Below are positions 1 to 64,000 of a DNA stretch of 64,000 bases, one piece after another. Within the stretch, counting starts at the first letter, position 1. Each line of letters opens with the position of its first letter. The translations under genes were made by a program, and so were the position numbers. The notes beneath the pieces are model-generated. The model made no database searches. It saw only the letters and a program-made list of their open reading frames with translations, and was not told where the DNA came from. Source of the DNA: Calliopum simillimum (taxonomy: Eukaryota > Arthropoda > Insecta > Diptera > Lauxaniidae); contig OX638368.1 of assembly GCA_951812925.1 (NCBI GenBank), forward strand, positions 114,723,309 to 114,787,308. The letters run 5' to 3'.

Positions 1-1149
1 CGACGTGCTTAAGCATAAGAACGACGAGATACGCAGATCTTTCGTAGAAGAACTTAAAACAGCTCCGTTTCGATTGTGGTGGAAGTATTGAAACATCATG
101 GAGGGCAGTTAAGACGGCGTTCTTAAACTCCAGAGAAAAAATACTTGGGTTTCAACCCTCGAACAAGAAGCACGAAGCACTGGATGAGCGAGGAAACGTG
201 GGGTCTTGTTGAAAAAAGAAGAAGCGCGAAAAAATTGAGAGACGACGCTAAAACTAGAGCACAAAAGAACGTCGCCGAAAAAGTCTTTAACTCTCTCAGT
301 GAAGAAGTCAGGCGATCGTGCAGACAAGACAAAAGAAGAATGTATAACGACCTCGCGAGCGAAGCCGAAAGCGCTGCAAATGCTTAAAATCTCAGGCAGC
401 TTTACGATATCACCCGCAGATTATCTGGCAGAAAACTCCAACAGAGCCGCCCTATCAAAGACAAAAATGGAAATCTCTTAACATCCGCGGACGAACAACT
501 TAAGAAATGGAAAGAGTATTTTTGTGATATACTAAATCCCATGTCTACCACATCCCCACAATCAGAATCACCAACTACAACTGCCGCAGTGACTCGCAGT
601 AGTAGTCGAATACAAACACCACTGCCTATAATCGATGAAATATTGAAAGCTATCCAAAGCATGAAAAACAACAAGGCCGCTGGTATAGATCAAATAACAG
701 CTGAACTGCTAAAAGCATGCCCCATAACGTCAGCTAAAATTCTCCATCCAGTACTCACCAAAATCTGGAGCGAAGAGCGTTTGCCAGAAGATTGGCTACA
801 TGGCATGTTAGTCAAACTACCGAAAAAAGGTGACCTAAGCGAGTGCCGAAACTATAGAGGCATTACCTTGCTCTCAGTACCATCAAAAGTATTGACGAAA
901 GTGCTTCTGAACAGGGTAAACGAAAAACTTGATTCGGCCATTCGATAGCAGCAAGCAGGATTCCGGCGAAACCGATCATGCTTGGATCAAATCAACACCC
1001 TCAGAATAATTGTCGAACAATCATGCGAGTGGCGTGCTGCACTTCAACTTGTCTTCGTAGACTATAGCACTGCCTTCGACAGTATCTCCCGAGAAAACAT
1101 CTGGGTTTCACTGCAACGAAGAGGTATTGCCGCAAAGGCCATTAACTCA
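1..1149 (+). mobile_element. LINE reverse transcriptase fragment, broken
   Basis: Three consecutive reading segments on the plus strand (about 145-387, 390-540 and 541-1149) read as a reverse transcriptase of the insect LINE type often annotated as craniofacial-development-protein-2-like. Visible RT landmarks are NNKAAGIDQITAELLKA, KLPKKGDLSECRNYRGITLL, AGFRRNRSC and the first half of the palm motif, VDYSTAFDS. The frame shifts near 390-480 and there is an in-frame TAG at 946-948. The 5' part lies outside the window. The 3' part, with the catalytic YxDD, is missing because another LINE begins at the poly-T run at 1150. It is a dead copy; the exact LINE clade is not settled from this fragment. 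Confidence 0.85.
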
Positions 1150-1267
1150 TTTTTTTTTTTTTATTTTATAACAAGTCAAAAAAGTAATATAATTACAATT
1201 TTAAGTTTTAAAGTCTAGCAACAAGCATCTAGGGCCTTCGGCTATCTTTAATTAGTATTAAAGAATA

Positions 1268-4200
1268 TTATATGTCATAGAATATATTAAGTTTAAATAA
1301 TAGGTTTATAAAATTGCTGATATTGATTTCTGACGGTGTATTAAGTAGGGAAAAAATTGGAGGAATTTTGTGCGTAATTCGTATATTTTCTATTTCTGGA
1401 CAATTGAAGATGATGTGTTCAATGCAGGCTATTTCTGTTTGACAGTGTTGACATATGGGTGCTGAATCTCGTGAAAGATAATGTTGGTGTGTAAGTCTGG
1501 TGTGTCCTAGACGGAACCGAGTATAGGCTATTGTTTTTCTTCTATTTATTGCAATCGGGTAGGTAGGTGGAATTTGATTCGAATTGATGCTTTTGTAGTG
1601 GTGAGAATAAGCTGACCAGTGGGATTTATTAATATATAGTATTTTTTCATCAACTGCATTCCAAATATCTTTTTTAAAAGTTGTGGCAAAAGTAAAAGTT
1701 GGTGTCTTTGTTGCAAGCTTAGCAGCATTATCAGCAGCTGTGTTTCCTGCAATACCAATGTGCCCAGGAACCCAAATTAGTTTGAGTAGAGGAGAGTTAA
1801 TCAATAAATCCCGTATTTGTGAAATGGTTGTGTTATTGTTATTAATATTTTTGACTGCGTGGATAGTGGATAGAGAATCAGAGCATATGATATATTTTTT
1901 GTTTTTCTTGTGAGTTATTTTAATAGCTTGTAGTATGGCTACTGCTTCTGCTGTAAGAATGGAGGTATACCCGGGCAGAGCACCAATACAAAGTAGCTTA
2001 CCGCTCTCGTTTACTACCCCGAAAGCAACAGAATCTTTAGTTTTTGATCCATCAGTGTAAAAGCTCTTCCAATCGCTGAAACGGTTACGTATTTCAAAGA
2101 AGAGTTTACGAAATATTTCCGGATTTGTTTCTTGTTTAGTCCATTGATGAAGTTCTAACAAAATGCTTTCCGATCTTAAGTGCCAAGGTGGTTCTCGTAA
2201 GTGATAATTTTTTTCAATAGATATAATGATGTCGTTATCCTTAGCAAGTTGCAAAGCACTATATAGTGTTGATGGCTTTTTTGGTAGTCTCTTCCGTTTC
2301 ATAATTTTTTTTATTTGTTCATGAATTTGAGAGCCTTCCGAGTTCAAGATCTTAAAAGCTAACCTTCCTGTGAGTAGTGTGCATCGATTTTCTATGGAAG
2401 GAAGACCAGATTCCGTAAGGATATTTAGAATGGGAGTGGATCGAAAAGCACCCAGTGCTACTTGAAGGGCAGAATGATATATTGACTTGATTTTTTGCAG
2501 ATTTCGCCTCGATGTGACTCCAAACATTGGCAGACCATAATCAATTTTTGAAAGGATAATTGACCTAACAATTCCGATAAGGGAGTTTGTGTTGCTTTCT
2601 AGCTTTATACTACTTAAGCATTTTATAATATTAAGTCTCTTATTTAAAGTTTTAGAAAGGTTATATATGTGGCAATTCCAAAGATGCTTGTTGTAAAAGT
2701 AAATACCTAAGATCTTAAGTGATAATACATTTTGAATATTTACATTATTAGCATTGATTATAAAATTATTACAATTAATTTTCTTACATATATGTAAATG
2801 TTTAGATTTTTCTACGCATATTTTGTACCCACTATAATCACCCCATGACAAGAGATCCTCAAAAAGTTTGTTTGTTTTGTCAATAAACGTTGAAAAGTTT
2901 TTTACTTTACAATAAATGTAGAGGTCATCTGCGTAAATAACGTGCTTAAAGAATTTCTGGTCATCAATTATTTTACTAAGATTGTTGAAAGAAATTAGAA
3001 ACAGAACGACTGACAGAGGGGATCCTTGAGGAATCCCATTTTGCAATGGCCAAATATCTGAAAAGGTATTATTGACTTTAACACGTATTTTTCCATTTGA
3101 GAGAAAATTATAAACATAGTTTATAATTTTATTGCCCACTTTCCATTCTAGTAGCTTGTCAATGACAGAATGCACTCCTATGCGATCAAAAGCTTTCTCA
3201 GCGTCTATTGATATGAGTGAAAAGTGATTTTTAGATGACAAAGCATCACTGATATCTTGATCAATAGCAATTAAAGCATCTGTTGTGCCTTTTCCCCTTT
3301 TATAAGCTGATTGTTTACAAGAAAGAAGATTTTGTTCAGATAGCAGCCGAAATAGTCTTTTTGCAACAATTTTTTCAAGGACTTTGCTCATGCATTTAAG
3401 CAGAGAGATGGGCCTATAGCTATGTATTGAGTTATTTTCTTTGTTTGGTTTAAGGATGGGCACAATAGTAGCAACTTTTCATTGCTGTGGTAATTGACCG
3501 TTTATAAGGATTTCATTGTATATACTGCATAATTTCTTTTTAGCATTGTTAGGTAAGTACTTTAGTATTGGGTAGGATAACTTATCGTGTCTTGGGGTTT
3601 TACCTTTTAGACTATTGAGGCAAGACTGTAGTTCGAGCATAGTTATTGGTGCTTCAATTCTTTTTGCACGCGCAGACAAGTGATGTGAGGTGGAAATTCT
3701 CTCAGGGATACTATGTTTATTTTGAACAAAATTACTAAAGTTATGGTCCAGAGAAAAATCTGACCAGTTTTTACCAAACAGGTTTGAAATTTTTTTAGAG
3801 TCGCTTATGTTAGAGTCGCCCGAAATTTTTATGTATTTAATAATAGTGCAAGTGTTGCAATTCGAGAGGGCACGAACTTTGTCCCAAAGTACTTTTGACG
3901 GGGTTGAAGGATTAATGTCTTTCGTAAAATTTATGAAAGATTTTCTTTTTGCCAGCTTAGCTTCTCTTTTAAAGATTGCGTTTGCTTTTTTAAATTTAAT
4001 TAAATTTGATGTAGTTGGATGTCTTCGAAAAGTTTTCCAATATGTTTGCTTATCCTTTTGAAGGGCAGCTATGAGTTCAGTCCACCAGTATACTTTCTTT
4101 TTATAAGCTTTGTTGCTGGTCCTTGGTATTGAATCATTGGCACAGCTAACTATGCATTTTTGGAAACGAGACACTTTTTGATTAATGTTTGGTAAATTCA

Positions 4201-4966
4201 GGTTTAAGTTATCAATTTTTTCAGAAGTAAGTACGTCGAATTTACACCAGTTGGCGAAATCAGTTTTGTATCTAACTATTTTAGGACCATAGTAGTTTCT
4301 ATTGTCAGAAAAAAGTATAATATTTATTGGAAAGTGATCACTTCCATGAAGATTATCATCAACCGTCCAAGAGTAGGATATATTCAAAGGGGGTGAGCAC
4401 AAGGATAGGTTTATGTTAGTGAAAGAGGAATGTGTGAAAAAATGTGTGGGGGAATTGCCATTCATAAGAATCATGTTGCTGTTGTTGATAAAATCAGATA
4501 TTGTCCTGCCTTTACTGTTGGTTCTACTTGAGCCCCATAGAGTGCTCCAAGCATTAAAATCTCCAATAATTAAGAGAGGATTGTTAAAACATCTCAAAAT
4601 GTCATGCAGGTCACTTTCCCTGATATTTTCTTTTGGTCCCGAATATATGTTTATAACTATAAAATTTATTTCGGCTTCAATTTCTATTGCAATACAAAGA
4701 ATATTAGTGTTAATATTGATTAGACTATGTTTGATGTTTTTCGATATTAAAAAGGCGACACCCCGTTCTGCGTATTGGTTTGGATTAATATCATTTTTGT
4801 GATAAAGAACATATTTTTTGGGAATGCAAGTCTGGTGAGGAAATGAGATTAAGTGGGTTTCTTGAAGAGCTATTATATCGGGAAGTTTGTTTTTGATAAT
4901 AAGTTGTAGCTCATTGTAGTTATTGTAGTAACCATTGAGGTTCCATTGAAGGAATCTAAGTACCAT
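1268..4966 (-). pseudogene. I-clade LINE ORF2, one nonsense codon
   Basis: ORF2 starts at 4966. It carries an apurinic-type endonuclease at its N-terminus (LQWNLNGYYNN, QETHL, GDFNAWSTLWG, SDHFPI), then a reverse transcriptase (GIPQGSPLS, YADDLYIY near 2930-2945) and an RNase H domain (YTDGS, AEAVAILQA, CSDSLS, VPGHIGIAGN). A cysteine/histidine-rich tail (CQHCQTEIACIEH) follows. The frame is open for the whole length except for one TGA at 3479-3481, in the conserved LPxxWK stretch where a Trp (TGG) is expected. Two long ORFs of 495 and 731 codons lie on either side. One point mutation therefore separates this copy from an intact ORF of about 1,230 codons, which implies a young insertion. Confidence 0.9.
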
Positions 4967-5025
4967 AACTAACTTGGTGTACGAAAAATATTCTTAAATT
5001 TGTATAAATACAGATAGAGAATATT

Positions 5026-6145
5026 TTATGTTTTCATTTCCGCGTCTGAATCTGAACTAATATTTTGAGTATCAAGTGACGTTTGCCTTGAAGATGATTT
5101 GGTATTACGAATTGGAATTTTGGGATAAGTAGATTGTCTTGGAGAAATAACAGGTTGATCTGAAATGTCGAGGGATGCATTAGTTTGAAAAGAGTTATTT
5201 AATACGGTTGTGGTTTTTGTTGTTGGTGTGCTTTTTATTGGTGTTGTGGTGTTTATTGCTGTATTAATTTTTGTAGTTGGTGGTGTAACTGTGGGCAAAG
5301 TAGTTTTAGGTGATGAAGATTCATTTGTTGTTGTATTTTCAGAATTGTTGTTTTTTTCTGGGAGAGTTTTGAGTTTTCTTGTTTATTGTTATTATTTTGT
5401 GTATTGTTAGTCTTGTAAATTGTTTACTAGATTAAAAGTCTTGTTTTTTACAGCAATTGCATCTTTTAGTTCTTCTATAACGATTTGATTTGAAAATTGA
5501 GTATTTGCTTGTTCATTGATTGCGAGTGTTAAGTCTCTAAAGGTACATTTGTTTATTGTTTTGTATGTGAGTATTGATTGACGTTTTTTGTAAGTTCGGC
5601 ATTCTTTGTTGTTGGAGCGATGCTGTTTTTTACAGTTAATGCATTCAACCTTAGTACAGGGAGTTGGAATGTGCTCAGTTGTGGAACAAACAAAACAATT
5701 GTTTTCTACCTCGCAATGCTTTTTTGTATGGCCAATTACGTGACAATTCTTACACTGCATGGGAGTTGGTATGTACGGTTCAACCTTTATTTTGACCCAT
5801 GCTACCTCCAATTCATTTGGTAGGTCGTATAGATCAAAAGAGAGGATATGTAAAGAGGTGTTTAGAATTTTGTCGTCTTTGAATTTTATAATTTTTTTGC
5901 ATTCAGTGACGTGTTGGGATCGTTAACCTTCAACTATTTCATCTTCTGTTAGCTGTCTTAAATACTCTGAGAATACAACACCTTTGCAAGTGTTAAGTGT
6001 AGGGTGCAAAGAGACTGAGATTTGGCACAGGTTAGATAACTGTTTAGCTTTGAGAAAGAGAGCTGCTTGACGTTCACTTTTAGTTAATATCAATAAATGT
6101 CCCTCTCTTGTGTAAGAAGTTTGTGCTGTTTTTTCAGTAGATTAA
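5026..6145 (-). pseudogene. I-clade LINE ORF1 (gag-like), broken
   Basis: The minus strand encodes a gag-like protein with three consecutive zinc knuckles around 5755-5600: CKNCHVIGHTKKHC, CFVCSTTEHIPTPC and a third beginning CINCKKQH. This is the arrangement expected of I/Jockey-group nucleic-acid-binding ORF1 proteins. The upstream frame (about 6140-5812) is continuous with it except for a TAA near 5925. The downstream part (5298-5026) lies beyond another stop near 5404. A stop precedes the frame at its 5' side and no start codon is evident, so the N-terminus is lost or frameshifted. Confidence 0.75.
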
Positions 6146-6475
6146 AGTGTCCTTGAAACTGAAAAAACTCACTTAGCACTAACTCCCTTTCTTCGCAATC
6201 CAATTTTCAAAAACCACCAAATCTGGTGTGAAAAACACTAAGCTGGCACCTCTGCAAATGGTGAATTAAATGCCAGCTGTCAGCTGCTGTGTGATTGATA
6301 CGTAGGCTGCTATATATATTTCTGGCCTAGGCAACACTAAGTGTTGCCAGGTGCAATCTGACATTTCCATTGGAAAGTTTGACATTTTTTAGCATAAACG
6401 TACTCAGAACGTTTTGACGTACGATCATCATTTGTGTTGTTTACAGTGACTTGAAAAAATTAATTTGGCAAAAAA

Positions 6476-7486
6476 ATGGAATTAACTCGTGAACATTTTC
6501 GTGCGATCATTTTTCACAACTTTCGACGTGGAGTATCACGACAGGAGTGCATCGATGAACTTAAATCTTTGTATGACGATGAAGCACCATCTTATAGTAC
6601 TGTGAAAAACTGGTTTAATGAATTCCATCGTGGCCGACGCTCGCTCAAAGACGAATTCCGTGAAGGTCGTCCAAAAACGGCCGTTGTGCCAGAGAACATT
6701 GATGCCGTGCGTGAAATGATAATGCAAGATCGTTATGTGACATACCGTGTGATAGAAGCATCCTTGGACATTTCTCCCACCAACATACATTCGATATTGC
6801 ATGAACACATGGCCGTCAAGAAGGTTTGTTCCCGTTGGATCCCGTACAATTTGACAATCGCTCAAAAAAAGGCTCGTGTCGATTGGTGCAAAGAAATGTT
6901 GAAAAAATACGATCGCGCTGCTTCAAAAGACGTTTATAAGATCGTCACAGGTGACGAATCATGGATATATGTGTTTGAGCCCGAAACAAAACAGCAATCG
7001 ACCGATTGGGTCTTCGAAGACGAGCCAAATCCAACGAAAGTTGTTCGTGGAAGAAGCACTTCGAAGCAAATGGTCGCCTGTTTCTTCGGCAAAACTGGTC
7101 ATGTGGCGACTGTTTCGCTTGAGCAACGTAGGACGTTCAATTCTGAGTGGTACACCAGAATTTGTTTGCCTGAAGTCTTCGGAGAAATTCGAAAAATTAA
7201 CAAAAGAAGACGAATCATTGTTCACCATGACAATGCGAGCTCTTACACGTCGGCTGAAACCAGCGCCTTTTTGACCGGCCAAAACGTTGAATTGATGGGT
7301 CATCCGCCGTACAGCCCTGACTTGGCACCCAATGACTTCTTTTTATTCCCGCACATCAAGAAAAAAATGCGTGGTCAACGATTTTCGTCACCAGAAGATG
7401 CTGTTGAAGCGTTCAAAAACCATGTTTTGGAGGTGTCTCAATCGGAGTGGAAAAAGTGCTTCGACAATTGGTTTGAACGCATGTAA
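6476..7486 (+). pseudogene. mariner transposase, C-terminus lost
   Basis: A 336-residue mariner transposase with the N-terminal paired helix-turn-helix domain, WVPH-like linker (SRWIPYNLT) and the DDE/D nuclease domain. The catalytic triad looks complete: Asp160 (TGDESW), Asp252 (HHDNAS) and Asp287 (YSPDLAPND). The last two are separated by 34 residues, as in D,D34D mariners. The ORF ends in TAA directly after FERM, where related transposases have a Gln codon. The next codons still read KCINHAGEYFD, so the family C-terminus persists past a CAA-to-TAA change before the LINE insertion cuts it. Mostly intact but probably not active because of these two lesions. Confidence 0.9.
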
Positions 7487-7832
7487 AAGTGTATAAATCA
7501 TGCTGGAGAATACTTTGATTTGATTTGATTTATTAAAGTAATGTCAAACTGATACAACAAGATTCTTAATATAATCTTATAAATTATAGTACCAGCTTCA
7601 TGGATTAGGAGAAATATATCACATAGTTAGTACGATAAAGCTTAAGTTGTTAAAAATGTAGTGTATTATTTCTTAAATAAATTACAATTAAGGTTATTCA
7701 TAGCAATTTAGTTTACATCAAACATTAAAATTCGAACTTACAAATTACAAATACAATAAAATAAATATAATTATATCTATTAATAAAATAGGAGATTACA
7801 TATAAGTACATGGTATGAAGATACGAACCGGT

Positions 7833-10664
7833 TCAACAACGAAAATATAGCGAGAGTTTGTTTTTAAATTGCACAAAGGTTAGGTTAGATCGGAGTTCGG
7901 GGGGTAAAGTGTTCCAGAGGCGAATAGCATAAATATAAAATTGCCTTTCAGAAGTTAAACAGAAATGTCGGACTTGAATTAAGATTTTAGCACGATTGGA
8001 TCGTGAAAAGAGCAATCTATCATACAGATATTTAGGTTCACAGGAATTAATGACCTTATGCAACAGCAACAGAGTTCGGAATCGGAGAATATTTTCAAAT
8101 GTCATGTTACAAATTCTTATAGCAAACTGTGATACATGGTCGTTACGTTTCAGCCCAAAAACATATCTAGCAATGTTATTAAATAATACATTGAGTTTGG
8201 CTTTACTTGCAACATCACAATTTCCAAATATTTCACAGCCATAAAGGAGCGTAGGCAGCAGATAGGCTTTAGCAAGGAGTAATCGTATCCCTAATGGTGT
8301 GAAAAATTGCGTGATCCACAACACGCGCAGCATTCCATACACTTTGCCGGTGGTGTGTTGAATATGCGTGTTCCATGACAGGGTTCTATTGAAGGTTACG
8401 CCTAGGTTTTTAGCAGTGTCTACATAGGGAATAGGACAGCCATTTAGCATGATGGGAGGAAAACAATCGGTATTAATTACTTTTTTGGATATGACTATAC
8501 TCTTGGACTTTTTAGGGTTAATAGACAGACCATTTTCTTGCGCCCAGTCAGCTATACGATTCAGGTCATTGTTCATAAGTGTCACGTAATTTGGCACTCG
8601 ATCACGATCACAGCAACCATACAATTGCACATCATCAGCGTACATGTGGATGTTACAACTTTTTAGAATATTGGGCAGATCGTTAATGTATATGGAGAAG
8701 AGGAGTGGCCCTAGGACAGAGCCCTGAGGGACTCCCTTTCTAACAGGTAGAAAATTCGATACATTATTATTTGCACACACAGATTGCGACCTATTAAGCA
8801 AGTAGGATTGCACCAAACTTTTTGCACATTCAGAAAAGTTAAATAAATTTAGCAATTTAGTGCTTAAAATATTATGATCCACTGAATCAAATGCTTTTGA
8901 GTGATCCAAGAGAACTAAGAAGCAGACATTACCATCATCTAACCCCGAACGAAGGTTTTCAGCCACATCGATAAGTGCAGTGACACAGCTACGTTGAGCC
9001 CTGAAACCGGATTGTCGATCAGTAAAAAGATTGTTATCACGAATGAATTGGTTTATTTGTCGATAAAGCAGCAGTTCAAGAGCCTTAGACAGGAAGGGTA
9101 GAATAGCTATGGGTCGAAATTCGTTGAGCGATTTGGGAACAGGAATTATTTTAGCTTTTTTCCAGCTGCTTGGAAAGGTAGAAGAGGTAATTATGGCATT
9201 GAAAATATATGTAATAAATGGCAACAACACAGGAAGAAGAGCTTTTAAAAATGTTGGATTTAACTCATCAATTCCAGTGGCATTTGATTTAATAGCTATA
9301 ATACTCTCTAAAACTTCACATTGGTCAACGCAACGGAATGAAAAACTACGATTATTGGGAAGAATACCAGTAGAGTTGGCATAAACATTGTTTACAATTA
9401 CTGGCGAGGAAATGTTCACAAATTTTTCATTGAGGGCATTAACATCTGTGATGTTACAACTGCCAGCAGTGTTCTTTCCAATGCCTATTTCACGAATTAC
9501 AGTCCACAACTTCTTACCACCAACTGCGTTCTTGAATTTAGCACTGTAAAATTTAGTCTTAGACAACTTTATTTCGCTACTAACGGATTTTCGAAGACGT
9601 GAGAACTCAAAGTAAAGTTCAGGTGTTTTAAAGCATTTCCAGCGATTATAAGCAGCATTGCGCGATATGATAAGATTTTTAATCGAGCTATTGAACCATG
9701 GCTTTTGTTGGACTTTTGCCTGCTTAGTTTTAATAGGTACGAATTTGTTGAATAAGTAATTTAAATTATGCTGAAAAAAGTCTACCTGATTTTCAACAGC
9801 AGGCATTCTATAAATGGCTTGCCAATCAATTCTATTTACCTCATGACTAAGCTGAAGATAATTAATATGCTTAAAGTCTCGATAACTATATACGGTAGAG
9901 GAGACAGTGAATTCAAAATCAAAGCACAGATAGATGAGGTCATGTTTAGAGAAGACGGGTACTTCTAATTGATCATACAGCATAATTTTAGATTCATCGT
10001 TAACAAAAAAGAGATCAAGGAGAGTATTTCTGGTATTAGTGTAATGAGTAGGCACTGACGTATTCACAGAAAAAAGCCCAAGAGATATCAGATTGTCTTT
10101 TAAATGATTTTCCGACAAAAGATCACTATTAAAGTCACCAGCAATAATTATATTAGGGAAATTTAGCGATAAATGTTCGATTGTTTGCATGAGTGACGTT
10201 GTATCAACAGATCGATTAGGTCTATAAACACTGCCAATAAGTATCTGCAGTTTTTTACTGTTAGTGATTGAGAGAAACAGATATTCAATAGGACTATCAG
10301 AAACAGACTTACATACGAATTTGCACGTGATGTTATTGCGAACATAAATTGCAACTCCACCTGCGTGTCTATACCTGTCAGCACGAAAGATACGAAAACC
10401 ATTCAGACTAAACAAAGAATCCGTCATATCATTGGTAAACCACGTTTCGGAAATGCAAATGATGTCAACACCAGAACCTTCGAAAATGAACCGCAATTCG
10501 TCAATTTTTTTCGTTAAGCTTTGCGCATTGATGTGACAAACCTTTAGACCATGTCGTTGCTTAGAAAGAATCCGTATGAGATTGAATGTATTGTCTCTGG
10601 AACTATTAGTACCATTACCCAAACTGCTCATGAGAACGCGAAAATGTCGAAGTAACCTGTGCAA
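7833..10664 (-). CDS. LINE ORF2: endonuclease and reverse transcriptase
   Basis: An intact ORF of 943 codons. The N-terminal third is an endonuclease of the exonuclease-endonuclease-phosphatase fold (VCHINAQSLTKK, CISETW, GGVAIYV, GDFNSDL, SKHDLI). The middle is a reverse transcriptase with KAKIIPVPKS, FRPIAILPFLSKALE, DRQSGFRAQRSCVTAL, DHSKAFDSVDH, GVPQGSVLGPLLF and the catalytic MYADDVQLYG near 8640. The C-terminal LWNTLPPEL motif is typical of CR1/Jockey-group proteins. No stop or frameshift is visible, so it could encode an active protein for target-primed reverse transcription. Confidence 0.92.
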   Translation of the reverse strand: MHRLLRHFRVLMSSLGNGTNSSRDNTFNLIRILSKQRHGLKVCHINAQSLTKKIDELRFIFEGSGVDIICISETWFTNDMTDSLFSLNGFRIFRADRYRHAGGVAIYVRNNITCKFVCKSVSDSPIEYLFLSITNSKKLQILIGSVYRPNRSVDTTSLMQTIEHLSLNFPNIIIAGDFNSDLLSENHLKDNLISLGLFSVNTSVPTHYTNTRNTLLDLFFVNDESKIMLYDQLEVPVFSKHDLIYLCFDFEFTVSSTVYSYRDFKHINYLQLSHEVNRIDWQAIYRMPAVENQVDFFQHNLNYLFNKFVPIKTKQAKVQQKPWFNSSIKNLIISRNAAYNRWKCFKTPELYFEFSRLRKSVSSEIKLSKTKFYSAKFKNAVGGKKLWTVIREIGIGKNTAGSCNITDVNALNEKFVNISSPVIVNNVYANSTGILPNNRSFSFRCVDQCEVLESIIAIKSNATGIDELNPTFLKALLPVLLPFITYIFNAIITSSTFPSSWKKAKIIPVPKSLNEFRPIAILPFLSKALELLLYRQINQFIRDNNLFTDRQSGFRAQRSCVTALIDVAENLRSGLDDGNVCFLVLLDHSKAFDSVDHNILSTKLLNLFNFSECAKSLVQSYLLNRSQSVCANNNVSNFLPVRKGVPQGSVLGPLLFSIYINDLPNILKSCNIHMYADDVQLYGCCDRDRVPNYVTLMNNDLNRIADWAQENGLSINPKKSKSIVISKKVINTDCFPPIMLNGCPIPYVDTAKNLGVTFNRTLSWNTHIQHTTGKVYGMLRVLWITQFFTPLGIRLLLAKAYLLPTLLYGCEIFGNCDVASKAKLNVLFNNIARYVFGLKRNDHVSQFAIRICNMTFENILRFRTLLLLHKVINSCEPKYLYDRLLFSRSNRAKILIQVRHFCLTSERQFYIYAIRLWNTLPPELRSNLTFVQFKNKLSLYFRC

Positions 10665-10846
10665 ACTGATAGATATAATGAACCGATTTTACATAAACAA
10701 AAAGTAATTTTTTAACAATGCCAAAAGTATTATTGCAAAGATCAAAAAATAAATAAATAATTAAAAATAAATGAATACCTAAATAATGGATGCAAAACAT
10801 AATATGATGGACATCTGCTGAGTAGTGAGTGTTGGTTCGAATAGCT

Positions 10847-12097
10847 CTAGCTACGAAAAAACGGAGAGTGCTGAGCGCTTACATTGTTATCATCGATATT
10901 GGTGACTAAATTGGATGATTTTTCAGCGCTTACCTCAGCAGTATTGTTGCTTGGAACGCATGAACTTTCTACAGACTCTTCAGGTTTTGCATCGTCGCCA
11001 ACTAGAGCGCGTAATTTTTCTACGGACTCTACGGGTACTGCCTCATCGCCAGCATTAATTCTAATATGAACTACACCGCGTAATGTGAAAGCTGCTTTTA
11101 ACATGTTTTTTCGTTTAGACGACAGCGCCTCTTGCAAAATTGCAAAGTTGGTTTTAGTTATGCATTCATTCACATAGAAGTGCTTATCCGAACGGAAGCC
11201 AGCGAGGTTGAGACTAAGCGGAGATTGATTTGTGCGACGGAAAGCAGAAATGGACTTGAGCACAGAGTTACGTTCGTATGGCGTTTCAAACTTTATAATA
11301 ATTGGTGTGTCTAGTTTATTAGGTGCTGATAGTGAATTTTTTACCCGAAAAATGTTGCTAACTCTCGGCGTATTGATGTTGATTGAGGCGCATAAATTAT
11401 TAAATATATTACGGAGGTTTTCATCCTTACCATGAGGAATACCATTTACACGGAGATCACAGGCTACGGACGAGTTTTCCTGCTTGGCAATCTGTGCCTT
11501 AAGTGTAACTATCTCTGTTTTGAGAAACGCGATATCGGGAGCATTATTTTCAAGGATCTCAAGACGCTCTGTGACATCAGCGATTTTATTGTTAATAACT
11601 GCGATGTTCTGTCGAAATTCGTTTAGTATTCTATTCTCACTCTCTTTCACAATAGATTTAAATTTATCCTTAATTTGAGAGGATAGCAGTGTACCTAGTG
11701 CTTTTAGGCGCGAATCAATTATTTGCACTAAACTAGTATTTGGCTCATTTGGTGGTGTTGAGCAGTTTACTTTTAGCTGTGAAGCTGCTGGAGCAGCATT
11801 TTCAATAAGTTTAGCAACCGGCGGTACGTTGAGTGAAGTAGGCGTGTCATTTATAGATAAAGGGCTTTGAATAGCTTCCGACTGGTTAGTACGTACTGGA
11901 GGTGAACGCACGGAGGAGCGTCGAGACGAAAGGCAAGCTTTACAAAAGTATTGTTGTTTGCTTTGTTTCATAAAAACCAATTCATCGCTTGAAATATTAA
12001 CGCAGAGACAGTGGAAGTACTCAGAGCAGCCAACACATTTTATCTTTTTTTCGTCATCCAGATGACGCTCAACTTTAGATTGGCAAATACACGGCAT
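10847..12097 (-). CDS. LINE ORF1: PHD-like finger and RRM-like protein
   Basis: An intact 416-codon ORF upstream of ORF2 in the same element. The N-terminus has a PHD-type Cys/His finger (MPCICQSKVERH, CVGCSEYFHCLCV, YFCKACL). A Ser/Pro-rich linker follows, then a heptad-like segment (NRILNEFRQNIAVINNKIAD, LEILENN) that suggests a coiled coil. The C-terminal half resembles the RRM-like and C-terminal domains of L1/CR1 ORF1 proteins (RVNGIPHGKDENLRNIFNNL, VSNIFRVK, PIIIKFETPYERNSVL). Its role would be RNA binding and RNP formation. ORF1 and ORF2 are separated by about 180 bp. Confidence 0.85.
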   Translation of the reverse strand: MPCICQSKVERHLDDEKKIKCVGCSEYFHCLCVNISSDELVFMKQSKQQYFCKACLSSRRSSVRSPPVRTNQSEAIQSPLSINDTPTSLNVPPVAKLIENAAPAASQLKVNCSTPPNEPNTSLVQIIDSRLKALGTLLSSQIKDKFKSIVKESENRILNEFRQNIAVINNKIADVTERLEILENNAPDIAFLKTEIVTLKAQIAKQENSSVACDLRVNGIPHGKDENLRNIFNNLCASININTPRVSNIFRVKNSLSAPNKLDTPIIIKFETPYERNSVLKSISAFRRTNQSPLSLNLAGFRSDKHFYVNECITKTNFAILQEALSSKRKNMLKAAFTLRGVVHIRINAGDEAVPVESVEKLRALVGDDAKPEESVESSCVPSNNTAEVSAEKSSNLVTNIDDNNVSAQHSPFFRS

Positions 12098-12390
12098 ATT
12101 CGTAGTATGTGATTTTATTACACACGTTCAGAGAATATGTTTAAAATTTATAATTTTGTTATATAATTAGGTCGATGGTAACGCTGTATAAGCTTAGTGG
12201 ATTGTATTTAGTGGTTTCAGTACAATCTTTATAAAATGGATCTTGTTTATAATAGAGTCGAGACACAAACCTAGTGCGCAAAAAGGTTGATATAGCCACT
12301 TAGAAGCTTTCGCAGATTGTGGTCAGACTCAAAAAATTTTGTGGATCAGAGTTGACAGTTGTCAACCAAAACTCTGTTTTGTTTATTACT

Positions 12391-12680
12391 GCCGGCGGAG
12401 CACCCAACAGCAAGACCAACTCACTCACCAGCAAAGATGTTAAATGTGAAGATATGGATGATACTACAACATATCCTTGAAAATCGCTGTATGAACTGGA
12501 TATTCTATGGTGATTTCCTTGTAAAGATGTCTTGTACTACCGGCGGAGCACCCAACAGCAAGATCAACTCACTCACCAGCAAAGATGTTAGATGTGGAGA
12601 TATGGATGATACTTCAACTTATCCTTGAAAATCGCTGTATTAACTGGATGTTCTACGGGGATTTCGTTGTAATTATGGTT
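12391..12680 (-). repeat. 148-bp tandem duplication in LINE 5' UTR
   Basis: Two direct copies begin at about 12391 and 12539, each opening with CCGGCGGAGCACCCAACAGC and continuing in parallel for about 140 bp with about 10 percent differences. They lie upstream of ORF1 of the minus-strand LINE, where repeated 5' UTR units could act as internal promoter or regulatory repeats. Function is inferred from position only. Confidence 0.8.
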
Positions 12681-12890
12681 GATAAATGCAGAAATTTTAA
12701 TATTTTTAATAGACCACAAATTGACAGCTGTTCTTTCTACCAGTGTTACCATTTTTGATGATAAATATTCGCATTTTCATCATTAGGCCAGAAATATATA
12801 TAGCAGCCCACGTACATTGCAACTTTATTCTGTTTTCTTTTGTGTTGTTAAAAACAATTTTATTGTAAAAATTAGTTTTCGTATTTAAAA

Positions 12891-14836
12891 ATGGCTTTAG
12901 CTAATGTTTTAACGCTAAGTCAAATTGCTGGCCATGTCATCCTGCTGATACTTTCATTATGCCTCATAGTGCCACTCGCGATTTATTCACGTGAATTCAG
13001 GTAACAACGCAATTTTTAAAAGGAAATGTCTACACGCGAAAACTCAATTTAGCGTACGCGAAATCCAGTGAAGATTTTTCCCCCGGGGAACTTAATTAAT
13101 TTATGTACTGATCCGCGGCCAAAGCCCGCCACGAAGCCGGTGTTGGATGTATAACGGGTTTGAATCCTGAGCTGCGGCCGCAGGCCGCCCACTTACCCCT
13201 ACTTTTATGTAAAATTACTGTTGTAACGAAGCTGCGTCCCGGGGGAGAAAACTTCACAGGATTTCGCGTACGCTTATTGAGTTTTCGCGTACGCGAGTCC
13301 CCCCGTATAGACAGACTCTTTTTAAAATGAGTAGGCATGTAGTGAAAAATATAACATTTATTGGATATTTAGTGGACACTGCATTCTCTTTGCAACTGGC
13401 AATTGGCGTGAGGAAGACGGAATGTTCGATGTAAGTTGGGCATCGCCAGGTTTCTGTAATTTTCCTCTTATCACTGGCATTTTCCTATTTTTGGTATCCA
13501 TTGTACAAATATATCGGTAAGTGTAATACAATTTATGTGCCTTAGTGTCCATTTCAATTCTTGTATTGTTCTTCTAAGTTATGCTCGCATGAAGGAAGAA
13601 GCTTCGTTCTTATCGCTGTTCATTGATGTTGTACTTGGAATCTGGATGTTGGCTATGTCCATACTATCAGCTATAATAATTACTTTGGGCTTTATTGTTT
13701 GGTGTGATGCTATGACAGAACGTTTTCCTTCATGCGAAATCTCTGCCGGACAAAAAATTATACATGGTGATACAGATAAAATCGATACCTCTGGATTTTA
13801 TATGGAAATGGGTACCGCTCAGGTAACTTTGGCATTTTGTGTTTTTTTTTTTATAATCAAAGCTCTCGAAAATACTCTGCTGGATGGTGAGTTGATAGTC
13901 TGAACCAAAAACATGTAAGGCTCAGTTTAGAAGTGATTTTAGAATCCATTTTTCCGATGTCCCCCTGAATTCCGCCCGGTTTTGCCCATTCACATGGAAA
14001 AGCTGTGCTAGATTTTGAGTTGGAGGATAATGAAGTAAACAGTGTGAAAGTGTTGTTTGGTAGTTCTTTTGGGTTCATAGCGGATTTAAATTATTTGATC
14101 AATTTTCACTATCCCGAGATGTGATTTTCATAAATACACTTATTGGTTGGCTAAGATTTATCGCTGTTCCGTGGCGAGTCGATGCCGCCTTAAAAGCATC
14201 TTGTCCAAATTTCTTTTGAAATCTTAAAGCGTCTGACCCAGAGTGGGCGGCTCCCAGGTCAGCGTCTGTTTCAGAGTGGGCGGCTTAAATGGAAAGTGTA
14301 TTCGGCCACTCTTAAGGTGCAGGAAGCATTCATAGTTAGGATTGGTTCTCCTTTAATCGGAACCAATATTGTTCGTCGAAATTTAAAATTCCAAGAATCG
14401 AGAAAGTCGTCGCAAGAGATAAATCTGATCGTAAAGGATCGTGACAAATGGAAACATTTCATTTTGGCTCTATGCTCCTCCTAGGAGCTAAAGGAGAATA
14501 CATATATACTTAAACTATAACGCTTAAAAGAATGATAAAACCGTTGTATTGTCTCTTTAAACTGAAATTGAAAAGGTCAAATTTCGGCCAATTGCCGAAC
14601 TCCAATACTTATCCCTTCAAATTTTTATTTTTTTACAGTTTGGAGCTTGGGGTTCTTTTGCAATATCTGTTGGAGTTGGTGTAATTGCTTTATTGAAGCT
14701 CATCAACAATCATCAAGTACGCAATATTAAGGTATCAATGTACTTAGAACGTCAGCGCTTGGTCAATCAACATCAGCAACAAATGGATGGACGATCAACG
14801 CCTCCAAATGCTTCAGATTCAGATAAAGAGAAATAA
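12891..14836 (+). CDS. TMEM179: Transmembrane protein 179 ortholog, four exons
   Basis: Four exons with GT-AG borders: 12891-13000, 13373-13516, 13579-13822 and 14639-14836, giving 231 codons, close to the length of animal TMEM179. The protein opens MALANVLTLSQIAGHVILLI, has SGHCILFATGNW in the first loop, and four hydrophobic segments (residues about 10-32, 62-82, 105-128 and 168-185). It is an integral membrane protein of unknown molecular function. The tail is polar and rich in Gln/Ser/Asp. Intron 1 contains a MITE and intron 3 a LINE relic. The mariner ends 78 bp before the start codon, so the promoter region has been displaced or replaced. A polyadenylation signal lies at 15024-15029. 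Confidence 0.9.
13013..13328. mobile_element. MITE in TMEM179 intron 1
   Basis: Both ends carry the inverted sequence containing GCGAAAACTCAATTTAGCGT and CGCGAAATCCAGTGAAG (left about 13035-13075, reverse complement at about 13245-13300). They are bounded by TTTTTAAAA on both sides. The interior is GC-rich, with NotI-like GCGGCCGC, unlike the surrounding DNA. It has no coding capacity, so it is a non-autonomous inverted-repeat element. Confidence 0.75.
14215..14520 (+). mobile_element. LINE 3'-end relic in TMEM179 intron 3
   Basis: The reading 14296-14484 ends with VKDRDKWKHFILALCSS and a stop, resembling the C-terminus of LINE RT proteins of the type at 1-1149. A similar 3' end recurs at 46258-46365 and shares GGATCGTGACAAATGGA and ATGCTCCTCCTAGGAG. 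Just upstream, GCGTCTG...CAGAGTGGGCGGCT occurs twice in tandem (about 14229 and 14262). Confidence 0.6.
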
Positions 14837-15023
14837 TCGAAATTCAAAACTATAAATGCATAGTACATAAATAGAAGGTGGAAAAAATTTTTTTAATACA
14901 TAGTCCTTAAAAAGAAAAAAAATATTAAGTTTCATTAATGTTATGCACACTTGTATGTATGTATATGCTATATAATAATTGTATTTAAAATTTTGTGATA
15001 TTAAGAAATCATTATATGTATGT

Positions 15024-15029
15024 AATAAA
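15024..15029 (+). terminator. Polyadenylation signal of TMEM179
   Basis: AATAAA lies 188 bp after the TMEM179 stop codon; it is the first such hexamer on the plus strand there. Confidence 0.6.
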
Positions 15030-15855
15030 GTACTAATCAAATGTTCAATGTTTTACTTTAAATACGGGACAGTCCACGCTTGCAAGCAATTGCAATTAAA
15101 ATTAGATCATTCGGTTTTATTTTTGTGCATGTATACAAAAAAACTTTAAAGCAAACAAGTCTTTAGCTTGGTAAATGGCATTTATTTTTTTATGAAATCG
15201 AGTACAATGTTTAATATTTCTTTTTTTAAATATTAGCAATACCATAAAAATAATTAAAAGCTAAAACTGCGCAATAATAAACTCTAACGAATATGTTAAT
15301 AATAACTTTACTATTTCAAATATTAATTAAAAACGTACGAGTAAGCAAGCAGCTAATTGATTAACAACAAATAAGTTAAACCATTCTTCCACGCTAATTG
15401 ATTAATAGTTGTAGAGTAAAGTGTAATATAGATTATAGTAATATAGATAGTTAATGTAAATAACTGCATACAAATATTTGGCAGTTTATTTATGTTCATA
15501 ATTTTTTTTATTAAGAGTTATTTAAATTATTTACTTTCTATGGATTAACGAAATGTGTTAAAATGCATGTTGCTCGCGTAGTCGTAAGAATTTGACATTT
15601 TGAGAAAATTTAGATGGCCAGTTAAATTTAGCTTTATGAATTGCATATTTGTTTGAATGAAGTTAAAACAAGACACAAATACAAATTATAGGAACTGACA
15701 TATCATTCAAGTTCGAAAATATATATGTAATTTTGTTAAACTACCTACTGTGAGGTTTTCAATGATTCAGTTCCACGATGATTTCATGCTTTTGTTTTGC
15801 TTCATTGATTTTTATTGGAAAGATCCTTCTTGAACTGATATGGATTTGCGTACAA
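15030..15855. other. AT-rich intergenic stretch
   Basis: I see no ORF with family resemblance and no clear repeat; probably downstream flank of TMEM179. Confidence 0.4.
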
Positions 15856-16466
15856 CCCAACAAACAATTTTATAACCTTTACAATTTAACGCTTGGAAAA
15901 AGATAATTTCCAAATGTTTTCATAACCAATTTCCAAACGTTTGAAAAATGTTTATTTTTTAGAATTTTCACAATTGATTTATAAGGTTAAAGTAAACAAT
16001 TAGAAAATGTTTATTTCCATATGTTTTCGTCGTCGTTTTTCAAACTTAAGAAAACTGCTTTATTTTATTATTTCAAGGTATTTGAAACATAACTAGCACG
16101 TTAGATCAGTTGGTAAGATTGTCGACTCATAACTTCGAGGTCATAGTGTCGATTCTCAGTAAACATATTTTTTTATTTTTTGAAAATGTCTTTTAATAAA
16201 CATAAAAAACACTAACAAAATGTTTATAAAAAAATTTTTAAAACATTTTAAAAATATTATATAAGCACATTGGAAAGTATTGATAAAAACATTTATAATA
16301 AGCTTTTTCCAAATGTTTTTTATAAGCTTACTATGAAGGGTCCATTTTCGATTATAATACAATTTAAAATCAACAATTTGCAAACATTGCAAGTTAATTT
16401 CCAAACCAAATGTTTGCTACAATAAGCTTATAATAAGTTGTTTTCCAAACGTTTTTGTTTGTTGGG
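15856..16466. mobile_element. Inverted-repeat element with tRNA-like insert
   Basis: The ends are CCCAACAAACAATTTT at 15856 and the reverse complement, ending GTTTGTTGGG, at 16466. The interior is built of repeated TTTCCAAATGTTTT-like segments in both orientations. At about 16092-16160 it contains a tRNA-like segment: an A-box-like TTAGATCAGTTGGTAAGA, a CAT anticodon-like loop (GACTCATAACTTC) and a B-box-like GTGTCGATTCTC. The tRNA-like part is degenerate in its acceptor stem and unlikely to be a working tRNA. Confidence 0.65.
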
Positions 16467-17425
16467 AATTAGTTCCACATTGTCTACAAATTATCTACAT
16501 GATTTGCGATATCATTAACTGAGGTCAAGTTTTTGATAGACATTGTTTTCCAGATCTATTTTCTTTTTCAGGGTTCAACAAATCACACTAAGGTGCGATA
16601 TGTTTATTTGAACATTAACTGAAACATTCACGTTAAACCAACCGACCCTTAATCAGATTTGCTTAAAACATTTTTTTTTTTTTACACCAAGTGTCTGAAA
16701 CAAAATAAATATGTCATTAAATACAGATTTCATATATCTAAAAAGATAGCCCAAGTGACCGCACAAAATTAGATAAAAAAAGCCAAGTAAAACGTATGCT
16801 TAACAATAATGTGGCGCTCATATAATGATTAAAATTTTTAATTTAAGTAAAATTAACTTATATACTTCGGTATGTTTAAATGTGTATTTTCGTCATTACC
16901 TTTTAACCGACCAACCTCACTTCTCTAAAAAATAGTGACGTTTATTATGTTTTATGGATCAAATCTAAAAAGTAATCCCTCTAATTCTGTATCTCGAAAC
17001 AAGTGAGTGAGTGATTTTCAAATTCTTTTGCCTTACCATGAATTGACAGTTTTCTTAACAAATTTTATTATCTAAGTTCTTGATTCACTTGAATTAATCT
17101 ATACTTTTTAATTAAGAGCCTTAGCATTGAACGCGAGTCGGTAAAATTCGTCAGAAAAACTAAACGAATCTGCAAGATTGCATATTTCATATGTTTACAT
17201 TACATCTTTTAAGCCTAATTTTGACATATTTAACTCTAGCAATAGCTTTTATGTGCATTAATTTTCGGAGATGCGGGTTGGTATGTTTAAAAAATAACGA
17301 CCGTTGTATTTTTTAGCTTATTATAATTTACGTATATTTTTTCAGCTTTCTACTTCATTTTCACATAAAACTAAACTTGTATTGTTTTATTACGAATCTT
17401 CTATAAGCGTATCGAAACACGTGCA
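16467..17425. other. Intergenic region between converging genes
   Basis: It lies between TMEM179 (+) and the 3' end of UBASH3 (-). No supported gene. TTTATT near 17062 could serve as the minus-strand polyadenylation signal of UBASH3, but this is weak. Confidence 0.35.
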
Positions 17426-20400
17426 CTATGTGGCAGTCAATGCATTCCATTCAAATCGTGGATTTTTGGAATGTGTCACTGGCAAACATTCTGGTTCAAC
17501 GAGCTGCCATTCGCCATTTATTTCCTCAACAGTAGCCAGACTGCAGTATGGAATTTTATGTATTACCTGACGCAATTCATTAGTTGAACGGGGAGCTTCC
17601 CCTAGTAGCTGACGTGTGCATGTATCCAGCGTTGTAGCATGTGCTACTATGAAAATGTTGCCCTCTAAATATTAAAAAGATTTAGTTTTATTTAGTATTG
17701 CTAAAACATGTATTGTGACTGGGAGCCTGCTCAAGGCATAATTTTATAATGAACTGAAGTATTTGATACAAGAAATTCAAGATTCAAATCTTCACTAAAC
17801 ACTTATTTAATTTTGACACTGCAGTGCACTGTCTTGTTTAATCAGTGTCAAAAAGAAAACCTGTTTCTAACAAATACTTCAGTGTACTGTATGTGATACA
17901 AACAATTACTTCAGGTCAGTGTAAAACGTGCGAGTAGAAAACGTTATTGAAACTTATGATATACTAACACTTGCAAGTTGCAACGAATTGGAAACACAGC
18001 ATTGTAGTAGCTTTCATACATTTTTGCGATAGAGAGAGAGTGTAAACAAAAAAGAGGCACAATAAGACAGCGCAAAATAACTTTTGTCACAAAAGAAGCA
18101 TTTTGTAGTACACACTATAACTATTGTACACTAAACTGAAGCAACTGAAATAAGACAGTTCTGTTTAGTATTTCTTTTTTCTACTTTTAAATTCAATATT
18201 GTCAAGATATTTGGACGCAACACTGAACTCAAGTATACAAGTCATAACGTATCCTAAAACGTAATATCTTAAACCTCCAACAAGAAGTCTTGTGCAGACC
18301 CCTAATAGTAACTTACGTGTGTTCGCAATGATTTTACGCAATACTTCATAGTTGCGGGTATAGAACTCTTCTGAAGTTTCTTTTATACTTTCATTTAAGT
18401 TTGCAACGTTTACAAGTGGCGTATAATCCACATCTATGTTATAATTAGCATCAAGCAATTCTTCTTTGGTACACCAATCTGGTACACCATCTGGATACCA
18501 AGCCATCCACTCGAAAAGACCGGGTTCGAGTTTAATTTTATGTTTCTCTCCGCCCAGTTTAAGACCTAAAAGATACAGTTAACAAATAAGTTAAACAGTG
18601 TAATCGAAAGAAAGGTAATTGGCGCTATTTCTTAAAAAATATGGCACTTAATAAATAAATAAAAAATTGTAAAAGCTTAAAGTACAAAGTGATCGTTAAT
18701 TACCATTTAGAGCACTTGTACAAGTCTGAACACAACGATATGATGGAGAACAAAAAACATGATTTATTTGTATTCCGGCATCGGATAAAGCCTCTCCTAT
18801 GAGCTTTGCTTGATACAAACCAATATTTGTTAGTGGTGAGTCATTTTGCCAGCCCTCTGGACAGTTTTTTCTTTATAAATATAAAAATTAATTATTATGG
18901 TTTAACTTTTTGCATTTTTGAATACACAGAAAATATTGTTTTCTCAAATTTTAAAAATGTACTACTCAAAGGCAATAAAAACAGCTTAATATCTCAAAAC
19001 ATTCGAAATCGCAAAGGCTCATTTTGATAACACCGCATATATTCATTGCCAATTTATTAAAAAAAAAAAAAAAATTAAGCTTAGATACCTTTTTGGCAGT
19101 ATTTTTGGCATATTTAAATCCTTGCGTACATAATTGTTAAACTCATCAAAACAATATGGAATCCAAGTGCCAAAAGTAAAATCTACACGCTCGCCATGGC
19201 GCATTATAAGCACTTTACGGTTTTTCGACTGTATTGATGCTGATGCCGCATGTGAATTGTCAGAGTTTATGCTGAGAGTATCCGATGCAGTAGCTGCCAT
19301 TGCAATTGCGGGCTCAACCATTATTTCTGGTTGTTGTTGAGGCTGTTGCTGTTGCCTATTTGATGCATTCATTATGTTATTGCTGTTAGTATTTGTAATT
19401 TCAATTGTAGGCGGCGCTGTTTGGTAAAATTTGATACCGTTATTGTTATGTGAAGTTTTTATTCCTGCCGATGGTATGGCATCCAAACAAGGTTGCAATG
19501 TCTTACGTAAAAATTTATCAATGGCCTGTTCGGATTCTTCGGTGATGGAAGAACCTTCAATTATATCAGAGCGTAAGCCCTCAACTGAAATTAAAAGTAA
19601 AAAGGTTAATAAATAATGAGCGTAGTCAATTGTTGTAGATTTGTTTGAAACCAACAAATTATAATATACGGAGGGACTAAGAAAAGTTTATATTTGATTT
19701 TAAATTTTTTAGAAAAATCGATTGCAATGAAGACGAAAAAACGCAAAATAACTGATGAAAGGTCTAAAGAAATTCCGCCACTAACACAGTAAGAAATTTA
19801 CTGCTTTCGGCGTCAATTCAAGCCAGTGGTTTCAAAGGGGTCAGAATGGAAATTTTTCCGTAGAGGACGAGCCACGAAAAGGTTGACCGAAATCTTGAAC
19901 CGATGACAGAAATGTGGCTAAGCTTGACGAAGATCCACGATTGACACAAGAAATGATTGCTGATGATTTGGGATTAAGTGCCATGGCTGTGTCACGAATA
20001 TATCATCTGCAGTAAACAAAGAAATCTGATCGATGGGTTCCACGATCTTTAAATGAGTTGCAACATAAAGCCTTTTTTCGATACCCCATAGGATGGTGAG
20101 GAAAATGAAATAAAAAAATTTATCAAAATAGGTGATACATAGCCATGTTCTAAAATTTTAGGTGTTCTACTTAGATGATTTGGCATGTGAATTGTGATTC
20201 TTTTCGATATCCCCTTAATGTGTTACCGTAACACCTTAAAACAACAGGTGATGGAGCTTGGTGTTATAAGTACAACCCAGAAACCAAACGACAGTCTATG
20301 TTATGGAGACAACAACAAAAATCAGCAACAAAAGCGATGTCTATTTACTTCAACAGAGCAAGAATTAAAGCTACTATTCCCCTGAATACCGGACAGACAG

Positions 20401-23400
20401 TAACTGCGAAATAGTATGCTAAAGACTGCTTACCAAAAAAAAATAAATAAATTGTTGGAAAACCAAAAGGAACACCTTTTAACAAAAACAAATTCCCCCA
20501 GCACCACATTCTCCGTATCTGGTTATTTCTAAAAATTTAAAAAAAAAAGAGGAAAAGCCTTCAGTAACGCAGAAATCGAGAAGCTCCAAAAACACGATGT
20601 TGAGCATTGCTTTTATAAGTGGATTTGCAGGCTAAAAAAGTGTATTTAAATTAATGGCGACTATGCAGAGTAGATAAAAAAGGATGAGGATTAAAAATAA
20701 ATAAACAAAAATATTTTTCCTGTTTTTCTTCCAACCAACTCAGCGAACTTTTGTTAGTCCCCTCTTATACATATACATATATTAGCACTCACTATGTTGC
20801 AATTCTTTATGACGATCTTCTTGATCTATTGAAATACTGCGTCCATCAACAATATCAATTTCCTCTCCAGATGTCAATGATGACGTAATAGATTTTGATA
20901 ATTGTACTACTCTGTGCATAGTCCATGCATCTGACTCAGCAGTGCGTTCTGTGTAATTTACTGGTAAATGTCCAGTACTACCAGTTAGCCAAGATATACC
21001 TTCAGCCCAGCCGTCACATGAATTATCAACAGCCTCACTATTCAAATAAATAAAATCACCAATACGTAATTCCAATTCATCAATCTCATGTGGACTATGC
21101 GGGTAAACGACTTTTTGCACCTACATTATTGAAAAAACAGTAGAAGGAAAAAATTTATAGAATTTAATTCAAGTAAAACTAATTTAATTATATATACTTG
21201 TTTAGTAGCTAGTCTAGGATCACGTGAGTACAAGCGTAGTTCCCAACTAGATGCACAGGATGGATCTAATGATTCCACTAATGTTTTCAGTGCATTAAAT
21301 TGAGTCTGCGGAAATTGATACGCTAAAGTCAGATGAAGTGATTTTACGTGCGGCTCCAATGAAATCGCTAAAAATAAACACAAAACAAAGAGTGGAACAC
21401 ATAAAACACCGAGCAATTTCAATACAAATGACAGGCAAAGAAGAAACAACGGAAAGATCAAAAATGCGTAAAATAGAAAAACATGCCAAAAATAACGATA
21501 CATTCTAAACGTAAGATTAATTTAAATTCAACGACATTTGAAAAGCTGTGATGGAAATAAACTGGAAATCAGTTAGTGTTAAGTAAATAACAATCAGAGA
21601 GTGTACAAAATTTTTATATTAGTGCAACTTGATCAAGAATTTATATAGTGTGCATTAAAAACTCAATTCAATTTTACATAAAAATTGTTTTAGTATAATA
21701 ATAGTTCATCTAATAGTTTATCTACTTAATAATAATTTACATTTAAATATACCTAAATACCCTGCAGTAAAAATATGAGACAATTTACAAAATATACTAG
21801 TTCACAGTTAGTACTAGCCCGAAACTAGTGAAAAAGGGATGCAGTGAGGGCCAGTTTGATATCAGTTTGTAGGGGCAAATAAATTTGAACAGTAACAAGA
21901 ACAAAATACAATTTTAAAATATTGTTTGTAGACTTTTTGGTCGATTAGTTCTGGTGCAATAAAATAAAACAAATTTTATTCATTGCGTTTCTCCGACGTT
22001 TCGACGTTCATTGGCGTCATTCTCAAGGAGACTACATTTAATGATAAAATTTTCCTTTTTCCTTTGGAAAAAAAACGTAATTAATGAATTCATTTTTGTT
22101 TATGTTGTTATGAATGTAATTTAACTTTATTTAATTTATTTTAAGAAAATATAAACTCAAATCAACAAAAAGAAATATTACCATAGGTTGACTACACACG
22201 AAACCACTGGTTGAAGACTAGTTGTTAAACGATTACTTCACACTATAACTTGCCCCGGACTGACGTAAATGTAATGCAGAAGGGGACAATTGAAATTTCG
22301 TAGGACATCAACACACAAAAAAGAACAGTTGCTTGTATGCAAAAGGGATTAAAGTCGGACTAGTACTGGTTGGTAGTGAGCAAGTTAATGAAGTACACTT
22401 GAACTAGTCCGTTTGCCTCCAGGGTACGTACATATATTATAAGAGTGTAAGAAAAAATTTAAAAAAATCTATTTGACTTTTTACATATGGAAATTTCATT
22501 ATAATTTTCAAAATAGGATTTCTCAAAAGCGGCCTGATGGATTTTTTAATTTTTTTTTTTCCTAACTCTTAAACGGTAAATTATTTTGATTCTCCATAAA
22601 AGAGATCCTTGCACTTTTTATCGTGTGACTCACTCGCGATTTCAAAATTAACACAATTGTATAGGACTGGTGACAAACATGAACCTTCAGTTCAGCCAGT
22701 GGTAATTGGCGGTAATTAAAAGAAAATAAATTTACGTACAGAAGAACAATGTACCGAAATATGAAGACAACTGAATTCTTCAAACAATACTTAGCGAATA
22801 ACCGATAAGAACACTTTTTAAGCAATTACACCTATGAATGAACTAAACTTTTTGATATAAACTTATGTATAAAAAAAGTTTTTATAGCCATTACTTCACA
22901 ATATTCTAACGCACTTCTAATGCAGATGTGGCGCAGCTTGAAATTCGATTTGAATAACTTTGTGGTTCAAACTTATGTTATTTTCTATTGTATTTGTTAT
23001 TAGATTTTTTTAATAACATAGGTTTGTTGTTGAGATAAAAAAGTTAAATGATGTTTCCATAGCTTTTTTTTTTTGTTAATTTGCAGTCGCCGATTCGGAA
23101 TCTTTCAATCATTTTTCTCTATTAGGATTATACGATGCCGTTGGCACTTCCTGGATGTACGCCATATGTCTGAAAATAGTGTTTTCTTCACTTTAAAGTA
23201 AGTATAACTCAGATCACAGACCTGATAAAGAAAAATGGTTGACAGATTCGGAATCAGCGACTGCAAAAAAATTGTTGTATATATCTTCTTTGTATTCAAA
23301 AAAATCATTGTATATATCTTTTTCCATCAATAAAATTATTGCATATATCTTCTTTCGCAGTGTAATTAGCGAAAGATTTATCTTAACTTGCATTATAGCA

Positions 23401-26400
23401 AATAATTTTAAGCTAATTGGAGTGAAAAAAAAAAAAAAAACAAACAAGATAATAGTAGGAAGTGTTATTGTTTGAGAAATATAACATAATATTGTGAAAC
23501 GTTACAATTGCACTATATAATGAGACATTGATATAATAGAGATAATAATGAGCCTTGAAAATTAATTTCTCATTAAAAAATGATAAAGCAAACAAATATG
23601 TCAGTAGCTCTTATAGTTTAATCTAATTACAGTTTGTGGAACTAATTAAGGCCCCTATTGCGGTTGTCGATTTGCGATAAAATCGATGGCCATTGATTTT
23701 TTCTTCTAGCCCTATCTTTGAAACTACATCACCGATTCCACTAATTTATGTCTTACATGTCATTTAAAGCCATTTGCAATCAAATGGCGAAAACTTTATT
23801 CAAATCGGTGAAGAGGTTTCAAAGATAGGGCTAGTAGAAACAATCGATGGCCATCGATTTTATCGCAAATCGACAACCGCAATAGGGGCCTAATTTCGTC
23901 AAATAAGTACATAAATCATTTAGACTTCATAATTAAAGTCACATAAAAGTAGGATCAACCTATCCCTTTATAATTTAAATATTTGTGTCGTATTCCCAAA
24001 TGACGAAGCATCCACCATAACTAAAACTCTACAAATATCATAAATTAATTTTAAGAAGACGCTATTTCGTTAGTCTAATGATACTATATAATAGTTTTGA
24101 GGTTATGTCTTGTGTTCACTAAATGCCAAGTAGTAAAAGTCAATTTGGTAATGGAAATGAGAGTAAAAATAATAAAATTTGTTACGTTCCCCAAATCACT
24201 TTATTGGAGAAGAGTTAGTTGATAGAAATTAAATGCAAAATTGAGTTTATACACATTCTATAAAATTAAGTGAGCAATTCTATTGGAAGTATCGATAAAG
24301 GGTACTTTTACTATATGTCAAATCAGGGGTTGAAATAAGAAAAACTTATTACTGCAGAATTTTTTTTTTTTTGCAATTTTTAGCAAAATTTTTTTAATGT
24401 CTTATTCCAGTGATTAATATTAAATATTAATATTAAACAACAGATATCATGGCAATGGTTCAATTTAAAATTGAAAATTTATAGCGAAATTTTTTTCGAA
24501 AGCATTAGGGGTCTACACAAGACATCTTGAAATAAAGTGTACTTTTTTTTACACCCATATTTTACACTGAACTGATGCATTTGATCCAAAAAATTCAAGA
24601 TTCAAATCATAGTGTACACTGATTTAATTTTGACACTATTTACATTGTCTTGTTTTATCAGTGTGAAAAATAAACTTGGTTCTAAAAAATACATCAGTGA
24701 ACTCTATTTTATAAAAACAAATACTTCAGGTCACTGTAAAACGTGCTAGTAGAGAAACCACAATAAAATGTATGATATGGTAACACTTGCAGAATTGTAG
24801 TAGCTTTCATACATTTTTGCGACAGAGAGAGAGAGCGTAAACAAAAAAGAGGCACAAGAAGAGAGCGATAAACTACTCTTATCACACCATTAGCATTTAG
24901 TAGTGTACACTACTACTACAGTATGCAACTAAAATAACTGAAACAAATGAAACAAGACAAATTAGCACAGTATTTGTTTATTTTCTATCAAATTCTAGTT
25001 CTGTCAAGACATTTACACACGACACTGAACTAGAGCATTTGATAAATAAAAAGCAGGTACAAAATATAACGTATCTTGAAACGAAATGTCTTAAAACGCA
25101 AACAAGACGTCTTGTGCAGACCCCTAGAAAGCATTTATAAAAATATGTTTAAAGTAGAGTTGCCGAGTACTTATTGTGGTTGCTACATTTTAGCCCAAAT
25201 TGGTGAGGTTAGACAACTAAAACAACGGTTATATGCGAAATAAAATGAGTATTTAGTTTCAACGATTAACGCAAAACAAAGTAATATGAATTTGGGTGAA
25301 AATTATTATTACAATTTTATACAATATTCTGAAGTTATTACTGCAAATTTGAAGTTATTACTGCAGAAATAGGGAATTACTACAGCTTATTTCAATGCCT
25401 GTGTCAAATACTATTATAGTGTTAAAAGCTTCTTAATGTACAACGATATATTGGTAAGTACATATACAAATTTTGCGGTTTTGAAACAATGAAATACTTT
25501 GAATTAAATTTCCCAGCTCTATTTTTGATCCAAAATATTTGCACTTTTTTATTTTATTTCTTATTTGTATTAATGGTGCGTAAAGGTTAGCAAAATGACA
25601 ATTGAATATCAAACTAAATCGTGCTAATCATGCTAAACAATTATTGATAATAACAATTCGAGATAGGTAAAAGTGCAATTATCGACACTTAAAATGATGT
25701 GAGGAATGAGTAATATTGTAATAAATAAGCACTATCAGCATTTCAACTGAGTTTAAGCTAAAAGCAACTACAATGAAAAGTCCTTTTTTCGAATTATATA
25801 TAATAGTGTAGAATTGTTTATTGGGGGTTATCGTGAATCAAGATTCCCGGGGAATTTTCTTAAACTGCAATAGAGAATGCACTGCAGTCTGAGAAAATTC
25901 CTCGGGAATATTTATTCACGATAACCCCCATTATCTTTACATTTGGTTCCCAAAATTGTGCAATGAAATGTAGTCATATTAATAGAATAGACAAAGACTA
26001 TAAACAACATTGCATAATCTAGATACTTTAAACTTTTATTTATACTGGTGATAGAATAATTATATAATAGCGTTCTAAATTTAAAGACTTTCGCTGCATA
26101 AAAACAACTAATAAAAAATCAACAAAATTAACGAATATTGGTTTTTTAAGTTTTTTTCTTTTAACAGACGATAGCTTCTTACATCGACTACTACGCGGTA
26201 TACAGCGATTACCAGATGAAACAGCACCGCACCAAGGAAAGCAAGCCACAATCGCATCCAGTTGCTCATATGTATCGCTTATTACTTTTTTGCACAAGTT
26301 AAAGAGTTAACGGTTAGCAATTTAAGTCCCAGCATAAAGTTTGCGCAGTGATAAGAAAGTAATGAGAAATAATTAAGAATAAAATAAACAAGTCCCGCAG

Positions 26401-29400
26401 CCAAATTAAAAAAATTTTAAAAGCTTTTTGAAAGTAAAATTAAAAAAGTAAAACAAAATCAAAATAATTTCATACTTGAATTGGACACTTCTTTCACATA
26501 TTGAAGTGCCAAGCGTTTCAAGTAATTGGCATCATCTTCAGCAACAAAGAAACCCATAAAATTCGGGCTCATATATAATTCCAGTTTAATTGGACGATCC
26601 AGTAAGGCACCTGTCATATCGACAACTTGCTTAAGCGCTTTAGACAGCTGCAAAGAACATTCGTCTGGTGCCTGGAAACAAGTTTAATTAATTTTTCGCA
26701 CAATTATTTAAATATTATTTTTCATTAAAATATAATTGGAGACATACATATTATTAATTAATACAAATAATATTGTTGCAGCTAGAGGCAGGACGTTATT
26801 GGGGGTTATCGTGAATCAAGATTCCCGGGGAATTTTCTTAAACTGTAATAGAGAATGCACGGCAGTCTGCGAAAATTCCCCGGGAATCTTGATTCACGAT
26901 AACCCCCATTATTTTTTCCGAATTTGCAAACTTCGAAATGTTACTCATACGACGTGGTGTCACGAGTCGTTCCCGCATAATTTTTTAAGCCAACTGATTT
27001 ACCTTGTCTTGGTCAGCATTGAATCTTGATATTTAGAAGATGTGATTATTTACCAAGGACGTATAAATTGAGTAAAGCCGATTTTATTGACTACCATTAT
27101 AGTTGAAACATTAGGGTGTCTATTTTACTACATATTTGAAATTTCTTTTTTGGTTTCATTAGCCTATGTTTTAGTATCTATCGTAGCCTGTTGACGACGC
27201 AAGCAGGATATTTGATTTTTATTTAATTTGTATGAAAACAAAAAATATATATCTCCGAAAATACTAAATTAACCCTGTGATCGGCAGTGCCGCCTTAAGG
27301 CGGGGTTGGCAATTTTCGCAAAAATCCATATGCAATAAAATATTTTTCACCAATTTGTATTCGCCTCTCGTTGTCGAATAATTGTTAAATGCAAAAATGT
27401 TTATTTGACAACCGTGGATGACTGCGGTCAATCGCTGCAATTTGAATATCGGACGCAATAATTATTTGTGTAACAAGAGCAATTTCAAAAAATAAAATAA
27501 ATTATTTCTTGTGTTCTGATGGCTGAAAAAAATTTTTGGTAAGTACGTTTATTATTGTAGAATGTAATGTATCATAATTATGGATTCTTAAGAGACTGCT
27601 CGATGGTTTCTTGTGTTTCGTGGTTTTCTATCATGCTTGCTATGATGAAAGTGAAGAATAGGAGTTTCTAATATTTGATGATGATATAGCACAAGTAGTT
27701 AGTAACATTCAGCAATTAAAATGAATCCAGCAGTGATTTTTTCTCTGCAATTAGCAGTTTGAATGTGGATAAGAGGTGAAACATTCATAGATTTATTATT
27801 TTCAATTAAGTTATCACTTATATTTTTTTTTTTTCTTTAAGAAACGCCGTCAACTAGCTCAAGCAAGACATTAACCAGCACATCATTATTATCGATTAAT
27901 AAACCTAAACGCCCTTTACCAAATCTCGATAAAAATTTGCCATATTTTTTATCTAATGCTGGTGGCTTCACTGGAACTGCGATTAACAGCAATGCAGACC
28001 CCCCTCAGTTCAAAAACATTTTATGAAAAAAAAACCGTTTGGCAATTCAATTGTTTTTTGCGGCGATAGAAATTTACCCGAGTGTTTCAATGAATTGATA
28101 ACGCCTTTTCAATGCTTCCTGTATTTCTTCACCGATGATTTATTCGATAAAATCGCAGAAGAAAGCAATATCTCATCACCAGGACAATGGAAGCAGTTTC
28201 AATCACACCTGCTGAGCTGAAACAGTACATTGGCTTATTGCTGTACATAACTGCCTTTCGATATCCCAATAAATACAGAGAAAAACACGCTTCCGAAGTC
28301 ATTAAAATTACAATGACGGCGAAGCAATTCTTTAAAATTCGTAAATTGCTCTGTTCTAACGACAGATTATCCGCTACATAAAATAAGACCAACTATTAAA
28401 CGTTATAATGTCTGCTTCGATTCAGTTCCAAAGGTACCATGACTAAAAGCAAATGTGCTCAACAAATATTATATCCGCTTTGCGCCAAATACCAGATAAA
28501 CCACACAAGTACGGAATAAAACTGTTTGCTCTCTGTGATTCCACTGGCTTTTCGTACAAATTTGAAGTATACAAGGGTGCGGGTGACAATAATATACTAA
28601 AGAATACGTCTAATTCAGGTTTGGCATGAAATGTTATACGCTTATCACGGACTAGTCCTGGCTGCAAAGATCCAGTTGGCCAACTATCGAGTGCTAATTA
28701 TAATCCTTCGGAGCTAGAAATACATACACACCACCGGCTGATATTTGTTATGATGGTATTGGGCATGTTCCTAATCTTTTGGATAACAGCGGAAGGCGAT
28801 TATGTAAAATGTCTGATTGTAAATCAGAAACACAAATGCAATCTAAACATTTGTTTGCCTACAACAAAAAAATGGTTTTAGCTTTCTACTTTACTTTAAT
28901 TTTTTTACGCATTAACAGGCAGTTCCGTGTGGCTTTCAGAAGTCGCCTTTTGCTTATTTTAACATCTGACATCGCCACATTATTGGTCAGTATGAATTTT
29001 TTCATTTCAAACAAAAATTGGCCGGTTAGAGGGTTAATCAATTGAGTCCCCGGAACCTTTTATGTACGAAAATTAATCCTCTACAAAACGCCGCTATGAG
29101 AATTCAAATTAAAAAGTTTATTAGCATAATAAGGCATTGGCGAATGGAATCGAGATCGATAAAAGCCTAGCATAAATATGTAAAAGATTAAAAGTTATAA
29201 ATTATTTTGTGTATTAAATACCTCGAAAACCAAATGAGATTTATAAAAAATTTTTGCTTATTTCATCAAATCTTACCTTAAAAAATGAAACCAATGTGAT
29301 ATGTGGCACATAATTGTGAGCGCCATTCCAACCGCACAGTAAACGAGACTTGGTCCAAAATTCTTCCAGTTGTTGTAAAAATGGACCGGTCGGACATGCG

Positions 29401-29780
29401 TAAAGTATGTATTCACGTGGCGTGCATTCATCCAACGTGGGATCGTTGACGTGTGCAAGTAGCCAATCGGATGCTATTTGTACACCGCGATTTCCAGTAG
29501 AGGCCAAGGCTTTTTCGCTTCAGGAGTAACATGAAATAAAGGAAAAATCAATAATTATAAATCAAATGTATAGACAAAATAGTGAAAGAAAGCAAATGGG
29601 AAGCAAAAGCAAATGGGCCTTATTTAATTTTATTTGCAAAGTAATCATACATTTGTTTAGACAGACTTACGCCCTATGTTTTTGGAATCCCATTTGAAGC
29701 AACGTTTGCAGAGGTGTCAGATGATGTTGCTTCGATATTCTTGTCGGTGTTGGATTTTTCCGCGGAGGTAAAGTTGCCAT
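17426..29780 (-). CDS. UBASH3: UBASH3/Sts/TULA protein phosphatase, nine exons
   Basis: Minus-strand exons with GT-AG borders and consistent phases: 29780-29671, 29517-29277, 26671-26476, 21367-21198, 21120-20793, 19584-19089, 18870-18704, 18565-18317 and 17664-17426, giving 731 residues. Domains in order: UBA (about 22-60, LQTLLQMGF); a 2H phosphoesterase-like domain with HITLVSFF (about 110-117) and HLTLAYQF (about 194-201); SH3 (about 243-300, [20 protein letters not shown]); a Gln-rich linker (about 425-437); and a histidine-phosphatase domain with RHGER (about 477-481), [11 protein letters not shown] and the second catalytic His in VAHATTLDT (about 661). Family members are tyrosine-phosphatase-like regulators that bind ubiquitin. 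Introns are large and full of transposons, notably between exons 2 and 4. Confidence 0.93.
17720..18304. mobile_element. hAT-like non-autonomous element, copy 1
   Basis: This matches the element at 24506-25126 along most of its length, in the same orientation (shared blocks include AATTCAAGATTCAAATC, GTAGTAGCTTTCATACATTT and AACAAAAAAGAGGCACA). The right end, CTTGTGCAGACCCCTA, stops at 18304; the left end is degenerate. It lies in UBASH3 intron 8, and its right end is only 12 bp from the end of exon 8, just outside the splice donor. Confidence 0.75.
19700..20700 (+). mobile_element. Decayed mariner in UBASH3 intron 5
   Basis: In several frames with stops, mariner transposase fragments appear in order: a [19 protein letters not shown] segment near 19925, [15 protein letters not shown] near 20030, [12 protein letters not shown] near 20260 and [10 protein letters not shown] near 20620. 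Many frameshifts and stops make it a fossil. It differs from the mariner at 6301. Confidence 0.75.
21368..23060. other. UBASH3 intron 3, distal part
   Basis: Mostly AT-rich intron. It contains a compact two-stem motif at 21990-22031 (described as a finding). Otherwise no supported feature. Confidence 0.4.
23065..23280. repeat. Imperfect inverted repeat in UBASH3 intron
   Basis: The arm at about 23072-23122 contains TTTGCAGTCGCCGATTCGGA, and its reverse complement appears at about 23228-23276 (TTCGGAATCAGCGACTGCAA), separated by about 105 bp. The outer right side then has three GTATATATCTTCTTT-like repeats up to 23360. Probably a MITE or foldback remnant. Confidence 0.65.
23650..23890. mobile_element. 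Palindromic MITE with TAA target duplication
   Basis: A 241-bp element with long inverted arms starts GGCCCCTATTGCGGTTGTCG and ends with its reverse complement at 23890. The arms are about 95 bp, with a short central spacer. TAA flanks both sides (23647-23649 and 23891-23893), the target size and sequence expected of PIF/Harbinger-type elements. No coding capacity. Confidence 0.85.
24506..25126. mobile_element. hAT-like non-autonomous element, copy 2
   Basis: The ends form a terminal inverted repeat: TAGGGGTCTACACAAGACAT at 24506 and, ending at 25126, ACGTCTTGTGCAGACCCCTA. It is flanked by the 8-bp direct repeat GAAAGCAT (24498-24505 and 25127-25134). An 8-bp target duplication and TAGGG-type ends are hallmarks of the hAT superfamily. 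The 621-bp interior has no transposase ORF. It lies in UBASH3 intron 3. Confidence 0.9.
25823..25929. mobile_element. 107-bp palindromic MITE, copy 1
   Basis: It starts GGGGGTTATCGTGAATCAAG and ends with the inverted sequence (CACGATAACCCCC). Inner arms contain TTCCCGGGGAATTTTCTTA and its near reverse complement. ATT flanks both sides (25820-25822 and 25930-25932). Other copies are at 26801-26907, 41054-41125 and 50280-50355. Confidence 0.9.
26108..26269 (-). CDS. Possible 53-codon membrane micropeptide
   Basis: Within UBASH3 intron 3, on the same strand, ATG at 26269 opens a 53-codon frame beginning [20 protein letters not shown], a strong single hydrophobic segment, with a basic tail. An AATAAA (26040-26035, minus) lies about 70 bp downstream, so a short transcript could end here. 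Two alternatives exist. GAT|GTAAGA near codon 29 is a good splice donor, which would make this a signal-peptide exon. In another frame, the region joins in phase to UBASH3 exon 3 and ends at the same polyadenylation signal, giving a possible truncated isoform without SH3 and phosphatase domains. I do not recognise the peptide. Confidence 0.3.
   Translation of the reverse strand: MSNWMRLWLAFLGAVLFHLVIAVYRVVVDVRSYRLLKEKNLKNQYSLILLIFY
26801..26907. mobile_element. 107-bp palindromic MITE, copy 2
   Basis: It is nearly identical to the copy at 25823-25929, including the GGGGGTTATCGTGAATCAAG end, and is flanked by ATT (26798-26800 and 26908-26910). It lies in UBASH3 intron 2, less than 130 bp from exon 3. 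Confidence 0.9.
27273..29033 (+). mobile_element. piggyBac-like transposon relic
   Basis: TTAA at 27269-27272 is followed by CCCTGTGATCGGCA. The right end reads GGCCGGTTAGAGGG, followed by TTAA at 29034-29037. TTAA duplication and CCCT/AGGG ends are typical of piggyBac. The interior holds broken plus-strand transposase pieces: [32 protein letters not shown] (about 28095-28155), [19 protein letters not shown] and a C-terminal KHLFAYNKK segment. Many stops and frameshifts make it inactive. It lies in UBASH3 intron 2. Confidence 0.85.
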
Positions 29781-30110
29781 TTTTATTCTTTCCACGAGAT
29801 GTTTCCTTTCCTTAGAACAACCCACTTACTAAAATGACATATGTAAATATTATCTAATTTTTTTCTTTAATGGAAATTCTTTTATATTTCTACCACTTTC
29901 AGTTTGTATTTTTATGTTTACAATTTTTTTTTTATTTTTTGCGCAAAGTGTTGTTGACTGTCAAATTATTGTTAACACGAATGGCAGCTCAAAGTGAAAC
30001 GTCAAATGCACAGTGAACTAAACTTAATTATGCTGCACTCAAAATCAGTAACTATTGTTTTTTAACTATTGTTTTTCCTTGTAATTTGGGCTTGAACGAA
30101 ATCCTGAATT
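29781..30110. promoter_or_regulatory. UBASH3 upstream region
   Basis: This is the DNA immediately 5' of the UBASH3 start codon on the minus strand and should hold its 5' UTR and promoter. I see no definite TATA box or initiator. Confidence 0.3.
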
Positions 30111-30114
30111 TAAA

Positions 30115-30610
30115 AACTTATTTGATTGCCCGTTTCCACCGAAGATTTATGAAGTGATTTAGACATAACTCACCACTTTCATCGTGTATTAAGCGTCAAA
30201 TAATTCTGGAAGCAGCCGTTAATCACCTCATAAATCTCCGGTGGAAAAAGGCTATAATAGTGCTTTTTCACCGAAGATTTATGAGATTTACGGCTGTTTT
30301 CAAATTTAATTGACGTTTAATACATGATAAATCAACGGTGGAATCAGGCTATTAAGGTAACTCGCCTCATTCATCATGTACATACTTAACGTCAAATAAA
30401 TTTGAAAATAACTCTAAATCACCTTAGGAATCTCCGGTGGCAGCGCACTAATATAGTAAAATTTTACTCTACGCAGTGTTGCCGCGTCGGCCCTAATACT
30501 ATGTTTACACCAAAGATTTAGCTATGAAGATATAAATAAATTTTGTTGCTAAATCCTACCCGCTTACACCGGCCGAAAGGGATTTATTTTTGACAGTAAA
30601 TATCAATTAA
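30115..30610. repeat. Cluster of hairpin MITE fragments
   Basis: Repeated, in both orientations: TTTCACCGAAGATTTATGA and its inverse TCATAAATCTCCGGTGGA, together with internal TCATGTATTAAACGTCAAAT-like segments. At least four part-copies are side by side. The same family recurs at 35195-35580. It looks like a MITE family that inserts into or beside its own copies. Confidence 0.7.
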
Positions 30611-31154
30611 TGAATGATATTTGTTTTTATTTACATATTTAGAACATTTTATTTGCTCATACAAAAATAATCAAATTTCAACTTAATTAAAAACCGTCTA
30701 TGAGTTTGAAACTCCATGGACTGCAATGGTTGGGTTACCCAAATTGCTACCAGCAAAAAAATTCTGATACTTTAATTTTTAGCATTTCGTGAAGAGTTAT
30801 AGTTAGGAAGTTGGCACGCGACGAAGATACCAATGTTGATTTCCCACAAATACACGTGTATGAACATTCTCATTTCATCAGCGATATTTTTCTTTCGTCG
30901 GATGACAGCTGATAAAACTCTGCATCTTTGGGAAAAAGCTGTTTTGCACAAGTTTACCATAGAGACACCTATACAATTTTTTTGACTTATGGGACACAGG
31001 AAATTAATAACAACAACAAATGTCGCTGAAACCTCAAAGGTTCCGATTGCCATATCTCCGAAATTAGGTCTATTTAAACATTTATTAGATAACTAAAATC
31101 TAAGTTGGATTATTCAGAACATTTTAGTATAAACAACCATAATGTAAACGCAAG

Positions 31155-31981
31155 TAATCCGCCCTGTTCCCAATTCCACTTTCACGTGAAAGTGGGTATA
31201 AAGTGGAATGCAAAACTTTTTGAAAAGTCGGCATTATGCTACGACTTTTCAATTAATTTTGCTTTTTTAAAGCTGTTTTTTCGATCAAATTGAGAAAAAA
31301 AATACACACGTATAAGCTCCAGAGTTTTTCCCTTTTTTAGCGAGTAATTCTAATTTTTATTGCAAATGTAATATTATTAATATTGCTGAAATAAAAAACT
31401 CTAACTAAAAAAATATTTTTTCCGATGACAAGTAAAAAGTCGGCAAATTGGCATTTTCGAAGTCAGTGTTTGTGTGAATTATTTGACATTTCATTATGTC
31501 ATGGTGTTAGTAAGAATAGTTCGAAAACAGGATGCCACCTGATTTTATTTCTTAAATTGCAATTGAACATCTAATTAACCCAATAAAATGCACTGAGCAT
31601 GAAAAAAAACTTTCTGAAATTCCCTCAAATCAGAGGAAACCCCATAACTGGGCATCTCGCCTAATACATTATTTTGACAGACAAAATTGCGAGCAGTTAT
31701 AATATCAAGTGCATTGCAGCAGCCGTTATTAACGTGAAACTCAATTAAAGTTTATAAATTTAATAAAAAGCATTTTGATTCATAAATCTTGTTTACTTGT
31801 GTGCATTTTTTAACTGACAGCGAAAAAGTTTGCATTTCTACTGTGAAAAGTTAAACGTCTTGAACAGTCGTTGAATAGGCTTCACATCCACATCGAAAAT
31901 AAAAAGTAATCAACAAGTCTTCGAAATTAAAAGTAATTGAAATTACACGGATTACGGAACAGGCCGGATTACCACGCACTT
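31155..31981. mobile_element. Terminal-inverted-repeat element, copy 1
   Basis: The left end, TAATCCGCCCTGTTCC, and right end, GGAACAGGCCGGATTA, are inverted. The roughly 820-bp interior has no intact ORF. A second copy of the same sequence at 32470-34452 matches it closely but is interrupted by an insertion. Confidence 0.8.
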
Positions 31982-32469
31982 TCAGCTTATAGGTAGATTC
32001 CTCCAATTTTTGCTTTTTTTAGAAGCGCGTATTTGTAACTTCAATCGCTTTTATTGAACGAAAATTAGTTATTTTATAAAAATTCTGTTGACTCAATTAT
32101 GATGCTTCCACTGTGCCTTTATATTTTTCAAAACAAATGATTGTCAAAGTGATATTTCCCAATTTCAAAATTTCATGCATTGAGTAAAAATCAATTTCAT
32201 CACTACTTGCGTGATACGCAAGGCATGCGATTTTCGATTTCCCACATTGTTCTATGAATTTCATACAAAAAAAAAAAAAAAATGCGTGCACGCGCGTGAA
32301 AAATGCTCACGTATTTTGGGCATAATATTCATTTGTATTTATTAAAAAGTAACTGTTTCGGAAATATTCGATAGTCGAATTTTGCGGTTTTTTAAGACAG
32401 TTTTCTTAACGGTTAATGCAAGTCAATGTTATTTGTAAAACCTGTAATTCTCCACAAAAAAGATTCATA
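31982..32469. other. Spacer between the two element copies
   Basis: AT-rich with no supported gene. Confidence 0.4.
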
Positions 32470-34452
32470 CCGTCCTGTTCCCAATTCCACTTTCACGTGA
32501 AAGTGGGTATAAAGTGGAATGCAAAACTTTTTGAAAAGTCGGCATTATGCTACGACTTTTCAATTAATTTTGATTTTTTAAAGCTGTTTTTTCGATCAAA
32601 TTGAGAAAAAAAAAAATACACACGTATAAGCTCCAGAGTTTTTCCCTTTTTAAGCGAGTAATTCTAATTTTTATTGCAAATGTAATATAATTAATATTGC
32701 TGAGATAAAAAACTCTAACTAAAAAAATATTTTTTCCGATGACAAGTAAAAAGTCGGCAAATTGTCATTTTCGAAGTCAGTGTTTGTGTGAATTATTTGA
32801 CATTTCATTATGTCATGGTGTTAGTAAGAATAGTTCGAAAACAGGATGCCACCTGATTTTATTTCTTAAATTGCAATTGAACATCTAATTAACCCAATAA
32901 AATGCACTGAGCATAAAAAAAAACTTTCTGAAATTCCCTCAAATCAGAGGAAACCCCATAATTGGGCATCTCGCCTAATACACTATTTTGACAGACAAAA
33001 TTGCGAGCATTTATAATTTCAAGTGCATTGCAGCAGCTGTTGTTAAGCGAACGGTTCATTCAGTGCGTCGAATACGTCACGTCGTTTTTTTTTCAACTGA
33101 CTGCGACGCATTTGACGGAGAAGCCTGGCCCAATGAATACTTTCAAAACGGATTAAAACATCAAAATTCTTTTTATAATATTAATTTCAAATTTTAATTT
33201 TACACTTGCACAGCTCTAATATTCCAATATTATTCCAAAATAAAACAAAAACGACAAAGAAAAAAAAAATAACAAATGAAATTGAAAATAAAGGCAACGG
33301 CAACGACGTATATTTTTATCAAGATACACAGTTCGTTACTGCGGTCTGTGAAATTTGTTGAAATTGATAAAATGTTGCTTAAAACGGACAAACGAAATGT
33401 CTAAATACGTTTGTTTTTCGAATTCTGCGTCTGTTTAATATAAAATTTCCAGTAAATCAAACGCAGCGTTGGCATAGCAACATTTTATTTCTCTTTGAAC
33501 AACTTTATTTGTGTCTAACCAAATTGCACAGACTGGCGAGTAAGTCAAACGAATAAAATTTGAATATCTTATTGATATACGTCGTTGGCAACGGTTCATT
33601 CAGTACGTCGAGTACGTCACTGCGTTTTTTTCGACTGACAGCTAAGTTGAAAATATGAGTTTATATCAAGTGTGACCCAATCAGTACATCTCCGTCAACG
33701 CAACGTACAAAAGTTGCCCAACTCCCAACTTTCGACGCACGTCGTTTGATTTGACAACCGTAAAATACATTTATTTTCAATTTCATTTGTTGTTTTTTTT
33801 TTTTCTTTGACGTTTTTGTTTTATTTTTTGAATAATATTGGAATAAAAAAATATTGGAGCTGTGCAAGTGTAAAATTAAAATTTGAAATTAATATTATAA
33901 AATGAATTGTGATGTTTTAATCCGTTTTGAAAGTATTCATTGGGCCAGGCTTCTCAGTCAAATGCGTCGCAGTCAGTTGAAAAAAACGAGGTGACGTATT
34001 CGACGTACTGAATGGACCGTTCGCTTAAATTTATTTTACGGTTGTCAAATCACACGACGTACGTCGAAAGTTGGGAGTTGGGCAACTTTTGTACGTTGCG
34101 TTGACGGAGACGTACTGATTGGGTCACACTTGATATAAACTCATATTTTCAACTTAGCTGTCAGTCGAAAAAAACGACGTGACGTACTCGACGTACTGAA
34201 TGGACCGTTGCCTTTAAAGTGAAACTCAATTAAAGTTAATAAATTTAATAAAAAGCATTTTGATTCATAAATCTTGTTTACTTGTGTGCATTTTTTAACT
34301 GACAACGAAAAAGTTTGCATTTCTGCTGTGAAAAGTTGAACGTCTTGAACAGTCGTTGAATAGGCTTCACATCCACATCGAAAATAAAAAGTAATCAACA
34401 AGTCTTCGAAATTAAAAGTAATTGAAATTACACGGATTACGGAACAGGCCGG
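32470..34452. mobile_element. Terminal-inverted-repeat element, copy 2, interrupted
   Basis: The outer parts (32470-33046 and 34218-34452) match the element at 31155-31981 almost base for base. The ends are CCGTCCTGTTCC and GGAACAGGCCGG. At a TTAA in its middle it carries a 1.17-kb insertion (33047-34213) absent from the other copy, so the two copies together define an empty site and a filled site. Confidence 0.85.
33047..34213. mobile_element. Compound foldback insertion at TTAA
   Basis: It is flanked by TTAA on both sides (33043-33046 and 34214-34217), and the empty site in the sister element has one TTAA. Inside are two inverted-repeat pairs. Pair X: 33047-33290 with about 33771-34024. 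Pair Y: 33588-33770 with 34025-34213. Both pairs end in a GNNAACGGTTCATTCAGT-like terminus with a following CGTCGANTACGTCAC. A third palindrome (CAACGACGTATAT at about 33300 and ATATACGTCGTTG at about 33575) lies between. The arms are interleaved as X-Y-X'-Y'. There is no ORF. Confidence 0.8.
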
Positions 34453-34470
34453 AATATCTAAAATCATAGT

Positions 34471-34772
34471 TCTTCTTCTTCTTCGAATATGCTACTCATT
34501 ACGAGTATCATAGGCCCCTGATAACGAGAGCTGCCGTAAACACTAGGTTTTTATCACAGCTCTCAGCGTAGCGTCTTTACAGACTTATAAAATTATTATA
34601 TATCGAAATTTTCAGTCTGACTGAAATTGATTTTTTCTTTTTAACCTATAATTAGGTTATACGATACACGCGCCTTAAAAAAAACACGTGTAACGGGTCT
34701 AACTTTAAGACACGCGGGAACGATTACACACGAGAGCACGTCTGTACTCGGTCACGGACAAAACGAAAGACC
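34471..34772 (-). mobile_element. Short retroelement with 13-bp target duplication
   Basis: CTAAAATCATAGT occurs on both sides (34458-34470 and 34773-34785). On the minus strand the 302-bp insert ends in a GAAGAAGAAGAAGAA tail (left end). A target duplication of this length with a simple-repeat 3' tail indicates target-primed reverse transcription, so it is a SINE or 5'-truncated LINE. No ORF. Confidence 0.8.
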
Positions 34773-35194
34773 CTAAAATCATAGTATTGAATATAACATT
34801 TGTTCACAATATAATTTCAATTTGTATTCCATACAAATCTTACAAATAAAAAATTCATAAATAAACGGTGCCAATATGGAAACAAAAGATATTTTATTCC
34901 ATAATTATGAAGAACTGACGAAGAGCACCACTATCAACTATATGACGTTATCCTTACAAAGACATTTGCTTGAGTATACGAGTCGAACTTTGCTGTGTGG
35001 TTTCTTGAGCGTGTCCTCTCCATTTCCATTTGTGTAGCTAATCAAAAAATAATAATAAAAGATCTATTAATGATAATAAATACAAAACTTACGTGTTTCT
35101 TCGCTTTTCTGACGAAAATAAACAATTAAATGACACAGTAAATGTCAACAAAACTTCAAATTATCAAAGTTTAGAGGTGCCACATGCTTGAAAA

Positions 35195-35590
35195 TAACCA
35201 AAATCGGTAGCCCTGTTCAGATTTATTCGAAGATATAAATTAAATCGCGTTGGAATTTAGATATAATTTTGTATGGTAAATCACGTGATATATGGCAAGA
35301 TATAGAGCTAAATCTCAAAACAGCAGTAAATCGCCTCATAAATCTCCGGTGTAAATGGGGTATAGTAGTCAAGGTGGATTGTGAAGTGATTTAGCCGTAA
35401 CTATAATAGCATATTTCCAACGGAGATTATTTTGGAATTTACGGTGATTTATTTGACGTTAAGTTCATGATGAATGAGGTGCCGTATTACTATTTTCAGA
35501 TTTATTTGGAGTTTAATACATGAAGAATGAGGTGAGTTATGGCTTAATCACTTCATAAATCTCCGATGGAAACAGGCTATGAAGCAAAAA
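35195..35590. repeat. Second cluster of hairpin MITE fragments
   Basis: It carries the same CTCATAAATCTCCGG and TGACGTTAAGTTCATGATGA segments, in both orientations, as the cluster at 30115-30610. Confidence 0.65.
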
Positions 35591-35710
35591 AAAAAAAAAA
35601 ACGAATAAAACTTAGCAAGTATTAAAAATTAATAGTAAAATGGTATTTTATTTTAAAATCAAAAGAATGTTGCAGCATAAACATATGTACATACATATCT
35701 ATATATGTAT

Positions 35711-37335
35711 CTATTTGGCCACATTTTTAGCATTAATTTTTTGTGTCGATTTAGGAGGTCGCTTGAAATATTGACGAGGATCTGGAGACACGGGAACCGG
35801 GGCTTGTTTATTATCAACACCATAAAATTTCCCATCCAATATCATACGACGCACTTTTGGCTTTCTAAAATTATAAATTTTAAATTAAATACTAATTTCA
35901 AGAATTCTAAAGTGTGTTACTTAATGACATTTATACATTGAAAATTGATTTTTAATTGAACTTTTAGTCATATATTTGCAAAGATCACTATAGCCGTGTT
36001 TTTAATCCGTTTCTTAATTTGTCATAATTATGTGTTACAAAATGTATTTATAGATTTATATGTAAATCGATCTTTGCAAATATATGACTAAAATTTCAAT
36101 TAAAAATCAATTTTCAATATATAAATGTCATTAAGTAACACACTTAAAAATTCTTAGTTATTTGGGAGAACGTGCCCTGATAAAGTGGCAACACTTGCCA
36201 CCGACCAAGTCCTTATTTAGATAAAGAAACATTTCTATGAAAAACATTTTCAATTCTCTTTTGATGTTTCGTTTACACGAAAAAAATGTTTCTCGGCGAC
36301 ATGTCAACTCGTTTGTATGTTTTCTTATGGCGAACTTCAAATTTCTCAATACGAATGACAAGCACAAAGCGTGTCTCATGTACGTGAAACAAAATTCCCT
36401 CTGTCTTCCCCGTGAATCACTCTCTCTCAAACGAAATGTTTTCACCAAAATGTTTCATCGTATAAATAGGGAGCAATCGGTATTGAATCTAATTCCAATG
36501 GAATAGCTATACCAAATATCAATAAATAACACAAACAACAATAATGACATCAAGGCTTACGTATTAACACACAAACAAAACTGCCAAAAGTCGGCTTCGC
36601 AGCCGGGCAAGGATGGTGCATTGGTCTAACGACTTGTGCTACCAACCGGGAGGTCCTTGGTTCAACTCCCGCCCAGGCCAAAACGCAAAAGTTTTTTAAC
36701 TTGCAATTTTTCAATTATAATTAATTTAGTGAAATAAATATAATTATAATTACAACAAAAATAGTCTGATGAGTCTTTGTGCCGAAATACGAAACATATG
36801 CGACTATAGTCGTGTTTTTAATCCGTTCCTTAATGTGTCATAATTATGTGTTAGAAAATGCATTAATAGATTAATATGTAAATCGATCTTTGCAAATATA
36901 TGACTAAAAGTTCAATTAAAAATCAATATTAAATACTAATTTTACGAACTTTTAGTCATTATTTGCAAGAATCTAAAATTCTATTAAATTAAATGTTATT
37001 TTGAAGCATTGAACTTACGGTGTTAGAAAGTCGTTGTAAAGCCTAATGTGTACATAAAACTCGGGCACATTATTTAAGAACTGATGCCAACGGCAAAGTA
37101 AGTAATCATTATCTTTTAATGAAAGGACTGCTTTTAAATTATCACTTTGATAATTAAACGTTGGTAGAATATTATAATCCGTTGCTATTAATTCTACTAA
37201 AGGTTGAGCGCCCGCTGTCTTGAGTTCTGATTCAGGAGTCGACTTATAGGGTTCATCTGACTTGCGTAGCATATTTATATCAAACTTTTGGGGTAAATTT
37301 AGATTGGGTTCACATATCATCTTGTTGCTCATCAT
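35711..37335 (-). CDS. Unrecognised two-exon gene, 156 residues
   Basis: Exon 1 runs 37335-37019 (ATG, with a second ATG at 37332) to a GTAAGT donor. Exon 2 runs 35864-35711 after a TTTAG acceptor and ends in TAG. Phases match and the joined frame has 156 residues. The protein is soluble and mixed in charge, with no signal peptide or membrane segment. It contains LLCRWHQFLNNVPEFYVHIR in the middle and a basic C-terminus (KPKVRRMILDGKFYG, KRPPKS). I do not recognise the family. Clean splicing and normal amino-acid composition argue that it is a real host gene. AATAAA on the minus strand lies at 35652-35647, about 60 bp past the stop. The intron holds hairpin elements and a SINE-like copy. Confidence 0.7.
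35905..36155. mobile_element. Long-arm hairpin element, copy 1
   Basis: Nearly perfect arms of about 88 bp (35905-35992 and 36065-36152), carrying AGTGTGTTACTTAATGACAT and its reverse complement and TTTTAGTCATATATTTGCAA and its reverse complement, surround a spacer of about 70 bp. A second, incomplete copy is at 36785-36965. It lies in the intron of the unrecognised gene. Confidence 0.85.
36605..36790 (+). mobile_element. tRNA-derived SINE-like copy
   Basis: It contains a tRNA-like head, GGTGCATTGGTCTAACGACT followed by AGGTCCTTGGTTCAACTCCC, where GGTTCAACTCC is close to a B box. An AT-rich body and a TAGTCTGATGAGTCTTTGTG segment follow. The same order recurs, diverged, at 59010-59165, supporting a family. 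Confidence 0.6.
36785..36965. mobile_element. Long-arm hairpin element, copy 2, incomplete
   Basis: It matches the spacer and right arm of the hairpin at 35905-36155 (GTGTTTTTAATCCGTT, TCTTTGCAAATATATGACTAA); the left arm is missing and partly replaced by an inverted TTTTAGTCATTATTTGCAA. Confidence 0.7.
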
Positions 37336-38320
37336 TTTGATATTAAGTTTTGTAACTCTTTAAAAATAATGTATTAAATATTTTTAATATTAAAGAATTA
37401 TTTGTTAGCAAATTTGACGTTTTTTTGAATATTATAACATGAAAAGCATAGAATTTGGAATTTATGATTTTTTTTTTTTAAGATTAAACTTAATCATATT
37501 GTTCAGTTAAAAACTTTTTGAATCCTGTTCCTGAAAGTACATGATCTGGGATAAGGCAAATAAGATCCTAAATTTTAATAACTTAACGGGATGGAATCCT
37601 CAATTAATAGCTACCATGGTTATTATTAAAAAGTCTATTTAATTGTACTTGATAAATAATCTCAAAGTAATATTTTACTACAATGCAAAATACTTTTGTG
37701 ACTGTATAAAAATATATGAATAAATCATTTCTTTGCTTTTAAGTAAAAAGAACATGTTATGTATTCACGATCTTGTTGCATCGTAGCAAATGCAAAAATA
37801 TTTGAAAAGTTTTTTGAAAAGTCAATAGAATTTGTTTTTGTAATTTCAAACAATTTTGCATTTGCTACGACGCAACAAGATTGTGAATACGGCTATTATT
37901 TTAATTTTTTTATGGGGTGGTATCATAGTTCACGCTCCATTGACTCGAAGTTTATGAAAAAAATACTACTTTTCTAGAAAGAAACTCCTAAAAGTTGAGT
38001 ATGTATACATAAGTTCGAATGCAAAATACTTCTGTGATTCACTAAGTAGAAAACAAAACCCATTCTTATTTGCCTGCTCTCTTACTTAAGAACAAAGTTC
38101 TATCTGGCAGTTAGAATTTTATGAAATTAGTTTTAATGTAAATATGTGTAGATAGAACCTTGTGCATCTCAATTTCATTAATTATCTCAGAAACCATACG
38201 AGATAGAAATATTTGAGTAGCGGTAATCGAAAGAGCTTGGTCTATTTAGTACGAAGCAATATATAACTCAATTTCACAAAAAATGTCAGTTAAAACCCTG
38301 TTGCTCTAAGGTCGCGAAGT
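37336..38320. other. Intergenic region upstream of the unknown gene
   Basis: AT-rich. The first part is the likely promoter side of the minus-strand gene. An imperfect palindrome lies at about 37765-37895 (CACGATCTTGTTGCATCGTA with TACGACGCAACAAGATTGTG). No gene is supported. Confidence 0.45.
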
Positions 38321-39218
38321 AGGGTAAGGGAGGGATATATGGACCACCAATCTTTTTTTTTTTAAATAAAACCCAAAATACATAAAACAAAACAATTAAT
38401 TTTATGCCATTCAGTAAAGGAGACAGTTCACCTTTATTCTGATTCACTTTTAGATAAATATCTCATCAGGATAAAGAAAAAAATTAAAAAACTAAAAATA
38501 CTCAAAATGACGATAAAAAAGTGTAGTGTTATATGGACTATAGTATATGCCCCACATGTTTATTTGGTACAGAAGTTGCATAAAAAAATGTCACTTTCAC
38601 ATCGGACAAATTTTTCGTGACTACAAGAATGTCAGATTCCACATTCAACCCGAAATTCGCAACGGCTATCTTCTGAGTAAAGGGTAGTACATTATGTGCA
38701 TTTTTCATCTTCTTTTTCTTTGTATTTTATGAATTACAAATAATGACCATCAGTCTCATCATCAAAACTGCAACTAAGTTCCCCATCTGAAGAAGATAAT
38801 AAAAACATTTGTTTTTGAGGCTTTTTTCTTTGGTGGTCCATATTACCCGCAGCAGGTGTTATTGAAATAATTGGTTTTTTATCAAAAAACTCTTGTTGTT
38901 AATGAACCAATTTGTGCTAATGAATTATAAATGGTATTCACTGATTTCATATATTTAATGATTTATTTAAAAACACGACGTCTTTAAAGTGAAATAAAGA
39001 AATTTACTCATTAGAAAAAATAAATCACTTACAATTTTTTTAGAAAAAACAACTTCACGGCAACATGCGACTTCATCGAACGCTAAAATCACTCTATTAT
39101 AAGCTTTAGGTATTAGCGTAAAGTTTGAACATGAATAAGGTGAATTCCTATGTATGAAATGAAAAATAAACGTGTGGTCCATATTGCCCGCGTAGTCCAT
39201 ATTTCCCTCGCTTACCCT
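38321..39218. mobile_element. 898-bp terminal-inverted-repeat element
   Basis: The left end, AGGGTAAGGGAGGGATATAT, and the right end, whose reverse complement reads AGGGTAAGCGAGGGAAATAT, form an inverted repeat of about 25 bp. ATATGGACCAC-like motifs recur inside, near both ends and at about 38840. On the minus strand a frame at 39200-38967 reads through the right part but has no recognised domain. Non-autonomous or decayed DNA transposon of unknown superfamily. Confidence 0.7.
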
Positions 39219-39880
39219 TTTATCTGACGATTGTCGTAAAAAATTTTTAAATCCATAGCACTTTCAAATTGTACCTTTTTATGGCCACTATCTCCCATTG
39301 TGCGCCGTACGAAGTTTAAAAGCGGAAGAGAATTCGATTTAAATATTAAATTTTTGTTTAATAGTACAATCATTTAGGAGAATAAAATGATGTTACCTGG
39401 AAAGTTTTGCGGGATTTTTGCAAATGAGTTATTTTATAGAATTCGATATGCTCTTTCAGAATTTCAACTTTAGTACCTCGAGTCGTGTTCGCTCGCGCCG
39501 CCAAAATCAGTTTTTACAAATATCTCTTTCTCTCGTTTAGAGAGAAATGTTGTGAGCAATTTTGAGCAATATTGTAGCTTATAAAATTTTCTATAAAAAT
39601 GGCCTTTAAATTGTTCTCGTACGACTTATAAATCAGGAGATATCCTAATTCAAAATTCGACAAAAAATTAGTAAATTGTGCATGCCACTTATGAGTAGGC
39701 ACAGTGATGTGTTGAGCTTAAAATTACGATAACTCATAAACGGTGAATCACAATTTTAAAGTAAAAATATTTATTTATAGGAAATTACCTGTACTAAGAG
39801 CAACATATTATTTTTTTTTGTATGACCTATAGTTCAGGAGGTATTTTTTTAACAAACCTGAAATTTCGAAAAAAAACGTT
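39219..39880. other. Repeat-like intergenic sequence
   Basis: Contains several degenerate phrases such as GATATCCTAATTC and CATAAACGGTGA that recur elsewhere in the window (40000, 44400, 48700), suggesting decayed elements. No gene seen. Confidence 0.4.
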
Positions 39881-39884
39881 TTTT

Positions 39885-40216
39885 CAAAAAATCTGCAAAA
39901 CGGTTCGTTTTAGAAAAAAAAAATTTCTCGCATTTTGTAGAACGTTTAATTCCCTACAAGGATCTCTCCGAACCGTTTTTTCATCCGACTTACCGTTCAT
40001 GAGATATCGCGTCTTTAAAATCATTCAAAATTGAAGATTGTACTATGCGTACTACTATGCGTACTACTATGTTCAATTTTGAATGATTTTCAAGTCGTCA
40101 TATCTCATGAAGGGCAAGTCGAAGAGACCCTTGTAGGGAATTGAACGTTCTACAAAATGCATGAACAATTTTTTTTCTTGGACGAACCGTTTTGGATCTA
40201 TTTTGAAAAAACGGTT
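39885..40216. repeat. Foldback with about 150-bp arms
   Basis: The left arm (39885-40037) and right arm (40067-40216) are inverted, with matching CTACAAAATGC, TTCAATTCCCTACAAGG, GATATGACGACTTG and TTCAATTTTGAATGATTTT. The short spacer holds TACTATGCG repeated three times. Confidence 0.8.
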
Positions 40217-42132
40217 TTTTCTAGTTTGGCTCCAGGTCGGATTTTATAGCACTATAAATATTTGGGTTTTTTCAAAGAAATTGTGCTTTTGCTATGGCCA
40301 TATCTCGTAAACCTTTAGTGATTTTGTTTTCCTATCTTCAACAAAGTTGTAGCTATAGATTGAAGGAAAGAAAGTGTTGATCAAACTGAACCGAAAAAAT
40401 TGCGTCTTTGGCCTCAAATCACAAGCCGTTTCGTATTTTGGCATACAATTAAAACAATATTGTAGTTAAGACTACATTGGATGCTGTTTATACGCACAAG
40501 AAACGTATTTTCGAAATTTCACCCTACTTTAAACTAAATTTTGGATAAAACTTGGTGTCCCAAGGTCAACATGAAATCAAGCAAGAAAATATTTTCTAGA
40601 ACATCTTAACCCATTACATACTGATTTTATGGGTCTTTTTGACCCCATTTATCCCCCCCCCCCAAAAAAAAAAACTGGGTTATAATGGGTCGCAAGATCA
40701 TATGAAAGTGAGCTATGGGCTTTCAAGCAGTACAAAGAATGATGAAAAGTTCTGTAACTTCAGAACATTTTAAGAATATACAATTGATTTTATTCTGAAT
40801 TTTATATTCTACACATACTTTAAGTATATCCATTAATTAAGAATGCTTTCCGCTTACACATTTTTAAAAAAAATTTAATTCAAGTTAAAAATTTTTTTAA
40901 TATGCAAATATTAGTTAAATACTTAAAATCATCTATGTACTTAGTTAAGTAATAAAACTTACATGTTTGACATGAATAAAAAAGCAATATATGTATTTGC
41001 ACATTAATTTGTTAAAGACAAATTGTTAAAATTATAATCTTTCCCCTATGATCGGGGGTTATCGTGAATACATATTACCGGGGAGATTTTATCAGTCTAA
41101 GAAAAGTTCCCGGGGATATTTATAACACTCATAGAATTTTTTCGTATAACATGAAATAGAAGAAATCGGTAGTGTTGAAATTAAAAGTGATGCTATGCTC
41201 GACTCGAGTAAACTGGACAAACCAATCACGAAACAGAAGAAATCGGTAGGAGAGATGTATGGTTCATTGAATCCCCATATTTTGAAAAAAGTTTCCTTAA
41301 TAGTTATTAGTATTAGGTCTCTTTATATGAACTAGCTACTGTACAGTCAAATAACACAGCGTTACCTTAATTGATTTTGTTGTTGTTTGTATTAAGTTTT
41401 AATAATTTTGTTAGGACAACAGAGACATATTTAAAAAATTCACATACATATATTTATTTTAAGCCCTAAGTTAGAACCAACTTAAGGCATATGTATGTAA
41501 GTTATACATACTAAATTGCATAAAAAACCTTAATAAAGTTTAGGGTCTTGTACCTTTCACGAGTCGCCAAACTTTTGGTAATTCTTCGTGAAACAATTCA
41601 AAATTGTGCGAATGTGTGAAAAATATTTGGGATAACTTGGCAGATTTAGATAATATACTCAATTAAAAATTAAAATTTAAGGTTTAATCCAAATCCGCTT
41701 AATTTGTTGTTTTTTATTTTATTTATCTAATTTAGTTGACTCGCCCTTTCATATGCAACAGCACGACTCGCGAAAACTAATACCAATCTTAGCAAGTCGA
41801 CTCGCGAACGGTTCTTAAACACGACATTTTCTATTACTATAAATAAACTTGAGTTTTTATTTTAAGACTTGCTTAAGATGTTTTGAATAACATAAAATCC
41901 AGTTTAGCTAAAACACTGCTTAGTAACAATGTACTAACCACCTATGAATTTCTAAATATATTTTTATAACGATTAAGAAAAATTTTCACTTTACTTAAAT
42001 CAATTCACTGCATATTGGGAGTCCTTATCGCTCCCTACGCATCCAAAGATTATAGATCAAATTGAAAGTGCAGCGCTGATTTACAAGGATTAACTATGTG
42101 CTATGTTAAGTTATATACAAAATAATGCAACT
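40217..42132. other. Intergenic region downstream of the MADF gene
   Basis: It contains TTAACCCATT at about 40607 followed by the palindrome ATGGGTCTTTTTGACCCCAT (a piggyBac-like end is possible), a C11/A11 run at about 40652-40675, and a partial copy of the GGGGGTTATCGTGAA MITE at 41054. AATAAA on the minus strand at 41861-41856 is a likely polyadenylation signal for the MADF gene. No gene seen. Confidence 0.45.
41054..41125. mobile_element. Palindromic MITE, copy 3, truncated
   Basis: It starts GGGGGTTATCGTGAATA and keeps the inner inverted segments, but lacks the right terminus present in the copies at 25823, 26801 and 50280. Confidence 0.75.
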
Positions 42133-43470
42133 CTATTTTTGCAGTTCTGCCATGCTAGCCTCAAAAAGTGCAGTATTTATCTTGTGCTTCAGAGCAATCA
42201 AAATTTCACGACTTGCGATCTCTCGCATTTCATTGGCAACATATTCACCGTAAGTGCTGAACTCATCACGGCATTGTTGTTGTTGCTGCTGGAGTTGCAG
42301 ATGTTGTGAGCCACCACTGCCGTTTCGTTGGAACTTTATCGCACCACTATTAAGTAAGGTGGAACTAGCCGCTGGTGTGACAGGTGTGACAGTTGGTGTA
42401 GCTAATATAGTAGCCGTATGTTGCTGACCATTAGTCTCATAAAAAATGCGATGTTTTCCACTAGTATTTGTGGATAACGTATGCAAACCATGATGGCCCG
42501 GATGTTCATGTTGTTGCTGCTCATCTTCATCATTATAGTATTCATCTTCCTGACAAGTATCACGGCGTTGAATTTTAATAATGCGTGTTGGTATAGTTTG
42601 GTGATGCACTGCATGATGACCACTACCATTGGCCACAGGTGAGGTTGATGTCTGGTAAGAAATTTCACTCGCTGTTTGTATGTCAATAGTCTCCACGTGT
42701 TCTTCGTCTATTTGTTGCTGTTGCTGCTGGTGATGATGAGATTCCTGATGGTGATGTTGTTGTTGAAGAATTGAAGATTGCTGCTGCTCAGTCACAGACA
42801 TTTCTCCAGTACTACTAACCGTAGCACTGTAACTGCGTTGCTCCAATGGCAAAGTAATTTGCTTAATGGTTGACATTTTCGGTTTTGTTTCCTCTACCTC
42901 GTCCACATCTTTTGTTGTCTCCTCAATCAGTTTTTCCAATTCACGCGAACGTGAATTTCCTACTGTAATTGGATCATTTGCATTCTCGTAAGTAATAGCA
43001 GTCGTTGCAGGTCTATTTGGTTTACGTTGTATGGCGGCAAATTCTTCATTATTATTACTTGAGCAGCCTACTGAACCGGCGCTAGTTTCATGACATGATG
43101 TCATGTCCTGTATTATATATTTGGTAACTGTTCCTTCTTCAGTTATCTCGGACTTAACGCGACCCTTACCCATGCGGCAAGCTTTCGGAGAGCTTAAAAA
43201 CTGTAGCGTTTTAAAGCCAAACCATTTAGAGTTATAGGGCTCTTTGCGCTTCATACGATTAATTTCACGATGGTATTGAGTGCGTAGCGTATGGAACTTT
43301 TTCTCGATTTCCACAACTGGAATACTGTCACCCAGACTAGTGGCGACTTCTACGAGTAACTTTTGCTTCATTTCCTTTTTGCGATAATCATCGTGAGTCA
43401 TGTCCCAGAGACCACGACGCTTGCGATACTCATTTATAAGGTTAAGAGTTTTATCGCGTGTCCACTCCAT
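42133..43470 (-). CDS. MADF-domain transcription factor-like protein
   Basis: A single uninterrupted ORF of 445 residues from ATG at 43470. Residues about 8-97 form a MADF domain, a Myb/SANT-related DNA-binding fold common in flies (LINEYRKRRGLWDMTHDDYR, FHTLRTQYHREINRMK, KWFGFKTLQFL). A Ser/Thr-rich region follows, then a Gln/His-rich low-complexity tract (about 228-262) and a second Gln run near 388-396. The C-terminus (DEFSTYGEYVANEMREIASR) resembles the F-x-x-Y/L-type helix seen at the end of MADF-BESS proteins that mediates protein contacts. Likely nuclear. I cannot assign the exact Drosophila ortholog. Intronless within the coding part. Confidence 0.88.
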   Translation of the reverse strand: MEWTRDKTLNLINEYRKRRGLWDMTHDDYRKKEMKQKLLVEVATSLGDSIPVVEIEKKFHTLRTQYHREINRMKRKEPYNSKWFGFKTLQFLSSPKACRMGKGRVKSEITEEGTVTKYIIQDMTSCHETSAGSVGCSSNNNEEFAAIQRKPNRPATTAITYENANDPITVGNSRSRELEKLIEETTKDVDEVEETKPKMSTIKQITLPLEQRSYSATVSSTGEMSVTEQQQSSILQQQHHHQESHHHQQQQQQIDEEHVETIDIQTASEISYQTSTSPVANGSGHHAVHHQTIPTRIIKIQRRDTCQEDEYYNDEDEQQQHEHPGHHGLHTLSTNTSGKHRIFYETNGQQHTATILATPTVTPVTPAASSTLLNSGAIKFQRNGSGGSQHLQLQQQQQQCRDEFSTYGEYVANEMREIASREILIALKHKINTALFEASMAELQK

Positions 43471-43737
43471 TTCTATTGCAGCCGGGGTTGCAATGGTGGA
43501 ATATTTTCAAGTTCGCTTTAACCAGTAGAGGAAACAGAAACACTGCAAAAAGATCAAATTATTCACAATTTTTATTTGGAAAAAAAAAAAAACGGATAGA
43601 AATAAATTTGCTCAACATTATGAAAACGCTGAAAATATTAAAAGATAAATCCTTAATTCAATTAATACAGGATTTCCACTCCAAGTTAAAAATTTTCCAA
43701 ATTGATCTTTATTCAATTCACTTTAACCTTTTTCATA

Positions 43738-44240
43738 GCAAAATAAACTTTCCCGAACCAAAATAAACTTTTTCCGAACCATAATAAACTTTTATCAAAA
43801 CAAAATAAACTTTCAAATGAAAGTAAACTTTTAATAAATCAAATTTTTTTTGGCAGGTGTTTGGTAGACTCAATATAAATCTATTTGGGGAAATCTCAGA
43901 AAGTGTGACTTTTCCGAAAAAAAAACAAGCTATTTTTCAAACATGTGGCACCCTATTTTGGACCGCGTATTTTCAATTTTAGACACATTACAAGTATTTT
44001 TTTTTTAGCGAATCAGGCACATCAACGAGATGCGGTTTTCCTTACGTCTAAACACCCATGTTAAAGCTCCTGGAAGCCCTAAACAATTCGCTGAACCAAA
44101 ATAAACTTTTTTTGATATCAAAATAAACTTTTTCCAAATCAAAATAAACTTTTTCCAATTCAAAATAAACTTTTTCGAAATGAAAGTAAGCTTTTACTAA
44201 ATCAAATTTTTTGGCAGATGTTTGGCATATATAATATAAA
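43738..44240. repeat. Duplicated arrays of about 20-bp minisatellite
   Basis: Units like CAAAATAAACTTTTTCCGAAC repeat four to five times at about 43738-43830 and again at about 44093-44190. Each array is followed by the same flank (AAATCAAATTTTTTTTGGCAG and TGTTTGG), so a unit of about 355 bp has been duplicated in tandem. Confidence 0.8.
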
Positions 44241-46250
44241 TTTATATATGTACCAAGTTTCATAACGATAGTTATTGATTTGTAAAAGTTTATTTTGAAA
44301 CGAATATAGAACAATTTGGTGTGAAGAAGGTTGAACTGGGAGTAGAAATCCTGTATATAAGTCATGTTGAGTATACTTAAATCCTGCTTTCATTCTTAGA
44401 TCGTTCTTTAGAATAAGACATTTTTGGTAGAAAAACATAAAAACGACGTAACTTGCAAACCATACCTCAGGAACATTAATAATCCAATTTTTTAGGGTTT
44501 TTTAAAATATATTTCATTTGACAATATTAAAATCCATCCGTAAGGTTCCTAGTTTATGATTTTTATAAAATATCTATCCGGATCTTTGTATGGCTATGTC
44601 TCTGAAACCAGATCCGAGCGACACTTTTTGATTACAAATTTGTAGATCCGGGAGATCCCCGTGTTGTCTTTATTAACTTAGGCCTCGGACTTGTGTGCAT
44701 TGTGTTCCAGACATTGAGTGCTGTAGAACGACTGACTGATTTTAAATTGCTTATACCTCCAACGTTAAGACAGGAATTCAAAGTTTTGCTTACAAAATTT
44801 ACTCTTAAAGTTGGAATGAACGCTAAATTCGAAGCCAGTTCTCGATTAAAAGCTTCAATAGTAATGTTCAGTCATTCACACCATTAAAAACGTTTCGAGA
44901 TACAGAATAAGGAGGTAAGAGAACTAATTGGATGTACAATGTACATTGTACCTACTTCCATATGGATTTAAGACACACTTCAGTGAGTTAAAAGATTAAA
45001 AATTGAAATAACAGAGTCCTACAACAAAGATCCAATATTTGAAAAAACCCAAGCGTGATACATATTGCGTTTCTCCTTTGCTCCATTGGAGTTAGAATTA
45101 AAAACTAAGTAAAAATGTTTGAAACAAAATCAGAGCTTGGAAGTTAAACTAGACTTCTCTATTAGGATGCTTCATGTGTAAAAACTGTCGGTCCTCCTAT
45201 TAGAGCTTTAAGATTTACGACACATTACAATATTTAATAGTTTTATCTGAAAATTGAGTCATCAGTTTCGCCAAAAATTTAACAACAACCTACTCCAAGT
45301 GAGCTTCCTGTCGCCACTCTTTTTTTATATGCAAAATTATTTTGTAGTTACCTTTTTGTATTACAAACACGGAATTTAATTCCGTCAACTGTGTTTCAGC
45401 GATAGTGACGATTCAACAATGTTGAATGTTGCTTGCCACTGTGGAATCCAGGCAACGTTCTGTTTTCTCTTTTTTCTATTTGCAGCTAACAAACGCTTCG
45501 CACTATTTTTATTGATTTTAAAATATGGTTTTTTAAAATTATTTTGAAATCTGTTCTTTTATTTCCATCGAGGAGGAAACTGATGAAAATTTTTGTGTAT
45601 CTCAAAATCAAAAATGTCGTCGCTTATATACATTTGTTGTTGTTGTTGTATTGGTGGTGTTGCGTTGACGATTTTTGTGACAGCTAGTGGTGTTGGGGTG
45701 GAGTGTTGAAGGATTGAACAAAAATTGAAATGAATTGAATTTTCTTCAGCACTAAGAGCTGGTACACACGACAGAAAAAATTCTTGGAGGAACTGTTTAG
45801 TCTGAATCGGGTTTGTGTTTGTGTCGAATTTTGTGTGGACTTTTAGTTGGCCAATTGATTGCAGATTGTTTAAAAAATTAACGAGAAAGATTTTCTCTTA
45901 TGGCGTAATTGTGCACGGGGATATAGGGCTCTAAAGATTAAAAATAAATACTCCACCAAAACAGTTTGCTTGGATGTATTTTTGGAGATATAGATGTCAG
46001 AAACTGCTATTATATATTATATATCTTTCATGGAAACCAGTGTAAGTTGTGAACCCTTGGAACGATTTTAAAAATTTTGATGTTGTCTAAACAATATTTT
46101 AACAATCTATAATATTGGTATAGAAAACTTTTAAATTAAGACCAAGATGTTCAAGATATTGAGTTTTTTTCTAAAATTATGGCAAAGGTTTTTTTGAAAA
46201 AACTTTGTTTTATTTTTAAATATAGAATAAACCCATGTTTTTTTTTAGTT
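44241..46250. other. Intergenic region
   Basis: No supported gene. It has a short (TTG)n run near 45642-45660 and degenerate repeat phrases. Short ORFs here have no family resemblance. Confidence 0.4.
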
Positions 46251-46257
46251 TTTGTAA

Positions 46258-46370
46258 TGAATCGTGGCAAGAGATCAAAGTTATCGCAAGGGATCGTGAC
46301 AAATGGAGATATTTCATATTGGCCCTATGCTCCTCCTAGGAGTTAAAGGAGAATACATACATACATCTGC
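46258..46370 (+). mobile_element. LINE 3'-end relic, second copy
   Basis: It shares GGGATCGTGACAAATGGAGA, ATGCTCCTCCTAGGAG and AAAGGAGAATACAT with 14430-14510 and carries the same C-terminal DRDKW-type reading. It ends in an ATACATAC tail. Confidence 0.65.
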
Positions 46371-47240
46371 TTCGAAACTATTGTTGTATTTTTTCTTTTT
46401 TTTATTCATAAATCCAATAAAGTTCAAAAAATAATAATAATAAGTAAAAGACATAGATTTTCACATTTCGTTTACTAATTTTAGGATAATTGTACATTTT
46501 AGTGGAAAATAGTTGTTTTTAGAAAACAATGTTGGGAACGGTACCTCAGATTTAAATTAATTTATTAAAAAATTTTTTAGCCTGTTAAAATACCCTTTGA
46601 ATGACACTTATCTTAATAAAATCCATCAACCATATCGCTTCCTACAATACAAAAAGCGCATGCGCGAAGATAAAAATAACACTACGTAAAGTCTGCATGC
46701 CTTGACGTTCATTGAATTATGAAGACGAAACAGATTGACGATTTTTCAGTCGGGTTGTGGTCATTTTTCAGTCTGATATGGGAATGAGATTTTATATAAC
46801 TAGCAATCATGTTCATAATTCAAACTGTCACTCAATCACAAACCACTTTGTGGTTGACTGAGGGAGGACTGACGAAAAATAGCGACCACAAGAGAAATTT
46901 GAGGAAAACTGACGAACTTGATCGATAGTCTGTACCGGATTTAAATCGCTCGTGTGTCCGCTCTCATATGCCGCAATGGAGAATAGAACTATCGTCCAAC
47001 AATTTTTCTTGTCGTGTGAACCAACTCTACGAGATGGAAAATAAATTCTCTAAAAAATTTCCGTGTGGAAGTTGGAAAACTAAAGTGTGGCACCACATCA
47101 ATATACATGTTGCAAGTGAAAGACAATTTGAATGTTGCCTAAACAAATATTGTTGAAAAGGATTTTTTAAATTGTCAAATTCAACAATAGTTTTCCTGAA
47201 ATAGAATTGTTATATTTTTTTGTAAATTAGCTGAATTCAA
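46371..47240 (+). promoter_or_regulatory. Upstream region of the TASK channel gene
   Basis: DNA 5' of the channel start codon, likely holding promoter and 5' UTR. It includes an imperfect inverted repeat at about 46740-46915 (GACGATTTTTCAGTC with GACTGACGAAAAATAGCG). No definite TATA box. Confidence 0.3.
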
Positions 47241-50711
<3,471 letters not shown>

Positions 50712-51188
50712 TATTCAAATAGTTTTACAACGTTGAAAAATAGTTAGAATTCACGTTGACTTGACGGAAGCGGGAAAAAGGCACAAATTTTTACAAAATT
50801 GCCTAGAAGGATCTAATATATTTTGCAATAAATGATACCTTAGTTTGGTAATATTTTTAAAATGTCCAAATGTTATCCTAAAATGTTATATAAAAAGTAA
50901 CTAAGAAGTTATTTGCAATAAAATCATATTTCTCCATCGCCCAGTACAAACACATTGAAATGTGGACAAAGTTTGAAAGAATTGTCATCAAAGCCATAAT
51001 TGTTTGACCTTTTCTTATTCCAAAATGGCGATATTGTAACGTTTTGGGAGAAACGAAATTTTTTTTAAATGTCTTCAAAACGATATTTATTTATTGAAAA
51101 AATAAGAAAAAAGTAAACTTTATAAACAAAAAAAAAAAAATTTTGTTCAAGATAAAAATCTGGCTTAAAAAAATTTTTTTTATTTGTA
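50712..51188. other. 3' flank of the TASK channel gene
   Basis: Probable 3' UTR with AATAAA at 50827-50832, then AT-rich DNA. Nothing else supported. Confidence 0.45.
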
Positions 51189-52140
51189 TTTCCCGCACAG
51201 TAACTTTAAATTCAACACTGCTCCCGTCAACTATTATCTATTAACGGACCACTGTGAAATTTGGAGCAAGCTATGTCATTTAGTTTGAAAGCAGACAATC
51301 TCAAAATAGGCTTTTGTTTCAGTATTGATCTCTTCATTCGACCCAATTCTCTTACCGCCAAGCCATTTCTTTAGGCTTGAAAATGGGTGCTATACCTGGA
51401 GAACATGCTAGATGGAGTAGCAGTTAGTAGCCCAATTTATGGATTTTTGCCATGTTCAAATTTGAATCTGTCCAAAAACTCTAAATGATATTCGAATGTA
51501 ATCGTTTTACCTTTATCAAGGTAATTGACACTGCGTGCATCTCAAAAAGTAGTGCCCTTGATCTTTTTGGGTAACAGACCAACCTTGACCTTCTTTGGTG
51601 CAGATTCATAAACTCACTATCTTGATTATTTCTTGGTCGTTGGTGTCTTGTGATGGATTCATGTTTTATCCACGGTAACCAAACGGCGCAAAAACTCGAG
51701 CAATCGTGGCAGCCATCGCGCGATTAGCTATGCCATGTCCAAATGTGATGTACTAAGATTCCTACAGCCTCAGCCACCTCACGCACTTTCATTCTCCGAT
51801 CGTCCAATATCATTTCATGGATTATATCAACGATTTCTGGAGTGACAACTTCTTTCGGCGTACGACCACAACGGAACTCAGTAAACCACTTCTTAACCAT
51901 TGAAATTGATATTGCAAAGTCTCCATAGTATTTGTTAAGCCTTTTCTTGGCTTCGGTGATAGATTTTTTACACAAAAAATAATGGTTAATCAGCAAGCGA
52001 AATTCAATTTTTTTTTTTAATTTTTGTTAAAATTCATAAGGTTATCTGCTTTCAATGGCTGCCAATGACAAACTAATTGACCAAGGGTCCTCAAAATTTC
52101 ACGGGAGTAGTGTTTGATTTAAAGTACTGTGCGGGAAAAT
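51189..52140 (-). mobile_element. Decayed mariner, minus strand
   Basis: The inverted ends, TTTCCCGCACAGTAACTTTA at the left and a matching reverse complement at 52110-52140, surround about 950 bp. On the minus strand, 51996-51724 reads as a mariner helix-turn-helix domain (MVKKWFTEFRCGRTP, PEIVDIIHEMILDDRRMKV). Further broken transposase pieces follow to about 51330. TA lies at both flanks. Stops and frameshifts make it inactive. Confidence 0.82.
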
Positions 52141-52830
52141 TAAATAGTCTCGAACTGATCAAGCTTCACTCGTATGAACAAATTACTCCAGTTGTTTTTA
52201 GTTAACTCAACAAAATTTTTGTGTAATCCGACATAAGAAACTAAGATAAATATAAAGACACTACCAATATTGATAACTAATTCAGCATTTAAACAACACA
52301 TAATTTCTGTGATTTTTAGTTATTTTTAATTGTAAGTTGTTATCGATAATACCTACTGAATTCTTATTTACTAAAGTGAGTTGCTATACATAATGAGGAT
52401 ATTCCATTTCAACTCGAAATGGAAAACTCAATAAACCGTCAGCGAAATACCCTACTATGAAAAAATTATTTTTTCTCATTATGTGGTAAATTTTTTTTTA
52501 CGTACATATGAGGCGGTAAATCTCAGAGTGGACAATCTCCACCAAACGTTAATTTTAAAAATTTTCATTTAAAGCCTTGCTTGCCATCTAATTTTCTTAA
52601 CCATTCTAACCATTAAAGACTTAACCGAAAAAAAGAACAAATTTTACAGTAGAAGTTTTTTTATACGCTACATCCAGTGTGGCGTGGCAGGTATGAAAAA
52701 GTATATATGGCATTTGTGGCGTTAAATATCAAAACTGCCTAAGTCAAAATAAAATAAAATAAATTTCAATAATTTGATTTTTATTTATTTTATTTTTCCT
52801 TCATATCAGAGAGGGACATTAGCAGTTTTT
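52141..52830. other. Intergenic stretch
   Basis: AT-rich, no gene or clear repeat recognised. Confidence 0.4.
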
Positions 52831-52832
52831 AT

Positions 52833-53160
52833 AATTCAATTCAATTCATTTATTGAGACTTTTTTTTTTCTTTTAAATTACATAAGGAACTTATTACAAT
52901 TTGAACATCGGTGGCTATAATGTATGGCATGCACCAACAATTACAATATATTAAGCCACAAGGCAAATAATAGAATTAGATGACTATTTTTGCTCTTGCT
53001 CATGGAGCATTGAAAGGTGTTCTTCTAACGCTAAGTTATGTTTAAACCTTAAAACTAATATAAAATAAATTTGAGGTATAGCGACGATGCAAATAGAATA
53101 CATGCGACCAGCACACATATACCAAATGCACCGCCACCAACCCTCCAACCCTCTCAAAGA
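52833..53160 (-). mobile_element. Probable LINE 3' fragment
   Basis: On the minus strand the segment ends in TGAATTGAATTGAATT-type tandem repeats (52835-52852), comparable to the TCAAATCAAATC tail of the CR1-type LINE at 7516. The coding part is not recognisable, so this is a 3'-UTR remnant at best. Confidence 0.35.
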
Positions 53161-53249
53161 CACATTGAAGTCTTTTGAAACTTAAGAATTATGTAAAAAC
53201 TCACTTAATATGGAACATTAGTAAAACCACTGTCACGAAACCTAACAGC

Positions 53250-54645
53250 AAAGTTCAACTCCAATTTCATATTTAACGACAAATTTGACTTATGCATCTC
53301 CGATTTTTTTGAAACTTATTTGTCTTATGGAACTAGTTGAGGCATATGATTTTTTTAAATTTTTTTCATCGAGCCGTTTCAGAGATATAAGTTTTCAAAA
53401 AGCTGCAAAAACAACATTTAGTAGTTTTTTGAAATGCTCATAACTCCGTCAATAATCAACCAACTCATGCATTTTTTTTTTTAAGTTTTGTTTTCAAAGG
53501 TAATTTTTACAAAAAAAAAACAAAAATTATTTTTTAAATAATTTTTTTATTAAATTTCCAACTAAATTGCTATTTTTATCAATGATTATACTCTTCGATT
53601 TTTTTAAAATAATTTCTTAAAAAATTTGACAAATTTTAAGACTATTTTTAGAATGGGCAAACGATGCGGTCTATTTTTTTCTCAATATTTTAATTAACAA
53701 AATAGTGAGTGAACGAGCACTAACATATTCTTCGACCTCCATTCATTTTTCTTCTCCAGCATTTTTGTTAAATATACCAAAAAATTTTTTTCACCCCTTG
53801 AGGGGACTCCCATACAAAATTTAGATAAAAATAATAAAAAAATAATTTACACAGCCCCCATTTATTTTTCCTCCTCAAAATTTTTCTTCAGCATACTAGC
53901 CCTTTTATTCACCCCTTAAGGGGCCTCCCAAACGAAATTGATATTTCAATCTAAATTTAATTTTGTATGGAAGCCCCCTTAGTGGGTGGAAAAAAGAGAA
54001 TAGTTCTGGGTCTCTGAACATTTTTTTCGCTTCCCGGCCATGAGGATTTTTTTTGATTTTTTGTCAAAATTTTGTATGGGAGCTCCCTTAAGGAGTGGAA
54101 AAAATGGGGTAGTTTGTTTGAAAGAAATGTCGGAGAGGAAAATTCAATGAAGGTCGTTGAACATTTTTTCCCTCTCCCGGCAATGAGGATTTTTTTTTAT
54201 ATTTTTATCAAAATTTTGTATGGGAGCCTCCTTAAGGGGTGGATAAAAAGGGCTAGTATTTTGAAGAAAAATGTTGAAGACGAAAAATTAATGGAGGTCT
54301 GTGAACATTTTTTACCCCCCCCCCCCCCCCCCCCGGCAATGAGGATTTTTTTTATAATTTTATCAACGAGGAATATTTTAGTGCTCACTTTTTTTTCAAA
54401 AAAATCGAAGAGTATAATCCTTGATAAAAATAGCAATATAGTTTTAAAAGTTGAAAATTTAATAAAAAAATTATTTTAAAAAAATTTTTGATTTTTATAA
54501 ACATTTCCTTAAAAAAAGAAACTTTAAAAAAATAATTCATGATTTGGTTGGTTTTAAGAAAATTTATGTCTCTGAAACGACTCGATGAAAAAAATTAAAA
54601 AAAAACATAGATGCTAATGTCAACTATAAGGCAAAAAAGTTTAAA
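53250..54645. repeat. 1.4-kb foldback with internal tandem repeats
   Basis: The outer arms pair TTCATCGAGCCGTTTCAGAG (about 53373) with its inverse, CTCTGAAACGACTCGATGAA (about 54571). Inner arms pair GATTATACTCTTCGATTTTT (about 53583) with an inverse near 54405. Between them, units with TTTTGTATGGGAGC, CTTAAGGGGTGGA and CGGCAATGAGGATTTTTTTT repeat three times at a spacing of about 130-155 bp (about 53960-54345). Inverted versions (CACCCCTTAAGGGGCCTCCC) sit on the left. A run of 20 C lies at 54315-54334. Any ORF here is a product of the repeats. Confidence 0.8.
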
Positions 54646-57837
<3,192 letters not shown>

Positions 57838-58058
57838 AAGATGCTATGAATAATTTTGACTAAAAATAGCAGAAGTTTAATTTTGCTAAATTTTTAAGCT
57901 GCATTTGTGTGGAATAGCAACCGCAACGAAAATTCTAATGTAATTATTTTTTATTTTTTTTTTTGTTTTCTTCCTCATCCAACCCACTACCTCCCACATC
58001 AATTATCAACTTTTTGTAACTTTATTTTTCATGTAAACTTTTAAAACTTTTTCTTTGT

Positions 58059-58064
58059 AATAAA
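58059..58064 (+). terminator. Polyadenylation signal of beta-tubulin
   Basis: AATAAA lies 222 bp after the stop codon. Confidence 0.7.
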
Positions 58065-59009
58065 ATACACGGCTGGAACTTTTTGGACCAAATCTCCAAA
58101 ACCAAAATTTTATTTTATTACCAGTAAATTGTGGGGTTAATACAAAAAAATCTTAAGCATCGCAAATTTGACGATTTGAATCGTTTCTTTAAAAGTTGAA
58201 TAAGTCCGTGAAGGGGCAAAAGCAAGCGGTTATTTGACCGATAATCTTTTTTTCAACCTAATACCACCAATTCTACAGCATCAAGTAAACTTCATGGAAA
58301 TAGCCAAATTTTATTCATTTATAACAAAAAAACCAATTCATATGATGACATTACTTTTGCCGTTTTATAGACTTGCTACACTTAACAAAAAAAAAAAAAA
58401 ACACTTCATAAGACGTTCCTCTTTGCATATTTCGGACACTAAAGCCTCTGGAACATTTCTCTTAACCGACTTCATAGTATTCCAGTGTGGGCTTATAAAG
58501 CAACATTGACGAAAATAGCTTATAAGAATTTAATTCCCCGTTCTTCGTCCAAGGGGTGGCCAGTGTTTGATTCAAGACCAATACCTAGAAATTGAATCAA
58601 CATACAACTCGTCGCCAGAGTTCTTCTGCCCCATACGCCACTTTTGACTTTAGACAACAAGTTTAGATTTTGAAACATGATCTCTCTATTGCTGTTGTCA
58701 GAATGGTTTTTGAGATAAGTCGATTTTTTTTGAAGGGCGTGCCACCGCTCGCTTTTTCCCACATGTAGAAACCTTCACCAGTTCGATACCCTGTAGGAGC
58801 GGTGGAGACAATTGTCTAAATAGTCCCATCTTTGGTTAAATTGTTTTGTAAGTAAGTACTTTAAGACTACTTCACAGAAATTATGAATTGTAACAAAAAT
58901 GGTCCAAATATAATGCAAAGTTAGTCATTTGAATCAAAAGTGGTCCAAGTTGGACAATGAAATTATAGCGTTACTGAATATGAAGTGTTTGACAATTCAT
59001 CCATTGTGA
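58065..59009. other. Intergenic stretch after beta-tubulin
   Basis: No gene supported. Short ORFs have no family resemblance. Confidence 0.4.
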
Positions 59010-59165
59010 TAAAGGGTAAACGATAGTGCATCGGTCTAGCTACTTGCGCTGCGTGAAAGACCCAGTTTTGAAACATCCGCTCGCTTATTTTCATTTTCAA
59101 TTTTTATAAATTAAACAAAATTGGTCTGAAGTCTTCGTAGCGGAAAATTAAATACGTGTCAACAT
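59010..59165 (+). mobile_element. tRNA-derived SINE-like copy, diverged
   Basis: TAGTGCATCGGTCTAGCTAC parallels the head of the copy at 36605 (GGTGCATTGGTCTAACGACT). The B-box region has decayed (AGTTTTGAAACATCC). The body ends with TTGGTCTGAAGTCTTCGTAG, parallel to the body of the other copy. Confidence 0.55.
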
Positions 59166-60154
59166 AACCGAGGAGCAAAATAAAAATAATTTCATCCGCA
59201 CTGCGATTCAAACCCCAACTACAATGCTCAGAAACATAATAAACTCTTTAACACATCGTCCTTAGAACCTTCTGACTTTTTTCGCGAAATTTATATTAAA
59301 ATCAAATTTTTAAAAACTGATTTTGGATCGATTGACCCGGAAGAAAGCAAAACAACAACAACCACATATGATGAGCGAGCGATTCTTCTGAAATTTTACA
59401 GCAAAGAGGGACGTTTTCTAACTGCGTTTACCTTCTAATTGTATCATGGTTTCAATGTAATGCATAAAGAGACGTCCAATGACAATCAATGCAAAACAAA
59501 TAAAACTTTATGCGAGCGATGTGGACCAATTTTTGTTCTTTAAATGTTCAAACGTTCTTTTTTCCGATTTCCTCAGTCTTAATTTACTATTATTTATCAT
59601 AATTAAATCTTGCAAAAATAACTTTAGGGATTCAAGTGTGAATAATACTCTAATTAAAGAACTTCCATCTGTAATTATAATTAATTTTATGGGTCAAGAG
59701 AACAAATGGCGACGAATTTTTAGGGAATATACAAACCGTGAATTGATATGCCCGGTATAAACGAAGTCCCTCCCAAATTGTTGCCAGTAGCCTTATTTTT
59801 CCAGTGAATTTTGCCCTTCCAGAAATTTTTTTTTTCGATTACAAACTTGGGAGTAAGAGAATAAATTCTCGACAATATTTATTTGCTAAGGCTCAATAAA
59901 GTTTAATGACAACTTAAGAATAAATCAACTATTATTTATTTTGATAATGCAGAAATTATGAAAAAATCAAATACTTATAATCATGGCCAAGCTCGCACGC
60001 ATGCTTGTTTGTTTTACATCAAATATTTAATTTAATTTAAAAAAACACTACAACAAAATGCTCTTACCACTATTACAATTCAAACTGATTTGGTATTATT
60101 ATACTAATTATACCTTAAGTAAAAATTGAATGCCCCAGCTCAATTTCATTGCAC
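59166..60154. other. Intergenic stretch, 3' flank of LMBRD2
   Basis: The right part should be the 3' UTR of minus-strand LMBRD2; TTTATT (minus AATAAA) occurs at 59935-59940 and 59878-59883. No other feature. Confidence 0.4.
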
Positions 60155-62492
60155 TTAAACGTCATCAAATAAACCTCTAGGCGGTCCTGCGTTTCGACGC
60201 TGTTCATCATTTTCATGTTCATCGAAATGTGTACCTTTAAAACCGATTTCTGCATGCGTGCTCACTCCAAAACGATCATTTATCTCATCAGAGAGACTAC
60301 GCGGAACATCTGTCCCAGATGATGAAACTGCAGCATAATCAAAGTTCTCACCATCTTTAAGTAGACCATCGGCTGGTGTACGCATCATGTTCAATTGTTG
60401 CATATTGCGATATTTTGAGACATATTCATTATTTGTCATGGCATCATTACGCGTAAATTCACGACGACGAGCCATAGCTTCTTCGGCCCGCTGACGACGC
60501 CGTTTTTCACGTGCTATGAGATCTTTACCCTCCTGTACAAGCTCAGTAGCTATTATTTCGTTTTGTAAAAATTGCTGAAATCCCATTGCATTCAAAAAGC
60601 GACTGCCTAAGCTGAACCATGTTGCAAGGCAAAATGCAAGCATACACATGGGAAAATATATATTAAATCCATCTGAAATTATGCCAATAACATCCATGTG
60701 ACCCATTATTTGGGTGTAAAATGTTTCCATAATACGCTGCAAAAAGTAAAAGTATAATATAAACATAGAAATTAAAAAACCACACTTACCTCTTTTATAA
60801 TATGTGAGTCCATATGGATTAAACCTAAAAAGTTTAAGCACATGGGAGACGTCAGACGACATAAGAGCATCCCACTGAATATCAAGCTATGTTCATTTGT
60901 TTGATGATGTGGCGCCAAGTAGTATAAATTTAAAAAGCGTATACGCAAAATTGTCGAATATGTGCAATAGAAAAGATAACAAAGCACTATCATCGAAAAG
61001 AATTCAATGGTAAAAAAATCATAATTTTCTTTTGCTAAATTAATGACGTTTGCAAATATTGAAAGTACAGGCCGACGATTAAAGAAAGTTAGCTCACTCC
61101 AAACCACCATGAAAGACATAATAGCTGATAAAATGCAAAGAAATTTGAGAAATGGCGATCGCAATAGACATTCCCAGTACCAGTGTATTGTAGGGCTGTA
61201 TACGAAACGTACTAAATTTGTGTGCTCTTTAGGAAATTCCGTTTTAAAGCGACGATCAGCAGAATGCATGTTTCTTGCAACGTCTTCCAAGTGCAATACA
61301 GTGCTAACTTGTACACTCCATAGTGCCTCCGTACGTTGTAAAGTTTGTAACGATTTTATTACTTGTTTATGTATGCGTACTAAGGCTTTTTCAGATGGTA
61401 CAATGGTCGATGTGCCTCCGTTGCCACCGCCACGTGTGTAATTCCGATTGGCGCGCTCTTGTAGTTCAGTGGGAACTTTTCGTAGTATGGTTTCGACACA
61501 GGGCCGTAACTCATGGTTATTTGGAACAGCACGACTGATACCTTGAAGCGATTCGAGCACATCATCGACATTTTCTTCGGCTTCAGCTTTATCTGAACTC
61601 AACTTTGCAGCTTTAAAGTATGCGTATTGAAGAGTAAAACCGGGTTTTGCGTTATTCCACAATGAACGGGGTACTTCCACTAGTGCATAACCTAATGAAG
61701 AAAATTTAATGATCAGTTGACAATGTATTGTTAATAATAATAGTGCTTATGCTGCGTATTCATAAACTTTTGCTAAGTTGCTAGCAACTGCTTGTGACTG
61801 AGCATATCTTCTTAGGAAGGAATGTGTCTTACCCAGCAATAATACTAGTAGGAATAGACCCCAAGTGTTTGATGCAGAAGAAGCAATTGCTTTTAGCTTT
61901 TGCCAATCTAAGGATACACCTTTTGCTGCAATATATATTAAGAGTATACCGCAAATAAACAAATATGATCCGTAGTAAATTGCGTTCTCTATTAACGCAG
62001 ATTTTAGTTTGCCTTTAATCGTAAAGTCGCCGGCCTTTAAATACGATTGCATCATTGGCATAATTAACCAAGTTAAGAATTGGGATGACCAGTATATAAT
62101 ACGCCATAGATTGGGAAATACCTCTTCTGGTATCATACCCCATGGTTTCTGACAATCGGTCTGTATAATATCATTATCCGAAATATTTAATTTAGTGTAA
62201 TTTCCAACAGGTACTGAGATCTCTTTGTGTTCTTGCAGACATTGACGATAAAGTGTCTAACAAATAAGTTAAAAAGGATATGATATATATTTATATTCCA
62301 TACTTTTTTGTAATTACTTACCGATGTCACATCGAATGGAATGGTAAAAACTATAAGGAAGGAGAAACACCACGCTATTAACACCGATAAGGTGACAATA
62401 ATGTGTTGCCTCTGTATATTGCCGTAGCGATAAAGTGAAATTCCTGCCGCCAGAAGTGCAGTAAAAATTGCAAATGTTAATACATAAGCCAT
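60155..62492 (-). CDS. LMBRD2: LMBR1 domain-containing protein 2 ortholog
   Basis: Exons 62492-62322, 62256-61833, 61691-60790 and 60736-60155 join in phase to 692 residues, the family length. The protein starts MAYVLTFAIFTALLAAGISL and has about nine hydrophobic membrane segments: three in the first 140 residues, more near 150-215, and a second group in the 390-560 range. A cytoplasmic Arg/Glu-rich stretch (about 555-600) follows (EKRRRQRAEEAMARRRE), and the tail ends PPRGLFDDV. PEEVFPNLWRIIYWSSQFLTW is typical of LMBRD2. Members are multi-pass membrane proteins linked to receptor signalling. The ATG has a strong context (AACAATGG). It begins 47 nt after the BBIP1 stop. Confidence 0.95.
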
Positions 62493-62539
62493 TGTTTGTT
62501 ATTTTCTCTAAAAATTATGTTTCTATAAATAATGGGAAA

Positions 62540-62767
62540 TTAGTTTCCCTTTTGAACTGTCCTTGCTGCTTTTGTCCTATTGATCTGAAGCTGACGAGCT
62601 ACTTCGCTTTGCATTTCCTCCAAACGTTCCAGAGCTTGAGATTTGAGAGGAATCAAATGTGGCTTGCAAAAGATCAACTCTGTTTTATGTTCGAAAAACA
62701 ATTTGCCTGTGGTCGGTTCAATAATATCGATTTTTTCATTTATTTTATTTAACTCTTCTGATGACAT
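62540..62767 (-). CDS. BBIP1: BBSome-interacting protein 1 (BBIP1) ortholog
   Basis: A single-exon ORF of 75 codons starting at MSSEELNK. The core GKLFFEHKTELIFCKPHLIP LKSQALERLEEMQ aligns with the [20 protein letters not shown] core of vertebrate BBIP1, with the same size and the same short C-terminal helix. BBIP1 is a small subunit of the BBSome, which moves membrane proteins in cilia. An upstream in-frame ATG at 62827 would add 20 residues; I prefer 62767 because it matches family length. The stop at 62540-62542 lies 47 nt before the LMBRD2 ATG on the same strand, with no room for a separate terminator and promoter of normal size. Confidence 0.85.
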   Translation of the reverse strand: MSSEELNKINEKIDIIEPTTGKLFFEHKTELIFCKPHLIPLKSQALERLEEMQSEVARQLQINRTKAARTVQKGN

Positions 62768-62896
62768 TACGCAAAAGCTGACGTCCCACAAGGAAATATA
62801 TTTTAGTGAATGTTTTTTAAACAACAAAGTTATTTGTTGTTGTCTGGAGTAAGTTACTACGTGTTTATCCGATGACTCCTTCGCTACGCTTTATAA
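62768..62896 (-). promoter_or_regulatory. BBIP1 5' flank bordering the Fanzor element
   Basis: This short interval holds the 5' UTR and perhaps the core promoter of BBIP1. It is bounded on the right by the probable end of the Fanzor-carrying element, so any more distant promoter has been pushed away. Confidence 0.35.
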
Positions 62897-62982
62897 CCCT
62901 TTCAGACCCGTCATACACAGTTGTGTTATCTGAATCCGAGCAGAGTTAAACCATTTTTCCTTTTGATCAAAAAGAGAAACGG
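62897..62982 (-). ncRNA. Candidate Fanzor guide RNA scaffold (inferred)
   Basis: In Fanzor and TnpB systems the guide RNA comes from the 3' flank of the gene up to the element end. Here the minus strand just past the Fanzor stop contains two short hairpins: CTTTTTGATCAAAAGG (about 62975-62960) and ACACAACTGTGT (about 62935-62924). It then ends at a possible element terminus, GGTCTGAAAGGG (62897 on plus: CCCTTTCAGACC). If so, the guide would be templated by the flank at about 62896-62876. Position and hairpins are seen; the RNA itself is inference. Confidence 0.3.
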
Positions 62983-64000
62983 TCAAGTAGACACATTTTC
63001 CTCGGTAGGAGCAATAGTGTTACTTTTGTATTTTTGGAAATTTTCGTGTTTTTGTGTCCCACTAATTATGCAGTCGCCCAGGTACAATATATTTACACCG
63101 GCATTAACATCTCGGTTCCAACAAGTATTGCAATTTGGACAAAATTGATACCTGTGTGGGGACTGAGATGTTTTATTTTCGGGTGATTTGCAATTTGCGC
63201 ACAACTTTGTTGTCCTGAATTCATTGATGAATATGATATCGACATTTCTTCGCTCTTTTAGTGCTTGTATGAATTTACGATGTGGTGTTCGTATGTAACC
63301 GCGAATTGGTGAATTTGATGATATTTCCGTAGACCCAATGCAAATTAAAGTTTGTTCTGCTACATCTCCCGCAAGTTCATTTGTTAACCGCTGACAGGTT
63401 TTTTCAACTTGTATGAACTTTTGTAATTTTAATCGCGTGACTTTTCGTTGACTAAAAATTTTTTGTTTCTCTTGAAAAATTTCCAACTCGTACCGAATAT
63501 ATTCGTCAAGATCGTTGATTGAATTGGAAGAAAATTTTGTATTTGGCGGACATTTTGAAGTAATTTTTGAAAGTTTGTATTTACGTGAATAAAACCCGCT
63601 CATGTGATGATATGTCGAACTTTTCAATTTTATCGGTTTCCCATTACGCACACCACCGTAGAGCAACCGAAGCCCCGGATCTAGACCAATTTTGTTTATA
63701 TATTTGGTGCATCTAATTTTCTCCAATTTTGTCGCTGAAAAATAATCCGTTTGTTTGCAACTTGTCATTTTGTTTTTTTCCTTCTTTTTCTTTAACACAC
63801 ACTTTGTCTTTACCATTGTTTTAGAATTGGGCTTTTGCATCAGGAATGAAACTGATACACCATCGGTCTGCAGTGAAAAAGCAAATTGGCTTTTCGGTAG
63901 TTTAAAGTATTTACACCAATATTCCTCACGGTTGAAATCCTTCCATGCGCCCTTGAATAATTTTAAAGAACAAAGTAAATTGAAATAAGCAAAAGAATCA
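62983..64000 (-). CDS. Fanzor (eukaryotic TnpB homolog), 5'-partial
   Basis: An open frame runs from the window edge (64000) to TGA at 62983-62985: 338 codons with no stop, the N-terminus lying outside. Numbered from the internal Met at 63840, it has QTDGVSVSFL just before (about 63876-63844), then RuvC-I IGLDPGLRLL (Asp54), a long helical stretch (about 110-155), CIGSTEIS (about 168-175), NEFRTTKLC (Glu207), a zinc ribbon with Cys214, Cys217, Cys234 and Cys237 (LCANC, FCPNCNTC), and RuvC-III WNRDVNAGVNIL (Asp244). This order is that of TnpB/Fanzor nucleases; the TDGVSVS motif is specific to Fanzor. Fanzors are RNA-guided DNA nucleases carried by mobile elements. Fanzor1 versus Fanzor2 is not settled. 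Confidence 0.9.
   Translation of the reverse strand, partial: DSFAYFNLLCSLKLFKGAWKDFNREEYWCKYFKLPKSQFAFSLQTDGVSVSFLMQKPNSKTMVKTKCVLKKKKEKNKMTSCKQTDYFSATKLEKIRCTKYINKIGLDPGLRLLYGGVRNGKPIKLKSSTYHHMSGFYSRKYKLSKITSKCPPNTKFSSNSINDLDEYIRYELEIFQEKQKIFSQRKVTRLKLQKFIQVEKTCQRLTNELAGDVAEQTLICIGSTEISSNSPIRGYIRTPHRKFIQALKERRNVDIIFINEFRTTKLCANCKSPENKTSQSPHRYQFCPNCNTCWNRDVNAGVNILYLGDCIISGTQKHENFQKYKSNTIAPTEENVST

What the first reader, a model, noticed from the sequence alone, without database searches (positions are those of the whole stretch)
62983..64000. Intact-looking Fanzor RNA-guided nuclease gene in a fly genome
Seen: 338 uninterrupted codons with RuvC-I Asp (IGLDPG), Glu in NEFRTT, a CxxC...CxxC zinc ribbon and RuvC-III Asp (NRDVNAG). 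Known: this order defines TnpB/Fanzor; Fanzors are guide-RNA-directed nucleases on eukaryotic mobile elements. Inference: the uninterrupted frame and retained catalytic residues suggest recent arrival or selection. Most elements nearby are decayed, which makes the contrast notable.
Basis: partly seen in the sequence, partly recalled or inferred. Interest (0 to 1): 0.92.

Follow-up and report, generated by a model that had tools for sequence, protein, structure and literature searches.

The report
Recently active Fanzor transposon family in fly
The window ends inside an intact gene for Fanzor, an RNA-guided DNA-cutting protein, in a family of jumping DNA that has recently spread through a fly genome, largely by an odd copying mode that keeps the tail of the element and varies its head.

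Summary
Window 62983-64000 (-) is the C-terminal 60% of an intact Fanzor1 gene: DPG, displaced RuvC-II Glu, CxxC..CxxC and RD motifs; best structural match Spizellomyces Fanzor. Beyond the window edge the frame stays open; the gene has one 79-bp intron and encodes 575 aa. It lies in a 2,480-bp element with 13-bp inverted repeats and a predicted 3' guide-RNA scaffold that pairs the inverted repeat with the TTA of the target site. The host, a schizophoran fly, holds at least 38 family copies with complete 3' ends (27 intact frames differ by 0.17% on average) and further Fanzor families.
The surprise is how copies arose. The 3' end is fixed next to TTA in 50 of 51 copies examined, while the 5' end is cut short or carries foreign flank. 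In 32 of 51 a 10-16 bp repeat of the target starting TTAN was found (1.6% in mismatched controls). The intron is kept in 36 of 36 copies spanning it, so copying is probably DNA-mediated. In 2013 the same signature was reported for Helitron-type Fanzors in Chlamydomonas, and it was left open whether Fanzor causes it. Its presence in a non-Helitron element supports Fanzor as the cause but does not prove it.

The parts
62983..64000 (-). Fanzor1 gene, C-terminal 338 of 575 codons plus stop (part of exon 2); continues past the window to an ATG at window-equivalent 64789, with a 79-bp intron at 64550-64628
63679..63681 (-). RuvC-I catalytic Asp of the DPG motif (residue 107 of the window frame)
   Evidence: motif position; invariant in the 18-sequence alignment
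63220..63222 (-). displaced RuvC-II Glu (residue 260), before the zinc ribbon as in Fanzors
63130..63201 (-). zinc ribbon CANC...CPNC (residues 267-290)
63109..63111 (-). RuvC-III Asp of NRDVNAG (residue 297)
   Evidence: position; nearly invariant in the 23-sequence alignment
62893..62985 (-). predicted reRNA (omega RNA) scaffold: hairpin 1 at 62984-62949, hairpin 2 at 62948-62894, the latter closed by the 3' inverted repeat and the TTA of the target site
   Evidence: z -4.9, pair probabilities, similar architecture in families B and C
62897..62909 (-). 3' terminal inverted repeat GGGTCTGAAAGGG; its mate CCCTTTCAGACCC is at window-equivalent 65364-65376
   Evidence: constant 3' boundary in copies
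62887..62896 (-). right copy of the probable 10-bp target-site duplication TTATAAAGCG (TTAT at 62896-62893); left copy at window-equivalent 65736-65745, beyond 359 bp of presumed foreign 5' flank
62878..62892 (-). expected guide segment: 15 nt of host flank after TTAT
   Evidence: inferred from reRNAs that extend about 15 nt past the TSD in insect-virus Fanzor1s (PMC10711439, section 27)
62540..62767 (-). host BBIP10 gene (PF14777); its ATG lies about 120 bp from the element's target duplication
60155..62492 (-). host LMBRD2 homologue, used to place the host

Best explanation
An intact Fanzor1 RNA-guided nuclease gene, carried by a recently active DNA transposon family of a schizophoran fly. 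Shown by sequence: the conserved catalytic set, constraint on the protein, 13-bp inverted repeats, TTAN target sites, near-identical dispersed copies, and a 3' end that is fixed while the 5' end varies, with 10-16 bp repeats of the target in most family-A copies examined and the intron retained. Inferred: the 3' hairpins plus TTA form the reRNA scaffold and the next ~15 nt of host DNA is the guide, so the protein would cut the same site where it is empty. Many new copies are made at the DNA level by a one-ended process: it joins the element's 3' end to TTAN in the target, copies leftwards for 0.4-4.3 kb, stopping short of or passing the element's 5' end, and closes the 5' side by microhomology end joining. 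A minority of copies have complete ends and a matching 4-bp repeat, as expected of ordinary cut-and-paste movement. Which enzyme makes the one-ended insertions is not shown.
For: Fanzor1 identity. Constraint: the frame keeps 55 of 59 columns that are >=75% conserved in 20 outgroups, against 52-56 in the eight nearest relatives; dN/dS against family B 0.095. Family: 109 PF07282 matches in the genome, one of them on a probably bacterial contig; 38 matches of 289 nt or more to the 3' 300 bp at 96-100% identity plus two pieces of an interrupted copy (40 of 136 candidates scored, so a lower bound); 27 of 39 family-A loci keep the 515-codon main frame and 2 more a 512-codon one. reRNA. Copying mode: TTA after the 3' end in 50 of 51 copies; own right-flank prefix of >=11 nt found upstream in 28 of 51, against 0.24% of 2,546 mismatched pairs. 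Source and copy: L023/L024 and L035/L034/L036 share 5' flank but differ right after the 3' end, and the L034 repeat ends within 1 nt of where homology to L035 begins. Intron kept in 36 of 36 copies spanning it. Microhomology >=3 nt at 9 of 12 junctions with direct contact, against 8% by chance. No mirror class seen: the 15 listed 5'-region hits that reach into the first 30 nt are all in copies that also have the 3' end (best 40 of 51 candidates).
Against: No RNA, protein or nuclease assay was possible. The reRNA fold is a prediction; 21 of 4,124 93-nt windows of the sequence fold as well. In 19 of 51 copies no repeat of 10 nt or more was found, 8 of the 9 family-B copies among them; upstream sequence was short for some. 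For the window copy the repeat is only 10 nt, a length reached by 1.6% of mismatched pairs, and the source of its 359-bp flank was not found. No empty site was examined. Of 28 family-A copies with a repeat, 20 inserts are 1.93-2.56 kb long, so 5' ends cluster around the element's own 5' end more than random stopping would give. Right flanks of different copies are not alike beyond weak site preference, so nothing shows that guides choose new sites.
Confidence: 0.81

Rival explanations
1. The one-ended copies are aberrant products of a trans-acting DDE transposase that normally moves the element by its inverted repeats; Fanzor is a passenger.
For: Of the eight copies with a complete or one-mismatch 5' inverted repeat and a 3' end, six have matching 4-bp repeats, one of them ATAT/ATAT and one TTAA/TTAA (read from the sequences printed). 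The 3' junction at TTAN is the same in both classes. 5' ends cluster around the element's own 5' end.
Against: Most repeats found are 10-16 bp, not 4 bp. Family C ends differently from GGGTCTGAAAGGG but three of its four analysed copies show the same mode. Helitron-type Fanzor1s in Chlamydomonas show it too, whereas it was seen in only 1 of 200 elements of a Helitron family without Fanzor there (PMC3627910, section 8).
Confidence: 0.35
2. The Fanzor protein and its reRNA cause the 3'-anchored mode: RNA-guided breaks at TTAN sites are repaired by copying from the element's 3' side (homing of empty alleles, or ectopic copying), and aborted synthesis leaves 5'-truncated copies with the target stretch up to the cut duplicated.
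For: The mode is shared by Fanzor1 families with different ends in this fly (A 28 of 38, C 3 of 4, B 1 of 9) and in Chlamydomonas, and 11-12 bp TSDs with variable 5' regions occur in a Mucor Fanzor (PMC3627910). Junctions show microhomology and filler as in end joining. TnpB drives insertion sequences by cutting empty plasmids (PMC11870625, abstract only).
Against: Foreign 5' flank carried to new sites needs an ectopic template. Right flanks (guides) of the copies do not match each other. Published Fanzor1 cuts lie after the 14th to 21st base past the TAM (PMC10432273 passages), farther than most repeats here reach.
Confidence: 0.3
3. Target-primed reverse transcription of an unspliced element transcript by a LINE.
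For: 5' truncation, 5' flank carried along, 10-16 bp duplications and microhomology are hallmarks of LINE retrotransposition (recalled).
Against: The intron is retained in 36 of 36 copies spanning it. The 3' end has no poly(A) or tail repeat and stops at TTAN. The two LINEs in the window have ATCAA-repeat and A-rich 3' tails instead; other LINEs of the genome were not looked at.
Confidence: 0.15
4. A relic or a host-domesticated single gene.
For: It lies next to conserved host genes.
Against: At least 38 near-identical dispersed copies with different right flanks.
Confidence: 0.02

Closest known systems
Fanzor1 of insect viruses (ascoviruses, baculoviruses) and of the Hessian fly (PMC3627910, Bao and Jurka 2013; PMC10711439)
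   Same: Fanzor1 protein alone in a non-autonomous element, 13-bp inverted repeats and TTAN target sites (viral elements), reRNA at the 3' end with inverted repeat and TSD in the scaffold
   Different: Here a higher-fly genome with many near-identical copies, one intron, and the 3'-anchored mode with 10-16 bp repeats, which the sections and passages read do not describe for insect elements
CRe-1/2/3 Fanzor1 elements of Chlamydomonas (PMC3627910, section 8 read)
   Same: 3' end intact, frequent 5' truncation, extra 5' sequence in some copies, 7-19 bp duplications in the aberrant class, T-rich 5' context
   Different: CRe elements have Helitron ends and no TSD in complete copies; the fly elements have inverted repeats or other ends and TTAN sites
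SpuFz1 (Spizellomyces punctatus Fanzor1, PDB 8gkh, 9ceu)
   Different: About 17% identity in the fold alignment; TAM CATA and 30-nt repeats (PMC10432273 passages)
Relatives in databases: Rhagoletis zephyria LOC108365044 (P0029), Contarinia nasturtii LOC116336741 (P0038), unnamed P0001
   Same: Predicted 575-aa product: 56% identity to P0001 (563 columns), 52% to P0029 (316), 27% to P0038 (579)
   Different: P0029 covers only the N-terminal part; no element structure of these was examined

Membership tests
Fanzor1 | RuvC-I DPG, displaced Glu before the zinc ribbon, CxxC..CxxC, Asp 4-8 residues after | tested here: met
   published pattern matches residues 107-297
Fanzor1 | Fold closer to Fanzor1 than to Fanzor2, TnpB or Cas12 | tested here: met
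Fanzor1 | Carried by a mobile element, often without a transposase gene | tested here: met
   dispersed copies with inverted repeats and target repeats; no frame above 87 codons in the element besides the two Fanzor exons
Fanzor1 | reRNA at the 3' end that includes inverted repeat and TSD | tested here: inconclusive
   predicted fold z -4.9, similar in families B and C; no expression data
Fanzor1 | RNA-guided DNA cleavage | not testable with these tools
   needs an assay
Fanzor2 / IS607 type | Serine recombinase gene in the element (some members) | tested here: not met
   the element holds no long frame besides the two Fanzor exons
Helitron-borne Fanzor | CTRR-3' end and no target duplication | tested here: not met
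   ends GGG, TTAN site, target repeats present; definition from PMC3627910 (passage)
One-ended transposition as described for CRe-1/2/3 | 3' ends intact, 5' ends variable with occasional extra 5' sequence, 7-19 bp duplications | tested here: met
LINE-mobilised element | copies lack introns and end in poly(A) or tail repeats | tested here: not met

The most novel reading that the evidence does not exclude
Fanzor1 is not a passenger but the cause of a distinct mobility mode: its RNA-guided breaks, or its reRNA-bearing 3' hairpin, anchor copying at the element's 3' end into TTAN sites. The 10-16 bp repeats, truncated or over-long 5' ends and microhomology junctions in this fly genome would then be scars of Fanzor activity in an animal.
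Probability: 0.3. Interest if true: 0.92.

Novelty: new variant of a known kind. Interest (0 to 1): 0.74.

Why it matters
What Fanzors do for their elements is not settled. In 2013 Bao and Jurka wrote that it was not clear whether the Fanzor1 protein or element length explains the odd 5'-truncated, duplication-flanked insertions in Chlamydomonas. The same signature in elements of another kind, in an animal, clearly in two Fanzor families of one genome and in one copy of a third, argues against a Helitron-specific cause. It offers young copies, traceable source and copy pairs and a living host in which the question can be tested. The window copy is also an intact animal Fanzor with a well-defined candidate reRNA and candidate TAM (TTAN, with T-rich context).

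Tried and rejected
Viral contigs: scans with the homologue alignment and with distant relative P0022 found no relative. Rfam: no match at E<=1 for 62500-64000. Spliced copies as proof of an RNA step: none found; the 319-bp deletion common in the family and the deletions in L036 have no fitting GT-AG ends (my inspection). Guide-directed choice of new sites: right flanks resemble each other slightly more than the mean of controls (0.319 against 0.295, within the control maximum 0.323); beyond TTA only weak preferences at positions 4, 7 and 8 exceed every control position. Variants shared along the element could not decide which copy seeded which. The conserved-column test within the nearest clade made the window look less constrained (107 of 126, against 94.7-99.1% for the other eight), but those eight form a clade without it; with 20 outgroups it is like them. 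Variants within the family (21 non-synonymous, 12 synonymous among 27 intact copies) do not show selection by themselves. Family D: its 3' end was placed by the hairpin itself (L054), so it is no independent support. Literature: Fanzor with gall midge gave no paper; some searches listed, by title and shown abstract, no paper on Fanzor elements of a fly genome or on one-ended or duplication-flanked Fanzor insertions other than PMC3627910, but some lists were cut (one search showed 5 of 2,879, 12 of 99) and only open-licence papers are held, so this is no proof of absence.

Full report
What is in the window. On the minus strand 63999-62983 is an open frame of 338 codons. Pfam finds the Cas12f1-like TNB zinc domain; the best PDB sequence match is Spizellomyces Fanzor (E 1.7e-4), followed by LaTranC and weaker Cas12m and TnpB rows. 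The closest full-length relatives have 538-550 aa and show that the window begins near residue 230, so the N-terminal part lies to the right of the window. The catalytic and zinc positions are kept, and the motif pattern used in PMC10711439 to find Fanzor-type RuvC (passage) matches. Models of the window part (mean pLDDT 73.7) and of relative P0001 (82.7) both match Spizellomyces Fanzor best in Foldseek and VIA-align (for the window part the lead is small).

Host. The neighbours are BBIP10 and LMBRD2. LMBRD2 is closest to Rhagoletis (84%), Scaptodrosophila (84%), Cochliomyia (83%), Drosophila (up to 82%) and Teleopsis (82%), and in a tree of 34 sequences it branches with Tephritidae and calyptrates, support 0.83. 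I take the host to be a schizophoran fly outside the families sampled; its name is not known here. The genome has 690 Mb in 334 contigs, and the window is an inner stretch of contig C1.

The whole gene and element. Reading on from the window, the gene has an ATG at window-equivalent 64789, a 79-bp GT-AG intron and a 575-aa product. The element has the inverted repeat CCCTTTCAGACCC at both ends, 2,480 bp end to end, and no frame above 87 codons besides the two Fanzor exons. The copy in the window ends at 62897 and is followed by TTAT.

The reRNA. The 93 nt from the stop codon to the TTAT fold into two hairpins, z -4.9. In a longer transcript the second hairpin still ends at the inverted repeat plus TTA; 21 of 4,124 93-nt windows of the 64 kb fold at least as well, 8 of 1,282 with similar G+C. 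Family B (same inverted repeat, different hairpin 1) and family C (unrelated 3' sequence) fold the same way, z -6.0 and -4.0. In the six sequences of families A, B and C that I folded, and in D_L054 whose end I placed by the hairpin itself, the last hairpin pairs an upstream UAA with the UUA of the target site; with 25 nt of flank added, copy L060 loses one of those pairs. This agrees with what PMC10711439 reports for Fanzor1 of insect viruses (section 27 read). That this RNA is made is inferred.

Constraint and age. The frame keeps conserved columns as well as its relatives do. Under neutrality an intact frame of this length becomes unlikely (5%) after about 1.6-2.5% divergence, with assumed indel rates. 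Against family B of the same genome dN/dS is 0.095, with dS 2.27 close to saturation; for the other family pairs dS could not be computed. In 27 of 39 family-A loci the 515-codon main frame is intact; mean pairwise divergence of those 27 is 0.17%, maximum 0.71%.

How the copies arose. Of the 109 PF07282 places I fetched 55 with their surroundings: 39 loci of family A, 9 of B, 5 of C and 2 of D. The repeat analysis used 51: 38 A (without the interrupted L040), 9 B, 4 C (without L057), no D. TTA follows the 3' end in 50 of 51, ATA in one. The 5' end varies: some copies reach the 5' inverted repeat, many stop 5 to about 330 bp short of it, two are only 409 and 426 bp long, and others extend beyond it. 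The first 10 or more nt of the right flank recur upstream in 32 of 51 copies (A 28 of 38, B 1 of 9, C 3 of 4) against 1.6% of 2,546 mismatched pairs (4 pairs with the same first 8 nt left out); for 11 or more nt, 28 of 51 against 0.24%. These lengths include any microhomology with the element. T is frequent just before the repeats (24 of 32 at -1, background 31%). Of the 28 A inserts, 20 are 1.93-2.56 kb long, so 5' ends cluster around the element's own 5' end; most loci were found through the C-terminal domain, but the 3'-end search (40 of 136 candidates scored) added no shorter ones.

Foreign 5' flank. L024 shares about 0.8 kb of contiguous 5' flank with L023, plus a 173-bp piece that in L023 lies about 4.4 kb further out, yet has a different right flank and a 15-bp repeat at its outer edge. 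L034 carries 2.1 kb of the L035 flank, and its 15-bp repeat ends within 1 nt of where homology to L035 begins. L036 carries parts of the same flank with a 13-bp repeat. One stretch missing from L036 is an 881-bp inverted-repeat element that sits in L035 between TA repeats. For the window copy the inner 4-mers differ (TTAA left, TTAT right), and a 10-nt repeat TTATAAAGCG lies 359 bp further out, so it too was probably made this way; the source was not found.

DNA, not mRNA. The intron is present in 36 of 36 copies that span it (one has an 11-bp deletion in this stretch). Of 21 junctions listed, one gave no anchor; 12 have direct contact between target repeat and element, 9 of these with 3 or more nt of microhomology (8% expected by simulation); 8 were classed as filler, of which L010 and L035 only because a private substitution stopped the exact extension. 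No copy keeping only the 5' end was seen: all 15 listed hits reaching the first 30 nt of the 5' region lie in copies with a 3' end (best 40 of 51 candidates; L040 is not in that list, and the two parts of its 3' end lie about 3.7 kb apart).

Two classes. Of the eight copies with a complete or one-mismatch 5' inverted repeat and a 3' end (L009, L014, L017, L022, L028, L038, L043, L048), six have matching 4-bp repeats (four TTAT, the commonest 4-mer and so weak evidence, one TTAA, one ATAT), and L009 and L038 do not; this is read from the sequences printed, whose own left4 column is offset by 3 nt. L014 also has an 11-nt outer repeat. So ordinary 4-bp transposition probably exists beside the one-ended mode.

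Comparison. PMC3627910 (Bao and Jurka; sections 8 and 12 and passages read) describes 5'-truncated, 3'-intact Fanzor1 elements with 7-19 bp duplications in Chlamydomonas, found in only 1 of 200 elements of a Helitron family without Fanzor, and says it is not clear whether Fanzor1 or element length is responsible. It also describes 11-12 bp duplications with variable 5' regions in a Mucor Fanzor, and TTAN plus 13-bp repeats in insect-virus Fanzor1s related to 13 Hessian fly families. The fly elements here combine the insect-virus type of ends with the Chlamydomonas type of insertion. The common factor is Fanzor, which is why I give the Fanzor-driven reading 0.3. Against it stands that no guide match to new sites is visible, that 5' ends cluster near the element's own end, and that an unknown transposase could do the same.

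Verdict. Identity as an intact Fanzor1: near certain. reRNA: likely. One-ended DNA copying as a main recent mode of family A: likely. Fanzor as its cause: open.

Noticed in passing
window 1271-4993 (-), 6464-7483 (+), 7836-12127 (-): Other elements in the window also keep long open frames: two LINEs (736+504 and 951+426 codons) and a Mos1-like transposase (340 codons, no inverted repeats of 20 nt or more found in 6100-7800).
   Followed up: partly
window 62492-62767 (-): The BBIP10 stop codon lies about 47 nt before the LMBRD2 start codon, a possible two-gene transcript.
   Followed up: no
L001 (G000:C295:15675): The strongest PF07282 match in the assembly is a TnpB-like frame on a 53% GC stretch, probably a bacterial contig.
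   Followed up: partly
L035, stitched position about 5489-6371: An 881-bp inverted-repeat element (GGGGAAAGTGGGG ends, TA repeats) sits in L035; L036 keeps the site without it, so it is either a later insertion or an excision.
   Followed up: partly
L033, 5' flank and right flank: A direct repeat of nearly 50 bp with three mismatches flanks the element, much longer than in other copies; long duplications were also reported in Chlamydomonas.
   Followed up: no
element 5' region, reference 1902-2047 (L009 reverse complement): A piece of about 146 bp of the element's 5' region occurs elsewhere in pairs 0.6-9.5 kb apart, as if shared with another repeat family.
   Followed up: no
L056, L058, L059, L060 3' ends: Family C copies differ in their last bases, yet each keeps pairing between an upstream UAAC arm and the TTA of its own target site (folded without flank).
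   Followed up: partly
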